IMG/VR virus record: IMGVR_UViG_3300005532_000245
Span: 1-49,595 of that record
Source: a virus
Reading direction: 5' to 3' (one strand)
DNA: 49,595 bases
Part shown: piece after piece, positions 1 to 49,595 of the stretch
Layout of the letters: each line of letters begins with the position of its first letter
Position numbering within the stretch: position 1 is the first letter of the stretch
The notes under the pieces: model-generated
Told to the model about the DNA's origin: nothing
Databases searched by the model: none
The model's input: only the letters and a program-made list of their open reading frames with translations
Program-made: the position numbers and the translations under genes

Positions 1-174
1 ATGACAGAGTACATTCTTTCCGGCAATGGCAGTGTGTTTCGTCGCATCGTTCGCTCTCAGCGCCTATTCAAAGGCGTGCGTGTCGGGGCAATCCATGATA
101 AAGGCTATCTCGTCATGGTTCGCCTTGATGGTGGCCTCTGGACGCCCATCCACGTTATTCGCAAATTGTCCTAG
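1..174 (+). CDS. hypothetical protein, 57 aa
   Basis: The frame opens with ATG at the first base of the window and ends at TAG, giving a basic 57-residue protein (starts MTEYILSGNG). No ribosome binding site can be judged because upstream sequence is missing. It is the first of a run of small co-directional genes leading to the Bet recombinase, so it is probably an early phage gene. No family recognised and no membrane segment seen. Confidence 0.55.
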   Translation: MTEYILSGNGSVFRRIVRSQRLFKGVRVGAIHDKGYLVMVRLDGGLWTPIHVIRKLS

Positions 175-255
175 TAGTCGAGTAGCCTGCCAACTACATC
201 CAGAGGCGCGCCGACAGGGTAGGTCTGGTGATGCTGGCAGGCATGGGGGCGGGAA

Positions 256-579
256 ATGTACAAGGAGACATGGATTGAAAGCCAGTGGGGAAGCGAAAGC
301 GACCTGCTTCCCCACGTTGAGGACGACTTACGAGCGGAAGGGGTGCATGGGATGATTGAGCGATTGCGGGCGATTGGCCTGATTGAAGAATGCATCAAGG
401 ACGAGGCCAACGCGAGTTTCCCCTGGTGCGGGCGGCGTATCCTGCGCATCTTCCGCATCAATGGATCACAGTTCTACGAGGTGTTCGTACAGGGCTTGCA
501 GGTACCGGTCATTGTCGAGGTGTTTGTCGAGAATGACATTGCCGTGCAGGCCGATGAGGAGATCATTTTTCAGAGGTGA
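256..579 (+). CDS. hypothetical protein, 107 aa
   Basis: ATG is preceded at once by a purine-rich GGGGGCGGGAA tract that serves as ribosome binding site. The protein is mixed alpha/beta in character with an acidic N-terminal half (MYKETWIESQWG) and ends EEIIFQR. The next gene starts four bases after its stop, so the two are surely co-transcribed. Function not recognised; position in the early arm suggests a phage accessory role. Confidence 0.7.
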   Translation: MYKETWIESQWGSESDLLPHVEDDLRAEGVHGMIERLRAIGLIEECIKDEANASFPWCGRRILRIFRINGSQFYEVFVQGLQVPVIVEVFVENDIAVQADEEIIFQR

Positions 580-582
580 TCT

Positions 583-813
583 ATGCAAATTCTTGAGGTA
601 GTTTTCGGGCGCGTGAACATCAAGGATGATTCCGGCTTTCACAGCCACGTCGTCCTGCAAGGCGATGGACGACTGAAATGCCGCTCGTCGCGCTGCAAGG
701 CGCGCAACCATTTCACGTGCGAGCATGTGGCGTTCGTCCAGTCTCAAAAGGTGGTCTTCCCTGAGTTGCCGCCACTCAGGGAAGAGGATTTGGCGGCGCT
801 GATCGATGAGTAG
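583..813 (+). CDS. small SWIM-like zinc-binding protein, 76 aa
   Basis: A 76-residue protein with the cysteine/histidine pattern CRSSRC followed by CEH at about residues 32-48. This resembles the SWIM zinc finger (CxC...CxH), although the first spacing here is C-x4-C. SWIM domains bind DNA or proteins; nothing more can be assigned. The gene is tightly packed between neighbours (4 bases after the previous stop, 14 before the next start). Confidence 0.7.
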   Translation: MQILEVVFGRVNIKDDSGFHSHVVLQGDGRLKCRSSRCKARNHFTCEHVAFVQSQKVVFPELPPLREEDLAALIDE

Positions 814-827
814 GAAGGAAGGAAGTC

Positions 828-1037
828 ATGGAGAAAGAGTTTCCCGTTTCTGTGTTCCCGCCGGTCATCCCCTACGAGGAGGGGGACGAGCTGCTCCACA
901 CGGCGGAGAACGGCTATCAGTGTTCCGACCCGACGTGTCCCTGCAATGCGCCAGAGGGCCGGATAGCGCGGCTCATCGAGGAGTCCGTGCGCGCAGAATT
1001 TCGGCGCACGGATACGAGCGGGCTGTCGTTGTTGTAG
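828..1037 (+). CDS. hypothetical protein with CxxxxCPC motif, 69 aa
   Basis: ATG follows an AGGAAGGAAGGAAG ribosome binding tract. The 69-aa product has a central CSDPTCPC cluster (about residues 32-39) that could hold a metal, and an acidic N-terminal half. It shares operon position with the SWIM-like gene before it. No family recognised. Confidence 0.65.
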   Translation: MEKEFPVSVFPPVIPYEEGDELLHTAENGYQCSDPTCPCNAPEGRIARLIEESVRAEFRRTDTSGLSLL

Positions 1038-1053
1038 AAGAGAGGAGAAAATC

Positions 1054-1281
1054 ATGGAACAATCCACTATCAAGCGCTTGCAAGGTGAGGCGCAACAAGC
1101 CTATGACCGTTTGCCGTCAGAAGACGCTGGCCCCTACCTGCAGGCGGTCATGCAGGCTGAAATCGCGCTGCAACTGGCGCGCCAGAGCGAACTGTTGGAA
1201 ACGCAGAACAATATCTTGTATGGCATTCTTACCATGCTGCAATCTCTGGAGGAGTGCAGTATCATGACGCAAAGGAAGTAG
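1054..1281 (+). CDS. hypothetical helical protein, 75 aa
   Basis: Start ATG lies after AGAAGAGAGGAGAAAATC. The product is predicted by eye to be nearly all helix, rich in Gln, Leu and Glu ([15 protein letters not shown]), without cysteine clusters or membrane segments. A stable hairpin follows its stop and may limit read-through into the bet gene. Function unknown. Confidence 0.65.
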
Positions 1282-1289
1282 CGCATTGT

Positions 1290-1321
1290 GGATGAGCGGC
1301 GCGTGCGATTGCCGCTCATCC
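1290..1321 (+). terminator. hairpin in the leader of bet (possible attenuator)
   Basis: GGATGAGCGGC (1290-1300) pairs perfectly with GCCGCTCATCC (1311-1321) across a 10-base loop. Only a weak U-run (GTTCTT) follows, so this could be a leaky terminator or a processing hairpin between the preceding small gene and bet, whose start is 25 bases downstream. Confidence 0.45.
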
Positions 1322-1345
1322 GTTCTTACAGTCGAGGTGAAAAGC

Positions 1346-2152
1346 ATGACACAATCGTTAATTTCTTTCTCGGATGAGCAACTGGCGCTTATCCGAAACA
1401 CCGTTGCCAAAGGCACGACACCCGACCAGTTCCGTCTCTTCATTGAGGTCTGCCGCTATCATGGCCTCAACCCGTTTGCGCGGCAAATCTACGCCGTTGT
1501 GCGCAGTGGGCAAATGGTCATTCAGACCAGCATCGACGGCTACCGGTTGCTGGCAGAGCGATCTGGCAAATATGCCGGGCAAATCGGCCCGCAATGGTGC
1601 GGAGAGGACGGGCAATGGGTTGATGTGTGGCTCAAGGATAGCCCGCCCGCCGCTGCGCGTATTGGGGTACTGCGTACCGGCTTTCGAGAGCCGGTCTGGG
1701 GCGTGGCGAAATTCAAGAGTTACGTCCAGACGAGCAGCCCGCTCTGGGGCAAGATGCCCGATGTCATGCTGGCGAAATGCGCTGAGTCGCTTGCGCTGCG
1801 CAAGGCATTTCCCGCCGAAATGAGCGGGATTTACACGAAAGAGGAAATGGAACAGGCCGACGAGCCACTTCCGCTCGTTGAGGCGCTGCCCGCGCAGGTG
1901 GTCGAGTCTACAACAGTGGAAGCAAAGCCAGAGCCAGTAGAACCGTCGCCTGTCACCGACTTACGCGACGCTGCCTCCCCCACCGAGCAGCAACTTGCCA
2001 CAATCAAGCGCCTGTGTGAGCAGACGAACACGAAGCTTGCCGGAGCGCCCGAAACATTTGGCGCGGCGGCAAAGATGATTAAGAATCTCTCTCAAATCTT
2101 GCAGGAGAGTCGTCGCCGTGAAGTTGCGAAAGCGCAGCAGAAAGCGTCATAG
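1346..2152 (+). CDS. bet: phage recombination protein Bet/RecT family annealase
   Basis: A 268-aa single-strand annealing protein of the Red-beta/RecT superfamily. Its hallmarks are an N-terminal [14 protein letters not shown] segment, the core [11 protein letters not shown]...[15 protein letters not shown], and WGVAKFKSY...[19 protein letters not shown] at about residues 110-165, with a low-complexity linker and a helical C-terminal tail. These proteins anneal complementary ssDNA during phage recombination and replication. The start at 1346 is chosen over an in-frame ATG at 1286 because GAGGTGAA sits just ahead of it and the extra N-terminus matches nothing in the family. A 5'-3' exonuclease partner is not in the window; it may lie to the left. 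Confidence 0.9.
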
Positions 2153-2162
2153 TCGAACGTGA

Positions 2163-2185
2163 GAGAGCAGATCGCACCTGCTCTC
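2163..2185 (+). promoter_or_regulatory. hairpin upstream of HAD-phosphatase start
   Basis: GAGAGCAG (2163-2170) pairs with CTGCTCTC (2178-2185) across a 7-base loop, 15 bases before the ATG at 2201. It may stabilise or process the intergenic mRNA or tune translation; no U-run follows, so it is not an obvious terminator. Confidence 0.35.
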
Positions 2186-2200
2186 AGAAAGGAAAATCTC

Positions 2201-2770
2201 ATGAGCAACAAACTTGCTATCATCGATATCGACAATGTTATTGCCAATCCGGCGGCGCGCTTTGCCCGTGCGGAAGAGGAGAAACAGGAGTACCTCAACG
2301 ACCCTGATTCGTTTTCCGACCCTCGGACAGCAACGGATGTGTACTGGCGCACGGCCTTTGACCCTGAACTGGTGGCGCTGGATACATTGATTGAAGGCGC
2401 GAATGAGGCGCTGAATCGTCTCTACGGGGACGGCTATGACATCTATCTGCTCAGCAGCCGTCCTGAAGCCATGCGAGAGGCGACCCTCGCATGGCTGGAC
2501 GCGCAGCATATCCGGCGCTACTGGTATGATGACCGGCTCGTTTTGAAGCCCGCCGCCGCGCAATACACCAAAACGGTCGTCTGGAAAGCGAGCGTCATTC
2601 ATATGCTCGCTGCCATGCAGGAAGCCGAGGAAGTGCTGGTGATCGATGATGAGCAGGCCATCATCGATGAGGTCATGCGCTTTGCCGATAGCGTGCCGTA
2701 TTCCATCAAGTGCTATCGGAGTTTGAGGATGGAAGAAGAGGCGGGGTCAAATGATGGCAAACCCTTCTGA
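2201..2770 (+). CDS. HAD-superfamily phosphatase, PNKP 3'-phosphatase-like
   Basis: A 189-aa protein with HAD motif I IDIDN at residues 8-12, motif II LLSSR at about 84-88 and a C-terminal VIDDEQ acidic motif. The segment running from the arginine of motif II through TLAWL to LKP and a conserved lysine resembles the phosphatase half of T4 polynucleotide kinase-phosphatase, so a nucleic acid 3'-phosphatase or nucleotidase role is plausible. The start at 2201 follows AAAGGAAAA; an upstream in-frame ATG at 2159 lies inside the hairpin and lacks a binding site. The following gene overlaps its 3' end by 20 bases. Confidence 0.75.
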   Translation: MSNKLAIIDIDNVIANPAARFARAEEEKQEYLNDPDSFSDPRTATDVYWRTAFDPELVALDTLIEGANEALNRLYGDGYDIYLLSSRPEAMREATLAWLDAQHIRRYWYDDRLVLKPAAAQYTKTVVWKASVIHMLAAMQEAEEVLVIDDEQAIIDEVMRFADSVPYSIKCYRSLRMEEEAGSNDGKPF

Positions 2771-3035
2771 GAATGAGCTTCGGCTTGCCGCCATCGTCGC
2801 CTACACGAATCGGCAAGAGTCCTGGGCGCGTGATATGCGCCTGCGCATCTACGCTGATCTGGTAGTGCGCTTCGGCAAAGAACACCGCGCTACGATCATT
2901 GCTGCTTGCAATCAGTACAGGCAGTGGTATCAGTGGACGCTGGAAAAGAGCGGGACGAAAGCGGCGGTGATCGAGGCGATAGAACAGGCGCTGGCAAAGC
3001 AGGCTCAAGAAATGGAGAGTAGGGTCGATACGTAA
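2751..3035 (+). CDS. hypothetical protein, 94 aa
   Basis: A basic, helical 94-residue protein starting MMANPSENELRLAA, overlapping the end of the HAD gene in another frame, which implies coupled translation. It contains WARDMRLRIYADL and RQWYQWTLEKSG segments with several aromatic residues. No family recognised. The next gene begins eight bases after its stop. Confidence 0.65.
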   Translation: MMANPSENELRLAAIVAYTNRQESWARDMRLRIYADLVVRFGKEHRATIIAACNQYRQWYQWTLEKSGTKAAVIEAIEQALAKQAQEMESRVDT

Positions 3036-3042
3036 AGAGGGA

Positions 3043-3186
3043 GTGACGTTTTCCGTTGATGCCGCTCTCCGTGTCAACGCCGAGGTAGAGCGGCGCATCA
3101 CCGCGCTCTTGCAGCAGATTGCCAGGGGCTGCGAGTTGTGGGAAGTCGTGGCGGCGTTGACCGAGATACTAGAGGAGGTGCTATGA
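3043..3186 (+). CDS. hypothetical small protein, 47 aa (GTG start)
   Basis: GTG start at 3043 preceded by AAGAGGGA. The 47-aa product (starts MTFSVDAALR) is one amphipathic helix ending EILEEVL. Its TGA stop overlaps the ATG of the next gene (CTATGA), the coupling pattern used repeatedly in this element, which supports it being translated despite its size. Confidence 0.55.
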   Translation: MTFSVDAALRVNAEVERRITALLQQIARGCELWEVVAALTEILEEVL

Positions 3187-3311
3187 GCCTCTCAATCGGC
3201 CTTGCTCTCCTCATCGCCTTTCTGCTCGGTATGGGCATCGGGCGCACGATGGGCGAATCGGTGGCGTGGGAGAGGATGGAGGAAAGAGAAGATGATGAGC
3301 GAACAACTTGA
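3183..3311 (+). CDS. small single-span membrane protein, 42 aa
   Basis: A 42-aa product with an N-terminal hydrophobic stretch LSIGLALLIAFLLGMGIG followed by a charged acidic tail (MEEREDDERTT), the shape of a one-span membrane peptide. It overlaps the stop of the previous gene and the start of the next. The role is unknown; small membrane peptides in early phage operons are often host-interaction factors. Confidence 0.55.
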   Translation: MSLSIGLALLIAFLLGMGIGRTMGESVAWERMEEREDDERTT

Positions 3312-3588
3312 TCTGTTTGGAGAGCCGATTGTGGAAGTTCCCCCGCAAGTTCCACAAAAGCCAGAACGCGGCATCAACCCGTGCCTTGCCCTCTACGGCC
3401 CCGGCCCGCAAGGGCAAACCTGTAAAGGCTGTATCCACCTGCGCTATCTGACATCGGCTAACCCGAATGCGCGGCATTGGAAATGCGATCTCAGAAAAGT
3501 GACACACGGCGCGGCAACTGACCACAAAGTACGTTGGCCTGCCTGTGGAAGATACGAGCGGCGCACTGAGGAGTATCACGGCAGCTAA
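3292..3588 (+). CDS. Cys-rich protein with sliding-clamp-binding-like N-terminus, 98 aa
   Basis: Start ATG 3292 (a second ATG follows at once) lies after GAGGAAAGAGAAG. The protein begins MMSEQLDLFGE: QLDLF fits the consensus pentapeptide QL(S/D)LF that docks on the bacterial beta sliding clamp. Further on it has TCKGCIHL, KCDLR and PACGRY at about residues 45-85, a probable zinc site. This suggests a clamp- or replication-associated phage protein, by motif only. It is the last gene before a strong terminator. Confidence 0.7.
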   Translation: MMSEQLDLFGEPIVEVPPQVPQKPERGINPCLALYGPGPQGQTCKGCIHLRYLTSANPNARHWKCDLRKVTHGAATDHKVRWPACGRYERRTEEYHGS

Positions 3589-3608
3589 TCCATTTTGCGA
3601 GTCGGTTG

Positions 3609-3645
3609 AAAGAGGAAGGTCATTCGCAACCTTCCTCTTTTTGTG
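3609..3645 (+). terminator. intrinsic terminator of the forward early operon
   Basis: AAAGAGGAAGGT (3609-3620) pairs over 12 bp with ACCTTCCTCTTT (3629-3640), with an 8-base loop and a downstream TTGTGTT. It ends the run of forward genes that starts at the left edge. Confidence 0.85.
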
Positions 3646-3883
3646 TTGCATCAATGCTCGTATATGTACCGGATAGACGGGTAGAAATAGATAATAGATG
3701 CAATTGCCGAAGTTCCGATATTTTAAGCATATCAGCACTTCGGGGTATCATACCTGCCAATTCCTGACAGGACGTTTGCGCAACCTCTTTGCTGTCTGTC
3801 AATGATGTAAACGCTGATTTTATATTCCCCTGATTCGCTCGTCTCTTCTGTAGAGTAGGAAAGTGGAGCGCGTTTGTGTAGGA
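3646..3883. other. non-coding stretch with a hairpin
   Basis: No credible gene on either strand; the long reverse frame over 3732-4214 is a shadow of the tRNA-like and terminator sequences. A hairpin CCGAAGT (3707-3713) / ACTTCGG (3737-3743) encloses an inner GATA/TATC pairing. It could be the 3' end of a transcript arriving from either side or a protein-binding site. Confidence 0.5.
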
Positions 3884-3892
3884 TGTTATACT
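3884..3892 (+). promoter_or_regulatory. extended -10 promoter ahead of the tRNA-like element
   Basis: TGTTATACT at 3884-3892 is an extended -10 site (TGnTATACT) followed by G, so it shares TATACTG with the late promoter sites of this element. No good -35 is seen. It lies about 80 bases upstream of the tRNA-like element in the right orientation. Confidence 0.45.
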
Positions 3893-3973
3893 GGAAATGT
3901 CGGTACATGACACCGCTCAGAAGGTGAGTGCGCATAGACCTGAAGCTCCGTGCAATGCGGACGCCTGAGCAAG

Positions 3974-4066
3974 CCGCCCGTGGCTCAGTAGTAGAGCGCC
4001 TAGGCCATCCCTGTAGAGGGCAGTTACCGCTGGAGGAAGTCGCGGGTGCAAATCCCGCCGGGCGGT
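3974..4066 (+). tRNA. tRNA-like element, possibly degenerate or unusual (GTA anticodon?)
   Basis: A 7-bp acceptor stem CCGCCCG (3974-3980) / CGGGCGG (4059-4065), a D-arm GCTC-AGTAGTA-GAGC (3983-3997) and a perfect T-arm GCGGG-TGCAAAT-CCCGC (4042-4058) are all correctly spaced. The middle does not fold into a standard anticodon arm. CTGTAGA at 4011-4017 looks like a tRNA-Tyr loop (GTA), but its flanking stem is only partly paired. The total of 93 nt is class II size. CCA is not encoded. It may be a decayed phage tRNA, a tRNA mimic, or a tRNA with an unusual variable region. Confidence 0.45.
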
Positions 4067-4110
4067 TTGACAACCGTAAGCCCGCCGTGGGCATACCAAT
4101 ACGAGGGCCG

Positions 4111-4141
4111 GGAAAAGGCGTAGGTTCAACACCTACGCCTT
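4111..4141 (-). terminator. terminator of the leftward late operon
   Basis: On the reverse strand AAGGCGTAGGT (4141-4131) pairs with ACCTACGCCTT (4125-4115) across a 5-base loop and is followed by TTTTCC. The stop codon of the glycosyltransferase gene lies inside the stem. Confidence 0.8.
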
Positions 4142-4855
4142 GACTGTCTCTAATGAGCGGTAGAAAGCAATCTCTTCTGCTGACAGGTACTCCTCTACCG
4201 GCCTCTGTTCCCACTCAGGCGGCTCTATCCCGCCCGGCTCGCGACTCACATTCTCCGCGTGTCGCACACAGATGTATGCCGTCTCATCTCGCACCTGAGC
4301 GAGCGTTTGGCCACGCGCAAGCTGTGCCTGAAGAAATGCCGCGTCCTCACCTCTACTTGTATCCTCAAATGGTACAGCTTCCCACAACTCGCGCCGGAAC
4401 ATCAGCGTTCCACAGCGCACGCTGTAGCCAAACAGGGCGTCATGCACCTGCTCCGAGGGCGACCAGAGGCTCATGTCTGCTGTCCTGAGCAAGAGGGACA
4501 TATAGAGGCCGGAAAGCTGCGCGCTTCCCTCTACGATGGGCATAGCCTGCACAAAAAGCCGATGCGGGCGGTAGATATCGTCATCGTCCATGAAGGCGAT
4601 GATCTCTCCATACGCTTGCCGGACGGCGATATTGCGCAGTTCTCCTATCACGAGCTGCCGCCCTGGTCGCCAGTCATGCCAGATACGATCATCCCCAAAA
4701 AGAAAGCTGACATCAGGCATTTCCTCGCTGTTATCCACGATGATGAGTTCCTTGCGCGGGTACGTGCTGGCCTTGAAATAGCGCACGGCCTGTTCCACAA
4801 AGCGCGGCCTGTTGCGCGTGGGCATGATGCAACTTATCAGGGGAAGTTCGCTCAT
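4133..4855 (-). CDS. family 2 glycosyltransferase
   Basis: A 240-aa GT-A fold enzyme: N-terminal LISCIMPTRNRPRFVEQAV and LIIVDNSEE, a nucleotide-sugar/metal motif MDDDD at about residue 92-96, and RGEDAAFL at about 170, the usual GEDxxF acceptor-side motif. It transfers a sugar from a nucleotide donor; the acceptor is unknown. As the last gene of the lysis/tail transcript it may decorate virion proteins or alter the host surface. It is translationally coupled (ATGA) to the upstream 53-aa gene. Confidence 0.85.
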   Translation of the reverse strand: MSELPLISCIMPTRNRPRFVEQAVRYFKASTYPRKELIIVDNSEEMPDVSFLFGDDRIWHDWRPGRQLVIGELRNIAVRQAYGEIIAFMDDDDIYRPHRLFVQAMPIVEGSAQLSGLYMSLLLRTADMSLWSPSEQVHDALFGYSVRCGTLMFRRELWEAVPFEDTSRGEDAAFLQAQLARGQTLAQVRDETAYICVRHAENVSREPGGIEPPEWEQRPVEEYLSAEEIAFYRSLETVKA

Positions 4856-5013
4856 ACCACCACCTGCATCTGTGTTGGCCTGCGTGTCGTCTTGAGGTGT
4901 GTCAGGCGCTGCAATGCCCGCCGCCGGGTGCGTAGCCTGCTGGCATAGAGCGCATTCTTTTCACAGCGGCGTATCCGGCGCCAGTTGAGCGGCCTGCGGC
5001 GTATCCATTTCAT
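4852..5013 (-). CDS. Arg-rich small protein, 53 aa
   Basis: ATG at 5013 to a TGA that overlaps the glycosyltransferase start. The product is very basic (starts MKWIRRRPLNWRRIRRC), lacks acidic runs and could bind nucleic acid or simply act as a leader that couples translation of the next gene. It begins directly after the holin-like gene stop. No family recognised. Confidence 0.5.
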   Translation of the reverse strand: MKWIRRRPLNWRRIRRCEKNALYASRLRTRRRALQRLTHLKTTRRPTQMQVVV

Positions 5014-5014
5014 G

Positions 5015-5491
5015 TTAGCCCCCCATGTCCGGCTCGTCCGGCGGCGCTGACACGGGCGGCTTGCGTTGTGGAAGCTGAATGGGTTTCGGCGGCTGCACGG
5101 CGTTCGTCGTCACGGTACGCCCCACCGCTGGACGCAGTTGTGTGATCTGCAAATCGGCTTTCACGATGCTAAAGACGTGCGACTTGAGGAAGGGCAAGTA
5201 GCCGCTCGTCCAGGGCTTCAGACTGTGCAGCGAGCCGCTAATGAGCAGGGAGTACGCGCCGCTAAAGGCCGTTGCCAGGGTCTGGACGTTCGTGGTGTCG
5301 GAAAGTGTGATTTGATGGGCAACTGCCATGTTTGCCAGCGCGGCAAGCACAAGGATGACCCAGGCGATTGTTCCGTTCACGGCCTCCGACCAGCCATCCT
5401 GAGAGAGTATGCCGGCTACAGACGAGCCGATTGCTGAAAGCACAACGGGGCTAGCAAGGATTGCCAGTGATTGCTGAAGAGAAGGGTTCAT
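5015..5491 (-). CDS. holin-like membrane protein, 158 aa
   Basis: Start ATG 5491 follows AACGAGGTGATT; an upstream in-frame extension to 5614 overlaps the neighbour and looks non-coding. Hydrophobic segments occur at about residues 8-28 (LAILASPVVLSAIGSS) and 38-58 (TIAWVILVLAALANMAVA), then a weaker one (GAYSLLISGSL), with a Pro-rich charged tail. The size, topology and position next to the lysin fit a holin or lysis membrane protein; there is no direct proof. Confidence 0.6.
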   Translation of the reverse strand: MNPSLQQSLAILASPVVLSAIGSSVAGILSQDGWSEAVNGTIAWVILVLAALANMAVAHQITLSDTTNVQTLATAFSGAYSLLISGSLHSLKPWTSGYLPFLKSHVFSIVKADLQITQLRPAVGRTVTTNAVQPPKPIQLPQRKPPVSAPPDEPDMGG

Positions 5492-5538
5492 AATCACCTC
5501 GTTATGGATGAGATAAATTATACAAGAATTACACAAGG

Positions 5539-5781
5539 TTATTCGTGTCGCGCGATGGCGGCATTCGCGCTCATGGTTGCCAGATTGAGCATTGCCTGCT
5601 TCCCACAGCGGCATTCACCGTCATAAAGGAGCCAGCACTCGCACACATCCTGCTCAGGCGCAGGTGTCACCGGAACAGGCGTCATCGTGGGCGCGCTCCC
5701 TCGCACAATCTCATCCCTGTGAATGGTTGCGGTCATGCGATGGAAGTACACCTTTTGTAGAGAGCGTTTGAGTGCGCGCAT
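5539..5781 (-). CDS. hypothetical Cys-containing protein, 80 aa
   Basis: Strong AAGGAGATAGCC precedes the ATG at 5781. The 80-aa product has a basic N-terminus, a Pro-rich centre (TPVPVTPAPEQD) and a CECWLLYDGECRCG cluster near residue 47-60 that could bind metal or form disulfides. It lies between lysin and holin-like genes. Function not recognised. Confidence 0.65.
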   Translation of the reverse strand: MRALKRSLQKVYFHRMTATIHRDEIVRGSAPTMTPVPVTPAPEQDVCECWLLYDGECRCGKQAMLNLATMSANAAIARHE

Positions 5782-5814
5782 GGCTATCTCCTTAATGGCG
5801 CCGTTAAAGTGTTC

Positions 5815-7422
5815 CTACCCTTTGTAGCCAAGCTGTTTCAGGACATCCAGGAATGCCTGATCTTCCTGGCTATCGGCTTGCTGCATGGCACTGATAATGG
5901 CCGTGCGTTCCGCTTCCCGCCGCGCCTTGACGGTAGAAAGCAAGGTCGTCGCCATTGTCGTGATGTCCGGTTGCGGAACAGGCCACTTTTGATCTTCTCC
6001 GTTGACGGAGAAGCGGAAATCCGCGGGCGGCGCGCTCACTTTGGGCGGCATGACCCCGAAGGCGGCGACGATCTTGCCCTGTACAATGCCCGTTCCGCCC
6101 GCCGTATCATTCCACATGACCGGCGTGGGGAAGGGCAGCGGCGGACATTGCGCAGCGGGGTCAAGAATAAGCGTCCAGGGATGATCGCTATAGCCCCCAA
6201 GTCGCACAATCGCATGAGCATGGCCCGCCGCCATGTAGGGATGCAGCGGCTTGCCGTCGGATGTAGCAAGCTTGCTACCGTCTTCAAGGAAGAGCAGCAC
6301 CGGAATACCATTCGTATTGGTCATCGCTGCCATTTCATGGCGCAGCGCGTCTACGTCGTTCAGGGCAATCACAGGCGCGAGGTCATGCGTTCCGATATGT
6401 TGAGTCGCGCACCAGGACAGGGCCTGTGCAACGGTGAGTGGCGTGGCGTTGTCGCTGGTATCAGACCCTGCGAACTGGCTGTAAATCTGGCTGGCAAGGT
6501 TGGCAAGGTTGGGCCAGCGGTTCGGGTAGGCAAAAGCGGCGAGGGCGGCTAAACACGAGGCGGCGTCCCTGGCCTCGCTCTTGCCGATTTCATAACTGCT
6601 GATATGCGGAACACCGGAGATGAGATGATAGTCAGTTTGCGTCACGGGTGGTTTTCCTCCTGTTGGCTGCGGTTTCGGCTTGACGGGCGTGGGTGCAGGT
6701 TCTGGGATAGGCACATCGCCTGCATGCCACATGGCGTTGAGCGACTTTGTAAAGGTGGGATTGGCCGTCGCCTGCTTGTATTCCCACATCCAGAGCGTCG
6801 TATGATGCCGCTCCTGCGCGGTATGCAGCACGGCGGTGGGGTCATTGCCCTGAAATTCCTTGTTGATTTCGAGGGCGGGCTGAATCTTGCCCTCTAAATT
6901 CCCGTATTGCCCCTCAACGCTGGCAAGCCACACGGTGTACTGCTGAGGCACCCACACGTCTACCACGCTCTGTAGGTTGTGGATGACGCCCTGCCAGTTC
7001 TGCTGCACGGGGTCCGCCCACGTCGTGACGGAGAGCGTCCCGCTATGGCCGTGCATGCGCCCTGCGAACTGGATTGCGCCCTCGGTGGCCCCGTTCCACT
7101 CGACTTCCATATCCGCGCAGGCCGCCCCGCACACCGCAAGCATTTCGCGCAAAATATCGCACTCCGCGTTGATCTGAGCAATGCCGAAATGGGGGCCGTA
7201 GCAGTAGGAAAAGGGGAGATAGTCGCAATGCTCAGCAAGCACGGCCTGATGCTCCGCTTTCAGGGTCGCGGCGTCACGGTACCATTTCTGAGTACCGTTG
7301 GCGCGCTTGGGGGAAATCGCATCGAATCCGAGGGCATGCGCCTCTCTGGCGGCGCTTGCGAACTGTGCAGGCGTCCATGATAGGCACTCGTTGCCGATAA
7401 ATAGTACAGAGCGGTGTGTCAT
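5815..7422 (-). CDS. two-domain lysin: TIM-barrel glycosidase-like plus C39-like peptidase
   Basis: Start ATG 7422 preceded by GGAAGGG; a TTG at 7446 is the alternative. A 535-aa protein: the N-terminal ~230 residues look like a (beta/alpha)8 barrel hydrolase (VLFIGNE, FGIAQINAE, DMEVEWNG, VWVPQQYT). A Pro-rich linker (PTPVKPKPQP) follows, then a papain/C39-like domain with SCLAALAAF (cysteine), AGHAHAIVRLGG (histidine) and ILDPAA (acid). The combination suggests cleavage of both glycan and peptide bonds of the cell wall at host lysis. Its own late-type promoter lies about 30 bases upstream, and genes for holin-like proteins flank it. Confidence 0.75.
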   Translation of the reverse strand: MTHRSVLFIGNECLSWTPAQFASAAREAHALGFDAISPKRANGTQKWYRDAATLKAEHQAVLAEHCDYLPFSYCYGPHFGIAQINAECDILREMLAVCGAACADMEVEWNGATEGAIQFAGRMHGHSGTLSVTTWADPVQQNWQGVIHNLQSVVDVWVPQQYTVWLASVEGQYGNLEGKIQPALEINKEFQGNDPTAVLHTAQERHHTTLWMWEYKQATANPTFTKSLNAMWHAGDVPIPEPAPTPVKPKPQPTGGKPPVTQTDYHLISGVPHISSYEIGKSEARDAASCLAALAAFAYPNRWPNLANLASQIYSQFAGSDTSDNATPLTVAQALSWCATQHIGTHDLAPVIALNDVDALRHEMAAMTNTNGIPVLLFLEDGSKLATSDGKPLHPYMAAGHAHAIVRLGGYSDHPWTLILDPAAQCPPLPFPTPVMWNDTAGGTGIVQGKIVAAFGVMPPKVSAPPADFRFSVNGEDQKWPVPQPDITTMATTLLSTVKARREAERTAIISAMQQADSQEDQAFLDVLKQLGYKG

Positions 7423-7452
7423 ACCCTTCCAACCCTTCCTCCTCAACTTCTC

Positions 7453-7467
7453 TCAACAGTATAGCAA
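7453..7467 (-). promoter_or_regulatory. late-type promoter, lysin operon
   Basis: Reverse strand reads TTGCTATACTGTTGA: extended -10 TGCTATACT plus a conserved GTTGA. It is one of six near-identical sites upstream of structural or lysis operons; no good -35. The -10 ends about 36 bases before the lysin ATG. Confidence 0.75.
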
Positions 7468-7488
7468 GACGGGATAAATTGGGCGTAA

Positions 7489-7497
7489 TGCTACAAT
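7489..7497 (+). promoter_or_regulatory. extended -10 promoter of a forward cassette
   Basis: TGCTACAAT at 7489-7497 is a good extended -10 site with no -35. It is divergent from the lysin promoter (30-40 bp apart) and lies about 30 bases upstream of the first of three forward genes in an otherwise leftward late region. Confidence 0.55.
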
Positions 7498-7528
7498 GGA
7501 AAGAGATATGGATGAAAGGAGACGGGAA

Positions 7529-7747
7529 ATGGAGCAATTGACACTCACCCCGTTAGAACTGCATGTTCTGGCGACGCTTTATAACGCCTACATCTGGAAA
7601 CATCCGTGTCCTGATGAGGCAACACGGATACATCAGGAAGTTATAGCGGAGAAGGTGGCAAAGTTTGCCGCGCGGATCGATGCCATGCCAACAGGAACGG
7701 TTGTCACGCTGACAGCTATCCAGAAAGCGAGCAATCATGAGCGATGA
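7529..7747 (+). CDS. hypothetical protein, 72 aa (cassette gene 1)
   Basis: The start at 7529 is preferred over 7496 because AAAGGAG lies 8 bases upstream and the 7489 promoter would place the 5' mRNA end beyond 7496. Helical 72-aa protein (MEQLTLTPLELHVLATLYNAYIW). Its 3' end overlaps the next gene by 11 bases. No family recognised. Confidence 0.6.
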   Translation: MEQLTLTPLELHVLATLYNAYIWKHPCPDEATRIHQEVIAEKVAKFAARIDAMPTGTVVTLTAIQKASNHER

Positions 7748-7907
7748 GGACAAAGAGACGGTTGAGGTGATAAGCGGACTTGAGTTCTCGCAAGAGGTTC
7801 GGTTTCGCCTGCTCAGCATCTACTTCGATTGGCGCGCACAGGGCCATGATGCGCATACCGCATACTATAGCGGCGTGATTGGCTATCTTCAGAAAGTGAC
7901 GAGATGA
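7737..7907 (+). CDS. hypothetical protein, 56 aa (cassette gene 2)
   Basis: ATG at 7737 lies within the end of the preceding gene and its TGA overlaps the next ATG (ATGA). An acidic N-terminus is followed by FRLLSIYFDWRAQGHDA and YYSGVIGYLQKV. Translational coupling on both sides supports it as a real gene. Function unknown. Confidence 0.55.
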   Translation: MSDEDKETVEVISGLEFSQEVRFRLLSIYFDWRAQGHDAHTAYYSGVIGYLQKVTR

Positions 7908-8332
7908 GCAATCCGATTGACTGGCAAACACTCTCAGCAGAGGAACGGGATAAACTGGTACACGAGCGAATTATGGGCTTATCGATAGAGCCATGCAAAG
8001 ATGGGGAAATCAATATACGCTATGGCGGCTACTGGGAATGCTCATGCGGTTGGATGAGTCCAGAAACACTAGATCACTACGATGATGGGCCGTTCGTTGC
8101 ACATGACAGGCCCATTCCTGCCTATAGTACTGATATGAGCGCGGCGTTATCTGTACTCAAGTATGCCGTGCAAGTCGAGGTAGCATCTGACAAGGAAACG
8201 CTTACCTATGAGTTATTTGGGACAACGTGGGGTGATTTAAGCGCATTCCAGGCCATTGATATCGTCTGTACATGGACGCCTGTGCAGGTCTGTCTTGCTG
8301 TCCTGAAAGCTGTTGGCATGACCATAACCTAA
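7904..8332 (+). CDS. phage ABA-sandwich (BC1872-like) protein, 142 aa
   Basis: An N-terminal region with a WECSCGWMSP metal-like motif is followed by a pattern seen in small phage BC1872/ABA-sandwich proteins: a central DMSAALSVLKYAVQ helix and a C-terminal VQVCLAVLKAVG helix. These proteins are common phage accessory genes of unknown role. The gene ends convergently with the reverse XhlA-like gene; the two stop codons overlap by four bases. Confidence 0.65.
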   Translation: MSNPIDWQTLSAEERDKLVHERIMGLSIEPCKDGEINIRYGGYWECSCGWMSPETLDHYDDGPFVAHDRPIPAYSTDMSAALSVLKYAVQVEVASDKETLTYELFGTTWGDLSAFQAIDIVCTWTPVQVCLAVLKAVGMTIT

Positions 8333-8799
8333 TGGTGTGGCAGGTTGTTGTAAATCGTCAGAATCGCCGTGACGATAAAGAGCAGGATGGGTACAGCGTT
8401 GGCAACGAGCCACTGAAGGAAATCGAAGCGTTTCTCGTCCAGTTTCTTCATTGCCTCTTCCAGAATGCGCACGCGCCCTGGCAAGTCCTGTGCTTCATGC
8501 TCTTTGCGCGGGATGAAGAAGGTCATGGCGTCCGTTTGCCAGGTTGCTATCTGGTTGAGGCGGCTGGTCATCTCCTGTCGCCAGGTGATCTGGTCATTTT
8601 TGAGGACTTCTAAACTCGTGGTGAGCGTGGCTACCGTCGTGGTCAGCGAACCGATTTGCGCCGCCTGTTGCGCCATGAGCGTTGCGCTCTGATCTAGGCG
8701 GCTCGCAATGGTGGTCAGCATCTGCGATTGCACGGCCTGTTCTCGAAGCAACCGGTTCACATCCTCGTGCAACCTGTCCATATCCATCTCCGGCTCCAT
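8329..8799 (-). CDS. XhlA-like coiled-coil membrane protein (holin accessory)
   Basis: 156 aa: an N-terminal soluble region with heptad-like coiled coil (LLREQAVQSQMLTTIASRL, then QIGSLTTTVATLTTSLEVL) and one C-terminal membrane span (WLVANAVPILLFIVTAILTIY) with a short tail. This is the layout of XhlA/hemolysin-type lysis accessory proteins. The start ATG 8799 follows GGGGAA. A decayed copy of the late promoter lies just upstream at 8847-8862. Confidence 0.65.
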   Translation of the reverse strand: MEPEMDMDRLHEDVNRLLREQAVQSQMLTTIASRLDQSATLMAQQAAQIGSLTTTVATLTTSLEVLKNDQITWRQEMTSRLNQIATWQTDAMTFFIPRKEHEAQDLPGRVRILEEAMKKLDEKRFDFLQWLVANAVPILLFIVTAILTIYNNLPHH

Positions 8800-8846
8800 T
8801 TCCCCGCGTCCTCTTTCTAGCCCGTCTCAGAAGGCGCTCATTTCCC

Positions 8847-8862
8847 TCTCAATAGTGTACCC
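8847..8862 (-). promoter_or_regulatory. diverged copy of the late promoter
   Basis: Reverse strand GGGTACACTATTGAGA aligns with the late consensus TGCTATACTGTTGAGA, with changes in the TG and two core positions. It is located 48 bases upstream of the XhlA-like gene, the expected place. It may be a weak promoter. Confidence 0.4.
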
Positions 8863-8868
8863 GCGTGG

Positions 8869-9363
8869 CTAATTGATAAGAAACACGTAATCGTTGGTGA
8901 GGCTGGCCGCGCTCGTCTTCGTGATGCTGTAGCCCGCGTGCGTTTCCAGCGTGCCGCTATTGGCCGCCCCGGTCGCCGCGCCTCCAAAGAGGCCAGCATT
9001 TGTGTACGTCCCATTGCCCTGACTGGTGGTGAAAAGCGTGGACACCGTGATCTGATTGCCGCTCTGCGTAAAACTCGTCGGCGCTTTGCGGAACAGTTCA
9101 GAGGCGAGGCTGCTATCCCCGGATGTTGCCCCCGTAAACGCGCCTGTTCCCACCGCGAAGTATTTCATGCTGGATGCATTGATGCCGCTCGTGAGAATAA
9201 GCTGTTTGCCCGGCGGAAGTATCATGTTTTCGGATCTGAAAATGGTATATTTGTCGCGCTCGCGCTCTAAGAGGCGCGGCCACCACTTCAGAAACTCTTC
9301 TTCTGTTAGATCAGGCGGCAGGAACCGCGCGATCAATATGCCCTTCACGCTCAACACCTCCAT
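8869..9363 (-). CDS. tail-distal structural protein, 164 aa
   Basis: An N-terminal helical region (DLTEEEFLKWWPRLLERERDKY) precedes a Gly/Ser/Thr-rich beta domain with TYTNAGLFGG and HAGYSITKTSA, typical of receptor-side or baseplate appendage proteins. Position after the tail-tip gene fits. Start uncertain: ATG at 9363 has a weak site, whereas GTG at 9348 has GGAGGTG six bases ahead and may be the true start. Confidence 0.65.
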   Translation of the reverse strand: MEVLSVKGILIARFLPPDLTEEEFLKWWPRLLERERDKYTIFRSENMILPPGKQLILTSGINASSMKYFAVGTGAFTGATSGDSSLASELFRKAPTSFTQSGNQITVSTLFTTSQGNGTYTNAGLFGGAATGAANSGTLETHAGYSITKTSAASLTNDYVFLIN

Positions 9364-9364
9364 A

Positions 9365-11365
9365 TCAATGTCCCGTTACCCCGCCGTCCGTCACGCTGAA
9401 GACTTCAATCACGGCGGCATGCTCTTCCAGCACGGGCGCAATCGGCTGGCTACTCGTCTGCTGGCCCTGTCGCTGGATTGAGTTCAGTATATTGGTCAGT
9501 TGCTTGTTATAGGCCCCCAACTGCAACTGGTACTCCCAGATTTCCTGAAGCAACTCGTTCACGCCCCGGTAGTAGACCGTGCTGGACTGGCATAGCACAG
9601 GCGTATTGTTGTAGCCGTCCCACGGCGCGGTAAGCGGAACCATTGCCGTCGGCTTCACCTCGTATTCCGTGTAAACCTGAATGGTTTTCTGCCCATAAGA
9701 AAACTGGATAAGTTCCGCTATCGCTCGCTGCACCGCACCCGCAATCGTCACCAGCGAACTATCCGAAAGGAAGCGGTCAAAGATGCCGCTATGCAGGCTG
9801 GACTTGTAGAAAGAGACCGATTGCGCATCAGTCACTCTCACCTTGACGACTGCCGTTTTCAGATAGGTCACAGCGATAGCCGCCGCCGCTGCGGGTGCGC
9901 TCACAAAGCTGATGGTCTGACTGCTGTTTGACCATGACACATCATAGCTTCCGCTTGCCGAGACGCCTGAGATGCCCAGACGCTGCGCCGTGCCATTGAC
10001 CGTAATCGAGATCATCGAATAGGGCTGTGCTGAGAGCGTGAAGTCCTTTGTGGAGCCATCCCCCGTGAAGTTATCGGGCGGCGTGCCTACGCCGAAATTG
10101 CCCCCTGTCACCGTTACCCGATTGGCGATCTGTGTGCCATCCCTGTTGTTTTTATACGCAAAGAACGGTACCACGCTGATATAGTCAATCGCGTTGGTAT
10201 CCGATGAGAGCGCGTAGGGCGCGCTGTGATAGCCCAGCCATTTGTAGTGCAATTCGAAGTAGGGGTCAACATACCAGACATAATTCGAGTTGCCGGTCAG
10301 CGCGTTCATCACGTCTCTGGCTGTGCCTTCTAAGATCAACTGGTCAAGCGTCACGCCCGCGACGGCATTGTTGTAGCGTTTGATGCTGTTCGGGAAGTAG
10401 GTAGCCAGCAGGCTATCGATGATGTCCAGATCGAGCATGTTCTGGTAGTTGACGTTGACGCCCGTACTTTCAAAGAGGCAGGCGGGACTGGACGCCGTGA
10501 TTTGCAGCATGCGCTCGCCGCCCGCGCCCACGCCGCCCAGAAAGTCATCGCCCTCTATGTCGGTGATGAAACCGGCAAACTTGCGATTCTGTCGAACAAT
10601 CGTTCCATCAGGGAGCGTGTAGGCATTCGGGTCAGTGGCGATGGCGGGCGACGGATAGGAATAGGGGTAGCCTGCAAGAAACATCGGCTCCAACTGCTGA
10701 TCGGAGAAGGTGGCCGCGCCGCTATTGGTTCCACTCGTGGTGACAATGCCAAACGTCACTTCCGCAAAAGCGGCCCCTGATGGCGCGTCACCTTGAATGA
10801 AGATGCGCTGCGTGACCCCGCCTGTCGTGGTGTAGTCCTGCTCTACGGTAGTGCCGCCGATGACGTTTGAGCCAGCATCGAGATACTTCAGGCGGATAAA
10901 GGCGTAGCCGCCCGTGAAGTCGCTGGTGATATCCAGATTGATGCTGTACATGTAGGACTGAGCAGGAACGGTGAGTTGCGCCTGTGTGGTCTGGCTAAAC
11001 GAGTTCTCGCCCGTGCTGGCGTTGCTCACGCTCATCTGGATATCGTTAGTGGCAATGCTGGTAGACGCCCCTCCCAGCGTCTGCGCAACGTGCGGCGACG
11101 CACCACCGCCGGTGAAATTCGGATTGACGAGCAGGTTGTGCGCAGGGTGCGAGGCCAGGGTATCATCCAGAATGATGACGAGCTGGCGCTCTGCAATCGT
11201 GGTCGGGCTTTCGCGCTCAATCAGGTTAAACTGCGTCTGCGCAATCGGATCGCCCGCCGTGCGCTGGATTTGCAGCGGAGAGCCAGAAATGGTTGAGCCG
11301 CTTTTCACGCCGGTCAGGTCGACATCGGGCGTCCTGTCGCGTCCCCCGATAAACACAAAGGCCAT
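9365..11365 (-). CDS. minor tail / baseplate protein, 666 aa
   Basis: A large protein directly downstream of the tape measure gene (TAA followed at once by its ATG, with GGAGGG ahead). It is beta-rich and has a carbohydrate-binding-like segment near residues 80-215 (INLDITSDFTGGYAFIRLKYLD), then a tail-hub-like region and a C-terminal coiled coil. By position it is the Dit/Tal-type distal tail protein of a siphovirus. No enzymatic motif is seen. Confidence 0.75.
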   Translation of the reverse strand: MAFVFIGGRDRTPDVDLTGVKSGSTISGSPLQIQRTAGDPIAQTQFNLIERESPTTIAERQLVIILDDTLASHPAHNLLVNPNFTGGGASPHVAQTLGGASTSIATNDIQMSVSNASTGENSFSQTTQAQLTVPAQSYMYSINLDITSDFTGGYAFIRLKYLDAGSNVIGGTTVEQDYTTTGGVTQRIFIQGDAPSGAAFAEVTFGIVTTSGTNSGAATFSDQQLEPMFLAGYPYSYPSPAIATDPNAYTLPDGTIVRQNRKFAGFITDIEGDDFLGGVGAGGERMLQITASSPACLFESTGVNVNYQNMLDLDIIDSLLATYFPNSIKRYNNAVAGVTLDQLILEGTARDVMNALTGNSNYVWYVDPYFELHYKWLGYHSAPYALSSDTNAIDYISVVPFFAYKNNRDGTQIANRVTVTGGNFGVGTPPDNFTGDGSTKDFTLSAQPYSMISITVNGTAQRLGISGVSASGSYDVSWSNSSQTISFVSAPAAAAAIAVTYLKTAVVKVRVTDAQSVSFYKSSLHSGIFDRFLSDSSLVTIAGAVQRAIAELIQFSYGQKTIQVYTEYEVKPTAMVPLTAPWDGYNNTPVLCQSSTVYYRGVNELLQEIWEYQLQLGAYNKQLTNILNSIQRQGQQTSSQPIAPVLEEHAAVIEVFSVTDGGVTGH

Positions 11366-14300
11366 TTACCAACTCCCTCCGTGCCACGCATTGCCGTTGT
11401 TGCCCTTGAACTTCTTGGTCATGCGCGCCTCTACGACATCTGCAATCTCCTGTGCCTCGCTCTTGCTGCGCTGCCCGTTCACCTGCACGGTGATGGTGTT
11501 GTGGTAGTGGTGTGTCCCGCCCCCACTGCTCGCAATCTGTGCAGGGCCTGCGGATGCGGGCGCGCCCATCGTTTGCGCCACAGGCTGCATGGCAAGGTTG
11601 ACGGCGGCTTGCAGCGTCGGAATCGCGTCCACCACGCCCTGTGAGAAGCCCTTGACCATATTTTGCCCCCACTGGATGATGAAGCGGCCCTCCCCTTCTT
11701 TTGTGGGGCTGTGGAAGCCCAGTAGTCCGGCAATGGTGGAAAGCACGTTGCCTACGGCGTTTTTGAGATTGCCCAGCATCGACAGGATACCGTTGATGAA
11801 GCCCTGTAGCAGATTGGCCCCCCATGAGAGGGCCTGACTCGCAAGATTGCCAAACCAACTGGAAAAATTGTTCCACAGTGAGGAGAGCGGACCAGAGATG
11901 TAGGTTGACCAGGCGTTCACAAAGAAGCTGGAAATCTTGCTCCACATGGTCGACACATCCGCAACGATGGTATTCCAGATGCCACGCAAGAAGGAAACAA
12001 CTGTATTCCAGATATTCTGTATTCCCGTCCACTCCATTTGCAGAAAGTTGCTGATGGTGGCGGTGATCGTATTCCAGATACCTGTTGCCAGCGAGGAAAG
12101 GGCATGCCAGACGCTTCCTAGCCAGGAGGTGATCGTGTTCCAGATGTTCTGAATCCCTTGCCATTCGGTCTGTACCGCCGTCCGAATGGCCGTCGTAAGA
12201 TCGTTCCAGAGCGTCTGGGCGTCGCTTACCAGCGTCTGCCAGGTGTTCGTCACCCAGGAGACAATCGTGTGCCAGGTTGTTTGCAGCCACGAGCCGAGGG
12301 CGGTGAAGAGATTGCGGATGAAATCAACGAGGTCTTTGAAGTAGTAGTTGTGGTTATAGAGCCAGCTAAACCACCCCACGACGGTCTGAATGGCTGTGCT
12401 GATGGCGCTCGTGATATTGTTCCAGATCGACTTTGCCAGCGAGACGATGCCGTTCCAGAGATTGGACAGGAATTGCTTGACCTGCGTCCAGTGGGTGATG
12501 ATGTAGAGGACGGCCAGGCCGATGGGGCCGATGATGACGGCCAGCAGTACCATGCCCACGACGCGGGCGACACTCACGATGGCATTCCAGACAGCCACAA
12601 AGAATTGTTGTATCCCTGTCCAGACGGTGTGAAAAAAGGTGCCAATGGCCGACATGACCGAACCGAACCACGAGGAGAAGGCCGACCAGACGCCCTTGAG
12701 CCAGGAGACGATTGCGCCCCAGTGCTGGATGGCGAGAATAATCCCGGCCACCACGAGGCCGATAGCGGCCCCTATCGCCAGAATCGGCCATGTCGCGGCC
12801 AGCGTGGCGATAGCGGCAGCCCCGGCGGCTGTTGCCCAGGCGATGAAGCCCGTAATGAGGGCCGGAACGCTTGCCAGGAAGGCCACGAAGGCCGAAACCG
12901 CCATGCTTACCAACACGGCGCTGAGCATACCAAGTGGAATAAGCAAGGCCAGGGCGGCAACCTGATTTTGCCGGAAGAACGTGATGATGCCCGCGCCTGC
13001 GGAAACGACGCCTCCGATGACGGTACCAATGCCAGAGAGGACGGTACCCACCGCACTCATGGCGTTTTGCAGCCGATTGCCAGAGGCAAGCCACGCCGCG
13101 AAGGCCCCGATGCCAGTAGAGACTTTCGAGAGCAGGCCCGTTACCACCGGCAAGAACGCGCTTCCCACCACGATTTGCAGGGATTGGAAGGCCGCGCCCG
13201 CCTTTGCCAGTTGGAAGTTCAACCCCTGCTGCGCGATGTTGAACATTTGCTGCGTCGAGGCCCCATTCTTCATCGTGCCGGTGATACTGCTAATGGTCGA
13301 GTTCAATGTCCCGTAGTGGTTGTTGAGGAAGGCGACGGAGTTGGCAACCTGCGAATTGCCCCCTAAGAGTTTGACCAGTTCCTGGTGGTTGCCGTTCGTG
13401 ATCTGGTTAAGGTAGGCCAACTTCTGGGCAAAGTCCATGCTTGCATATTTGCTTGCATCAAAGGACAGGCCAAGCTTTTGCGCATTCGTTGCCAGTGTGC
13501 CTGCTTTGCCATAGAGCAGGCTCATATCGGCGGAGAGCCACATGGAGGCCTGCCGCGCTGAAATGCCGGAATTGGTGTACACATCGAGGGCGGCGTTCAG
13601 ATCGGTAAAGTTGTGCTGCAACATCTGGGCATTGCCGCCCGCCGCGCTGACCGAACCCGCAATTTTACCGACGACGGAGCCGTACTGATCCCAGGTCATC
13701 ACGCCATTTTTGACGGTGGCGTTCAGTTCGTCCATGATGTTGCCGGACTGACTGCTTTTCAGTCCCAGGGCGTTCAGACTGCTGACGAGCGCAAAGCCCG
13801 TCGTGGAGGCGTCCACATTGGCGGCGGCGGCGGTCATGGCGCTGTACTTCAGCACCGTGAGCGCATCCGCTCCTTTGAAGCCAGCTGATGACACGAAATA
13901 CAGAGAGTCGGCCAGGGCCTTTGGCGCAACGCCCCACTGCGGCGCGTCCTGCAAGATCGACTGACTCATGGAATCGATCTGACTCTTCGTCATGCCCACA
14001 TACGCCTGCACCTTGAGCATGGAACTCTGAAAATCCGAGGCGGCTTTGACCGAGATCACGCCAAAGGCGACGGCGGCAACCGCCCCGATCAGGGTGAGTT
14101 GCACGGCAAGGCCAGCCAATCCTAACGCCGCCTGTCCCGCGCCCTGTTTGAGCGCGTCCATGCCAATCGTGCCTTCCGTGCCAAGATTGCGCAATCCAAA
14201 GACGAGGTTGCCCGCCCCTTGTTTGAGCATGTTGAATGATTTGCTCGTGCTAAGCAGGGTACCGAGAATGGTTTTCATGCCCATGCCGGTGCTGTTGGAG

Positions 14301-14767
14301 GCCGCGCCCACAGCGGCAACGGAGACAGCAGCCGTTCCGGCGCTGGCGTCCACCCCTGCCAGAGAGGCATCTACCGTTCCGAGCGCGGTGTCCAGGCCAG
14401 CCAGCGAACCAGTTGCGGGAACCGTCGAGATGGTGATGTCATCGATGGAGGTGGCAGCCGCTGCGGCACTCGCATCCAGACCGCCAAGTGAAGCATCCAG
14501 CGTTGAGGTAGCATCGATGAGGGCCGCAAACTCGGCCTCTTCCTGGGCTGCGGCGGCAAGGAAAGCATCGGTTGAGCCAGCTAGTCCATCCATACCGGCA
14601 GCGGTGCCGGCCAGTGAGGAATCTAGCATGGAGAGGGCGCTATCGAGGGAAGCAGTCGCGTCCTCAATATCGGTGAAGGAGACGGTGGCGACGGAGGAGA
14701 GGTTGGCAAACACGGCATCCGCCGTACTCTGTACAGAGATGAGAATACGCTGCAAAATATCGCTCAT
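11366..14767 (-). CDS. tail tape measure protein
   Basis: 1133 aa, the longest gene, located after the tail chaperone as in siphoviruses. The N-terminal 160 residues are Ala/Ser/Asp-rich repeats, followed by a TP901-like core (AASDFQSSMLKVQAYVGM, WGVAPKALADSLYFVSSAGF). Hydrophobic spans lie around residues 540-720, and a Trp-rich repeat region (IWNTITSWLGSVWHALSS and related units) comes before the typical C-terminus with FHSPTKEGEGR. It sets tail length and probably aids DNA entry. Strong GGAGGAGGCAGAG before the ATG. Confidence 0.92.
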   Translation of the reverse strand: MSDILQRILISVQSTADAVFANLSSVATVSFTDIEDATASLDSALSMLDSSLAGTAAGMDGLAGSTDAFLAAAAQEEAEFAALIDATSTLDASLGGLDASAAAAATSIDDITISTVPATGSLAGLDTALGTVDASLAGVDASAGTAAVSVAAVGAASNSTGMGMKTILGTLLSTSKSFNMLKQGAGNLVFGLRNLGTEGTIGMDALKQGAGQAALGLAGLAVQLTLIGAVAAVAFGVISVKAASDFQSSMLKVQAYVGMTKSQIDSMSQSILQDAPQWGVAPKALADSLYFVSSAGFKGADALTVLKYSAMTAAAANVDASTTGFALVSSLNALGLKSSQSGNIMDELNATVKNGVMTWDQYGSVVGKIAGSVSAAGGNAQMLQHNFTDLNAALDVYTNSGISARQASMWLSADMSLLYGKAGTLATNAQKLGLSFDASKYASMDFAQKLAYLNQITNGNHQELVKLLGGNSQVANSVAFLNNHYGTLNSTISSITGTMKNGASTQQMFNIAQQGLNFQLAKAGAAFQSLQIVVGSAFLPVVTGLLSKVSTGIGAFAAWLASGNRLQNAMSAVGTVLSGIGTVIGGVVSAGAGIITFFRQNQVAALALLIPLGMLSAVLVSMAVSAFVAFLASVPALITGFIAWATAAGAAAIATLAATWPILAIGAAIGLVVAGIILAIQHWGAIVSWLKGVWSAFSSWFGSVMSAIGTFFHTVWTGIQQFFVAVWNAIVSVARVVGMVLLAVIIGPIGLAVLYIITHWTQVKQFLSNLWNGIVSLAKSIWNNITSAISTAIQTVVGWFSWLYNHNYYFKDLVDFIRNLFTALGSWLQTTWHTIVSWVTNTWQTLVSDAQTLWNDLTTAIRTAVQTEWQGIQNIWNTITSWLGSVWHALSSLATGIWNTITATISNFLQMEWTGIQNIWNTVVSFLRGIWNTIVADVSTMWSKISSFFVNAWSTYISGPLSSLWNNFSSWFGNLASQALSWGANLLQGFINGILSMLGNLKNAVGNVLSTIAGLLGFHSPTKEGEGRFIIQWGQNMVKGFSQGVVDAIPTLQAAVNLAMQPVAQTMGAPASAGPAQIASSGGGTHHYHNTITVQVNGQRSKSEAQEIADVVEARMTKKFKGNNGNAWHGGSW

Positions 14768-14798
14768 CTCTGCCTCCTCCCCTCACGCCATTCACCCA

Positions 14799-15499
14799 TC
14801 ACGTAATCCCCATGCTTTTGAAGCGTTCGTCCTGCTCTTGTTTATCTTTGCCCTTTTTTGCCTGCTCAGCTTCCACCTGAGCCTGAGCGAGCAGATAGAG
14901 GCGCACTCGCTTCACCGTGCGCCTCGACGGCAGTTTTGTGCCATAAATGGCACGGTAGCCGCCGAACGCTTGCCAGACTTTGAGTTCCAGAAATTCATCC
15001 GGCGGCGCTTCACCCGCCCCTAATTCTCCCCGGAAGAATCGGAGGCATCGCTGAAAAAATCGTCGTCACTCTCCTCGTCGTCTAACCCGTCATCGTTCAA
15101 CTCGCGGATTTTGTCGAGGATGTACTCCTGATAGCGCGCCGATATCTTGCCCAGGTTCTCAGGCGAGAAGGCGAGCGGCACTTCCATTTTGCCGCCCTTG
15201 CCGTCTGGGCGCGTGCGCGTGATGTTCCAGCCCTTGACCATGCGGGCCATCGTGGCGGCCTGCACGTCGCCCGCCATGATCTGAATGCGCACATTCTTTT
15301 TGCCCTGCGACCGTTTACCCGCCGCCCGCGCGCTGTGGTTCTGGATAAATTGCTCATCGGCGGCGCTCATCTCGCCTTTGATGAGGACGTATTCATGCGG
15401 CTTAAACGGGCAATGTTTCGGGTCATTTTCTTTTGAGAGCGTAATCAGGTCATCATCGGCCATGAGCAGAGACAGGTCTGCTGGTTCCAGTTTTGCCAT
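14799..15499 (-). CDS. tail assembly chaperone, -1 frameshift fusion product (G-T type), 233 aa
   Basis: Ribosomes slipping -1 at T-TTT-TTC (15059-15053) leave the upstream 159-codon frame after 149 codons and read 84 more codons to TGA at 14799. The extension contains PPDEFLELKVWQAFGGYRAI and a basic helical tail ending KSMGIT, which is clearly protein-like. By analogy with lambda gpG/gpGT, the long form bridges tail tube and tape measure proteins during assembly. The extension frame has no start codon of its own in a useful place, and it stops 31 bases before the tape measure ATG. Confidence 0.85.
15020..15499 (-). CDS. tail assembly chaperone, unshifted form (G type), 159 aa
   Basis: Begins MAKLEPADLSLLMADDDL and ends in an acidic Asp/Ser-rich tail (DDEESDDDFFSDASDSSGEN). 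It is short and lies just upstream of the tape measure gene, where nearly all siphoviruses encode the chaperone pair. The slippery heptamer occurs ten codons before its stop. A late-type promoter with a leader hairpin precedes it. Confidence 0.85.
   Translation of the reverse strand: MAKLEPADLSLLMADDDLITLSKENDPKHCPFKPHEYVLIKGEMSAADEQFIQNHSARAAGKRSQGKKNVRIQIMAGDVQAATMARMVKGWNITRTRPDGKGGKMEVPLAFSPENLGKISARYQEYILDKIRELNDDGLDDEESDDDFFSDASDSSGEN
15053..15059 (-). promoter_or_regulatory. programmed -1 frameshift site TTTTTTC
   Basis: The reverse strand reads G-AT-T-TTT-TTC-AGC with codons TTT and TTC in the zero frame, a textbook X-XXY-YYZ heptamer. Shifting opens 84 further codons. See the two chaperone entries. 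Confidence 0.85.
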
Positions 15500-15533
15500 G
15501 AAGCAAACTCACTTTCTTTTTGGAAGTGTCTTC

Positions 15534-15574
15534 TGAGAGAGCGTCACATCCGGCGCTCTCTCAACAGTATAGAA
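15534..15574 (-). promoter_or_regulatory. late-type promoter with 5' leader hairpin, tail chaperone operon
   Basis: Reverse strand TTCTATACTGTTGAGAGAG (TATACT at 15571-15566). TGAGAGAGCG (15563-15554) pairs with CGCTCTCTCA (15543-15534), so the transcript would begin almost directly with a 10-bp hairpin. The TGn of the extended -10 is missing in this copy (TTC), which distinguishes it from the others. Confidence 0.65.
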
Positions 15575-15595
15575 GAGGCTCTGAACTGGCACGCC

Positions 15596-17242
15596 TCACA
15601 GATTGTAGTTGGGCGGTACCTGACATTGTACCTGTAATTGGTATGCAAATCCGAGCGTGAAGTCGTATTCCACCACGCCGGTAATCGCCGCCTCGACCTT
15701 ATCCTTGCTCGTGTCGCGCTTGAAGGTCTGGTACTTGGCCGGAAGCGTCCAGCGCCAGTATTCATACAGGTACGTGCCATTCCTTGAGCCGATGAAATTG
15801 CCCTGAAATTGCGCGGCAAAAATGGCCTTGCCGTTCTGCTTGAAGCGATTGTACTCGATATCGTTCTGGAAGTCCACCGTTGCGTCAAAGGCCAGCGTGG
15901 CAGGCTTGCTTCCGTCGCGCGTCACTCTTGACCAGAACTGATTGCCGTCGCCGGTCGGATAGCCCTTCTGCCCTGTCGAAAGCTTGAGTTTCATGGTCAG
16001 GAAGTCGCCGTTTTGCGTGGTGAAGGCTGTGCCGCCGGGCAATGTGTCGATGTAGAAGAGGGCAGGCCAGGAGACATAGGGCATATCGGTTGGCTGCGAG
16101 ATGGCCGGGAAGGGGTTGGTACCCATCACGGTCTGCGTCGTATCCCCCACCGTAATCATTTCCTGACACTCCCCCTTACAGGTGAGTATCATCTCCTTTT
16201 CCTTCTCCCAGTCCAGTTCCGCGTCTTGCCCGATGAAGTAGGGCAAGACCACGCCGTCCGTGCCGTCGAACCACTCTAAGGCCGCGCTCGATAAGCCGAT
16301 ATTGACGCCGTCGTTGGTGAAGGTGTAAATCCAGCAGATGACGCCCGTGATCGCCACAGTGGCGACGTTATCGAGGCCGGAAACCGTGATGCCGCCCGCA
16401 TTGACCGCGCTGTAGCGTTTCGTCGAGTAGACCAGAGTGTCAGACGCTTTGACGCTGATGGTCTCAGATGCCGCATTGCCGAAATTGTCCGTTCCGGCCA
16501 CAGAGATCGTGCCTGCCGTGCCATTGCCCGCTATGGCAAAGATCAGGTACTCGCCGTTGCCCACCAGTGTGCCAGAGAGCGTGTAGGGCGCAGCGGATAC
16601 CGCCGTTGCAGCCATGAGCGTGGTCGGTGTCGCGGGAACGGTGGTCACGACTGGATTATTCGACACATACATGTAGCCAAACCAGAGCGCGCCGGGGTAG
16701 AGCGAGCCGTCAAACTTGGGAACATCGACATTTTTGCCCATCTGGCGGAGGCGGATATCCTGCCAGTAGATGCCCCGCGCCTCTTTGGGGCTGTACTGCC
16801 CGTATTTCTCTTCCGCGTCCACCGTGCGCGGAAGCAGAAATTTCCCTGCCTGCACGCCGTAGACGGTCAGTGTGCCGTTGGGCGTGCCGCCAAGGCCAAA
16901 GCCGGTGAGCGTCAGGCCGTTGGCGCTGACGGAGGTAAAGACTTCCTTTGTCGCGTAGACCGTGAAGCCCTGCCCGTTTTGCGGGGCCAACGCAACGGGA
17001 TAGGCAATGCTGGTCTGTAAACTGTTGCCCGGCTTTTTGCCCGACGCCGTGATGGAGCCGGTGGCAATGTTGCCCTTGACCACGAAAATCAGATGCATGC
17101 CCATGCTACAGAGCGCGCTGGGCTGTGTGGTCAGGCTCATGGTGGCCGCAACTGCCGTCTCTGCCATCAGCAGTTGCATGCCGGGATTGGTTTCCAGCGA
17201 GAGTCGTACCTGTCCAAGTAGGGGCGTATTTCCTGTCGTCAT
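15596..17242 (-). CDS. major tail (tube) protein with Ig-like insertions
   Basis: 548 aa, well above the usual 200-350 for siphovirus tube proteins. Two related Ig/BIg-like segments account for the excess, at about residues 35-135 (MHLIFVVKGNIATGSI...GTLTVYGV) and 205-305 (NGEYLIFAIAGNGTAGTISV...ATVAITGV). The C-terminal part (WEKEKEMILTC, YLYEYWRWTLPAKYQ, GVVEYDFTLGFAYQ) has the look of the tube fold. Lies upstream of the chaperone in the canonical order. Strong GGAGGAAGAGGA before ATG. Confidence 0.78.
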   Translation of the reverse strand: MTTGNTPLLGQVRLSLETNPGMQLLMAETAVAATMSLTTQPSALCSMGMHLIFVVKGNIATGSITASGKKPGNSLQTSIAYPVALAPQNGQGFTVYATKEVFTSVSANGLTLTGFGLGGTPNGTLTVYGVQAGKFLLPRTVDAEEKYGQYSPKEARGIYWQDIRLRQMGKNVDVPKFDGSLYPGALWFGYMYVSNNPVVTTVPATPTTLMAATAVSAAPYTLSGTLVGNGEYLIFAIAGNGTAGTISVAGTDNFGNAASETISVKASDTLVYSTKRYSAVNAGGITVSGLDNVATVAITGVICWIYTFTNDGVNIGLSSAALEWFDGTDGVVLPYFIGQDAELDWEKEKEMILTCKGECQEMITVGDTTQTVMGTNPFPAISQPTDMPYVSWPALFYIDTLPGGTAFTTQNGDFLTMKLKLSTGQKGYPTGDGNQFWSRVTRDGSKPATLAFDATVDFQNDIEYNRFKQNGKAIFAAQFQGNFIGSRNGTYLYEYWRWTLPAKYQTFKRDTSKDKVEAAITGVVEYDFTLGFAYQLQVQCQVPPNYNL

Positions 17243-17260
17243 TCCTCTTCCTCCCTCCCA

Positions 17261-17278
17261 TCATCCCACGTGGGATGA
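17261..17278. repeat. 18-bp perfect palindrome in a tail intergenic gap
   Basis: TCATCCCACGTGGGATGA is a perfect 18-bp inverted repeat lying just upstream of the tail tube start. It could be a protein-binding site or form an RNA hairpin between two tail genes. Confidence 0.5.
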
Positions 17279-17293
17279 CGCGTGAATAGAGTG

Positions 17294-17518
17294 CTAGCCG
17301 CCGTTACCTTGTGGGGCGGGCGGATTGTCCTGCTGTTGCGATTGATCTGATGATTGCGCTTGCTGCTGGCCTTGCTCGTCCGCATCAGGGGCAAGCGGGG
17401 CGATACTGACCACTTGCCTGCTTTGCCAGTCTACGGTGAGAATGCAGTTGGCCGGTTGGATGCCGCCCGCAATGCCTGCTATGGCCCCCGGCGCGGGTAA
17501 CACGATTTCCTCTTGCAT
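17294..17518 (-). CDS. hypothetical small protein with Gln-rich tail, 74 aa
   Basis: AGGAGGGCTT precedes ATG 17518. The N-terminal half (VLPAPGAIAGIAGGIQPA) is small and hydrophobic-polar, the C-terminal half is Gln/Ser/Pro-rich and disordered. It lies between the tail terminator-like gene and the tube gene. Function unknown. Confidence 0.6.
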   Translation of the reverse strand: MQEEIVLPAPGAIAGIAGGIQPANCILTVDWQSRQVVSIAPLAPDADEQGQQQAQSSDQSQQQDNPPAPQGNGG

Positions 17519-17528
17519 AAGCCCTCCT

Positions 17529-18029
17529 CTATGATGTCAGGTACAGATTGTATTGCTGGTAGACGCGCACCAGGAATTGATGCGCGCGGTAGATCACGCC
17601 GTTTTGCATATCGCGGTAGAGATATTGCTCACTGTCAGGTACAACGACGTTTTTGTAGACATTCTGAACAGGCAAGTTAGCCAGTGCCTTCGGGTTGAGG
17701 AAAATCGGAATGATCGCATCGCGTATCAGCACGATGTCCTTCTCCGAGGTCTCCGCGTCGCTGTCGTCCACGTAGGACGTGATGCGAAAGACCGGCTCAT
17801 CCTCCGCCTTCCAGCCAATCGCCGTCCCGCCCGCGGAATACGGCCCTGCTGTGCCACGCGCTGCCTCAACGGTGGCGCACGGGATGAGGTCGGTCACGTC
17901 CTTGAGTCGCCCTTGCATGGCCTTTTTGTAGCCGACTTGCCCGAGCGTGAGCGTGAACGGCGCGTTGGCCAGCAGGGTGACAATCCCCGCGCTAATGCCG
18001 CTCGTATTCGGTGCATTCGGACTCGACAT
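17529..18029 (-). CDS. tail terminator / tail completion-like protein, 166 aa
   Basis: Located between the neck protein and tail tube genes, the usual place for the tail terminator. The sequence contains VKYR-like connector features: ATVEAARG, a FRITSYVDDSD strand and IVLIRDAIIPIFL helix. Start ATG 18029 after GGGAGG. Assigned by gene order and size; no strong motif. Confidence 0.6.
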   Translation of the reverse strand: MSSPNAPNTSGISAGIVTLLANAPFTLTLGQVGYKKAMQGRLKDVTDLIPCATVEAARGTAGPYSAGGTAIGWKAEDEPVFRITSYVDDSDAETSEKDIVLIRDAIIPIFLNPKALANLPVQNVYKNVVVPDSEQYLYRDMQNGVIYRAHQFLVRVYQQYNLYLTS

Positions 18030-18030
18030 G

Positions 18031-18435
18031 TTAGCCTCCCAAAGCCATCGTGATCTCGCTCATGAAAATAGCATCCACATAGGGCTGTGCCATCTCAACG
18101 GCATGCTCTGCCCATGCGATACCGGGGTCAAGCGCATAGAAGCGCCCTAGCCGGTCGGTCATGCCAGAGAAACCGTAGTTGCGCCGCCTGCCATACTCTT
18201 TCGTGTTCGTGAGAACGCCCTCAAGCGGCGTGGCCGTCTTCTCCCACGCGGTTTCCAGATCACCATGTGGGTCTTTGAAATGCCCTAACATCCACGCTTG
18301 CGCGGCCTGCTCTACCTCGTCCAGCGCCTTGCCCTGAGCGATGAGCAGATGCGCGTCAAAACTCGCTTCCCAGCCCGCGACGATTTCTGAGACAGGCACG
18401 CCGTCAAACTGCACGTAAAGGGTTACAGCGGTCAT
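18031..18435 (-). CDS. HK97-gp10-like neck protein, 134 aa
   Basis: 134 aa, alpha/beta, with FDGVPVSEIVAGWEASFDAHLL and an RRRNYGFSGMTDRLGRFYALDPG loop; ends in WAEHAVEMAQPYVDAIF. Size and order (after head closure, before tail terminator) match gp10/neck proteins. Good AGGTGGGAAC before the ATG; overlaps the end of the preceding gene by four bases. Confidence 0.6.
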   Translation of the reverse strand: MTAVTLYVQFDGVPVSEIVAGWEASFDAHLLIAQGKALDEVEQAAQAWMLGHFKDPHGDLETAWEKTATPLEGVLTNTKEYGRRRNYGFSGMTDRLGRFYALDPGIAWAEHAVEMAQPYVDAIFMSEITMALGG

Positions 18436-19814
18436 GTTCCCACCTCCCGCACGAGCATCACCTCGACATGTGAGCCGTCCAGATACTGCGGGTTGCCCTT
18501 CACGCGGTACTGATAGCCTATCTTCTCATCAATCATCAGGTCAGAGGTACGCACATCGGGAAGCTTGCCAAAGCTGAGCGAATAGGCCATGAAGCTGTTT
18601 TGCGGGATGGCGCCACCGCTCGCTGCGATGACCGCTAAGCTGATATTGTCCACCTGGAAGCGCACATGCTCATCGACTATCACGCCGTCGCGCTGGATGG
18701 TAAACTTGCTGATCTGGCGCGGGCGAATGACAGGCGCGGGCGGCACGGGAGTCCATGATGGATATTGCTGCGCATAGGCAGCGGTCATGTTGTAGGCAGG
18801 CAGGTAAGTATAGGCCCCGTGAATGATCTGGGTAATGCTGTCTTTTTCGGTTGCTGTGGCCGGAATAACGTTCGTGTTCACGGTTGAGGCCGGATTGAGC
18901 GTATAGACGAGGCAACACGCGGCCCCGCCTGATCTCAGCGCATCGTACATTTCCCGGATATAGTCGGCTTGCTGATTCCAGGTCACAACCGCTATCGTGC
19001 CAGTTCCATCGTCGTACACAGGCCAGCCCGTTTCTGCACACCAGACCTGCACATTCGGGTTGTAGGGTCGCGCAATGCTGAGAATGGTAGCAAGTTCTGT
19101 CGCCACTGAAGGCGTATCGCTGTTTTGCGTCATCGGGTCCGGGTTGAAACTGCCATCGCGGTAGTAGTGGAAGTCCAGAAAATCCCCGTTTGTGCCAATG
19201 CCACCGAGATAGGTGTAGAGCGCCGTTATCCAGGTGATAATGTGTGCGAGTGCGTTCGTAGGCGTCTTGCGCACGGCGCATACCCCTACCGGACACGCAG
19301 GATAGACCGCCTTGATAGCAGGATAGGCCGCGTTCATGACGGGAACAAGCCACTGACTCTGGAGATCACGGGGATTTTTGAGATCCCAGTCCTCATCGCC
19401 AATCTGAATGGCCTGTAGCGTGCCATGTCCTGCGAGGCCATTGTAGCGGGCCGCCACCGCCGCTGCGAAGGTGGCGACTGCGCTGGCATTGGGAAGATCG
19501 CCCGTGCCAGCAGGTACCGTTGAGCCATCGGCTGCTTTGATGGTGAGATACCACGAGGGCGCGCTTTGCAGGTTCCAGATGAGAGAGATACCGGCGGCGT
19601 TGCATTTGGCTACGGCGTCATCAGCGTTTGTCCAGGTATAGACGCCCTGCGCGCGCTCAACATCGCTCCATTTGAGTTGATAGCGCAGGCGCGGCAACAT
19701 CCCACCCGCCTGCCAGCCTTGCAGATCGGTGATGATCTGCGGGCTAAGCAGAGCAGGGTTGCCGCCGTTGCTTGGCACGTTGACGGTGACGCCGTAGGGA
19801 AGTGCGTTGGTCAT
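18432..19814 (-). CDS. glycoside hydrolase domain fused to head-closure (head-tail joining) domain
   Basis: 460 aa. Residues ~1-350 form a clan-A-like glycoside hydrolase TIM barrel: LRYQLKWSDVERAQGVYTW, LIWNLQSAPSWY, IQIGDEDWD (acid/base position, DE in place of the common NE), FLDFHYYRDG and WCAETGWP with a likely nucleophile Glu. Residues ~365-460 (KFTIQRDGVIVDEHV, DVRTSDLMIDEKIGYQYRV, VEVMLVRE) look like a small head-tail joining protein. A virion-borne glycosidase at the neck could degrade extracellular or wall glycan. Gene order fits a connector. Confidence 0.7.
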   Translation of the reverse strand: MTNALPYGVTVNVPSNGGNPALLSPQIITDLQGWQAGGMLPRLRYQLKWSDVERAQGVYTWTNADDAVAKCNAAGISLIWNLQSAPSWYLTIKAADGSTVPAGTGDLPNASAVATFAAAVAARYNGLAGHGTLQAIQIGDEDWDLKNPRDLQSQWLVPVMNAAYPAIKAVYPACPVGVCAVRKTPTNALAHIITWITALYTYLGGIGTNGDFLDFHYYRDGSFNPDPMTQNSDTPSVATELATILSIARPYNPNVQVWCAETGWPVYDDGTGTIAVVTWNQQADYIREMYDALRSGGAACCLVYTLNPASTVNTNVIPATATEKDSITQIIHGAYTYLPAYNMTAAYAQQYPSWTPVPPAPVIRPRQISKFTIQRDGVIVDEHVRFQVDNISLAVIAASGGAIPQNSFMAYSLSFGKLPDVRTSDLMIDEKIGYQYRVKGNPQYLDGSHVEVMLVREVGT

Positions 19815-19817
19815 GGC

Positions 19818-20804
19818 TTAGAACTCCACCCAGCGCACGGTGACTGACCACTTGCCCGCCGCTGTCGTCGCCGTGTAGACTGCTATCCCACCAGCGGTTG
19901 AGGCGGGAATGTAGAGAAACATGCCGGGAGAGAGCATCTCGAGCACCTGTGTTGAGGGGGTCAACACCTCATCCAGCGCGGTGCCGGTTGGCGTCGCGGC
20001 AACATTGTGATCCATCGTGACGCCCGACTGTGGCGCAGACCCGCCTGCTTTCAGGTTAACCGCGTTGCCGATATCGTGCGTGACGCCCGAGCCTGTGAGC
20101 GTCGCGTCTTTAGCCGTGATGTATTGAAACTGTGAGATTTGTGAGGCGTTGGAGTACATCACGCGCACCGACCAGATCAGCACATTTTTCGCCTGCGTGC
20201 CGTCAGCGAACCACTCTGCCGCCTGGTTGGCGGCAGCAATGACCAGGCCGGTAGAGCAGTTAAACGCTTTGCCGTTCAAGATCATTTGCTGGATATCGGT
20301 AATCGTCGGCATGGCGTTGGTATCGGCCAGGTCATTGCCACCGAGTTTCTGATGCGTCTGCACAAAGCCGTTTCCATCAAGAGCGGCGTTGAACTTGGTC
20401 AGCAGCGTTGCCAGATCGACAATATCGCCCGCCCCGCCCTTGATGGCCGCCTTGCTGCTGGAAACGATGGCAGCAAGGGTATCGAGATCGGCTTTGAGCG
20501 CGGTCAGCCGCCCCATGAGCGAGGCAACCGTACCGGCGTCGCCCGCTGTCCCCGCGAGCGTCAGCAGTGTCGCCAGATCAACAACGCTCCCTGCCACGAA
20601 ATCGCCGCTTTGCGCATTCACGCGCTGATTGGCGACTGGCTCCCCGCTCGTCTGTACCGCGAGCGGCCCATACCAGCGCCCCGATTGCGGATCTTGCGTG
20701 GCAGAGGCAGCTTGTGGAATGACAATCCGGTCACTGTTCGGCTCATAGGCCGATGTGAGCGGCTGTGCATTGTCGTCTTGCTGGACTTCGCTCTGTAATC
20801 CCAT
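19818..20804 (-). CDS. virion structural protein, 328 aa
   Basis: Low-complexity N-terminus, then two related helical segments containing VVDLATLLT (about residues 75 and 130) and a C-terminal beta-rich domain (VLIWSVRVMYSNASQ, GMFLYIPASTAGG, KWSVTVRWVEF). It lies among connector genes. The C-terminal domain looks like a fibre, head-decoration or carbohydrate-binding module. No specific function assigned. Confidence 0.6.
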   Translation of the reverse strand: MGLQSEVQQDDNAQPLTSAYEPNSDRIVIPQAASATQDPQSGRWYGPLAVQTSGEPVANQRVNAQSGDFVAGSVVDLATLLTLAGTAGDAGTVASLMGRLTALKADLDTLAAIVSSSKAAIKGGAGDIVDLATLLTKFNAALDGNGFVQTHQKLGGNDLADTNAMPTITDIQQMILNGKAFNCSTGLVIAAANQAAEWFADGTQAKNVLIWSVRVMYSNASQISQFQYITAKDATLTGSGVTHDIGNAVNLKAGGSAPQSGVTMDHNVAATPTGTALDEVLTPSTQVLEMLSPGMFLYIPASTAGGIAVYTATTAAGKWSVTVRWVEF

Positions 20805-20816
20805 CTCCCACCTCTT

Positions 20817-21722
20817 CTACCACGCTCTGAGTACATCTGTCTTTAGATAATCAATCGCCTGCTTTTTCCAGCGCGTATCGCCCGAACTGTCCATATTGGT
20901 ACCGACTTTGAAATGCCGCTTGCCCAGGCTCTGCTCTTGCACGCCGCCCGGATTCTGCTGAGCGGCCAGCAGATCACAGACCAGAAAGATAGAAGCCAGA
21001 CGAATGCGCCCTGGTAGGCTCCCCTGGCCGTAGCCCGCCGTGTAGGTCAGGGTCAGATCACCCGTGATATTCGAAGAATGCGCCGTTGGCACGATAGGCA
21101 CATTCAACACCTGCGAATTTCCATCCCCTACTGGCACGAGCGCCGGGACTTTGACCGTCTTGCCCCCGTTCTCGATAATCGCCTGTGAGATGTCATAGCT
21201 TGTCGCTATCCCGTAGCGGCTAATCTGCACACTGGCAATGGAAGCCACCGGAAAGCGTTGTGGGCGTATCAGCAATTGCAAGTCCTGCGAAACGGCGGCT
21301 TGTAGCGATGGCACGGGCAGCGTCTCCGTGTAGGTTGCCTGCCACCGCGACTGGAAACAGATCACGTTTTCCAGTGTGTCCGCCGCGTCTACGCACTCCT
21401 GAGCGAGCGAGCCGTCCGTTCCGTCGCTGATAAGCAGGACGCCGTTGCTATGCGCAAATTGCAGAGCAGAGACGCTGATGCTGGTTGCTCCTACCACCGC
21501 CTGAGCAGTCACGCTCAATTTCTCCGTATTTGGCCCGTCGAAAATCCACAGGGCGTCATTGACGTTTAACTGTATCGTGAGGCCGGGCGCTTGTAGAGTG
21601 AGCGATGTAGCACCTGCGCTGATATTGCCTGAGAGGTACAGCACATTGCCTATCAGGTCATCCGTATCGAGTCCTGATGGGTATTTCGCGACATCCAGCG
21701 GTGTACAGTAAGCGGAAACCAC
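20817..21722 (-). CDS. head-tail connector (gp6-like) with beta-domain insertion
   Basis: Starts at GTG 21722 after GAGGTGAGTC. The N-terminal CTPLDVAKYPSG and C-terminal helices (IRLASIFLVCDLLAAQQNPGG, RWKKQAIDYLKTDVLRAW) are typical of gp6-like adaptors below the capsid gene. Residues ~30-105 hold a beta segment (SAGATSLTLQAPGL, VVGATSISVSALQF), a phage-style insertion that makes this protein about twice the usual length. It joins portal to neck. Confidence 0.68.
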   Translation of the reverse strand: MVSAYCTPLDVAKYPSGLDTDDLIGNVLYLSGNISAGATSLTLQAPGLTIQLNVNDALWIFDGPNTEKLSVTAQAVVGATSISVSALQFAHSNGVLLISDGTDGSLAQECVDAADTLENVICFQSRWQATYTETLPVPSLQAAVSQDLQLLIRPQRFPVASIASVQISRYGIATSYDISQAIIENGGKTVKVPALVPVGDGNSQVLNVPIVPTAHSSNITGDLTLTYTAGYGQGSLPGRIRLASIFLVCDLLAAQQNPGGVQEQSLGKRHFKVGTNMDSSGDTRWKKQAIDYLKTDVLRAW

Positions 21723-21739
21723 GACTCACCTCAGAGAGA

Positions 21740-21772
21740 GGAGTGTTGCCAGAAGCAACCCGGCAACACTCC
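21740..21772 (-). terminator. hairpin between capsid and connector genes
   Basis: GGAGTGTTGCC (21740-21750) pairs with GGCAACACTCC (21762-21772) over 11 bp with an 11-base loop. There is no U-run, so it may be a partial terminator or an RNA-processing hairpin that keeps capsid mRNA in excess, as in many phages. Confidence 0.55.
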
Positions 21773-21787
21773 ACTAGCAGGCACATC

Positions 21788-23467
21788 CTACGAACCGACA
21801 ATGCCGTTGATGATGCCCCAGAAACCGAGGCACTGATTGATGAAGCTCTCGTTGCCAAACGCCGTCACGGTTGTCTGAGTCTGATGGCTCTGATCGGGCA
21901 GGTAGACGCGGGAATACAATTCGCGGTTCACACCCACGCGCACGGGCGGGCCATCAACACCCAATGCTGGTTGTGGAAGCTCCATGCTGCCAAAGATCAG
22001 CGTGCCTTGCATCAGATACGGGGCAAGACGCACGTTGATGAGCTTCTTGGTGATGGGGTTGAGAATCTTGCTTACGCGGTAGCCAATCGCGAGACTCCCC
22101 TGATCGTCGCCGCCGTCGGCGTTGAGGTTGATGCGCACATTGGAGGCGGAGGCCACGATTTTGGTGAGCGAGGTCTGATCTTTCGCGCCGCACCACAGGT
22201 CATCGGGGTCGGCATGCGCGTTCTCGAACATGGTTTCCAGATGGTTGCTGATGTCCAGCGCGGTCAAGAGGCCATTGGCGGCGGGCTGGGTGATAACCGG
22301 GGTGAGGCCGCCTGTGCCAACGGATGAGAGGCTGCCCTGGTTGCGATACAAGAGCGCCTGCGCGCCGTCGAAAGTGAGCGGAATACCGCTGGAATTGGCG
22401 TTGGTATCGACGCTGAGGTAGGGCAAATTGGTGCCGTTGGTGTTGGCGGTGACAACGGAACTGTAGGCCGTGCCGGAGGTCACGACGCTATTGATCTGTA
22501 CCGTCTGATTGCCTTTGGAGAGGCCAGCAACCTGCAAAGGCGTCGCGGCGGCGGCAAAGTTGGACGCCCCCTGCTTCCACATGGCGCTGTTGGCCGGCTG
22601 TGAACTGCCAGAGCCGACGTAGACGTTGTAGCCCGTCACGCCAATGCCCTGCGGTAACTGGAACAGGGTAATGCTGATGGCGGTATTCGTGGAGCCATCA
22701 ACCACGACTTTCTGAATGCTCGTACCCAGCGTCTCACCGGCGCTATTGGAGCCGCCAACGGTGTTGTAGGCCGTCACGATGACCCAGTATGTCCCCCCGG
22801 CCAGCGAGCCGCCAGGAACGGCAGAGACGAGCGGCGGCGGCGGCGTCCACATCTGCTCAGCAGAGTTGAGCAGCCAGCACTCCTCGATCTGCTTCCATGC
22901 CGGAATGAGGTTGGCCTGTGCCATTTGCAGCACATCCCCCACAAAGGACTCGCCGTAGATGATGTCCTCATCCATCACGAGGTCAGACCACGCGATTTGC
23001 TTTGCCTTGAACTTGAGGTTTTTGTAAGCGTAACTCCCGCGATTCGGCGTGCCTTGCTGACCCAGAATGCCGCCAAGCACGGTCGGGCCGGAGCCGCCGA
23101 AGTAGTCCAGCACGGTACGCAGATTGATTTCATCAATGCCCTTGCCGGTTTTCGTAAAGGGCAGGCGCGGCATGCGGTTGCTAAAGGGTGTCAGCAGTGG
23201 AATGATGAATTTCAAGCCCGGCTCTAAGTAGTAGCCGACGTTGTTGGCATTGTTACCGGTGTAGGCTTGATCGCGCTGGACTCCTGAGCCTGCCTGATCG
23301 CCTTGCGGGCTATTGGCCTGCCTGAGCGCGTCCAGCGCCTCCTGTGAGATGCTGCGTTGCACATAGCCGGTGTTCATGAACTGCTGCGCCTGCTGCAAGG
23401 CTTGCGCGTCCTGAGAATTGTCGATTTCCTCAAGTACGCCCAACTCTGTGTGAATGGTTTTCCCCAC
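21788..23467 (-). CDS. major capsid protein (HK97-like) with Ig/Fn3-like insertion
   Basis: 559 aa, GTG start after GGAGGAGGAC. N-terminal helical region, then FIIPLLTPFSNRMPRLPFTKTG and FKAKQIAWSDLVMDEDI as in HK97-fold capsids of the large type. A Gly/Ser/Thr-rich domain at about residues 208-345 (GGTYWVIVTAYNTVGGSN, VTGYNVYVGSG) looks like fibronectin-III and probably projects from the capsid surface. The C-terminal part (NHLETMFENAHADPDDLWCG, GSMELPQPALG) completes the fold. It follows the protease-scaffold gene, the standard order. Confidence 0.85.
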   Translation of the reverse strand: MGKTIHTELGVLEEIDNSQDAQALQQAQQFMNTGYVQRSISQEALDALRQANSPQGDQAGSGVQRDQAYTGNNANNVGYYLEPGLKFIIPLLTPFSNRMPRLPFTKTGKGIDEINLRTVLDYFGGSGPTVLGGILGQQGTPNRGSYAYKNLKFKAKQIAWSDLVMDEDIIYGESFVGDVLQMAQANLIPAWKQIEECWLLNSAEQMWTPPPPLVSAVPGGSLAGGTYWVIVTAYNTVGGSNSAGETLGTSIQKVVVDGSTNTAISITLFQLPQGIGVTGYNVYVGSGSSQPANSAMWKQGASNFAAAATPLQVAGLSKGNQTVQINSVVTSGTAYSSVVTANTNGTNLPYLSVDTNANSSGIPLTFDGAQALLYRNQGSLSSVGTGGLTPVITQPAANGLLTALDISNHLETMFENAHADPDDLWCGAKDQTSLTKIVASASNVRINLNADGGDDQGSLAIGYRVSKILNPITKKLINVRLAPYLMQGTLIFGSMELPQPALGVDGPPVRVGVNRELYSRVYLPDQSHQTQTTVTAFGNESFINQCLGFWGIINGIVGS

Positions 23468-23520
23468 GTCCTCCTCCTCTTCCTCTCCTCGGAAACTGTC
23501 TGATAACCTGAAAGAATGTT

Positions 23521-25083
23521 CTACTCATTGATCGGGCGCATAAATGCCGCCGCCGCCGTGACTTGCTGCTGTGGCGTCATTTTTGCCGGGCTAATCAGGC
23601 CCATTTCGGTCGCGCGGCGTACCACCGTCGCCCTGTCCATGTCCTGCTCTGGCGCTCCCTGCTGAGGGTCGGTCGCCAGTCGCTTATCAGGCGCACGCAA
23701 GGCAGGCCCGCCGGGCGCTGGCTGCTTTGCCATGCGGCTTACCGTCTCCTGAATGCTCGTGAGTATCTTCGCGAGGTCAGGAAGTTGTGCGAGCAGGGCA
23801 AGTTGCGCCTGTAGCGGGGCAAGCGCACGCTCTACCGCTCCCTCGTCCGTGTGCAGGGCTTCCAGCGTGGTGACTGTGCCATTGCCTCCGAGCGTTGCGG
23901 CCATATCCCCTGCAATGGCCTGATAGCGGCTGAGAGCAGGGGCTAAGCGGCGTTCCACGGCTGCGACAACGCGCTCTGCCATGTCTTCTGCATCGTCATC
24001 GGGGTCAAGTTCACTATCTACGCCGGGTAAGTCCACATCGCCGTCGTTATCGGGGTCAAGGGCGGCAAGCATGGCCGCGCACTCGTCACAGGGACAGGCG
24101 GCGGTCATCTGGCGGGCGCTCATGAGGGCGGAGTCACGGGCAGCGTGCATCTGATTCATGCGATCAGCGGAGACAGCAGCGCCTGCGCGGGAAACGTCTT
24201 CTTGCGCCTCGGCACGCTCAGCAACTTCAGCCAGCACATCCGTATATGAGCCGTCGGCGCGCACGACCTCGATATTGCAACCAGGGGAGCCGGGAACATC
24301 CACCAGCGAGATTTCGGCATAATCGAAATCGTAATACATCGGCACGGTTTGGCCGTCGCGCTGCACGAGCTTGACCTTGTAGCCGGGTTTGAGCTTCACG
24401 GAAAAGCCGGTGAGAATGCCCTGCTCGATTTTTGCGCACGTATCCGGCGCGCCTGCACGAGAGACGCCCGCCTCTAAGATGATGCGCTTGTTGTCATTGT
24501 CAGGAATCCAGGTGATGCGCCGCCCGACCGCCTTTTTGTCGTCATGCTGCTCTCTGACGTTGCCCGGCCAACGCGCCATCGCTCGCTTGGAACTTTCGTA
24601 GTCGAAAATCGTCCTGTAACTGTCAACTGCGTCACTCGTGCATTGCCCGCGCACAACCAGCAGGCCGTCTTTATCAGCAGCTCGGGTAATCGGGAAATAC
24701 ATCTGCACGTCGCGGTCTGTGGCGGGAAGCCCTGCATCTACGCCCATCGTTCGCTCTCCTTTATCCTCTCCATCGTCCTGCTCTCCGAAAGAGCGTTGGC
24801 GCGCCTCGATACGCTTGCCGATAATGGCCTGCTCTTGCGCCGAATACTGCTCTCGGTTGGAAGCATCACCCCAGCGAGAGGCGGCGTTATCGGCGTGGGC
24901 TTTGTCTTTCATGGGGTAGCGGTAGTTCACGGGGTCTGCAAAGTCGTCATCAGGGACATCCGCAAATTCCGAGGGTTTCGTGACGGCCCCACCCGCTTTT
25001 ATGGCAATGCCGTATTTCTTTGCGCGCGCCTCTTGCGCCTGCTTCTCCGCATCGGCGGCGGCGCGGCTCACTTGCTTGCCCAT
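23521..25083 (-). CDS. prohead serine protease fused to scaffold-like C-terminus
   Basis: Start ATG 25083 after GGGAAGAGG; a TTG/ATG-like extension to 25107 is less likely. About 520 aa. Residues ~115-285 form an XkdF/U35-type protease: REQHDD (His), GILTGFSVKL (Ser in a GxS setting) and YAEISLVDVPGSPG. The rest is acidic and coiled-coil-like (CPCDECAAMLAALDPDND; LAPLQAQLALLAQLPDLAK), as expected for a scaffold released on maturation. It sits just before the capsid gene and behind tandem late promoters. Confidence 0.8.
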   Translation of the reverse strand: MGKQVSRAAADAEKQAQEARAKKYGIAIKAGGAVTKPSEFADVPDDDFADPVNYRYPMKDKAHADNAASRWGDASNREQYSAQEQAIIGKRIEARQRSFGEQDDGEDKGERTMGVDAGLPATDRDVQMYFPITRAADKDGLLVVRGQCTSDAVDSYRTIFDYESSKRAMARWPGNVREQHDDKKAVGRRITWIPDNDNKRIILEAGVSRAGAPDTCAKIEQGILTGFSVKLKPGYKVKLVQRDGQTVPMYYDFDYAEISLVDVPGSPGCNIEVVRADGSYTDVLAEVAERAEAQEDVSRAGAAVSADRMNQMHAARDSALMSARQMTAACPCDECAAMLAALDPDNDGDVDLPGVDSELDPDDDAEDMAERVVAAVERRLAPALSRYQAIAGDMAATLGGNGTVTTLEALHTDEGAVERALAPLQAQLALLAQLPDLAKILTSIQETVSRMAKQPAPGGPALRAPDKRLATDPQQGAPEQDMDRATVVRRATEMGLISPAKMTPQQQVTAAAAFMRPINE

Positions 25084-25116
25084 CCTCCTCTTCCCTTCCA
25101 ACCTCAACCAATGAAA

Positions 25117-25148
25117 AGAGCCGATCTGACAAACTATCAGTCGGCTCT
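25117..25148 (-). promoter_or_regulatory. leader hairpin with U-run, protease-capsid operon
   Basis: Reverse strand AGAGCCGA (25148-25141) pairs with TCGGCTCT (25124-25117), with an inner CTG/CAG pairing, and is followed by TTTTC. It lies between the two late promoters and the first gene, so it behaves like a leader terminator or attenuator. Confidence 0.6.
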
Positions 25149-25160
25149 AAAGGCTCTTTC

Positions 25161-25174
25161 CAACAGTATAGCAA
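25161..25174 (-). promoter_or_regulatory. late-type promoter 1, protease-capsid operon
   Basis: Reverse strand TTGCTATACTGTTG, extended -10 with the conserved downstream GTTG. About 80 bases upstream of the protease ATG. Confidence 0.75.
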
Positions 25175-25257
25175 ATAAGAGGAAATGGCTGGCTTTCCTG
25201 GACAATAGAAGTGGCGTGTGGATGTGGTAGTTCGGTAAACAAAGCGCCAGCCACCTG

Positions 25258-25271
25258 TCAACAGTATAGCA
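25258..25271 (-). promoter_or_regulatory. late-type promoter 2, protease-capsid operon
   Basis: Reverse strand TGCTATACTGTTGA, 97 bases upstream of the first copy, immediately after the terminator of the preceding operon. Two promoters in tandem fit the need for large amounts of capsid and scaffold. Confidence 0.75.
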
Positions 25272-25275
25272 GTCA

Positions 25276-25315
25276 CAAAAATACCGCTAACTGCCGTGCT
25301 ACCAGTTGGCGGTAT
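25276..25315 (-). terminator. intrinsic terminator of the portal operon
   Basis: On the reverse strand a 13-bp stem (25315-25303 with 25293-25281, one G-T pair) with a 9-base loop is followed by a run of T (25281-25277). It ends the operon that runs from the portal to the 131-aa gene, just before the tandem late promoters. A TGGATATATCCA palindrome lies a little upstream at about 25337-25348. Confidence 0.85.
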
Positions 25316-25361
25316 CGTGTAGGGTTCCGTAACTCAATGGATATATCCAGTAACCACGCCC

Positions 25362-25757
25362 TCATGCGCTCTCGTCTGGTTCGCGCTCAACGGCTACCCC
25401 GTAGCGCAGGCCCTCGATGACGTGCCAGGGGATGCAGTGCGATTTCTGGCAAGCTTTACACCATAAAAAGATGCCTCGACTGCTGACTCTGGCGAGCCGC
25501 TTGCCTGATTTCAGGCAGTTGAGGTCACGCGCTGGCGTGTTGCGGTTCTGTACTACCTCTTGTGGGTAGAGCGTGCCTGAGTACAGGACACCCTCATGCT
25601 CTACCTCAACCGCAAGCGTGGGCGGGCTATCAGCATGGGCAACGACGCCATGTTGCCCATCGATACGGTGCGAGCGCGCAGCGGGGGCATATTTGCCGGG
25701 GTCGGTCTCGCCTTTGATGAGATGGGCTATATCAGGTAGTAGTCGTTTCTCGTTCAT
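25362..25757 (-). CDS. hypothetical zinc-binding protein, 131 aa
   Basis: Start ATG 25757 follows GGAAGGTAG; the longer frame to 25784 overlaps its neighbour. C-terminal half has LNCLKSGK...LWCKACQKSHCIPW, a four-cysteine arrangement like a zinc ribbon. It resembles Com-type translation regulators only in shape. Last gene of the portal operon. Function unknown. Confidence 0.65.
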   Translation of the reverse strand: MNEKRLLPDIAHLIKGETDPGKYAPAARSHRIDGQHGVVAHADSPPTLAVEVEHEGVLYSGTLYPQEVVQNRNTPARDLNCLKSGKRLARVSSRGIFLWCKACQKSHCIPWHVIEGLRYGVAVEREPDESA

Positions 25758-25762
25758 GTGTT

Positions 25763-26017
25763 CTACCTTCCTATCCAGTGCCACGTCCTCGGTTGTGGCG
25801 TTCCGTTCATGGAGTGCTTCCTGTCGAGTGGCACATTGAGTTCTTGACGCGGCGGCCTGCCCACTTCAAACACCTGTAAATCGGCATTGTCACCATGCAG
25901 ACCGATAATGAGGGCGGCAAGCGTGTTCAGGCCAGCATCGACAAAATAGACCACTTCACCGACGCGAATCATGTTCGGAGCAGGAACCGATATGCCGTAG
26001 AAGCCGTGTTCACTCAT
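25763..26017 (-). CDS. hypothetical protein, 84 aa
   Basis: AGAGGCAAGCAA precedes ATG 26017. Beta-rich N-terminal part (GFYGISVPAPNMIRVGEVVYFVD) and a basic C-terminus (PPRQELNVPLDRKHS). The start overlaps the stop of the preceding gene (ATGA). The small SH3-like look is common in phage proteins of this position; no assignment. Confidence 0.6.
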   Translation of the reverse strand: MSEHGFYGISVPAPNMIRVGEVVYFVDAGLNTLAALIIGLHGDNADLQVFEVGRPPRQELNVPLDRKHSMNGTPQPRTWHWIGR

Positions 26018-26304
26018 TTGCTTGCCTCTTCCACGAGTGTCAGAAACGTCGCCTCGTCCATCGTGACGACGTGGGCGGCAATATCTCCATTCAGATAGCG
26101 CGTCTCTTCTTCCATCTTGCAGATGGCAACGAGCGGGTTGAGTCCGTGAACATTCTCCACAACTCGTTTCTGGATTGCGTCCGCTTCTTCATAGGAGAGT
26201 CGTCGCTCGATACGCCAGCATTCCAGCAGTTGCAGGAACATAAACGCCTCTTCCTGCGTCATGCTCGTATGCAAGGCCAACTCTATTGCTTCCTCTGCAA
26301 TCAT
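26014..26304 (-). CDS. hypothetical helical protein, 96 aa
   Basis: Start ATG 26304 (MIAEEAIELALH) after GAGAGGAGACG; the longer frame to 26331 duplicates the end of the tiny membrane gene. Acidic, helical, with MTQEEAFMFLQLLECWRIERRLSYEEAD. Both ends overlap neighbours by four bases. Function unknown. Confidence 0.6.
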   Translation of the reverse strand: MIAEEAIELALHTSMTQEEAFMFLQLLECWRIERRLSYEEADAIQKRVVENVHGLNPLVAICKMEEETRYLNGDIAAHVVTMDEATFLTLVEEASK

Positions 26305-26405
26305 CGTCTCCTCTCCTCTTCCATGGCCCATTCCAGCACCACCATTGCCAGCCCTGTGAGCAGTGGGACGAGGGTAAGGGTGAGCAGGAAAAGCAAGGTG
26401 GTCAT
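26301..26405 (-). CDS. tiny membrane protein, 34 aa
   Basis: ATG at 26405 overlaps the minor head protein stop (ATGA) and its TGA overlaps the next ATG. The product MTTLLFLLTLTLVPLLTGLA... is one membrane span with a charged EEERRR end. The chain of ATGA overlaps argues that it is translated. Role unknown. Confidence 0.5.
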   Translation of the reverse strand: MTTLLFLLTLTLVPLLTGLAMVVLEWAMEEERRR

Positions 26406-27094
26406 GATGTCACCATCTGGAGTTCGTGCTGGCAATTCGGATGAGCGGGAAAATCGGGAATGCTCGCCACTTCAGCAAGGCTGTAGGAATTGCCCGCGTA
26501 GTCTTTGCAAAAATCGCTACTGCTTTCTGATGGGACAACTTCCACCCGTATCCGTTCCAGATTGCTAGCCGTATCCTCATCAATGAGATCACCTACGTCC
26601 TCGTCTTCCTCGTCCGCTTCGCTCTCAGCAAGCACATCCTCGACAAATGCCCTGGTGCCGTCGTTTGCGCCCTTGCCCCATGTGGCGTTGGTGATTTGCG
26701 GGGCTTTCCAGGTGATGAATGCTTTCACGCCGCCACGTATGCCGTTTGCCAGCGCAATGGCGTTGATCGCCCCGCCTACGAGCGAATCGGCAAAAGCCCG
26801 TTCCTGTTCCGTCGAGGTGGCTATTTGCTCCTCAATAATGCTGCGCACGCGCTCCTCATAGGTACCCGCAATGCCCTCGACTTGCTCTTTTGCCCATTGC
26901 GTTGCCGCTTTCGCGTCCTGCTCTGAGGGCGTCCACGGCTTGTACAATCGTACAAGGTGTTGCGTCGTGGCTACCGCTTTCTGATACGCCTGCGCGCGGC
27001 TTTGCAGGTACGCCTCTGCGAGTAAGCGGGTGAGACGCTGCTTATCGTCGGGCGTGAAGGCGTAGGCAGCTACGAGAGCATCGAGACGAGACAT
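26402..27094 (-). CDS. minor head (capsid morphogenesis, gpF-like) protein
   Basis: Start 27094 overlaps the stop of the preceding gene (TAATG); upstream in-frame extension is unlikely. 230 aa. The C-terminal end carries FCKDYAGNSYSLAEV...PAHPNCQHEL, the classic Mu gpF / SPP1 gp7-like ending (C..C..G..y......P.HPnC.c), here with Gln-His in place of the last basic-Cys pair. Helical N-terminal half. It normally sits next to the portal and enters the head, as the position here also indicates. Confidence 0.8.
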   Translation of the reverse strand: MSRLDALVAAYAFTPDDKQRLTRLLAEAYLQSRAQAYQKAVATTQHLVRLYKPWTPSEQDAKAATQWAKEQVEGIAGTYEERVRSIIEEQIATSTEQERAFADSLVGGAINAIALANGIRGGVKAFITWKAPQITNATWGKGANDGTRAFVEDVLAESEADEEDEDVGDLIDEDTASNLERIRVEVVPSESSSDFCKDYAGNSYSLAEVASIPDFPAHPNCQHELQMVTS

Positions 27095-27282
27095 TATTTC
27101 TTGCCTATCTCGATACATGCCCCTAGAATGCCGATAAGCAGGACGATCAGGCCAATGATGTAGAATATCCATGCAACCGCAAGCGGGACGGGCGCAACTT
27201 TCGGAAAGCCAATCAACACAAGTCCGCAAAAGAGCAGTCCCATTGCTACCCCGAAGTTAGACAGGTCGTTGTGCTGTTTCAT
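27094..27282 (-). CDS. two-span membrane protein, 62 aa
   Basis: Two hydrophobic segments, GVAMGLLFCGLVLIGF and LAVAWIFYIIGLIVLLIGIL, separated by a short PKVAPVP turn; cytosolic basic end IEIGKK. Overlaps the portal stop (ATGA) and the minor head start. Unusual among head genes; role unknown, perhaps lysis or superinfection related. Confidence 0.65.
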   Translation of the reverse strand: MKQHNDLSNFGVAMGLLFCGLVLIGFPKVAPVPLAVAWIFYIIGLIVLLIGILGACIEIGKK

Positions 27283-29561
27283 GCAGAGTCATCCTCTCTC
27301 AGTTTCTGCTCACCCCGTCGCGCTACCTGCTCAAAAAGATCAGCGATACGTTGTGCCAACTCTTCACGGCTGGCAAAAGCCGCGTCTGCTGATCTGGCAA
27401 CACGCTCTTGCTGTAGTCCTATCGGGAAATCATAGTGCTGATTGCCGATAGCGAGTGTCAGCACATCAAAGACGAGCGGAAGCGCAGGTACATTATCAAT
27501 CGGCATGGGCGCGTCCTCTGGGATGTAGGCAAGGGTGATATGCGGCTGGTAGTCGAAGTCATTAGCCACGCCGTAGCCCGCCTGCTCCAACACGCTGACA
27601 AGTTCTCGTCGCCAGTCCTGAAGTCCGGGGCAATTGACGAGGGCAATCACCGGAGAGAGGCCATCAGAACTCTCAGATGCTGCGAACCGCCCGAACCCGC
27701 CTGTTTGCCCTTCCAGGGGATGCATCCGTTTTGCGAACAGGTCAAGTATCTGCACAATCATCTCTGGCGACTCAGCAGGGTTGCGCGTGCCTATCGGCTC
27801 ATCCGTGCTTCCCAGATAGGCCAGCGTGCAGTGCATCTCGCTGACAGGAAGTCCATCAGGCAAGGCTAACTGCTCTGCAACTTCAGGTTTGAGCATGAAT
27901 GCAATCATCATACCTGTCTCTGCATAAGTAGCAGCAACGCGCTCAGCACGCGCTACCCGTTCCTGTGTATCGCCCTGCCCCTCGTCGCCTGACTCATCCC
28001 CTGATTGCGCGCTCTCCGATTGTCCCTGCTCTGCCCCTGCTGTGTCGTCTGATTGCCCCTCGGATGTCTCTTCCGTGTCCGGTGTGCTATCCGGCGCATT
28101 CCCCTCTTCTGGCTTTGCGGGCTTCGCAGGTTGAGGCGGCGCGAGCAGGTTGTGCATCTGGGCAAGTTGCACTTCCTTGTTGGCAAGGTTGGCAATGACG
28201 AACGGGCCGGATTGCGTCATCACGAAGGCCGGGACCTCCACCTGCGTCGGCAGTTGCAACGCTTTGGCCGCGTCTGAGGGCGACTCAATGCCAGAGGTGA
28301 CGAGCGAGACGTGCGCAGCAGAGAGCGCGTTGAAATCTTGCGCCTCTTCATAGCCGCAAAACTCGAAGATGAAGCGCGGGTCGCCAATCACGTTCTTGAG
28401 GATGTGGGTGAAGAGGCGGCTAAACGTCTTTGCGGTGGGACGCACGGTGCGCCGAAACATCACGCCGCGCTGACTCTCGCCGGTTGAGCGATTCACGTCA
28501 TCGGTAAACGACAGATCAGCCATCGTCGTCCCGAAACTTCCGCAGGCCATGTTGAGCAGGAACTGATCGAAGTCAGTGAGGATGGGGTCCTCGTCAAACT
28601 TGGTGAATTTGGTGCCGGGAAGTCCCACGCGGGCCTGAGCGCGCTGGGCGTCATTGCCTGCGTACATGGCATTCCACATTTGCCGGTACGCCTCCAGGTC
28701 TGAGGGCGTCCAGCCCACGATATCACCGGGCACCTCGATAAAGCCTGCGGGCATGTTGCCATACGTGAAGCGGGCCATGTCACGCGCCTGCTTGCGGATG
28801 GCCATATTGACGCGCATGATGAAGTTCTCGACGCGCGAGAAGCCGTAGAGGCTATTAGAGCGGTGCGTCTCGCGCATGTAGATCATCTCATCGGCGGTGT
28901 ACTCGCCTGCGGGCGCGCCGTAGAGGTACTGCTCATAGGCGGGCCAGGGGGGTGAGGGGCGCTGGCCTCTGGCATCGACAAGCGGCTTGATCGTCGCGCC
29001 GTCCACCAGTTCCAGCGCGTAGAAATCCCCGTCGTTGGTTTTGTGAATGTACCAGGCGACGGCATCGATCTCCAACCGGTCACGCAGCGCGGCCTGACAG
29101 AGATCGAGAATATCGGTCACGCCGTCCGGCTTCTCGAACATAGCCTCGTACTTGAGGATATCATCAAGGTAGTCATCCTCGCTCTGCCCTTCCTTCAGCA
29201 GGTGCGGGCCTGGTACCACACGCGGCTCCAACCCCCGCCACACATCGTACCATGCTTGCTCACAGAGTTGGATAGCATCGTAGGAGACGGCGAGATCGCG
29301 CAGTTCGTCAAAGCTGGTGCGCTCGCCGATGCGCGGCTGCTGGTAGATGTTGATACCCGGCGTGTAGGGAAACAGACGCGGCGTCGGGCCAAAGAGCGGC
29401 GTCGGTAGCAGAGGAATGCCAGGGTTGAAGGCTTGATTGGCCGTGAAGGGGCTTTGCTGGATGCTATTGTTTTGCTGAACGGATGTCGCCTGCTGTTTGG
29501 TTGCGACATTTGGGCGTCGGTTTGTGTTGCCGCGCCCGCGTCCTCTGTTGCGTTTGCCCAT
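27279..29561 (-). CDS. portal protein fused to a 2H phosphoesterase domain
   Basis: ATG 29561 after GAGGGGAC. About 760 aa. Residues ~60-480 match siphovirus portal proteins (ELRDLAVSYDAIQLCEQAWYD; DEMIYMRETHRSNSLYGFSR; SFGTTMADLSF). A Glu/Asp/Ser/Gly-rich linker follows, then a domain with two H-x-T motifs, HCTLAYLG near 575 and PHITLAYI near 675, the signature of the 2H (2'-5' RNA ligase / cyclic phosphodiesterase) superfamily. The portal forms the dodecameric DNA gate. The fused 2H domain could hydrolyse 2'-5' or cyclic nucleotide bonds. Confidence 0.85.
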   Translation of the reverse strand: MGKRNRGRGRGNTNRRPNVATKQQATSVQQNNSIQQSPFTANQAFNPGIPLLPTPLFGPTPRLFPYTPGINIYQQPRIGERTSFDELRDLAVSYDAIQLCEQAWYDVWRGLEPRVVPGPHLLKEGQSEDDYLDDILKYEAMFEKPDGVTDILDLCQAALRDRLEIDAVAWYIHKTNDGDFYALELVDGATIKPLVDARGQRPSPPWPAYEQYLYGAPAGEYTADEMIYMRETHRSNSLYGFSRVENFIMRVNMAIRKQARDMARFTYGNMPAGFIEVPGDIVGWTPSDLEAYRQMWNAMYAGNDAQRAQARVGLPGTKFTKFDEDPILTDFDQFLLNMACGSFGTTMADLSFTDDVNRSTGESQRGVMFRRTVRPTAKTFSRLFTHILKNVIGDPRFIFEFCGYEEAQDFNALSAAHVSLVTSGIESPSDAAKALQLPTQVEVPAFVMTQSGPFVIANLANKEVQLAQMHNLLAPPQPAKPAKPEEGNAPDSTPDTEETSEGQSDDTAGAEQGQSESAQSGDESGDEGQGDTQERVARAERVAATYAETGMMIAFMLKPEVAEQLALPDGLPVSEMHCTLAYLGSTDEPIGTRNPAESPEMIVQILDLFAKRMHPLEGQTGGFGRFAASESSDGLSPVIALVNCPGLQDWRRELVSVLEQAGYGVANDFDYQPHITLAYIPEDAPMPIDNVPALPLVFDVLTLAIGNQHYDFPIGLQQERVARSADAAFASREELAQRIADLFEQVARRGEQKLREDDSA

Positions 29562-29590
29562 GTCCCCTCTCGTCCCTTCCCACCTGTCTC

Positions 29591-29605
29591 TCAACAGTAT
29601 AGCAA
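29591..29605 (-). promoter_or_regulatory. late-type promoter, portal operon
   Basis: Reverse strand TTGCTATACTGTTGA, ending about 30 bases before the portal ATG, closely matching the lysin promoter in spacing. Confidence 0.75.
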
Positions 29606-29670
29606 GGGGTGCATAATAGAGAGGTAGGTGTTGACATAGCCCCATGCGCAGGTGGGTGAAAACGGCGCAA

Positions 29671-29700
29671 GCCTCTCAAGGTGTAGGAGAGGCATTTTTA
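29671..29700. terminator. hairpin after the large terminase gene
   Basis: GCCTCTC (29671-29677) pairs with GAGAGGC (29687-29693), followed on the forward strand by ATTTTTA. The U-run orientation suits forward transcription; in the leftward direction it is only a hairpin directly after the terminase stop. Confidence 0.45.
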
Positions 29701-31059
29701 TGCCGCCTGATTGCCCTGCTGCAACTGACTATATTCGCGCATAAAGTCAAGATAGGACGCTGCCGATTGACGCGGGGAAGCGGCGGCAAAGTAGGCCAGG
29801 GCCAGACTAATCACGGCGTCATCGTGCGCGCCTTTGGGGGCTGAGTAGGTGAGTTGACGGCCCGGTGTCAACTGGTATTCAAAGATACGCAGTTCGTTCA
29901 GCAGCACAGGAATGTCAGGAAACGAGAGATCACGGTTCTGAATACCGAGTTGCAACTTTTCGATGAGTGCCTTTTTGCTGGCATGGGTGAACAGGTAGCC
30001 CTCTGCCGTGAAACCACGCTTCCTCTTCAACGCCTCAAGGAGCGGATCACCGACGCCGGTCATATCCATCAGCACAAAGGCATGGAACTGGACGGCAAGC
30101 TTAGAGAGCATCTCGAGTTGCACAGTGTAGTCGATCTGGTTGGAGCGATACCAGCGCCTGACCACACGGCGCGCCGTCGCGTCCATGAGCGTGATGACGC
30201 TGAAATCTTTGTACTTGGCCGGGTCAAAGCCGATAACGTATTGATGGCCCGCCTCTGGCTGGTAGTTCTCATCCAATACACCACTGATGCAGGCATCAAC
30301 CCCTTTGAAGACGCCGGCGCCGTGTTCCAGAAACTCTGCCTCATATTCCTGCTGGTAGGCGTCCTCCGGCAGTTCCTGCTTTGCCGCCTCAATCGCTGAG
30401 CGCAGGATATACGGGTTGTCAGACGTGCGGGCATGAAAGCTTGCCCACTCTGGATATGCCGGGTCATCGCCTCGGATGAAAAGCTGGTAGAAGAGGTTAC
30501 GGCCTTTGGGGGTACCAATGATGAGGGCGCGGCCATTGGTGTCAGTGAGGGCGGCATAAATTGCATCCGTCCAGACTTTCGGGTCGTGCAGCGCGTCGCC
30601 CGCCTCGTCCACGACAAAGAAATGGTAGCCCTCGCCACGTATCGAATCAGCGTTATCGGCGCTGAAGAACTGGATGATGGAGCCGTTGGCAAACTCAAGG
30701 CGTAAGTCGCTGTCGCTCTTGCGCACGATGACGCCCTGCGATTTTGCAAAGGCGCGCCGGATGAAGCGATAGGCAATCTTGCTCTGGCGAAACCAGGGCG
30801 CAACCCAGCCACAGTTGCTGTTCGGGTGATCTAACGCGAACTTGACGATCTCATTGCAAGCCATGAGCGTCTTGCCGTAGCGACGCCCACAGGCCACGAC
30901 GCGAAAACGCTTCTTACTCTTGTGGATTTTCCACTGGCCGCGATGAGGCTGATAGAGAGTGATCTTGCCTTTACGGACAGGCGGGGGTTGCTTCTTGCCG
31001 ACGAATGGGGGAAGCGCGGCAAAGAGGAGAAGAAACCAGAGGGCGAGAGGCGCAAACAT
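29698..31059 (-). CDS. terL: terminase large subunit
   Basis: 453 aa. ATPase Walker A CGRRYGKT near residue 57-64, Walker B FFVVDEAG near 150, coupling motif GTPKGRN near 180; nuclease acidic residues in IGFDPAKYKDFSV, MDMTGVGD and HDDAVISLALA. It cuts and pumps DNA into the prohead. The start overlaps the small-subunit stop (TAATG). Odd feature: residues 2-20 (FAPLALWFLLLFAALPPFV) form a hydrophobic, membrane-like stretch not expected in TerL. Confidence 0.92.
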   Translation of the reverse strand: MFAPLALWFLLLFAALPPFVGKKQPPPVRKGKITLYQPHRGQWKIHKSKKRFRVVACGRRYGKTLMACNEIVKFALDHPNSNCGWVAPWFRQSKIAYRFIRRAFAKSQGVIVRKSDSDLRLEFANGSIIQFFSADNADSIRGEGYHFFVVDEAGDALHDPKVWTDAIYAALTDTNGRALIIGTPKGRNLFYQLFIRGDDPAYPEWASFHARTSDNPYILRSAIEAAKQELPEDAYQQEYEAEFLEHGAGVFKGVDACISGVLDENYQPEAGHQYVIGFDPAKYKDFSVITLMDATARRVVRRWYRSNQIDYTVQLEMLSKLAVQFHAFVLMDMTGVGDPLLEALKRKRGFTAEGYLFTHASKKALIEKLQLGIQNRDLSFPDIPVLLNELRIFEYQLTPGRQLTYSAPKGAHDDAVISLALAYFAAASPRQSAASYLDFMREYSQLQQGNQAA

Positions 31060-31634
31060 TAGCCCTCTTCCTCGTCGCCCTTATCCGGTAGCATGCCGCC
31101 GCCCCATTCAGTGACGAACTCGATAGGGCCACCATCTTTGCCGGTGTGTTCGTTGGAGACGCGCTCTTTGTACTTTTCTGGCATATTGGCCTTCAGGAGC
31201 GTGATGAGGACTGACGGCGCATACTTGCGCTCTATGATCGGCTCTGTTCGGGTGAAGATAACGCGCCCGTCTTTGTCGAGTTTCGGATTGCCATGCTCAT
31301 CAAGTACCGGCTTCTCTTTATAGACAATATGCCCCTGACTCACCACGTAGGAAGGAATGCCCTCAACCGCTTGTGAGTAGGCGGCGTATTCGAGGGTATC
31401 GTTACGATCTTCCTCAGCATCAGGCAGTTGCGCGGCAAACTCAGGGTCGTTATCACGCCAGTTCTTGAAGGTTTGGCGCGAAATACCCGCCGCTTTACAG
31501 GCCACCTTGACGACGCCGTGCTTGCCTAACGCCCTCAGAAACGTCACTTGCTTCTTTTTGCGTTGCTCAGGCGTAAGGGGCTTATATTTGGCATTAAGGG
31601 CGTCAATCTTGTCAATGTCCTGCTCGTCCGCCAC
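31059..31634 (-). CDS. terS: terminase small subunit
   Basis: GTG start after GAGGTGAGCGC. 191 aa with an N-terminal helix-turn-helix ([21 protein letters not shown]), the DNA-recognition domain of small terminases, an oligomerisation helix with [10 protein letters not shown], and a C-terminal [17 protein letters not shown] segment found in phage TerS. It selects packaging sites and is coupled to terL. A late-type promoter lies 150 bases upstream. Confidence 0.85.
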
Positions 31635-31660
31635 GCGCTCACCTCACCTCATGCTCATCC

Positions 31661-31714
31661 CGCGACAAACAAAAAGCAGCACAGGACTTGCCCATGCCAC
31701 TTCTGCTTGTCGCG
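31661..31714 (-). promoter_or_regulatory. long leader hairpin of the terminase operon
   Basis: Reverse strand CGCGACAA (31714-31707) pairs with TTGTCGCG (31668-31661); inside, GCAG/CTGC adds four pairs and the second arm contains a TTTTTGT bulge. GCAG...CTGC plus TTTTTG could alternatively act as a terminator, so the leader could switch between two folds. Confidence 0.5.
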
Positions 31715-31786
31715 TTCGCACCGACGCCCTCGCCTCTCACTCCGCCTCAACCCTTGCCACCTCACCACAGACGAGCCGTGGTGCTA

Positions 31787-31801
31787 TCAACAGTATAGCA
31801 A
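31787..31801 (-). promoter_or_regulatory. late-type promoter, terminase operon
   Basis: Reverse strand TTGCTATACTGTTGA, followed by a CACCAC/GTGGTG hairpin. It drives terS and terL and lies about 165 bp from the divergent sigma gene start. Confidence 0.75.
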
Positions 31802-31964
31802 GCGACGGAAAACGTTCCTGAGAGAGATAAGAAAGATGAAGATTTTGGCATGCTTCCTGAGCAATCTCAATCATATCTCAACCTGCTATCCCTTCCGCAA
31901 CTTTTGCGATACAATACAATCGGTGGAGGAAAGCCGCTTGACGGCGACGTTGACGGGAGGAAAT

Positions 31965-32885
31965 ATGCCACGCACTGCTGTAAAGAAAACGCAACCTGCT
32001 GATGATCTCTCTGCTGATGAAGAGGCTTTAGAAAAAGTTGAACCCCGCTTTGATCGCGCACTCGATACCTACCTTCGTGAAATCAGCAGCCATCCTCTGC
32101 TTTCTGCCTCTGAAGAGGTGGCGCTGGCTATCCGTATTGAAGCGGGCGACGAGGGCGCAAAACGGCGCATGATCGAATGCAATCTCCGCTTAGTGGTCTC
32201 CATTGCCAAACGCTATTTCTCCGCGCTCGTCGGCATGACCTCGCTTGATCTCATCCAGGAGGGTAATCTTGGCCTGATACGCGCTGTGGAGAAGTTTGAT
32301 TACCGGCGCGGCTATCGCTTTTCCACGTATGCGACCTGGTGGATACGGCAGGCCGTGCAGCGCGCAATGGGGGAGAGCCAGCGCACCATCCGGCTGCCCG
32401 TGCATATTGCCGAGGAAGTGGTCGCCTTGCGCCGTGCGCAGACGCGCCTCTTTGTGCAACTTGGGCATGAGCCGGGCGTAGCAGAGTTGGCCCTGGCCCT
32501 GAAGATGAGCGTGGCGCATGTGCGTGACCTGCTGGACTGGCAAGAGGATGCCGTGTCGCTGGATGCGCCCATTGCAGAGAGCGAGGATGGCTTCTCTTTC
32601 GCCGATATCATCGAGGACAGGGCAAGCGCGCCGCCTGATAGCCTGAGTCAGCAGAGCGAATTGCAGGCCCTGATAGCCGCCGCGCTTACCCACCTCGTAC
32701 CACGTGAACGGCAAATAGTTGAGATGCGATTCGGGCTTTCGGGCCGCGACAGTTGCACACTGGAAGAGGTAGCAGAGGTATTCGATCTGACGAAAGAGCG
32801 CATTCGCCAGATCGAGGTCAGGGCGCTACAGCGTGTCCGGCAACTGCTGGGCATGAGAGCAGTTGAGTTGATGGAGAGCGCGTAG
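31965..32885 (+). CDS. phage-encoded RNA polymerase sigma-70 factor (RpoD/SigA-like, group 2)
   Basis: Start ATG 31965 after GGGAGGAAAT; upstream frame is non-coding. 306 aa. Region 1.2 [18 protein letters not shown]; region 2 [31 protein letters not shown] and [14 protein letters not shown] (-10 recognition); region 3 [13 protein letters not shown]; region 4 [14 protein letters not shown] and [20 protein letters not shown] (-35 recognition). It directs RNA polymerase to promoters. Small phage sigmas are usually divergent; this one is close to host primary sigma. A TACAATACAAT -10-like stretch lies at 31910-31920. Flanked by a terminator downstream. Confidence 0.93.
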
Positions 32886-32898
32886 GCAGATCACAAAG

Positions 32899-32933
32899 AA
32901 AAGCGCGTCCAGATCAGCACTGGACGCGCTTTT
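32899..32933. terminator. bidirectional intrinsic terminator
   Basis: AAAAGCGCGTCCAG (32899-32912) pairs over 14 bp with CTGGACGCGCTTTT (32920-32933), giving a U-run on both strands. It ends the sigma gene transcript and the convergent leftward transcript arriving from 32969. Confidence 0.9.
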
Positions 32934-32968
32934 GCGCGGCTCACTCTCAAGATAGCATGGGTGTCAAG

Positions 32969-33376
32969 TCACGGCTCTCGCTCGCGCCATCGGTCTGCTG
33001 TGGTGTGACGCAACACGGGACGCACCACAGGCCCTTCCCGTGTCTCCCACTCAGGGACGCCCTCTTTGCGGTAGTCAGCCATGATGCGCCCTGGCTGCTG
33101 GTAGGGGTCAATCACGATGCGGGCGGCGTCGGTATGGCGCTCTCGGCTCTCCGCCTGACAGTAGTAGCAGATGAGCGTACCAGGGCGTTTCGCGTCACGC
33201 ACCAGGCGTGCATTGTGGCGCTCGCAGCACTCCTGATAGACGGGGGCGGGTCGCTCATTGCGCGCCGCCTCTTTACCCAGGCGAAAGAACTGACGCGCGG
33301 CATCTTCAAAGGCGACGACACGCGGGCGACGGCGGCGCGTTAGATGGAGCAGTCGACGAAACCAGAATGGGCGCAT
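32969..33376 (-). CDS. hypothetical CxxC protein, 135 aa
   Basis: Start 33376 has AGGAAGGAGAGAGAT ahead of ATG; the longer frame to 33550 overlaps the next gene. Very basic N-terminus (RRLLHLTRRRRPRVV), then CCERHNARLV and LICYYCQ, a zinc-ribbon-like set. Possibly HNH-like or nucleic-acid-binding, but no catalytic motif is clear. Confidence 0.65.
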   Translation of the reverse strand: MRPFWFRRLLHLTRRRRPRVVAFEDAARQFFRLGKEAARNERPAPVYQECCERHNARLVRDAKRPGTLICYYCQAESRERHTDAARIVIDPYQQPGRIMADYRKEGVPEWETREGPVVRPVLRHTTADRWREREP

Positions 33377-33389
33377 ATCTCTCTCCTTC

Positions 33390-33581
33390 CTACTCAGCAT
33401 CAGAATTGCTTCCCTCACAATCCTCACAGTAGACTGGCGTTGAACCGTCCCAGATTGCTTTGGCTTGCGGGCCGTCGAAGTCGTGTGCATCATACCAGCA
33501 CCCATAACAGAGCCAGAAACCACAACGTGCGCAACGCCTGAGATGAACATTTGTCCAATGGCAAATGCTACATATTTCCAT
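33390..33581 (-). CDS. small cysteine-rich zinc-finger protein, 63 aa
   Basis: 63 aa with ten cysteines arranged as CSIC, CARCGFWLCYGC and CEDC, plus His residues: a treble/RING-like double zinc finger. AGGTGAGAA precedes ATG. Overlaps the end of the preceding 91-aa gene. Likely a protein- or nucleic-acid-binding phage factor. Confidence 0.7.
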   Translation of the reverse strand: MEICSICHWTNVHLRRCARCGFWLCYGCWYDAHDFDGPQAKAIWDGSTPVYCEDCEGSNSDAE

Positions 33582-33843
33582 TTCTCACCTCACTTGCCGC
33601 CTGCATGCGCAGCCAGATATCCACCCCTGCGCACGCTTGCCGGATAGAGCAGCCGGAGGATGCCAGCCACTCGACGTAGGCCACGAAATCATCCATTTCT
33701 CTCTGCTCCGGCGCAATGCCCGCTCGTGGCCTATCCGGCGCGAGCCATGCCCGTAGCACTGTGCAGACGAGCGGACCGTAGAGCGCAGCGGTAAGCATGG
33801 CCAGCCACAAAGCAAAGAAGCATGCAAGCGTTCTTATCAACAT
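33568..33843 (-). CDS. N-terminally membrane-anchored protein, 91 aa
   Basis: Start ATG 33843 after GAGGTGTAC. N-terminal span LACFFALWLAMLTAALYGPLV followed by a soluble region with EMDDFVAYVEWLASSG and CAGVDIWLRMQ. Overlaps the zinc-finger gene by 14 bases. Function unknown. Confidence 0.6.
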   Translation of the reverse strand: MLIRTLACFFALWLAMLTAALYGPLVCTVLRAWLAPDRPRAGIAPEQREMDDFVAYVEWLASSGCSIRQACAGVDIWLRMQAASEVRNGNM

Positions 33844-33851
33844 TGTACACC

Positions 33852-34067
33852 TCACTCTTTCCAGTCACGCAGATGCGCGGGAATGTAGCGTTTCACCGCT
33901 TGATAGCGTTGTTCCTGCTCAGGCGTCCCGCGAATATCGCAGGCATCGCCAACAATTTCTTGCTCCGCTGGTCGCAGGCGTCGTTTCAGGTGATAGGCTC
34001 TCCCTGACCACTCTTCCCACTCTCCGAGGTCGGCATCCCCTACGCCTTTCAGCGCCTCGAAGGCCAT
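33852..34067 (-). CDS. hypothetical protein, 71 aa, or C-terminal part of a frameshifted gene
   Basis: The only ATG (34067) lacks a ribosome binding site, while the reading frame stays open upstream and reads sensibly (DRKFLRRMAFEALKGVG) up to the stop of the 42-aa gene before it. Together the two frames would make one ~120-residue protein joined by a +1 shift near GTT-TGA at 34092-34087. Contains LRPAEQEIVGDACDIRGTPEQ. Either a decayed or a programmed frameshift gene. Confidence 0.5.
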   Translation of the reverse strand: MAFEALKGVGDADLGEWEEWSGRAYHLKRRLRPAEQEIVGDACDIRGTPEQEQRYQAVKRYIPAHLRDWKE

Positions 34068-34086
34068 GCGCCGGAGGAACTTGCGA

Positions 34087-34215
34087 TCAAACGGTCAGCA
34101 CCACGTCGTGTGTGCCGCCGACGTAGTGGAATTTCGGGTAGAGCGTTTCCACTGCCAAGCGGCAGGGGTGATCTATGGCTGTTTGCTGATGTTCGTTCAT
34201 CTCTTTCTTGCTCAT
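34087..34215 (-). CDS. hypothetical protein, 42 aa, possible N-terminal part of a frameshifted gene
   Basis: ATG 34215 overlaps the preceding stop (ATGA) with GGAGGAAAG ahead. Product ends KFHYVGGTHDVVLTV then TGA. The sequence breaks off in the middle of what looks like a folded domain, and the next frame continues it. See the 33852-34067 entry. Confidence 0.5.
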   Translation of the reverse strand: MSKKEMNEHQQTAIDHPCRLAVETLYPKFHYVGGTHDVVLTV

Positions 34216-34424
34216 CTTTCCTCCAATTTCCCTACGGCGAGCAGCCGTTTCAAATCATCTCGATAGACTTCCGTTATCCGGTACCGCAAGCCCTTCACCT
34301 CGAAGACTTCCCCGATCTTGCCCTGTGCTGCCTGAAGTTGCACGTCGGTGGCATTGCGGGCAAGCAACTTGTGCATCTCGGTTGGTGTCGGTAGTGGCTT
34401 GACGGTTGTGGTCAGTCCGCGCAT
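34212..34424 (-). CDS. hypothetical protein, 70 aa
   Basis: GGGGGAACT before ATG 34424. Small alpha/beta protein (EMHKLLARN, IGEVFEVKGLRYRITEVYRDDL) with a beta-hairpin of the kind seen in small phage KOW/SH3-like proteins. Coupled to the next gene. Function unknown. Confidence 0.65.
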   Translation of the reverse strand: MRGLTTTVKPLPTPTEMHKLLARNATDVQLQAAQGKIGEVFEVKGLRYRITEVYRDDLKRLLAVGKLEER

Positions 34425-34451
34425 AGTTCCCCCAATTCTCTCCGCCTGTTC

Positions 34452-35462
34452 TCAGGCAGGCGATTCTTCCGTTTGTTGCATTTCTGCAAGAAAGCGCGAC
34501 TTCCAGGCGTTCGCAGTAGAAGGTGATTTGCCGATCAGCGTTGCCAGTTCGCGTGCAGAAATGTTCGGATTCTTGTACACCGCTGCGCGCGCTTTCTGTT
34601 CAGGTGTTTGCTGTTTTGCTGTACGGCGCACTGGACGATGGGTGTGCAGTGGCGTGATCTTTGCGCTGTTCACCACAGGTAGCTCTTCGGTGTTCGGTTC
34701 CTGTGCAGTTTCGTGTGCAATCGTCTCCGCTACATCGGCCTGTGAAGGCCGATCAACGGGTTCGGACTGTACACTGTGCTGTGCAGGTGGCTGTTCGATC
34801 TGGTGTGCAGTTTCCTGTTCGGTGATTGCACAGAGAGACAGGAAATCGAACACCGTTTTCGGATGTACAATGTGCAGTTTTGGACGCCTGATCTGTACAG
34901 TGGTCTGCACATTTTGCACGGGCAACTGCACACGTGCAGTCTGTTCGATTTGTGCAGGTGGCTGTACACTTTGCTCTGTTTTGAGCAGATGTACCACGCG
35001 GCCATAGAGTACCGAACAGATGGAACGCGCAACCACCAGCACAATCTGAATGCCTGTTTGCAGAGCTTCAGGAATAGACACCACATGCTCAATGCCCACG
35101 GTCACGACGCCCACGAGCATAATGCCAATCAGCACATAGGAGAGGCGTCGTGCCTGCATTGCCCCTTCCTCATTGCCCTCCTTTTTTGCTTGCCGGGCCA
35201 GCTTTGCCAGCGACAGCCCGCCCACGTCCAACGCGCCCATCTGGACGAGGAACATCCACAGCGAGAGCGTTTCCGGCAAGTGGACGCCAGGGTAAAGCTG
35301 CGCGCAACTGTAGAGTACCGTTGCGTAGAGGATGATTTCTGTCGCTTTGCCGGCCAGGCCCATGAACCAATCGGTGAGGGCCGTGATATAGTCGCTGTGC
35401 TTGAAGCTGTGCCATATCGCTTCAAGACGGGGGTGCTTTCCCTGTTGCTGAAAGACTGCCAT
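34452..35462 (-). CDS. multi-span membrane protein with C-terminal helix-turn-helix
   Basis: 336 aa. About four membrane spans in residues 40-155 (EIILYATVLYSCAQLYPG, LWMFLVQMGALDVGGL, LSYVLIGIMLVGVVTVGI, TGIQIVLVVARSICSVL), then a long polar linker of Gln/Val/Pro repeats and a C-terminal HTH (ARELATLIGKSPSTANAWKSRF). This tethers a DNA-binding domain to the membrane. It lies two genes from the FtsK-like ATPase, suggesting a DNA transfer, partition or membrane-attachment module. The C-terminal HTH resembles those of plasmid replication or transfer regulators. Confidence 0.75.
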   Translation of the reverse strand: MAVFQQQGKHPRLEAIWHSFKHSDYITALTDWFMGLAGKATEIILYATVLYSCAQLYPGVHLPETLSLWMFLVQMGALDVGGLSLAKLARQAKKEGNEEGAMQARRLSYVLIGIMLVGVVTVGIEHVVSIPEALQTGIQIVLVVARSICSVLYGRVVHLLKTEQSVQPPAQIEQTARVQLPVQNVQTTVQIRRPKLHIVHPKTVFDFLSLCAITEQETAHQIEQPPAQHSVQSEPVDRPSQADVAETIAHETAQEPNTEELPVVNSAKITPLHTHRPVRRTAKQQTPEQKARAAVYKNPNISARELATLIGKSPSTANAWKSRFLAEMQQTEESPA

Positions 35463-35489
35463 ACACTATTCCTTCCTGCGATGTACTTT

Positions 35490-35732
35490 CTACCAGAACC
35501 AGCCTTTGCGCTTTGGATGATCCTCTTCCTCGTCTTCATCCCCGCCAGGGAAGCCCGCTACCTTGTCAGACAATTCGTAAAAGAGATCGCACTCTTCTTC
35601 TGTCTGAGGCACCTTCGACTCATCAAATGTTTCGTCGTACAGTTCGTAATAGCGGTTCAGTTTCGCCTCAACTTCATCCGTTGACATCGGCACTGAGAAA
35701 TCAATCAAGCCACCTTTGCCGAAGAGTTTCAT
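35490..35732 (-). CDS. acidic hypothetical protein, 80 aa
   Basis: Very acidic protein with a helical core (VEAKLNRYYELYDETFDESKV) and a DEDEEED stretch near the C-terminus followed by HPKRKGWFW. Lies between the FtsK-like and membrane-HTH genes, with a weak ribosome site, so it may depend on coupling. Function unknown. Confidence 0.6.
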   Translation of the reverse strand: MKLFGKGGLIDFSVPMSTDEVEAKLNRYYELYDETFDESKVPQTEEECDLFYELSDKVAGFPGGDEDEEEDHPKRKGWFW

Positions 35733-35752
35733 GTCATACCGCGCTTTCTGGC

Positions 35753-37222
35753 TTATAGCCCTGCTTCTCGAATAATCCGTGACGCATCGGCAAAGTACCG
35801 ATTGCTCTTTTTCATCTCTCTCAGCACCTTGTCAATGCTGCCTAGTCCTTTGTACAGATCGATCACACGTTGCTTTTCAGTTTCCGTAAAGCGGTAGTCG
35901 CGGGGAGTGGCTTCCGACTGCTCGTAGAGGGGCTTCCCTGAATTTGCAAGGCTACCCGTGACGGTAGTGGAGGCCCAGAAACCGCGCTCATTCTCATCGT
36001 CCCGGTAGTCGCTCCCCGCGGCTTCCTCGTCCTCTACAGGCGATTGGAAGCCAGTTGGCCTTCCTACCGGCTCATAGGTAGACGGGCCGAGCAACTGGTA
36101 GAGCGCCGCGTTATCCACATACGGCACACGTGCCAGGCTGGCTTGCTTTACATTCTCCGCTCGCAGCATCACCACGCCTTTGCCCAGTCCTCCATCGTCT
36201 ACTGTCCCCTTGACATCTAGGAGCGTGCGCGCCGTCGTCGGGTCGCCGCCCACATAGACCGCCGTGCGGAAGCAGTCCCTGACCGCGCCGCCCTCTTCCT
36301 TCATGACCGTCCTCACCAGGAAGTCCTGCGCCGCCGTCACGAGGAATAGTCCCACTTTGCGCCCTTCCCGCAAGAGATCGGCCATGTAGCCAGGGGCTTC
36401 AGGGACATGCTTCACAATGGCCGGAAGTTCGTCCAGGACAATATAGAATGGACTGCCTACGGGAAGCGAGTGCGCGTAGCGTTCTAGCCGATTAGGAAGC
36501 ATCTCCTGAGCCACCTTGCGCAAGTATTCCCCAATCACACGGTAGTCTCGACAGCGCATCGGATTATCGTAGAGATACGGCTCAAAAGGCGTCCAGTCCT
36601 CGTTATGCGCGATGTCATAGCGGGTATAGTGGGGATTGAGGAGCAGGACGCTCGCGCCGACGAAACAAAGTTGCGCAACGAGGAGACGGATTAAGACGCT
36701 CTTGCCGCCGCCGGTTGCGCCCGCCAGTGCCACGTGACACAGGCCCTCTGCACTGGCTATCGCTTCCCGCTCTCCTGGTAAGTATCCGAGGAGAATGCGT
36801 TCAGCAGATGGGCGAAACGTAGTGAGTGCCTGCGAAAAAGTACGCATGGCAGGCACGGCAAGCGTTGTCTCGATAGCCTCTTGCTTTGGGCTGGCTATCG
36901 GCTTGTGAATGGGGGCGACGTGAACCCATTGCCCGTCTGCACTCTCACGAACCAGCATGCCGTACTGCGCAATGGGAATTTGCGTCATGGCCTGAAATTC
37001 TCGCAGGCTCTGCTCGTGCAGAGCTAAATCGAGCCTGCGCGTGGCAAGCGCACGGGAATGCTCAGCCGTCTTCATGGCCTGATAGCCTGGATGCATCCGT
37101 AAGGCCAGGTGCTTGCGGGCCGCGCGCGTTTTTGCCTGCGTTCTGTCATGCCACCAGGAGAAGATGACAACGCCCGCCGCGACGAGCGCGACGACGGCAA
37201 TGAAGCAGAGATATTCAATCAT
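35753..37222 (-). CDS. FtsK/TcpA-like membrane-anchored DNA translocase ATPase
   Basis: 489 aa. One N-terminal membrane span (YLCFIAVVALVAAGVVIFSW), a coiled region, a RecA-fold ATPase with Walker A AGATGGGKS near residue 170 and Walker B YIVLDELPAI near 262, and a sensor-like ITAAQ-type segment (FLVTAAQD). A C-terminal HTH-like domain follows (TETEKQRVIDLYKGLGSI). FtsK/SpoIIIE/TraB/TcpA proteins move dsDNA. In mobile elements of Gram-positive bacteria they drive transfer. The preceding RBS is AAAGGACGC. Confidence 0.82.
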   Translation of the reverse strand: MIEYLCFIAVVALVAAGVVIFSWWHDRTQAKTRAARKHLALRMHPGYQAMKTAEHSRALATRRLDLALHEQSLREFQAMTQIPIAQYGMLVRESADGQWVHVAPIHKPIASPKQEAIETTLAVPAMRTFSQALTTFRPSAERILLGYLPGEREAIASAEGLCHVALAGATGGGKSVLIRLLVAQLCFVGASVLLLNPHYTRYDIAHNEDWTPFEPYLYDNPMRCRDYRVIGEYLRKVAQEMLPNRLERYAHSLPVGSPFYIVLDELPAIVKHVPEAPGYMADLLREGRKVGLFLVTAAQDFLVRTVMKEEGGAVRDCFRTAVYVGGDPTTARTLLDVKGTVDDGGLGKGVVMLRAENVKQASLARVPYVDNAALYQLLGPSTYEPVGRPTGFQSPVEDEEAAGSDYRDDENERGFWASTTVTGSLANSGKPLYEQSEATPRDYRFTETEKQRVIDLYKGLGSIDKVLREMKKSNRYFADASRIIREAGL

Positions 37223-37298
37223 ATCAGCGTCCTTTTGCTTTGTCCTACAGGGCCGCGCTACCAGGACACTGAATCGTTACAAAGATACGCAACAGGAA

Positions 37299-37357
37299 CA
37301 TAGAAAGCCACAACCTTTCTATGGGAATGGCTCTGAGGTGTTCACAGCGCCTCAGAG
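37299..37357. promoter_or_regulatory. two hairpins between small HTH gene and FtsK-like gene
   Basis: CATAGAAAG (37299-37307) pairs with CTTTCTATG (37315-37323), and CTCTGAGG (37331-37338) pairs with CCTCAGAG (37350-37357); the latter includes the HTH gene stop. No U-runs. They could attenuate transcription into the FtsK-like gene. Confidence 0.5.
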
Positions 37358-37564
37358 TGCGTTACTCCCCGATTGATCTACGGGCCGGGACTCTTTCAGT
37401 TTATCCAGTTCGGATTTCCGAAAGCGCACGCGCTCTCGCCCGTAGTCAACACGATACTTCCTGAGTTTTTTCTGTTCCACGTAGCGTTCCAACGTGCGTC
37501 TGGAAACGTTCAGGTAAGCCATCGCTTCCTTTGTGGTCAGTTCCGTGTCAGCATGTTCGCTCAA
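37352..37564 (-). CDS. excisionase/MerR-like helix-turn-helix protein, 70 aa
   Basis: TTG start after GGGAGG, 70 aa. Helix-turn-helix with TTKEAMAYLNVSRRTLERYVEQKKL and a wing (YGRERVRFRKSELDKL), the pattern of small excisionase/AlpA or plasmid-type DNA-binding proteins. The gene is transcribed away from an operator-rich region and probably binds there. It could act as repressor or as excisionase; no integrase is present to support the latter. Confidence 0.8.
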   Translation of the reverse strand: MSEHADTELTTKEAMAYLNVSRRTLERYVEQKKLRKYRVDYGRERVRFRKSELDKLKESRPVDQSGSNAL

Positions 37565-37707
37565 TACGTCCTCCCTTCACTCAGGGTATAAGCAAGCATA
37601 ACATATTTTGTCGCATTGTGCAACATCTTGACGTATCAAGTTTTCTATGCTATGCTTCACATGACGTATGTTGACACATATTGACACACTACACAGGGAG
37701 TACCGAT
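37565..37707. promoter_or_regulatory. divergent promoters with operator repeats
   Basis: Leftward: -35 TTGCAC (37624-37619), 17-bp spacer, -10 TATGCT (37601-37596). Rightward: -35 TTGACG (37629-37634), 17-bp spacer, -10 TATGCT (37652-37657). The -35 elements lie within the palindrome CTTGACGTATCAAG (37628-37641). TGACGTAT repeats at 37630 and 37663, and TTGACACA repeats at 37672 and 37682 (10-bp step). A control region for the small HTH gene and the forward membrane protein. Confidence 0.75.
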
Positions 37708-37929
37708 ATGGCAAGCCTCGTAATGGTAGCACATCAGGTGATGATGCTGCATCCGACCTGCTCGCTGTTCCTGTTGCTGGCCTATGCCGCGCTTCTGGGC
37801 ATAGGCTGGTACCGCTTCTTTGCCCTCGCTATGGTGCCTGCCCCGGTGTCCATCCTGTTTCAGACGAACACCGGGACTGCACTTGTTAAGGTTCGCATCC
37901 ACTTGCTAGAAGTGGCATGGCTACGGTGA
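37708..37929 (+). CDS. small membrane protein, 73 aa
   Basis: GGGAG precedes ATG 37708 and a full promoter (TTGACG-17-TATGCT) lies upstream. Hydrophobic segment CSLFLLLAYAALLGIGWYRFFALAM, then a polar tail. Isolated on the forward strand and facing the leftward operons, so it is likely controlled by the operator repeats. Function unknown. Confidence 0.6.
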   Translation: MASLVMVAHQVMMLHPTCSLFLLLAYAALLGIGWYRFFALAMVPAPVSILFQTNTGTALVKVRIHLLEVAWLR

Positions 37930-38075
37930 CGCACTACGAAACTCGCAAGCAGATCGGTGCCAGCTCACTGCCTGCTTCACACACAACGCGCTACAAGATG
38001 ATCTATCGCAACACGGTCTCCCGTGGAACCACACTGCTTCCATACCGTGCTAACGCCTCACCTATCGTGAGTTGA
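37917..38075 (+). CDS. possible small basic protein, 52 aa
   Basis: ATG at 37917 inside the end of the membrane gene; 52 residues, Ser/Thr/Arg-rich. It overlaps the reverse 76-aa gene by 73 bases tail to tail, so one of the two may be an artefact. Kept at low confidence. Confidence 0.25.
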   Translation: MATVTHYETRKQIGASSLPASHTTRYKMIYRNTVSRGTTLLPYRANASPIVS

Positions 38076-38233
38076 CCGAGTGCCACTGGCCTGACGAAAT
38101 GTCGCTCCATATGCTCAGCATCAAAATGGCAGAGACAGGTTTCGTGCTGACAAAATGGGCGTTCGTCGGTATGTTCCACCTGTGGCGTAACCCAGTGTGC
38201 CCAGATGGGAACAATCACAAAATGCTCACTCAT
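38003..38233 (-). CDS. hypothetical Cys/His protein, 76 aa
   Basis: GGAGATCGC before ATG 38233, which overlaps the preceding stop (ATGA). Contains HTDERPFCQHETCLCHF, a possible metal site, and a helical C-terminus (LGQLTIGEALARYG). Last gene of the leftward replication/modification operon. Function unknown. Confidence 0.65.
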   Translation of the reverse strand: MSEHFVIVPIWAHWVTPQVEHTDERPFCQHETCLCHFDAEHMERHFVRPVALGQLTIGEALARYGSSVVPRETVLR

Positions 38234-39426
38234 GCGATCTCCTCCAGCATCAGCGGCTGCACAACACCATTGCGATACACCTGCTCTACCAACCGATCAG
38301 CTCGTATCTCGCTGCCTGTCCATCCGTCCGGCCAGGTATCCGCTTCCATCAATTCGAGAATACGAACGCGCTCTTCCTCGTTGATGAGATCAATCTCTGG
38401 CCTGCCTTGTGCCCGTGCCGCACTGTTTACCTCGTCCTGGATCGCCAACACGACAGAGAGGCCGTAGCGACGTGCTTCCATCGTGTACGGCCCCATACGC
38501 ATTGGATTGGCCGAAAGACTCCCGTCTTTCTTGCGCTCTCCGACCTGCCTGAGTCGATAGTGCGGTTTGACCAGTTCGCGGTAGAGCGGTTTCAATCGTC
38601 TGAGCGGTTCGAGGTACGCCCATTGCGGTTGCCTGAGAATGGTTTCTAGCGCCACATCCTTTGAAGCGAGATTGCAACCAACGCAACCTGTGCGAGCGTT
38701 GATTTCTAGCGCCTCATCCCCGCCGTAAGCCTCTGCTACCAACTGTGTTGAGAAAGCGTGTTGCGGGGCAAAGAAGGTCAGCCAATCCCACACATGGCAG
38801 ACCCGCCAGTGCAGGAGCGGCGCAAGCACGTCAGCGACAGAATCCGGCGTACTGGCCTGAAACCAGCCTTGCCCACATTCCGCGCCATCGCGGCTACAGG
38901 AGAGCGCAATGCGCTGATCGCGAGCAGCCGACTCACCAACACGTACCCCTGTCAGCATGAGCAGCTTGCCGTACTGCTCTCTCAGGGCTTGCAATGCTGC
39001 TTCCATCGGCTCTACCTTCAATTGTGGTGTACACCAGCGAAAGCGGTTCTTAGGTGCTGGCACACCACGCCCGAACAGATACACGAAAAAGCGGTCATCC
39101 AGAGCAGGAAGGACAATCTGCGTCTTGACGCCTTTCGCTCCCAATTCTCGCAAGATCGTTATGGCGGTGGCATGGAGCGGTGGAAGTTCCATGCGCGTAT
39201 CGGCATAAAGCACGGTCAGGCTTTCGGGCGCTGGTATCTGGCCTGTTTCGATGAGATGTGTGGCCAGTGTGACCGTAGCCGTTGAGTCCTTCCCTCCTGA
39301 GTAGGCAATAGCCCAATGTCGATATAGTGAGCCGTACATTTGCAGGCTCTCTATTGTCAAGGCAATGCTCTTTTCCATCGTCAAGCGGTCGCTCTCCCAG
39401 AGGCTGATCTGTTGCTTATTCATCAT
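38230..39426 (-). CDS. DndC/PAPS-reductase-like PP-loop protein
   Basis: 398 aa. PP-loop AYSGGKDST near residue 42-50 (ATP-pyrophosphatase), YADTRME, RFRWCTPQLKVEP near 130, GVRVGESAARDQR near 165 and GCVGCNL near 247. This set matches the adenylating PP-loop/4Fe-4S family that holds PAPS reductases and DndC, the sulfur-transfer enzyme of DNA phosphorothioation. Shorter than typical DndC (~500). Phage members are common but their reactions are often unproved; here it sits with DNA-modification genes. No dndB, D or E in the window. Confidence 0.75.
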   Translation of the reverse strand: MMNKQQISLWESDRLTMEKSIALTIESLQMYGSLYRHWAIAYSGGKDSTATVTLATHLIETGQIPAPESLTVLYADTRMELPPLHATAITILRELGAKGVKTQIVLPALDDRFFVYLFGRGVPAPKNRFRWCTPQLKVEPMEAALQALREQYGKLLMLTGVRVGESAARDQRIALSCSRDGAECGQGWFQASTPDSVADVLAPLLHWRVCHVWDWLTFFAPQHAFSTQLVAEAYGGDEALEINARTGCVGCNLASKDVALETILRQPQWAYLEPLRRLKPLYRELVKPHYRLRQVGERKKDGSLSANPMRMGPYTMEARRYGLSVVLAIQDEVNSAARAQGRPEIDLINEEERVRILELMEADTWPDGWTGSEIRADRLVEQVYRNGVVQPLMLEEIA

Positions 39427-39641
39427 TTACCCTCTTTGTCGGGGCAATCGCAGAGACGAAGGTTATGCATGAGTTCGATAAGCGTCATGTCTGCATGTTC
39501 CAACTCTACGATAATGATTTCATTCTCCATGCGCTTTTGCGCCCGGAGTTCGGTCTTGTTTTCGCGCCGCAACTCACCGATACGCACATCATTTCGTTCA
39601 ATGAGCGCCTGAATAACAGCACGAACCTGTTTCTCTTCCAT
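39423..39641 (-). CDS. hypothetical coiled-coil protein, 72 aa
   Basis: Helical, charged protein (VIQALIERNDVRIGELRRENK) ending in NLRLCDCPDKEGK. AAAGAGGC before ATG 39641; its stop overlaps the DndC-like ATG by four bases. Function unknown. Confidence 0.65.
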   Translation of the reverse strand: MEEKQVRAVIQALIERNDVRIGELRRENKTELRAQKRMENEIIIVELEHADMTLIELMHNLRLCDCPDKEGK

Positions 39642-39644
39642 CGC

Positions 39645-40538
39645 TTAGCCTCTTTCTTTCCGAATGTTCCGACCCTTCACCTGCAAGCCCTCTGCCATTT
39701 CCCGAATGCGTTCTACAATGCGCACTCCGGCGTGGAATTGTCCTGGCTTCACGTCTTCAGGACGCCAGTGCGCTTCCAGATCAAACGTGCTGAGGTTGCT
39801 CGTAAAGATCGTGTACTTGCCCTGTTGCCATCTCTTGGCAACGATGAAGTAGAATTGCTCAAGCACGTAACTGGTTGGCCGCTCTGTCGCCAGATCGTCC
39901 AGCACCAGCCAGGGGATGTCGATGACGGCCTGTAAGAGTTCGTCGGGCGTCTCATCGGCCCCCTTGCCGTTGGAAGCGCGCAGGCGGGCCATGAGTTCGG
40001 TTGTCAGCACGAACAGACCCAGATGCCCGGCTTCCATGACGGCTTTGAGCATACAGATGGCAAGGCCCGTTTTGCCCACGCCGGGGGCGCCCGCGATGTA
40101 GAGGCCGCGCTTGCTGTCCTCATCGGCGCGCAAGTGGCGGGCGATGAAGGCTTGCCCCGCGTCAATGGCTTGCCGGTCAAAGCCAGTGGGGAAGCTGGCA
40201 AATGACCAGTTGCGCGCCTGATGGGGGATGTGCGCGCCGCCGAAAAGCCGGGCCACCAACTCCGCCTGCCTTGCCGCGAGGGCGCGGCGACGGGCGTCGC
40301 TCGCGCAATCGGGGCAAGGCACTTCACAGTAGCCATATTTCTGCTGATGCCCCGCGTGGTTCTCATGCGCGCCATAGTCCTTCACCCAGCCGTGCGAGGT
40401 CTCGGAAAACGGGTACTTGCACGTAGGGCATACCCGCGCAATGGCCGGAACGGGGGCAATGCCAAGCGCGCGCTGCTTTTCGCGTAGCGCGGTTAGCCGC
40501 GCTTCAATGCGTTCACTAATTGAGATGACTTTTTCCAT
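39645..40538 (-). CDS. DnaC-like replicative helicase loader (AAA+ ATPase)
   Basis: 297 aa. N-terminal zinc site CPTC near 37 and CPDC near 74, as in phage DnaC/DnaI-type loaders; AAA+ core with Walker A AGAPGVGKT near 155, Walker B WLVLDDLA near 208 and arginine-containing VERIREMAEG near the end. Loads the host DnaB helicase at the phage origin. It follows the initiator gene (with the DpdA-like gene between), the usual initiator-loader order. Confidence 0.85.
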   Translation of the reverse strand: MEKVISISERIEARLTALREKQRALGIAPVPAIARVCPTCKYPFSETSHGWVKDYGAHENHAGHQQKYGYCEVPCPDCASDARRRALAARQAELVARLFGGAHIPHQARNWSFASFPTGFDRQAIDAGQAFIARHLRADEDSKRGLYIAGAPGVGKTGLAICMLKAVMEAGHLGLFVLTTELMARLRASNGKGADETPDELLQAVIDIPWLVLDDLATERPTSYVLEQFYFIVAKRWQQGKYTIFTSNLSTFDLEAHWRPEDVKPGQFHAGVRIVERIREMAEGLQVKGRNIRKERG

Positions 40539-40550
40539 TTGTCACACCCC

Positions 40551-41387
40551 TTAGAACATCAGTGCTTGTTTTGGCACTGACAGAGCCTGTTCAACTTTTG
40601 CCTGATAGCGCGGCAAGGCCACATCGAATATCCAGCGCCGCTGTGGAAGCCCGCTTGACTTCCATTCGTTTCTGCCTGTCCTGAAAAGGCCGTTCCACGC
40701 CGCGCTATCAACGCTCTTCACACACTCAGGCAGGGCAACCGGCGCTTGCAACGCCCCTAACTTAATACCCCAGAGGTGCAGGGGAACGCCGGGTAGTTCA
40801 CGGGAAACTGCGTTGACGACCTCATGGATCATGGCAACACTTGCTCGTCGGCACAGCGTTCCTATGCCCACTCTAAACGCGCTAAGCGGGCCGTAGAATG
40901 CCTGCATTTCCTCGATAAGCGGGCGCATCTCTCTGGCATGGCGCACGTAATCCGCAACTTCCCATCCCTGAATGGTGGGTACCCAGACCCACGAGGCATA
41001 GCGAAAGAGCGTCCAGAAGGTGTGTGCCATTTCCGTTGTCAGGTACTGCCGTTTGCGCACGATGCCGGGCGCGCCTGCGGTGATCTCGTCTTCACAGCAG
41101 TAGTCCATCGTCGCCGCCCATTGCGGCTGCCAGCCTTCCAGCCACTCGACATACTGTTCAGGCGTGTAGCGATACCCACCCCATTTGAACGTACTCACAA
41201 AGCCACCGCAGTCAGCAGCCCGCTCAACCGTCATTTCTGAGAGATGCGGCTGTGGCAAGGCACTGCGTACCATGCCGTACTTGCGTACCTCGTCAGCGGC
41301 AAAGGATGAGGCGACGAGCAGGATACGCGGGATAGCACAGTAGCGATTCACCTCGCCACGTGAAACAGTGGGATAGAACGTCAACAT
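40551..41387 (-). CDS. DpdA-like (TGT-family) DNA deazaguanine transglycosylase
   Basis: 278 aa. Motifs of the DpdA/tRNA-guanine transglycosylase-like phage family in order: FKWGGYRYTPEQY, ATMDYCCED near 92-100, VPTIQGW, FRVGIGTLCRR near 165-175, LHLWGIK and SVDSAAWN near 225. The Asp in MDY and in SVDS are the likely catalytic residues. This family exchanges guanine in DNA for a 7-deazaguanine such as preQ0, protecting phage DNA from restriction. No preQ0 biosynthesis gene is in the window, so host precursor would be needed. Confidence 0.78.
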   Translation of the reverse strand: MLTFYPTVSRGEVNRYCAIPRILLVASSFAADEVRKYGMVRSALPQPHLSEMTVERAADCGGFVSTFKWGGYRYTPEQYVEWLEGWQPQWAATMDYCCEDEITAGAPGIVRKRQYLTTEMAHTFWTLFRYASWVWVPTIQGWEVADYVRHAREMRPLIEEMQAFYGPLSAFRVGIGTLCRRASVAMIHEVVNAVSRELPGVPLHLWGIKLGALQAPVALPECVKSVDSAAWNGLFRTGRNEWKSSGLPQRRWIFDVALPRYQAKVEQALSVPKQALMF

Positions 41388-41399
41388 CGTCGCACCCCC

Positions 41400-43004
41400 T
41401 TATCCTTGCACTGCTACCGGCTCTGGATGGGCCGGGTAGAACTCGTCTGACATGTCATAATCGGGATCATCGAAGCTGGAGATATGCCGCGTTGGCTTGC
41501 TGCTGAACGCTATCACCTTCTCAGGCGGGCTTTCAGGGCCACGTGCCGCCTCATCCAGTTGGTGTTGCATCGCACTCTGCCATGCCTCGAAATCACGTTC
41601 GAGGTCGTAGAGTTGCACTCCCTTACGGCTAAAAAAGCCGTTGCGATTGTTGCACTGGAATTCCCACCCTTTGTAGCCGCGCAAGACTTCCCGCCGGTCA
41701 ACGCCCAGCAGACCAGCCCAGATCGTGAGCGGCTCCGCAAGGAACTTTGCCGCCCTTGCCATCGAGGCCGTGAGCTTCACCGGCACGTGGAAGAGGCTGC
41801 ACCACTCGCGGTAGAGCAGCATCTCATCCTCAGAGAGCGTCGCCTCAAGCGGGATGTCCACTGGCTTTGCGGGCTTTGGTGGCCGCTCTGGCTTTGCCGG
41901 TTTCTCTTTGGGTGACTTGCGCGCTCGTCCGCCTCGACGCGGCGGCATCTCGGACGTGGCAGGATGGGAAGCACCAGCCAGGGGGGATACCACGTCGGTA
42001 CGGTGAGATGCCGCCACAGGGTCAGGCAGTGATAGGGAGTCCACCGCCGTCGCCTGAAGATGGGTGTCTGCTATGGATTCCGACTCGCTGCTTTCGCCAG
42101 GGCCAGCATGAGCAGCAACGTGCATAGGACATACAGCAGGAGAATCAACCACATTGGCATGGTCATCTCCTCTCACATCCGTTTTCGGAACATCGGCCCC
42201 ACAATCAGGAAGCCGATCAGGAACAGCAACAGGAACCACAGGAGCAACCAGAGCATCGTTTTGTCCTTTCTCCGACTTATCCACAGAGGATGTGGATAAG
42301 TGAGACGATGTATCATTTTCTGCTTCTGGGGATAGTCCCTCGTCAAAAGCAGAGAAATTTTCCCATTGAAGAGATTGCGCAGGGGCGGCGGGTGGGTGAT
42401 CTGCGATAGCAGCATCACCCTTCCCCTCTTCTTGTGAATCTGTAATATCTTCGTAATCTATGTAATCTATAGGGGGCATTTCTGAGCGTGAAACTGAAAC
42501 GCTCCCGTTCGTAGTTGGAACAGTAGCGTTCGTATATGAAACGCTACTGTTCACATACGGAACACTCTCATCATAAGAAGTGTTCGTATATGAAACGCTC
42601 TTGCGTTTTTCACAGTAGGCAAGGTTATCTTGCCAGATGCGAGCGTAGTCAATCGAGATATAGGTTTGCGCCTGCTTACAGGGCTGCCCTGTAAGTGGAT
42701 TAATGGCCTTGCGTAGTTCCAACCGCAAGTAGCCCGTGACGCGCACAATCCGCTCTAAAATGCCTTCATGAGGCTTGCCCGCCTTCTTATCGATAAAGGA
42801 TGAGAGCAGGGAGATCGGTACACCGGAAAGCGCGGCAATCTCCCGATAGGAGAGCCGATGGGGGCCGCTTCCCCAGTAACGGCCCATAATGGAGAGCAGC
42901 ACCCATTTATCATCTCTGCTCAAATCGGGAATCCCATAGATCAGGTGTACCGGAAACTGGACAAATTGCCCCTTGCCCTCTTGCCTTTGTTCTTGTTGCG
43001 TCAT
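41400..43004 (-). CDS. replication initiator, lambda-O-like layout with internal origin
   Basis: 534 aa. N-terminal winged-helix (FPVHLIYGIPDLSRDDKWVLLSI; LSYREIAALSGVPISLLSSF), a Ser/Tyr/Asn-rich repeat region at residues ~135-175 that is encoded by 21-bp iterons, a long disordered linker (Pro/Ala/Lys) and a C-terminal helical domain (EDEMLLYREWCSLFHVPVKL...RREVLRGYKGWEFQCNNRNGFF). Initiators of this design bind iterons within their own gene and recruit the helicase loader. The start overlaps the Dcm stop (TAATG). Confidence 0.8.
   Translation of the reverse strand: MTQQEQRQEGKGQFVQFPVHLIYGIPDLSRDDKWVLLSIMGRYWGSGPHRLSYREIAALSGVPISLLSSFIDKKAGKPHEGILERIVRVTGYLRLELRKAINPLTGQPCKQAQTYISIDYARIWQDNLAYCEKRKSVSYTNTSYDESVPYVNSSVSYTNATVPTTNGSVSVSRSEMPPIDYIDYEDITDSQEEGKGDAAIADHPPAAPAQSLQWENFSAFDEGLSPEAENDTSSHLSTSSVDKSEKGQNDALVAPVVPVAVPDRLPDCGADVPKTDVRGDDHANVVDSPAVCPMHVAAHAGPGESSESESIADTHLQATAVDSLSLPDPVAASHRTDVVSPLAGASHPATSEMPPRRGGRARKSPKEKPAKPERPPKPAKPVDIPLEATLSEDEMLLYREWCSLFHVPVKLTASMARAAKFLAEPLTIWAGLLGVDRREVLRGYKGWEFQCNNRNGFFSRKGVQLYDLERDFEAWQSAMQHQLDEAARGPESPPEKVIAFSSKPTRHISSFDDPDYDMSDEFYPAHPEPVAVQG
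42430..42471. other. AT-rich putative unwinding region of the phage origin
   Basis: A stretch with tandem GTAATCTAT repeats (TAATATCTTCGTAATCTATG...) lies directly next to the iteron array, on the side downstream of the initiator coding direction. This is the lambda ori arrangement (iterons then AT-rich element). Confidence 0.55.
42484..42599. repeat. origin iterons: five 21-bp dyad repeats inside the initiator gene
   Basis: Units at 42484-42504, 42504-42524, 42525-42545, 42546-42566 and 42579-42599, mostly on an exact 21-bp pitch (two helical turns, seven codons). Consensus AGYGTTCGTATATGAAACGCT with inverted symmetry (AGCGTT...AACGCT); the fifth is offset by 12 bp. They produce repeats such as SVSYTN in the protein. 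Expected binding sites for the initiator encoded around them. Confidence 0.8.
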
Positions 43005-44050
43005 TATGCCACCCTCCCATCATCTTCCATCTCAACTGCTGCCATGATGCATCTGCCAACGTACTCAGCAACTTGTGGGACTACGGCGTTTCCGAGTCCT
43101 CTAAGTCGCTCCACCCGATGGGAAACCCCATGAGCCACTCGACGAACTCCGGGTTCAGTTGCCCACTGGCCTGCCCCTGTGCTGCAATCTCGCGCAAAGG
43201 TCGCGAGTTCTTCTGCATCGTCTCTTCCGAAGACTTGCCCGAACGCCAATCGCGAGCGATTGGCGTTGGATACATTTGTACTGCATCGTTGAGATTGACG
43301 CTCCATCCCTGTTGCATCTTGCGTTGCATGCGCGGCGAATCCGGTGAGTCTCCACTGCGGTAATCGCGTGATTGCGGCGTCGGCCAATGATGAATCGCCC
43401 CGCTCAGTGCATATCTTCCCTTGCTGTTCGGCCCCCCGTGACTCCCATCTGTTGCTCGTGGGGTCGGAAGCAGGCCCTTCTTTGCCATGCGTGCCAGTGT
43501 TGGCCTGACTGGCGAGGTGGGGGTACTCCTGTTCGTGCTGCCGCCCGTCGCGTCGGTCGCAACCGGGGTAGGCAACAATGAAAACTCTTTCCCGGATATG
43601 CGGCGCACCAAAGGCCGCAGCGGGTAACACCTGCCACTGCGCATCGTACCCGCACGAGGCCAGGTCTGCGAGTACGGTGTCAATTCCCCGGTAAAGGAGA
43701 GCTGCGACGTTTTCCACAAGAACGAATCGGGGTCGAAGCTCGCAAATGATGCGGAAAAACTCTTTCCAGAGTCCCGACCGTTCTCCGGTGATACCGACGC
43801 GCTTTCCGGCTGCGCTAATGTCCTGGCAGGGAAAACCCCCGGCCACGAGATCAACAGGGGTAAGGTTATGCTTTCCGCAGTCTCGCACGTCTCGAAACCG
43901 GGCAACATCGGGCCAGTGTTTTGCAAGGATTTTTTGGGCATAGTCGTCTATCTCCACCTGCCATGCGCAACGCATACCAGCACGCTCCAAACCGAGATCA
44001 ATACCGCCGATTCCAGCGAAAAGAGAGCCGAATGTGAGCGGTGTGTTCAT
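43004..44050 (-). CDS. C5-cytosine DNA methyltransferase (Dcm-like)
   Basis: 348 aa. Motif I FGSLFAGIGGIDLGLERAG, motif IV GGFPCQDIS with catalytic Cys near 78, motif VI VLVENV, motif VIII QWQVLPAAAFGAPHIRERVF and motif X RLRGLGNAVVP are all intact. The central target-recognition part carries repeats like ADAAITRL and SNANRSRL. It methylates cytosine in a host-like site, presumably to protect phage DNA. Coupled to both neighbours by overlaps. A second long gene is read from the same DNA in the +1 frame. Confidence 0.9.
   Translation of the reverse strand: MNTPLTFGSLFAGIGGIDLGLERAGMRCAWQVEIDDYAQKILAKHWPDVARFRDVRDCGKHNLTPVDLVAGGFPCQDISAAGKRVGITGERSGLWKEFFRIICELRPRFVLVENVAALLYRGIDTVLADLASCGYDAQWQVLPAAAFGAPHIRERVFIVAYPGCDRRDGRQHEQEYPHLASQANTGTHGKEGPASDPTSNRWESRGAEQQGKICTERGDSSLADAAITRLPQWRLTGFAAHATQDATGMERQSQRCSTNVSNANRSRLAFGQVFGRDDAEELATFARDCSTGAGQWATEPGVRRVAHGVSHRVERLRGLGNAVVPQVAEYVGRCIMAAVEMEDDGRVA
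43081..43941 (-). CDS. overlapping gene within dcm (PTPxAxD-repeat protein), 286 aa
   Basis: Open for 286 codons in the +1 frame of the Dcm gene, same strand. It is not a random frame: it contains TWPRAGTMRSGRCYPL, four units of (L/W/Y)PTPxAxD type (LPTPVATDATGG, LPTPRATDGSHGG, WPTPQSRDYRSG, YPTPIARDWRSG) and ends LNPEFVEWLMGFPIGW. To my memory this set of motifs also occurs in stand-alone phage proteins next to Dcm genes. Function unknown; it may be a Dcm partner or a second recognition protein. Translation start is uncertain. Confidence 0.6.
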   Translation of the reverse strand: MPKKSLQNTGPMLPGFETCETAESITLPLLISWPGVFPARTLAQPESASVSPENGRDSGKSFSASFASFDPDSFLWKTSQLSFTGELTPYSQTWPRAGTMRSGRCYPLRPLVRRISGKEFSLLPTPVATDATGGSTNRSTPTSPVRPTLARMAKKGLLPTPRATDGSHGGPNSKGRYALSGAIHHWPTPQSRDYRSGDSPDSPRMQRKMQQGWSVNLNDAVQMYPTPIARDWRSGKSSEETMQKNSRPLREIAAQGQASGQLNPEFVEWLMGFPIGWSDLEDSETP

Positions 44051-46494
44051 GCCACCACCTCGCTCTCTTCCATCTCATCAAACAACGTCGCCTGTGTCTT
44101 CTGCGCAGCTATCTTTTCAAGATTGCGCCGGGCAACCTGAAAGTAGGATTCTTTCAGTTCTACTCCTACGAATTTGCGATCCAGGCGCAACGCCTCGTAC
44201 CCCTCGCTTCCGATTCCGGCAAAAGGAGAAAAGACGACTTCACCCGGATTCGTCCAGAGTTGCACGGCCCGTGCAACGACATCTAACTGTAAAGGGCATA
44301 TATGTTTCTCGTCCTGGCTTTCGCGAGCCTGATCTACGTTGAGTACCCGTGTCTGGCGAATATCAAACCAGACAGGAGAGGCATACCGTTGCCAGATGTC
44401 CAACGGGAAATCTTCTTTCGTGTGCGTGACTGGCACGATACCCGCCTCTTCCTGCTCATCTCGCGGCCATTTCCTGAAGATGAGCAGGTACTCCGGCATG
44501 CCTTGCCGTGAGTAGGTGCTATCAGCGCGTAACTGCTTATACAGCAGGCCGTGTGCCTTTGTGCGCTGCATCTCGATTACAGGGTCTTTCCAGATGACCA
44601 CCTTCGAATGATATTGCCAGCCAGCCGCGCCAAAATGCCGGATGATTTCCCCTGAGAAGTCGCGCAGGCCAGCCGCGCCGTCACGGCCCTTGTAGTTCAC
44701 GAGGTCTTTACAATGCACTGCACAGAGTCGCCCTGGCATGGTGATGCGCAAAAGTTCGGGGATGAGGAAATCAAAGTGCTGGAAAAACTCGTCATCGTCT
44801 GCTGAGTTGCCCATATCCTCTATGGCATCTGAATAAATGTAGAGACTGGAAAAAGGCGGACTGAAGATGCTGAAGTGAATGCTGTTCTCAGGAAGCGCGC
44901 GAGATACCGCTACACAATCGCCATGATAGAGCGTCCAGTCCCGGCCCCGCTCACTGCTGAAGGTTTCATGGCGCACGAGTTGCCTGCTCTCTTCTAAGGC
45001 CAGCCGCGCCGTCGTGGCATTCATGGCGTCGCTCATTGCCAGATGGGCGCGTGTTTTGCGCTCCAATGTGGTCACGAGCGTGCTTTCCGTCTCTGCTGCG
45101 ATAATGGTGATCTCGACAGGGAAGTGTTGGCCGAAACGGTAGATGCGCCGGATAGCCTGATACACGTCCTCAAAGCTGTAGGAGAGGCCGACAAACACTG
45201 CTTTGTGACAGTGTTGCCAGTTGAGGCCGTAGCCACACTGAGACGGCTTGGCAATGATGACGCGGGCCTGGCCTGTCGAGAACAGGGTGAGTTTGCGCTC
45301 CTTTTCGGCAAGGCTATCCGAGCCGCGTACCTCGATAGCATCTGGGATACGCGCCTTCAGTTCGTCGGCTTCGTAGTTGGTATTACACCAGACAACCCAT
45401 ATCTCTTTTTTCTTGAGTTGGATAGCATGCTGCTTGATCTGAACGCTTGTCCAGACTTCAAAGCCGTTCGGGTTCTGTGGCGTCGTGACTGACCAGAGTA
45501 CCTTTCCGGCCTCTTCAGCGCGATAGGCTTGTGGCGTCGGCTCCAACTCATAGCCCAGAGAGGTCAGGTACATGCGAGCTTCCACAAAGTCCATTTCATC
45601 GCCGCCATTCACCAGATCAGCGACGGCTTGCGCCCGATCAGCGACGGTCAGGCGCATCTCTTTATGCAAGTTCGTGGCACTCATGGCGGGCGCACGGAAT
45701 AATTGCCCCTCTTCAGCCCCTACCGTGATATCGGTTTCGACATAGCGATGCTGGATTACCAGCTCTGGCAACACGAACCCCTCATCGCTATATCCGAGAT
45801 CAGACGGCTTTCTGAGAGAGATAGCCCATGACGCAACCCATTGCCAGAAGTCCCGCTCTGCATGCCCTTTCAGGCGGTAGTGACCGCTCTGCATCGTGTC
45901 GTTGATGAACCATCTCATCAGCATTTCGCTGGAAGGCATGATACCCAGGAATTCGGCGTGGTTGCCGATCTCCATAACGTCATTCGGGGCGGGCGTGGCT
46001 GTGCAGCAAAGGCGGTAGGGCGTGTTCGCGAACGCTTCCACCAGGGCGCGCTTCGTCTTGCCCATATAGGACTTTAAGATAGATGATTCGTCCAGAATAA
46101 CGCCGATAAAATGACTTGCATCGAAATGAGCAAGCATCTCATAATTGGTGATATTGATGCCGGGCTGCACGTCCTCTTGAGAGCGACAGATTGTGACCGC
46201 ACTATCCAGCTTTGCGCCCTCGCTGACAGTTTGCGCGGCAACGGCAAGCGGGGCAAGGATGAGGATGTCTCTGCCCGTGTGCGCGTATACCTGCTTTCCC
46301 CATTCCAGTTGACAGAAAGTTTTGCCAAGCCCGCAATCTGCGAACAGCGCGGCCCGCCCTTTTCTCAGCGCCCACTGCACGAGCGCCTTCTGAAACGGAA
46401 ACAACTTCTCGTGCAGCGCCTCTTGCGCAACCTCGATCCCACTGGACGAGGCAGTCGCCCGCTTACTCATAAGAAATTCCTGATAATCTTGCAT
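44047..46494 (-). CDS. SNF2-family helicase fused to an N-type DNA methyltransferase
   Basis: Start ATG 46494 with GGAAAGGGGATAT; the frame to 46767 is an unlikely extension. 815 aa. Residues ~25-560: SF2 helicase with Walker A FADCGLGKT, DEAS-like VILDESSILK, SAT-like CTATPAPND and QAIRRIYRFGQ motif VI. Residues ~590-815: methyltransferase with FSPPFSSLY (motif IV, SPPF) before FSPFAGIGSEGYEAL (motif I), the beta-class order, likely N6-adenine or N4-cytosine. One polypeptide that translocates and modifies DNA. Confidence 0.85.
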   Translation of the reverse strand: MQDYQEFLMSKRATASSSGIEVAQEALHEKLFPFQKALVQWALRKGRAALFADCGLGKTFCQLEWGKQVYAHTGRDILILAPLAVAAQTVSEGAKLDSAVTICRSQEDVQPGINITNYEMLAHFDASHFIGVILDESSILKSYMGKTKRALVEAFANTPYRLCCTATPAPNDVMEIGNHAEFLGIMPSSEMLMRWFINDTMQSGHYRLKGHAERDFWQWVASWAISLRKPSDLGYSDEGFVLPELVIQHRYVETDITVGAEEGQLFRAPAMSATNLHKEMRLTVADRAQAVADLVNGGDEMDFVEARMYLTSLGYELEPTPQAYRAEEAGKVLWSVTTPQNPNGFEVWTSVQIKQHAIQLKKKEIWVVWCNTNYEADELKARIPDAIEVRGSDSLAEKERKLTLFSTGQARVIIAKPSQCGYGLNWQHCHKAVFVGLSYSFEDVYQAIRRIYRFGQHFPVEITIIAAETESTLVTTLERKTRAHLAMSDAMNATTARLALEESRQLVRHETFSSERGRDWTLYHGDCVAVSRALPENSIHFSIFSPPFSSLYIYSDAIEDMGNSADDDEFFQHFDFLIPELLRITMPGRLCAVHCKDLVNYKGRDGAAGLRDFSGEIIRHFGAAGWQYHSKVVIWKDPVIEMQRTKAHGLLYKQLRADSTYSRQGMPEYLLIFRKWPRDEQEEAGIVPVTHTKEDFPLDIWQRYASPVWFDIRQTRVLNVDQARESQDEKHICPLQLDVVARAVQLWTNPGEVVFSPFAGIGSEGYEALRLDRKFVGVELKESYFQVARRNLEKIAAQKTQATLFDEMEESEVVA

Positions 46495-46824
46495 ATATCC
46501 CCTTTCCAGCCGCCCTATGCCACTTCCTGCCTGTTTTGAGGTCTTGCAATTCCTCTCGATATCAGGCATAATTGACACAAGGTGGCACGGTTTGCGGACA
46601 GATGACCCGTCGTTTCTCAGGCTACAGGTTATCTGTTCCGTTGCCACTGAGAGAGCCAATTCTCTCTCAAAATAGGTGTTCACTCGCGCGCCCTCCGCTT
46701 CATCCCACATATCCCACTTGCCAATAATCCATCGAATTGCTATACTCGTCTCAGGAGAGCGGCGCATCGATGCAGAGTTTCCCCTTTGCTGATGCTGACT
46801 CTCCTGATGCCCTTCGCCTTCTTG
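46495..46824. other. non-coding gap with structured elements
   Basis: No credible gene. Contains a TGAGAGAG/CTCTCTCA hairpin (46648-46669), a forward TTGCTATACT extended -10 at 46734-46743 that resembles the late promoter core but points the other way, and an inverted repeat TCAGGAGAG (46751-46759) / CTCTCCTGA (46799-46807) around the end of the DnaQ-like gene. A promoter for the helicase gene is expected here but none is convincing. Confidence 0.5.
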
Positions 46825-47643
46825 CTAGAACGGCCCTTCCCCTAGATCATCGCCCTCGGATTCCGCTTCCTCGATGGTCTTGGCAGGTTTCACGCTCGTT
46901 ACCCCTTCACTCATGGCATGGAGAATTGCCAGCTGCGCCTGCGCTCTCTCAAGAGCGGACGGCGGTGTGCTGAGCGTGTAGCCGATACGTGCGCAGCACA
47001 CCGCCAACTTCAGCGGATAGTAGCGCACAGGCTCGAAAAAGCGCCGTGCTTTCTCCTGAAGATCATCGCCTATCAGGAGAAGCAGCTCCAGACCGTGATG
47101 TTTCGCGTTCTCATCAAGCCGCCTGTCGATGAATTCCATGTTGTAGGAGAGGATGTAGTGGCCCTGCACAGCCTCGCTGAAGTTGTGCCAGAGGCTGTCC
47201 AGAGGCAAGCTCTCTGCTATGAGCGTCTGGCTCTCAATGCCGGTGTAGAGTGTGTTCGCAGCCGCTGGAAACTGATGGCGCGACGGATAGACGTAGTGAT
47301 CGAATGTGGCATTGCCATGCCGGTCTACCAGAGTCAGGCGGATAATGTCGCTTTGCTCATCCACGCCGGTTGTGTCGATCACCAGGATGCGCAGATTCGG
47401 CATGGCCAGCACGGCCCGCGCCCAGTCCATCAGTTCGGTGTCAGGAAGCTCCGGCAAATGGCGCTGGCGTGTCATCAATCGCTGCACGGCGTTGCTGCAC
47501 TCCATGAGCGCGGTTTTGATTTCCTTGCGCCGCGCCGCGCGCTCTTTGATGCTCTCGCGGGAAACAGGGCCGGTTGCCGCCTCTTCCTGCAAGAGCAGGG
47601 TGTAGGCGCGGTCATACGCGAGAAACAGGGTGTTGTCTTGCAT
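46825..47643 (-). CDS. degenerate DnaQ-like exonuclease-fold protein, 272 aa
   Basis: Helical N-terminal ~85 residues, then a DEDD-exonuclease-like fold: RILVIDTTGVDEQSDIIRLTLVD (motif I, where the usual DTETTG lacks the catalytic Glu), YILSYNMEFIDRRL (motif II, Asp displaced) and ALERAQAQLAILHAM (motif III without the usual His/Asp). C-terminal tail is acidic. So the fold is recognisable but most metal ligands look lost; it may be a structural or nucleic-acid-binding relative of epsilon-type nucleases. First gene after the gap. Confidence 0.65.
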   Translation of the reverse strand: MQDNTLFLAYDRAYTLLLQEEAATGPVSRESIKERAARRKEIKTALMECSNAVQRLMTRQRHLPELPDTELMDWARAVLAMPNLRILVIDTTGVDEQSDIIRLTLVDRHGNATFDHYVYPSRHQFPAAANTLYTGIESQTLIAESLPLDSLWHNFSEAVQGHYILSYNMEFIDRRLDENAKHHGLELLLLIGDDLQEKARRFFEPVRYYPLKLAVCCARIGYTLSTPPSALERAQAQLAILHAMSEGVTSVKPAKTIEEAESEGDDLGEGPF

Positions 47644-47660
47644 AAGAAATCCTTTCTGTG

Positions 47661-47894
47661 CTAAAGAGTGTCTAACGTCGTTTCCATCTCCTCTAGCAAC
47701 CGCATCAGGTCAACTTCGAGGAGTAAATCCGATTCGTATGCGTCGTCGGTTGGCGTATGGGTGCCACGTGCGGCCCGCCGGTCAAGGTACGCCCGTTCGC
47801 GTGCCATCTTTGCCGCGAGCTTCTCACGGGTTGAGGCAAGCCATGCGCGCAACTCGTCCGGCGTCATCTCGGCAATGTGCTTGCGTTTAGCCAT
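47661..47894 (-). CDS. hypothetical coiled-coil protein, 77 aa
   Basis: Start ATG 47894 (MAKRKHIAEMTPDELRAW) after GAGGCGGGC. Charged helical protein ending LMRLLEEMETTLDTL. Overlaps the preceding gene by 8 bases. Function unknown. Confidence 0.6.
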   Translation of the reverse strand: MAKRKHIAEMTPDELRAWLASTREKLAAKMARERAYLDRRAARGTHTPTDDAYESDLLLEVDLMRLLEEMETTLDTL

Positions 47895-48129
47895 TGCCCG
47901 CCTCACTTTCCCGCAAGCCATGCTCGCGCTCTATCGTGTCCAGCGCCTTGCGCAAGGCAGCGAGCGCGGCCTGCGCGGCCTGCCGGTACTCTTCCAGATT
48001 GTGCGCAAATTGCTCATCTGGAAGGTTCTGATTGCCGATTTCTTCCAGCGCGTGGAGCCGATAGAGCGCGTTGTAAAAGGCATCGCTCTGCTCGATGAGC
48101 GAGCGGAAATGGGTGATGTGTTGTGGCAT
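47887..48129 (-). CDS. hypothetical helical protein, 80 aa
   Basis: AGAGAGGAGATAGGT precedes ATG 48129. Helical, with FRSLIEQSDAFYNALYRLHALEE and a coiled C-terminal half. It lies 2-3 bases after the XRE-J-like gene, so the two are co-expressed. Function unknown. Confidence 0.65.
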   Translation of the reverse strand: MPQHITHFRSLIEQSDAFYNALYRLHALEEIGNQNLPDEQFAHNLEEYRQAAQAALAALRKALDTIEREHGLRESEAGNG

Positions 48130-48131
48130 AC

Positions 48132-48716
48132 CTATCTCCTCTCTGCATAGGCCAGCGCCTGCTCTTTGGCACGTACCAGCCTGTCCATATCGCCCCGATA
48201 GCCGCCGTGTCCATCGCTAGCGGCCTTCACCTTCAGACGAAACGCTGCCTTGATGAGTTCAGGCGTACTCCCGGCAGGAATACCTAGAATTTGCCAGCAC
48301 GAGGCAGGCGCATAGTTCGGGCGTTCCTGCGTTTGCCGCTTTTCTTCCTCATGAGGAAGATACTTCCAGCGAAACGCCCGCCAATCCCCACTTTGCGCGG
48401 CCCTTTTCCCATCTCTAGCAAGTAATTCCTCATATTGCCAGCGCGCCCAGATGCCTCGATGTGTGCGCATCGTCTTCTTCCAGCCGTCGCCTTTCAGCCC
48501 CTTCAACTCTGCAAAAGTGGCATCGCAGGCATCGGCGCACTCGACAAAGGAGATGCCTAACACCTCAGCCAGACGCTCTACCTCGCGCTTGCTGAGCGTT
48601 TCGTGATAGAGGCCGCGCAAGATACCGCTCGCTTTCGTTGCCCCGCAACCATAATCCATTGCGAAATCCTTGATCGTCCAATATTTGTGCTTGCGGTATT
48701 CCTGTAGCGTGGTCAT
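48132..48716 (-). CDS. XRE-like HTH fused to degenerate J-domain, 194 aa
   Basis: GGGGGAAGT precedes ATG 48716. N-terminal HTH-like region (TIKDFAMDYGCGATKASGILRGLYHETLSKREVERLAEVLG) resembles the XRE/Cro fold; C-terminal ~50 residues (CWQILGIPAGSTPELIKAAFRL then ASDGHGG) resemble a DnaJ J-domain in which the HPD tripeptide is changed to ASD. J-domains recruit DnaK; loss of HPD suggests altered use. First gene of the leftward replication operon, so it may regulate it. Confidence 0.7.
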   Translation of the reverse strand: MTTLQEYRKHKYWTIKDFAMDYGCGATKASGILRGLYHETLSKREVERLAEVLGISFVECADACDATFAELKGLKGDGWKKTMRTHRGIWARWQYEELLARDGKRAAQSGDWRAFRWKYLPHEEEKRQTQERPNYAPASCWQILGIPAGSTPELIKAAFRLKVKAASDGHGGYRGDMDRLVRAKEQALAYAERR

Positions 48717-48844
48717 ACTTCCCCCTATTCCTGCAATTTGCCATTATCGCTTCACAACAATTAGAACAAATATCCCTTGCTTATTTCCCTGTTCATTGTG
48801 TACTCTTGAGATAGAGATGCATCTGTCGCTTAGCTACCGACAGA
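48717..48844. other. non-coding region with probable leftward operon promoter
   Basis: AT-richer stretch upstream of the XRE-J gene. A GATAAT -10-like element (reverse strand, near 48746-48751) lacks an ideally spaced -35. A TCTGTCG/CGACAGA hairpin (48822-48844) marks the transition to the IS element. Confidence 0.4.
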
Positions 48845-49028
48845 GCGGGCGGGCAAGTTCTGTTACTATAGCGGCCATACGCCTCAAACGTGGTTGAGCA
48901 GGTCGCGCCGCAAGGCTTGCTACGCAGCTAGCCAACCAGGCTTCTTCGGTGGTTAGCCCCGGCGCAGCCACCCCGCCCGCGCGCATCTCCAGTCCCCCGT
49001 AGCGCGTCCCTCTGCTCAGAAGGACACT
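48845..49028 (+). ncRNA. putative IS110 left end with bridge RNA
   Basis: Nearly 200 non-coding bases precede an IS110-type transposase. In the IS110 group this left-end segment encodes the bridge RNA that pairs with target and donor DNA. Here it is GC-rich and foldable, for example GCTAGCCAACC with GGTTAGC around 48928-48958. Assigned by family knowledge and position only; the exact element end is not defined. Confidence 0.35.
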
Positions 49029-49595
49029 ATGACCAGCAACCTCTACGTTGGCATCGACATCGGCAAGAGCCGTCATGCCGCCGCGCTCGTCTCCGAGTCC
49101 CTGCTTGCTCGTCACGCTCGCTTTCAGGATTGCCCCGTCTATTTCCTCGACAACGCCCGGCCCGACTTCGAAAAGCTCTACAGCGAACTGTGCAAGCTTG
49201 CCAGCCCTGAGCATATCCATGTCCTCATGGAGCGGACAGGACACTACGGATTCGCTCTTGAGCAGTTCCTCTACGAGCGCGGCGTGCAGGTCTACCGCAT
49301 GCACGTGCATAAGCACCTCGCCAAGCGAAAAACCGACCGCCGTGATGCGCAGGTGCTTGCGCTCAAACTCTACAATCAGGTAGAACTGGGCATGCACATG
49401 GCCGACAAGAGCGAGCGCGTCCACAAACTCAGCCCGCCCTCTGAGACCGCGATGCTCTTGCGCGGTCTCGTCCAACACCGTTTGGAGTTGACAAGAGAAA
49501 CCACACGCCGCAAAAATAAGCTCGTCTCCATCGCTGACGAACTCTTTCCAGAGCTTTCCAGCATCTACTACATTGAGGCTTTGAAGAAGCCATGA
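49029..49595 (+). pseudogene. IS110-family transposase, N-terminal DEDD domain only
   Basis: GAAGGACACT precedes ATG 49029. The 188 residues contain the RuvC-like DEDD domain: YVGIDIGKSRHAAALV, VLMERTGHYG, KRKTDRRDAQVLALKLYNQ and a helical ELTRETTRRKNKLVSIADELFPEL. IS110 enzymes normally run to ~330-420 aa with a C-terminal Tnp domain holding the catalytic serine; here the frame changes after ELSSIY and stops at the window edge. So it is truncated or frameshifted, or the next frame continues past the window. Confidence 0.75.

Follow-up and report, generated by a model that had tools for sequence, protein, structure and literature searches.

The C-terminus of a phage portal protein raises a question when it carries an enzyme of the 2H phosphoesterase type: what would such a domain act on, and where would it meet its substrate? 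We addressed this question in a viral DNA of 49,595 nucleotides (IMG/VR record IMGVR_UViG_3300005532_000245, positions 1 to 49,595), which is referred to as the window. A single open reading frame on the minus strand encodes a portal, an acidic linker and a 2H phosphoesterase domain (Table 1), bearing out the architecture that the initial annotation had proposed. With a probability of about one half, we propose an active 2H phosphodiesterase at the C-terminus, which would be carried as portal-borne cargo, released by a protease, and directed at a phosphodiester signal or end of host defence.

Table 1. Features of the portal-2H gene and of the neighbouring head genes, in window coordinates.
Feature	Position	Strand	Details
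Terminase small subunit	31059..31634	-	phrog_4044, E 1.3e-25
Terminase large subunit	29698..31059	-	phrog_2, E 4e-44
Portal-2H fusion gene	27279..29561	-	760 aa; ORF calling, PHROG, Pfam; stop ends at 27279
Portal core	28251..29306	-	residues 86-437 (760-aa numbering); phrog_2662, PF04860; folded in full-length model
Acidic linker, disordered	27921..28250	-	residues 438-547; pLDDT <50 in full-length model; net charge -14
2H phosphoesterase domain	27417..27920	-	residues 548-715; AlphaFold2, Foldseek, VIA
First catalytic motif, HCT	27825..27833	-	residues 577-579; H and T invariant in three alignments of relatives (A1, A2, A3)
Second catalytic motif, HIT	27534..27542	-	residues 674-676; conserved in relatives
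Helical tail at C-terminus	27285..27413	-	residues 717-759; DSSP of full-length model, low to moderate confidence
Possible MuF-like minor head protein, label unproven	26402..27229	-	275 aa; C-terminal FCKDYAGN..FPAHPNCQHEL by eye
Head maturation protease gene, putative release factor	23521..25107	-	phrog_9427, E 4e-14

Translation from the ATG at 29561, which is preceded by AGAGGGG, gives the 760-residue protein, and an alternative upstream ATG at 29645 would give 788 residues. The portal part matches the PHROG portal family phrog_2662 (E 1e-35) and PF04860 in Pfam (E 8.5e-11; 42 bits, above the gathering cutoff of 39.1), which at the sequence level makes it an HK97-type portal. The gene comes directly after the terminase genes (29698–31634), and the head maturation protease gene is located farther downstream. 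Since the full-length model reached a pLDDT of only 62, the portal geometry was not read from it. An internal start producing a free 2H domain is unsupported: an ATG ATG pair in frame immediately precedes the domain (about 27909–27914), and the nearest AGG stands only 1–2 bases ahead of it, which leaves too little spacing for a good ribosome-binding site.

Elsewhere in the window, a full sigma-70 factor (regions 1.2, 2, 3 and 4) is encoded at 31548–32885 on the plus strand, opposite to the head genes, with a likely start within the ORF at about 31962. A DpdA-like (deoxypurine in DNA) protein at 40551–41387 (minus strand) suggests phage DNA with modified bases. At 43004–46767 (minus strand), a C5-cytosine methyltransferase adjoins a 906-aa protein in which an SNF2-type helicase is joined to an N6/N4 DNA methyltransferase. 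Close to these DNA-modification genes, a PAPS-reductase-like protein (PF01507) is encoded at 38230–39426 (minus strand). PADLOC returned no match.

By sequence, the 2H domain matches phrog_14859, annotated as 'RNA ligase' (E 7e-24), and PF13563 (2_5_RNA_ligase2) with 31.4 bits, above the gathering cutoff of 27. A phmmer sequence search against the PDB yielded nothing useful, and a fold search was therefore used. The AlphaFold2 model, for which other viral contigs supplied 64 related domains, has a pLDDT of 91.4 and a pTM of 0.84 and predicts an internally duplicated 2H fold. The HxT motifs are located at the starts of strands (model residues 36–44 and 133–140), as expected for this fold. Foldseek gave 35 PDB matches at E <= 0.001 with 2H phosphoesterases at the top; the first were the Deinococcus CPDase (drCPDase, E 6e-8), archaeal 2'-5' RNA-ligase-like proteins and E. 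coli LigT. The initial annotation had read a 2H enzyme from two HxT motifs spaced about 100 residues apart, and both the predicted fold and the conservation of the HxT residues in relatives agree with it.

Within the superfamily, the domain appears nearer to the LigT/CPDase enzymes than to Acb1. The best structural matches are the 2',3'-CPDase of D. radiodurans (5h7e; VIA-align Z of 17.4) and E. coli LigT (5ldm; about 15), which possess the two HxT motifs as well. These are cellular standalone enzymes rather than virion proteins and are about 20% identical to the window domain, which scores 13.5 bits against the LigT RNA 2',3'-cyclic phosphodiesterase equivalog (NCBIfam TIGR02258), far under its cutoff of 65.7. 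Acb1 (T4, FBB1) shares with the window domain the 2H superfamily, both catalytic motifs and a phage origin; however, it is a free protein, whereas the window domain is fused to a portal. Its Z is 10.6, compared with 15–17 for the LigT-type enzymes, a value lowered by the shorter length of Acb1, and the fold is common to both. The domain scores 21.4 bits against the Acb1 family PF23474, below the gathering cutoff of 27. The superfamily link to the anti-CBASS protein Acb1 of T4 that had been suggested is borne out, and membership in Acb1 itself is not supported. In terms of the models, the proximity to LigT/CPDase and archaeal 2'-5' RNA-ligase-like folds instead of Acb1 counts against the counter-defence reading.

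These nearest folds, LigT, drCPDase and related cyclic phosphodiesterases, would also suit RNA-end healing: where tRNA-cutting nucleases of the host have produced 2',3'-cyclic phosphate ends, the domain would open these so that other enzymes can religate them. Such a role has been assigned to jumbo-phage 2H enzymes (PMC7824862). We nevertheless regard it as unlikely here. No RNA ligase, polynucleotide kinase or KptA was found among the window proteins scanned, which cover part of the window ORFs, and a complete RNA-repair pathway is therefore not evident. Repair has no obvious gain from attachment to a portal. Besides, according to the passages of Iyer et al. (2017) considered here, such phage 2H domains were never seen linked to RNA ligases (PMC5512222). 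The suggestion in the initial annotation of a counter-defence or RNA-repair role thus survives as a reasonable class of function, one already proposed for portal- and MuF-fused 2H domains in the parts of two earlier studies used here (PMC5512222, PMC9503650), but without an evident repair pathway around it.

Which proteins carry this domain in other viruses bears on the preferred reading, a portal-borne and protease-released enzyme. Searches for related loci that started from the entire portal protein or from just its 2H domain retrieved none or two, so an alignment of relatives was used instead; the resulting profile scan of viral contigs found 327 relatives, of which 80 were kept. The 2H domain occurs at the C-terminus of portals from three groups: phrog_12/2662 (the window and loci L016, L017, L019, L025, L036, L058, L079, L085 and L100), phrog_113 (L054, L056) and phrog_64/104 (L028, L064, L075). 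PHROG and Pfam scans identified MuF proteins and head maturation proteases, including the XkdF type (PF14550), as other fusion partners, and the domain is also fused on the N-terminal side of major capsid proteins (PF05065, PF25209). In a tree of 97 2H domains, the portal label takes at least 9 changes, 3 of which are forced by well-supported branches.

In named phages, the domain is encoded by its own gene, immediately behind the portal gene or in its vicinity (Bixzunavirus gp95, Rhodococcus phage E3 gp74, Brevibacterium phage Cantare gp9, Bendigovirus gp25) or between the MuF-type and capsid genes (Wizardvirus gp19, Laroyevirus gp18), or lies within MuF or head-protease proteins (Woodruffvirus, Lilbeanievirus). 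An unfused PF04860 portal is located within 5.5 kb of the 2H gene in 14 of the 16 records with a detectable one, by distances derived from the contig ranges, a figure weakened by several records being short fragments. The frequent 'RNA ligase' annotation of the actinophage 2H proteins is likely misleading.

Several architectures deserve a separate description. In L019, L025, L016, L017 and L100, a portal, a 2H domain and a MuF-type C-terminus form one polypeptide with 2H at the junction; L100, with its portal-2H-MuF fusion, is from an Anaerolineae genome. The window protein stops after 2H, and its MuF part may have been split off into the next larger gene. The product of 26402–27229 has no match in Pfam or PHROG, and its hhalign comparison with the fused MuF tails of relatives was not significant (E 0.077). 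The 2H domain is N-terminal in capsid polyproteins (Phage_capsid or Phage_capsid_4) at L071:5908-9282, L095:5986-8688, L084:5824-8622, L074:5872-8862 and L055:4828-8604. Such fusions could put hundreds of copies in each procapsid, and they are absent from the passages of Iyer et al. (2017, 2022) considered here. The protein at L043:5680-7794 unites 2H with both an XkdF-type head protease and a PI3/PI4-kinase-like domain. Other loci display 2H fused with an ADP-ribosyltransferase (ART; L113:4998-7598), with a Zeta toxin (L030:5671-7347 and L047:1587-6266) or with a histidine phosphatase domain (L018:1198-4566). Effector domains beside 2H, namely ART, Zeta toxin and histidine phosphatase, fit the expected pattern of effectors delivered by the virion.

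The ART and Zeta toxin domains in the same polypeptides as 2H relatives are also what an RNase effector could predict, namely an injected host-takeover enzyme that cuts host RNA like Usb1. Usb1 structures match the domain at a Z of about 14, and the idea appears in the part of Iyer et al. (2017) drawn on here, where portal- and MuF-fused PBECR RNase domains serve as the analogy (PMC5512222). LigT/CPDase folds, however, match as well or better, and we consider this explanation distinctly unlikely.

The preferred reading, an active phosphodiesterase in the head, further depends on catalysis. A distance of 97 residues separates the HCT and HIT motifs. When the protein was shuffled 20,000 times, a pair of loose H.[ST] motifs spaced 80–120 residues apart arose in 4.5% of the shuffles, and a pair of the H.T.x[YF] form in none. 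Among 12 diverse 2H domains (the other eleven being 21–37% identical to that of the window), H, T, H and T are the only invariant columns. Extending the comparison to 65 domains, both histidines, the first threonine and two tyrosines are invariant, and the second threonine is present at 90% or more. The first HxT motif belonged to the search pattern for the contig loci, so its conservation there is biased and only the second motif counts as independent. In 113 related domains, the histidine of this second motif is conserved in all 113 and T/S in 111, with a cysteine in the remaining two; L018 and L020 carry HxC in place of HxT. The dN/dS of the 2H domain is 0.10–0.25 in seven close pairs, indicating purifying selection. 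Because the second motif is conserved though it played no part in choosing the relatives and dN/dS is low, the domain is very likely catalytically active, and from sequence and model together we judge it almost certainly a working enzyme. That the domain is a structural or assembly module, which binds in packaging or in forming the portal ring and whose catalysis is incidental, is highly improbable: 2H does occur mostly with head-assembly proteins, but in portal, protease, MuF and capsid fusions alike no positions are better conserved than the catalytic residues, which binding would not require, and in several phages the domain is a separate small protein.

How, then, could an active 2H phosphodiesterase on the portal reach its target? 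The portal C-terminus points into the capsid interior, so up to 12 copies of the domain are expected in the head. The fusion partners lie inside the capsid or undergo processing as the head matures, in keeping with virion cargo. Given so many partners of this kind, head cargo best explains a domain joined to portal, MuF, head protease and the N-terminal extension of capsid proteins. Because the window encodes a long tape-measure protein, it belongs to a tailed phage, and the portal of such a phage is expected to remain outside the cell, together with any 2H enzyme still attached to it. The earlier statement that it would be present from the moment of DNA entry consequently needs qualification, as the domain must be cut free and pass the tail. 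With the portal expected to stay with the capsid, intracellular action needs a release step, and the head protease encoded nearby could perform it. We speculate that this protease cuts the acidic linker and that the freed domain of about 20 kDa passes the tail and enters the cell with the DNA. There it may hydrolyse cyclic or 2'-5' oligonucleotides made by defence systems, or RNA ends with a 2',3'-cyclic phosphate, and thereby blunt nucleotide-signalled defence. Phage Acb1 and the LigT-like 2H enzymes of avian poxviruses degrade cGAMP (PMC11410667, PMC12064943).

On the other hand, the freed domain might work on assembly-stage complexes. Defence systems sense assembly proteins, and by analogy action at the assembly site is therefore a plausible second route. 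The SPbeta protein YonE is presumably the portal protein of that phage. SpbK is described as interacting with YonE (PMC12847820), and an interaction between a CBASS sensor and a prohead protease has been documented (PMC12409349). A broader idea, which we hold tentatively and think rather unlikely, is that 2H is a general procapsid cargo module, repeatedly attached to portal C-termini, MuF, head proteases and major capsid proteins, of which the maturation protease would free many copies. Delivered by the virion or acting at the assembly site, it would erase nucleotide signals before any phage gene expression.

T4 Alt is a known injected protein. Like MuF-ART, it is an enzyme in the head or fused to head proteins that is delivered at infection; their chemistry is ADP-ribosylation, and injection of the window 2H domain is only proposed. 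Iyer et al. (2017) reported fusions of 2H with MuF or portal and suggested that the domain acts as an RNase or degrades immune nucleotides (PMC5512222), and Iyer et al. (2022) took the portal and MuF fusions to suggest packaging and injection against nucleotide-signalled immunity (PMC9503650), in the passages used here. The window protein shares with these fusions the architecture class, the catalytic motifs and the proposed packaging and delivery. It is a further example of this published kind rather than a new system, and the passages do not name it. New here are the spread over three portal families, proteases and capsid proteins, which those passages do not state, the domain model, and the placement nearer to LigT/CPDase than to Acb1.

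The same domain is present in cultured actinophages (Laroyevirus gp18, Wizardvirus gp19, the Woodruffvirus MuF and Lilbeanievirus gp16), which allow direct testing. Should release and injection of the domain occur, the phage would bring into the cell a ready-made enzyme against nucleotide-signalled or RNA-cutting defences, without gene expression.
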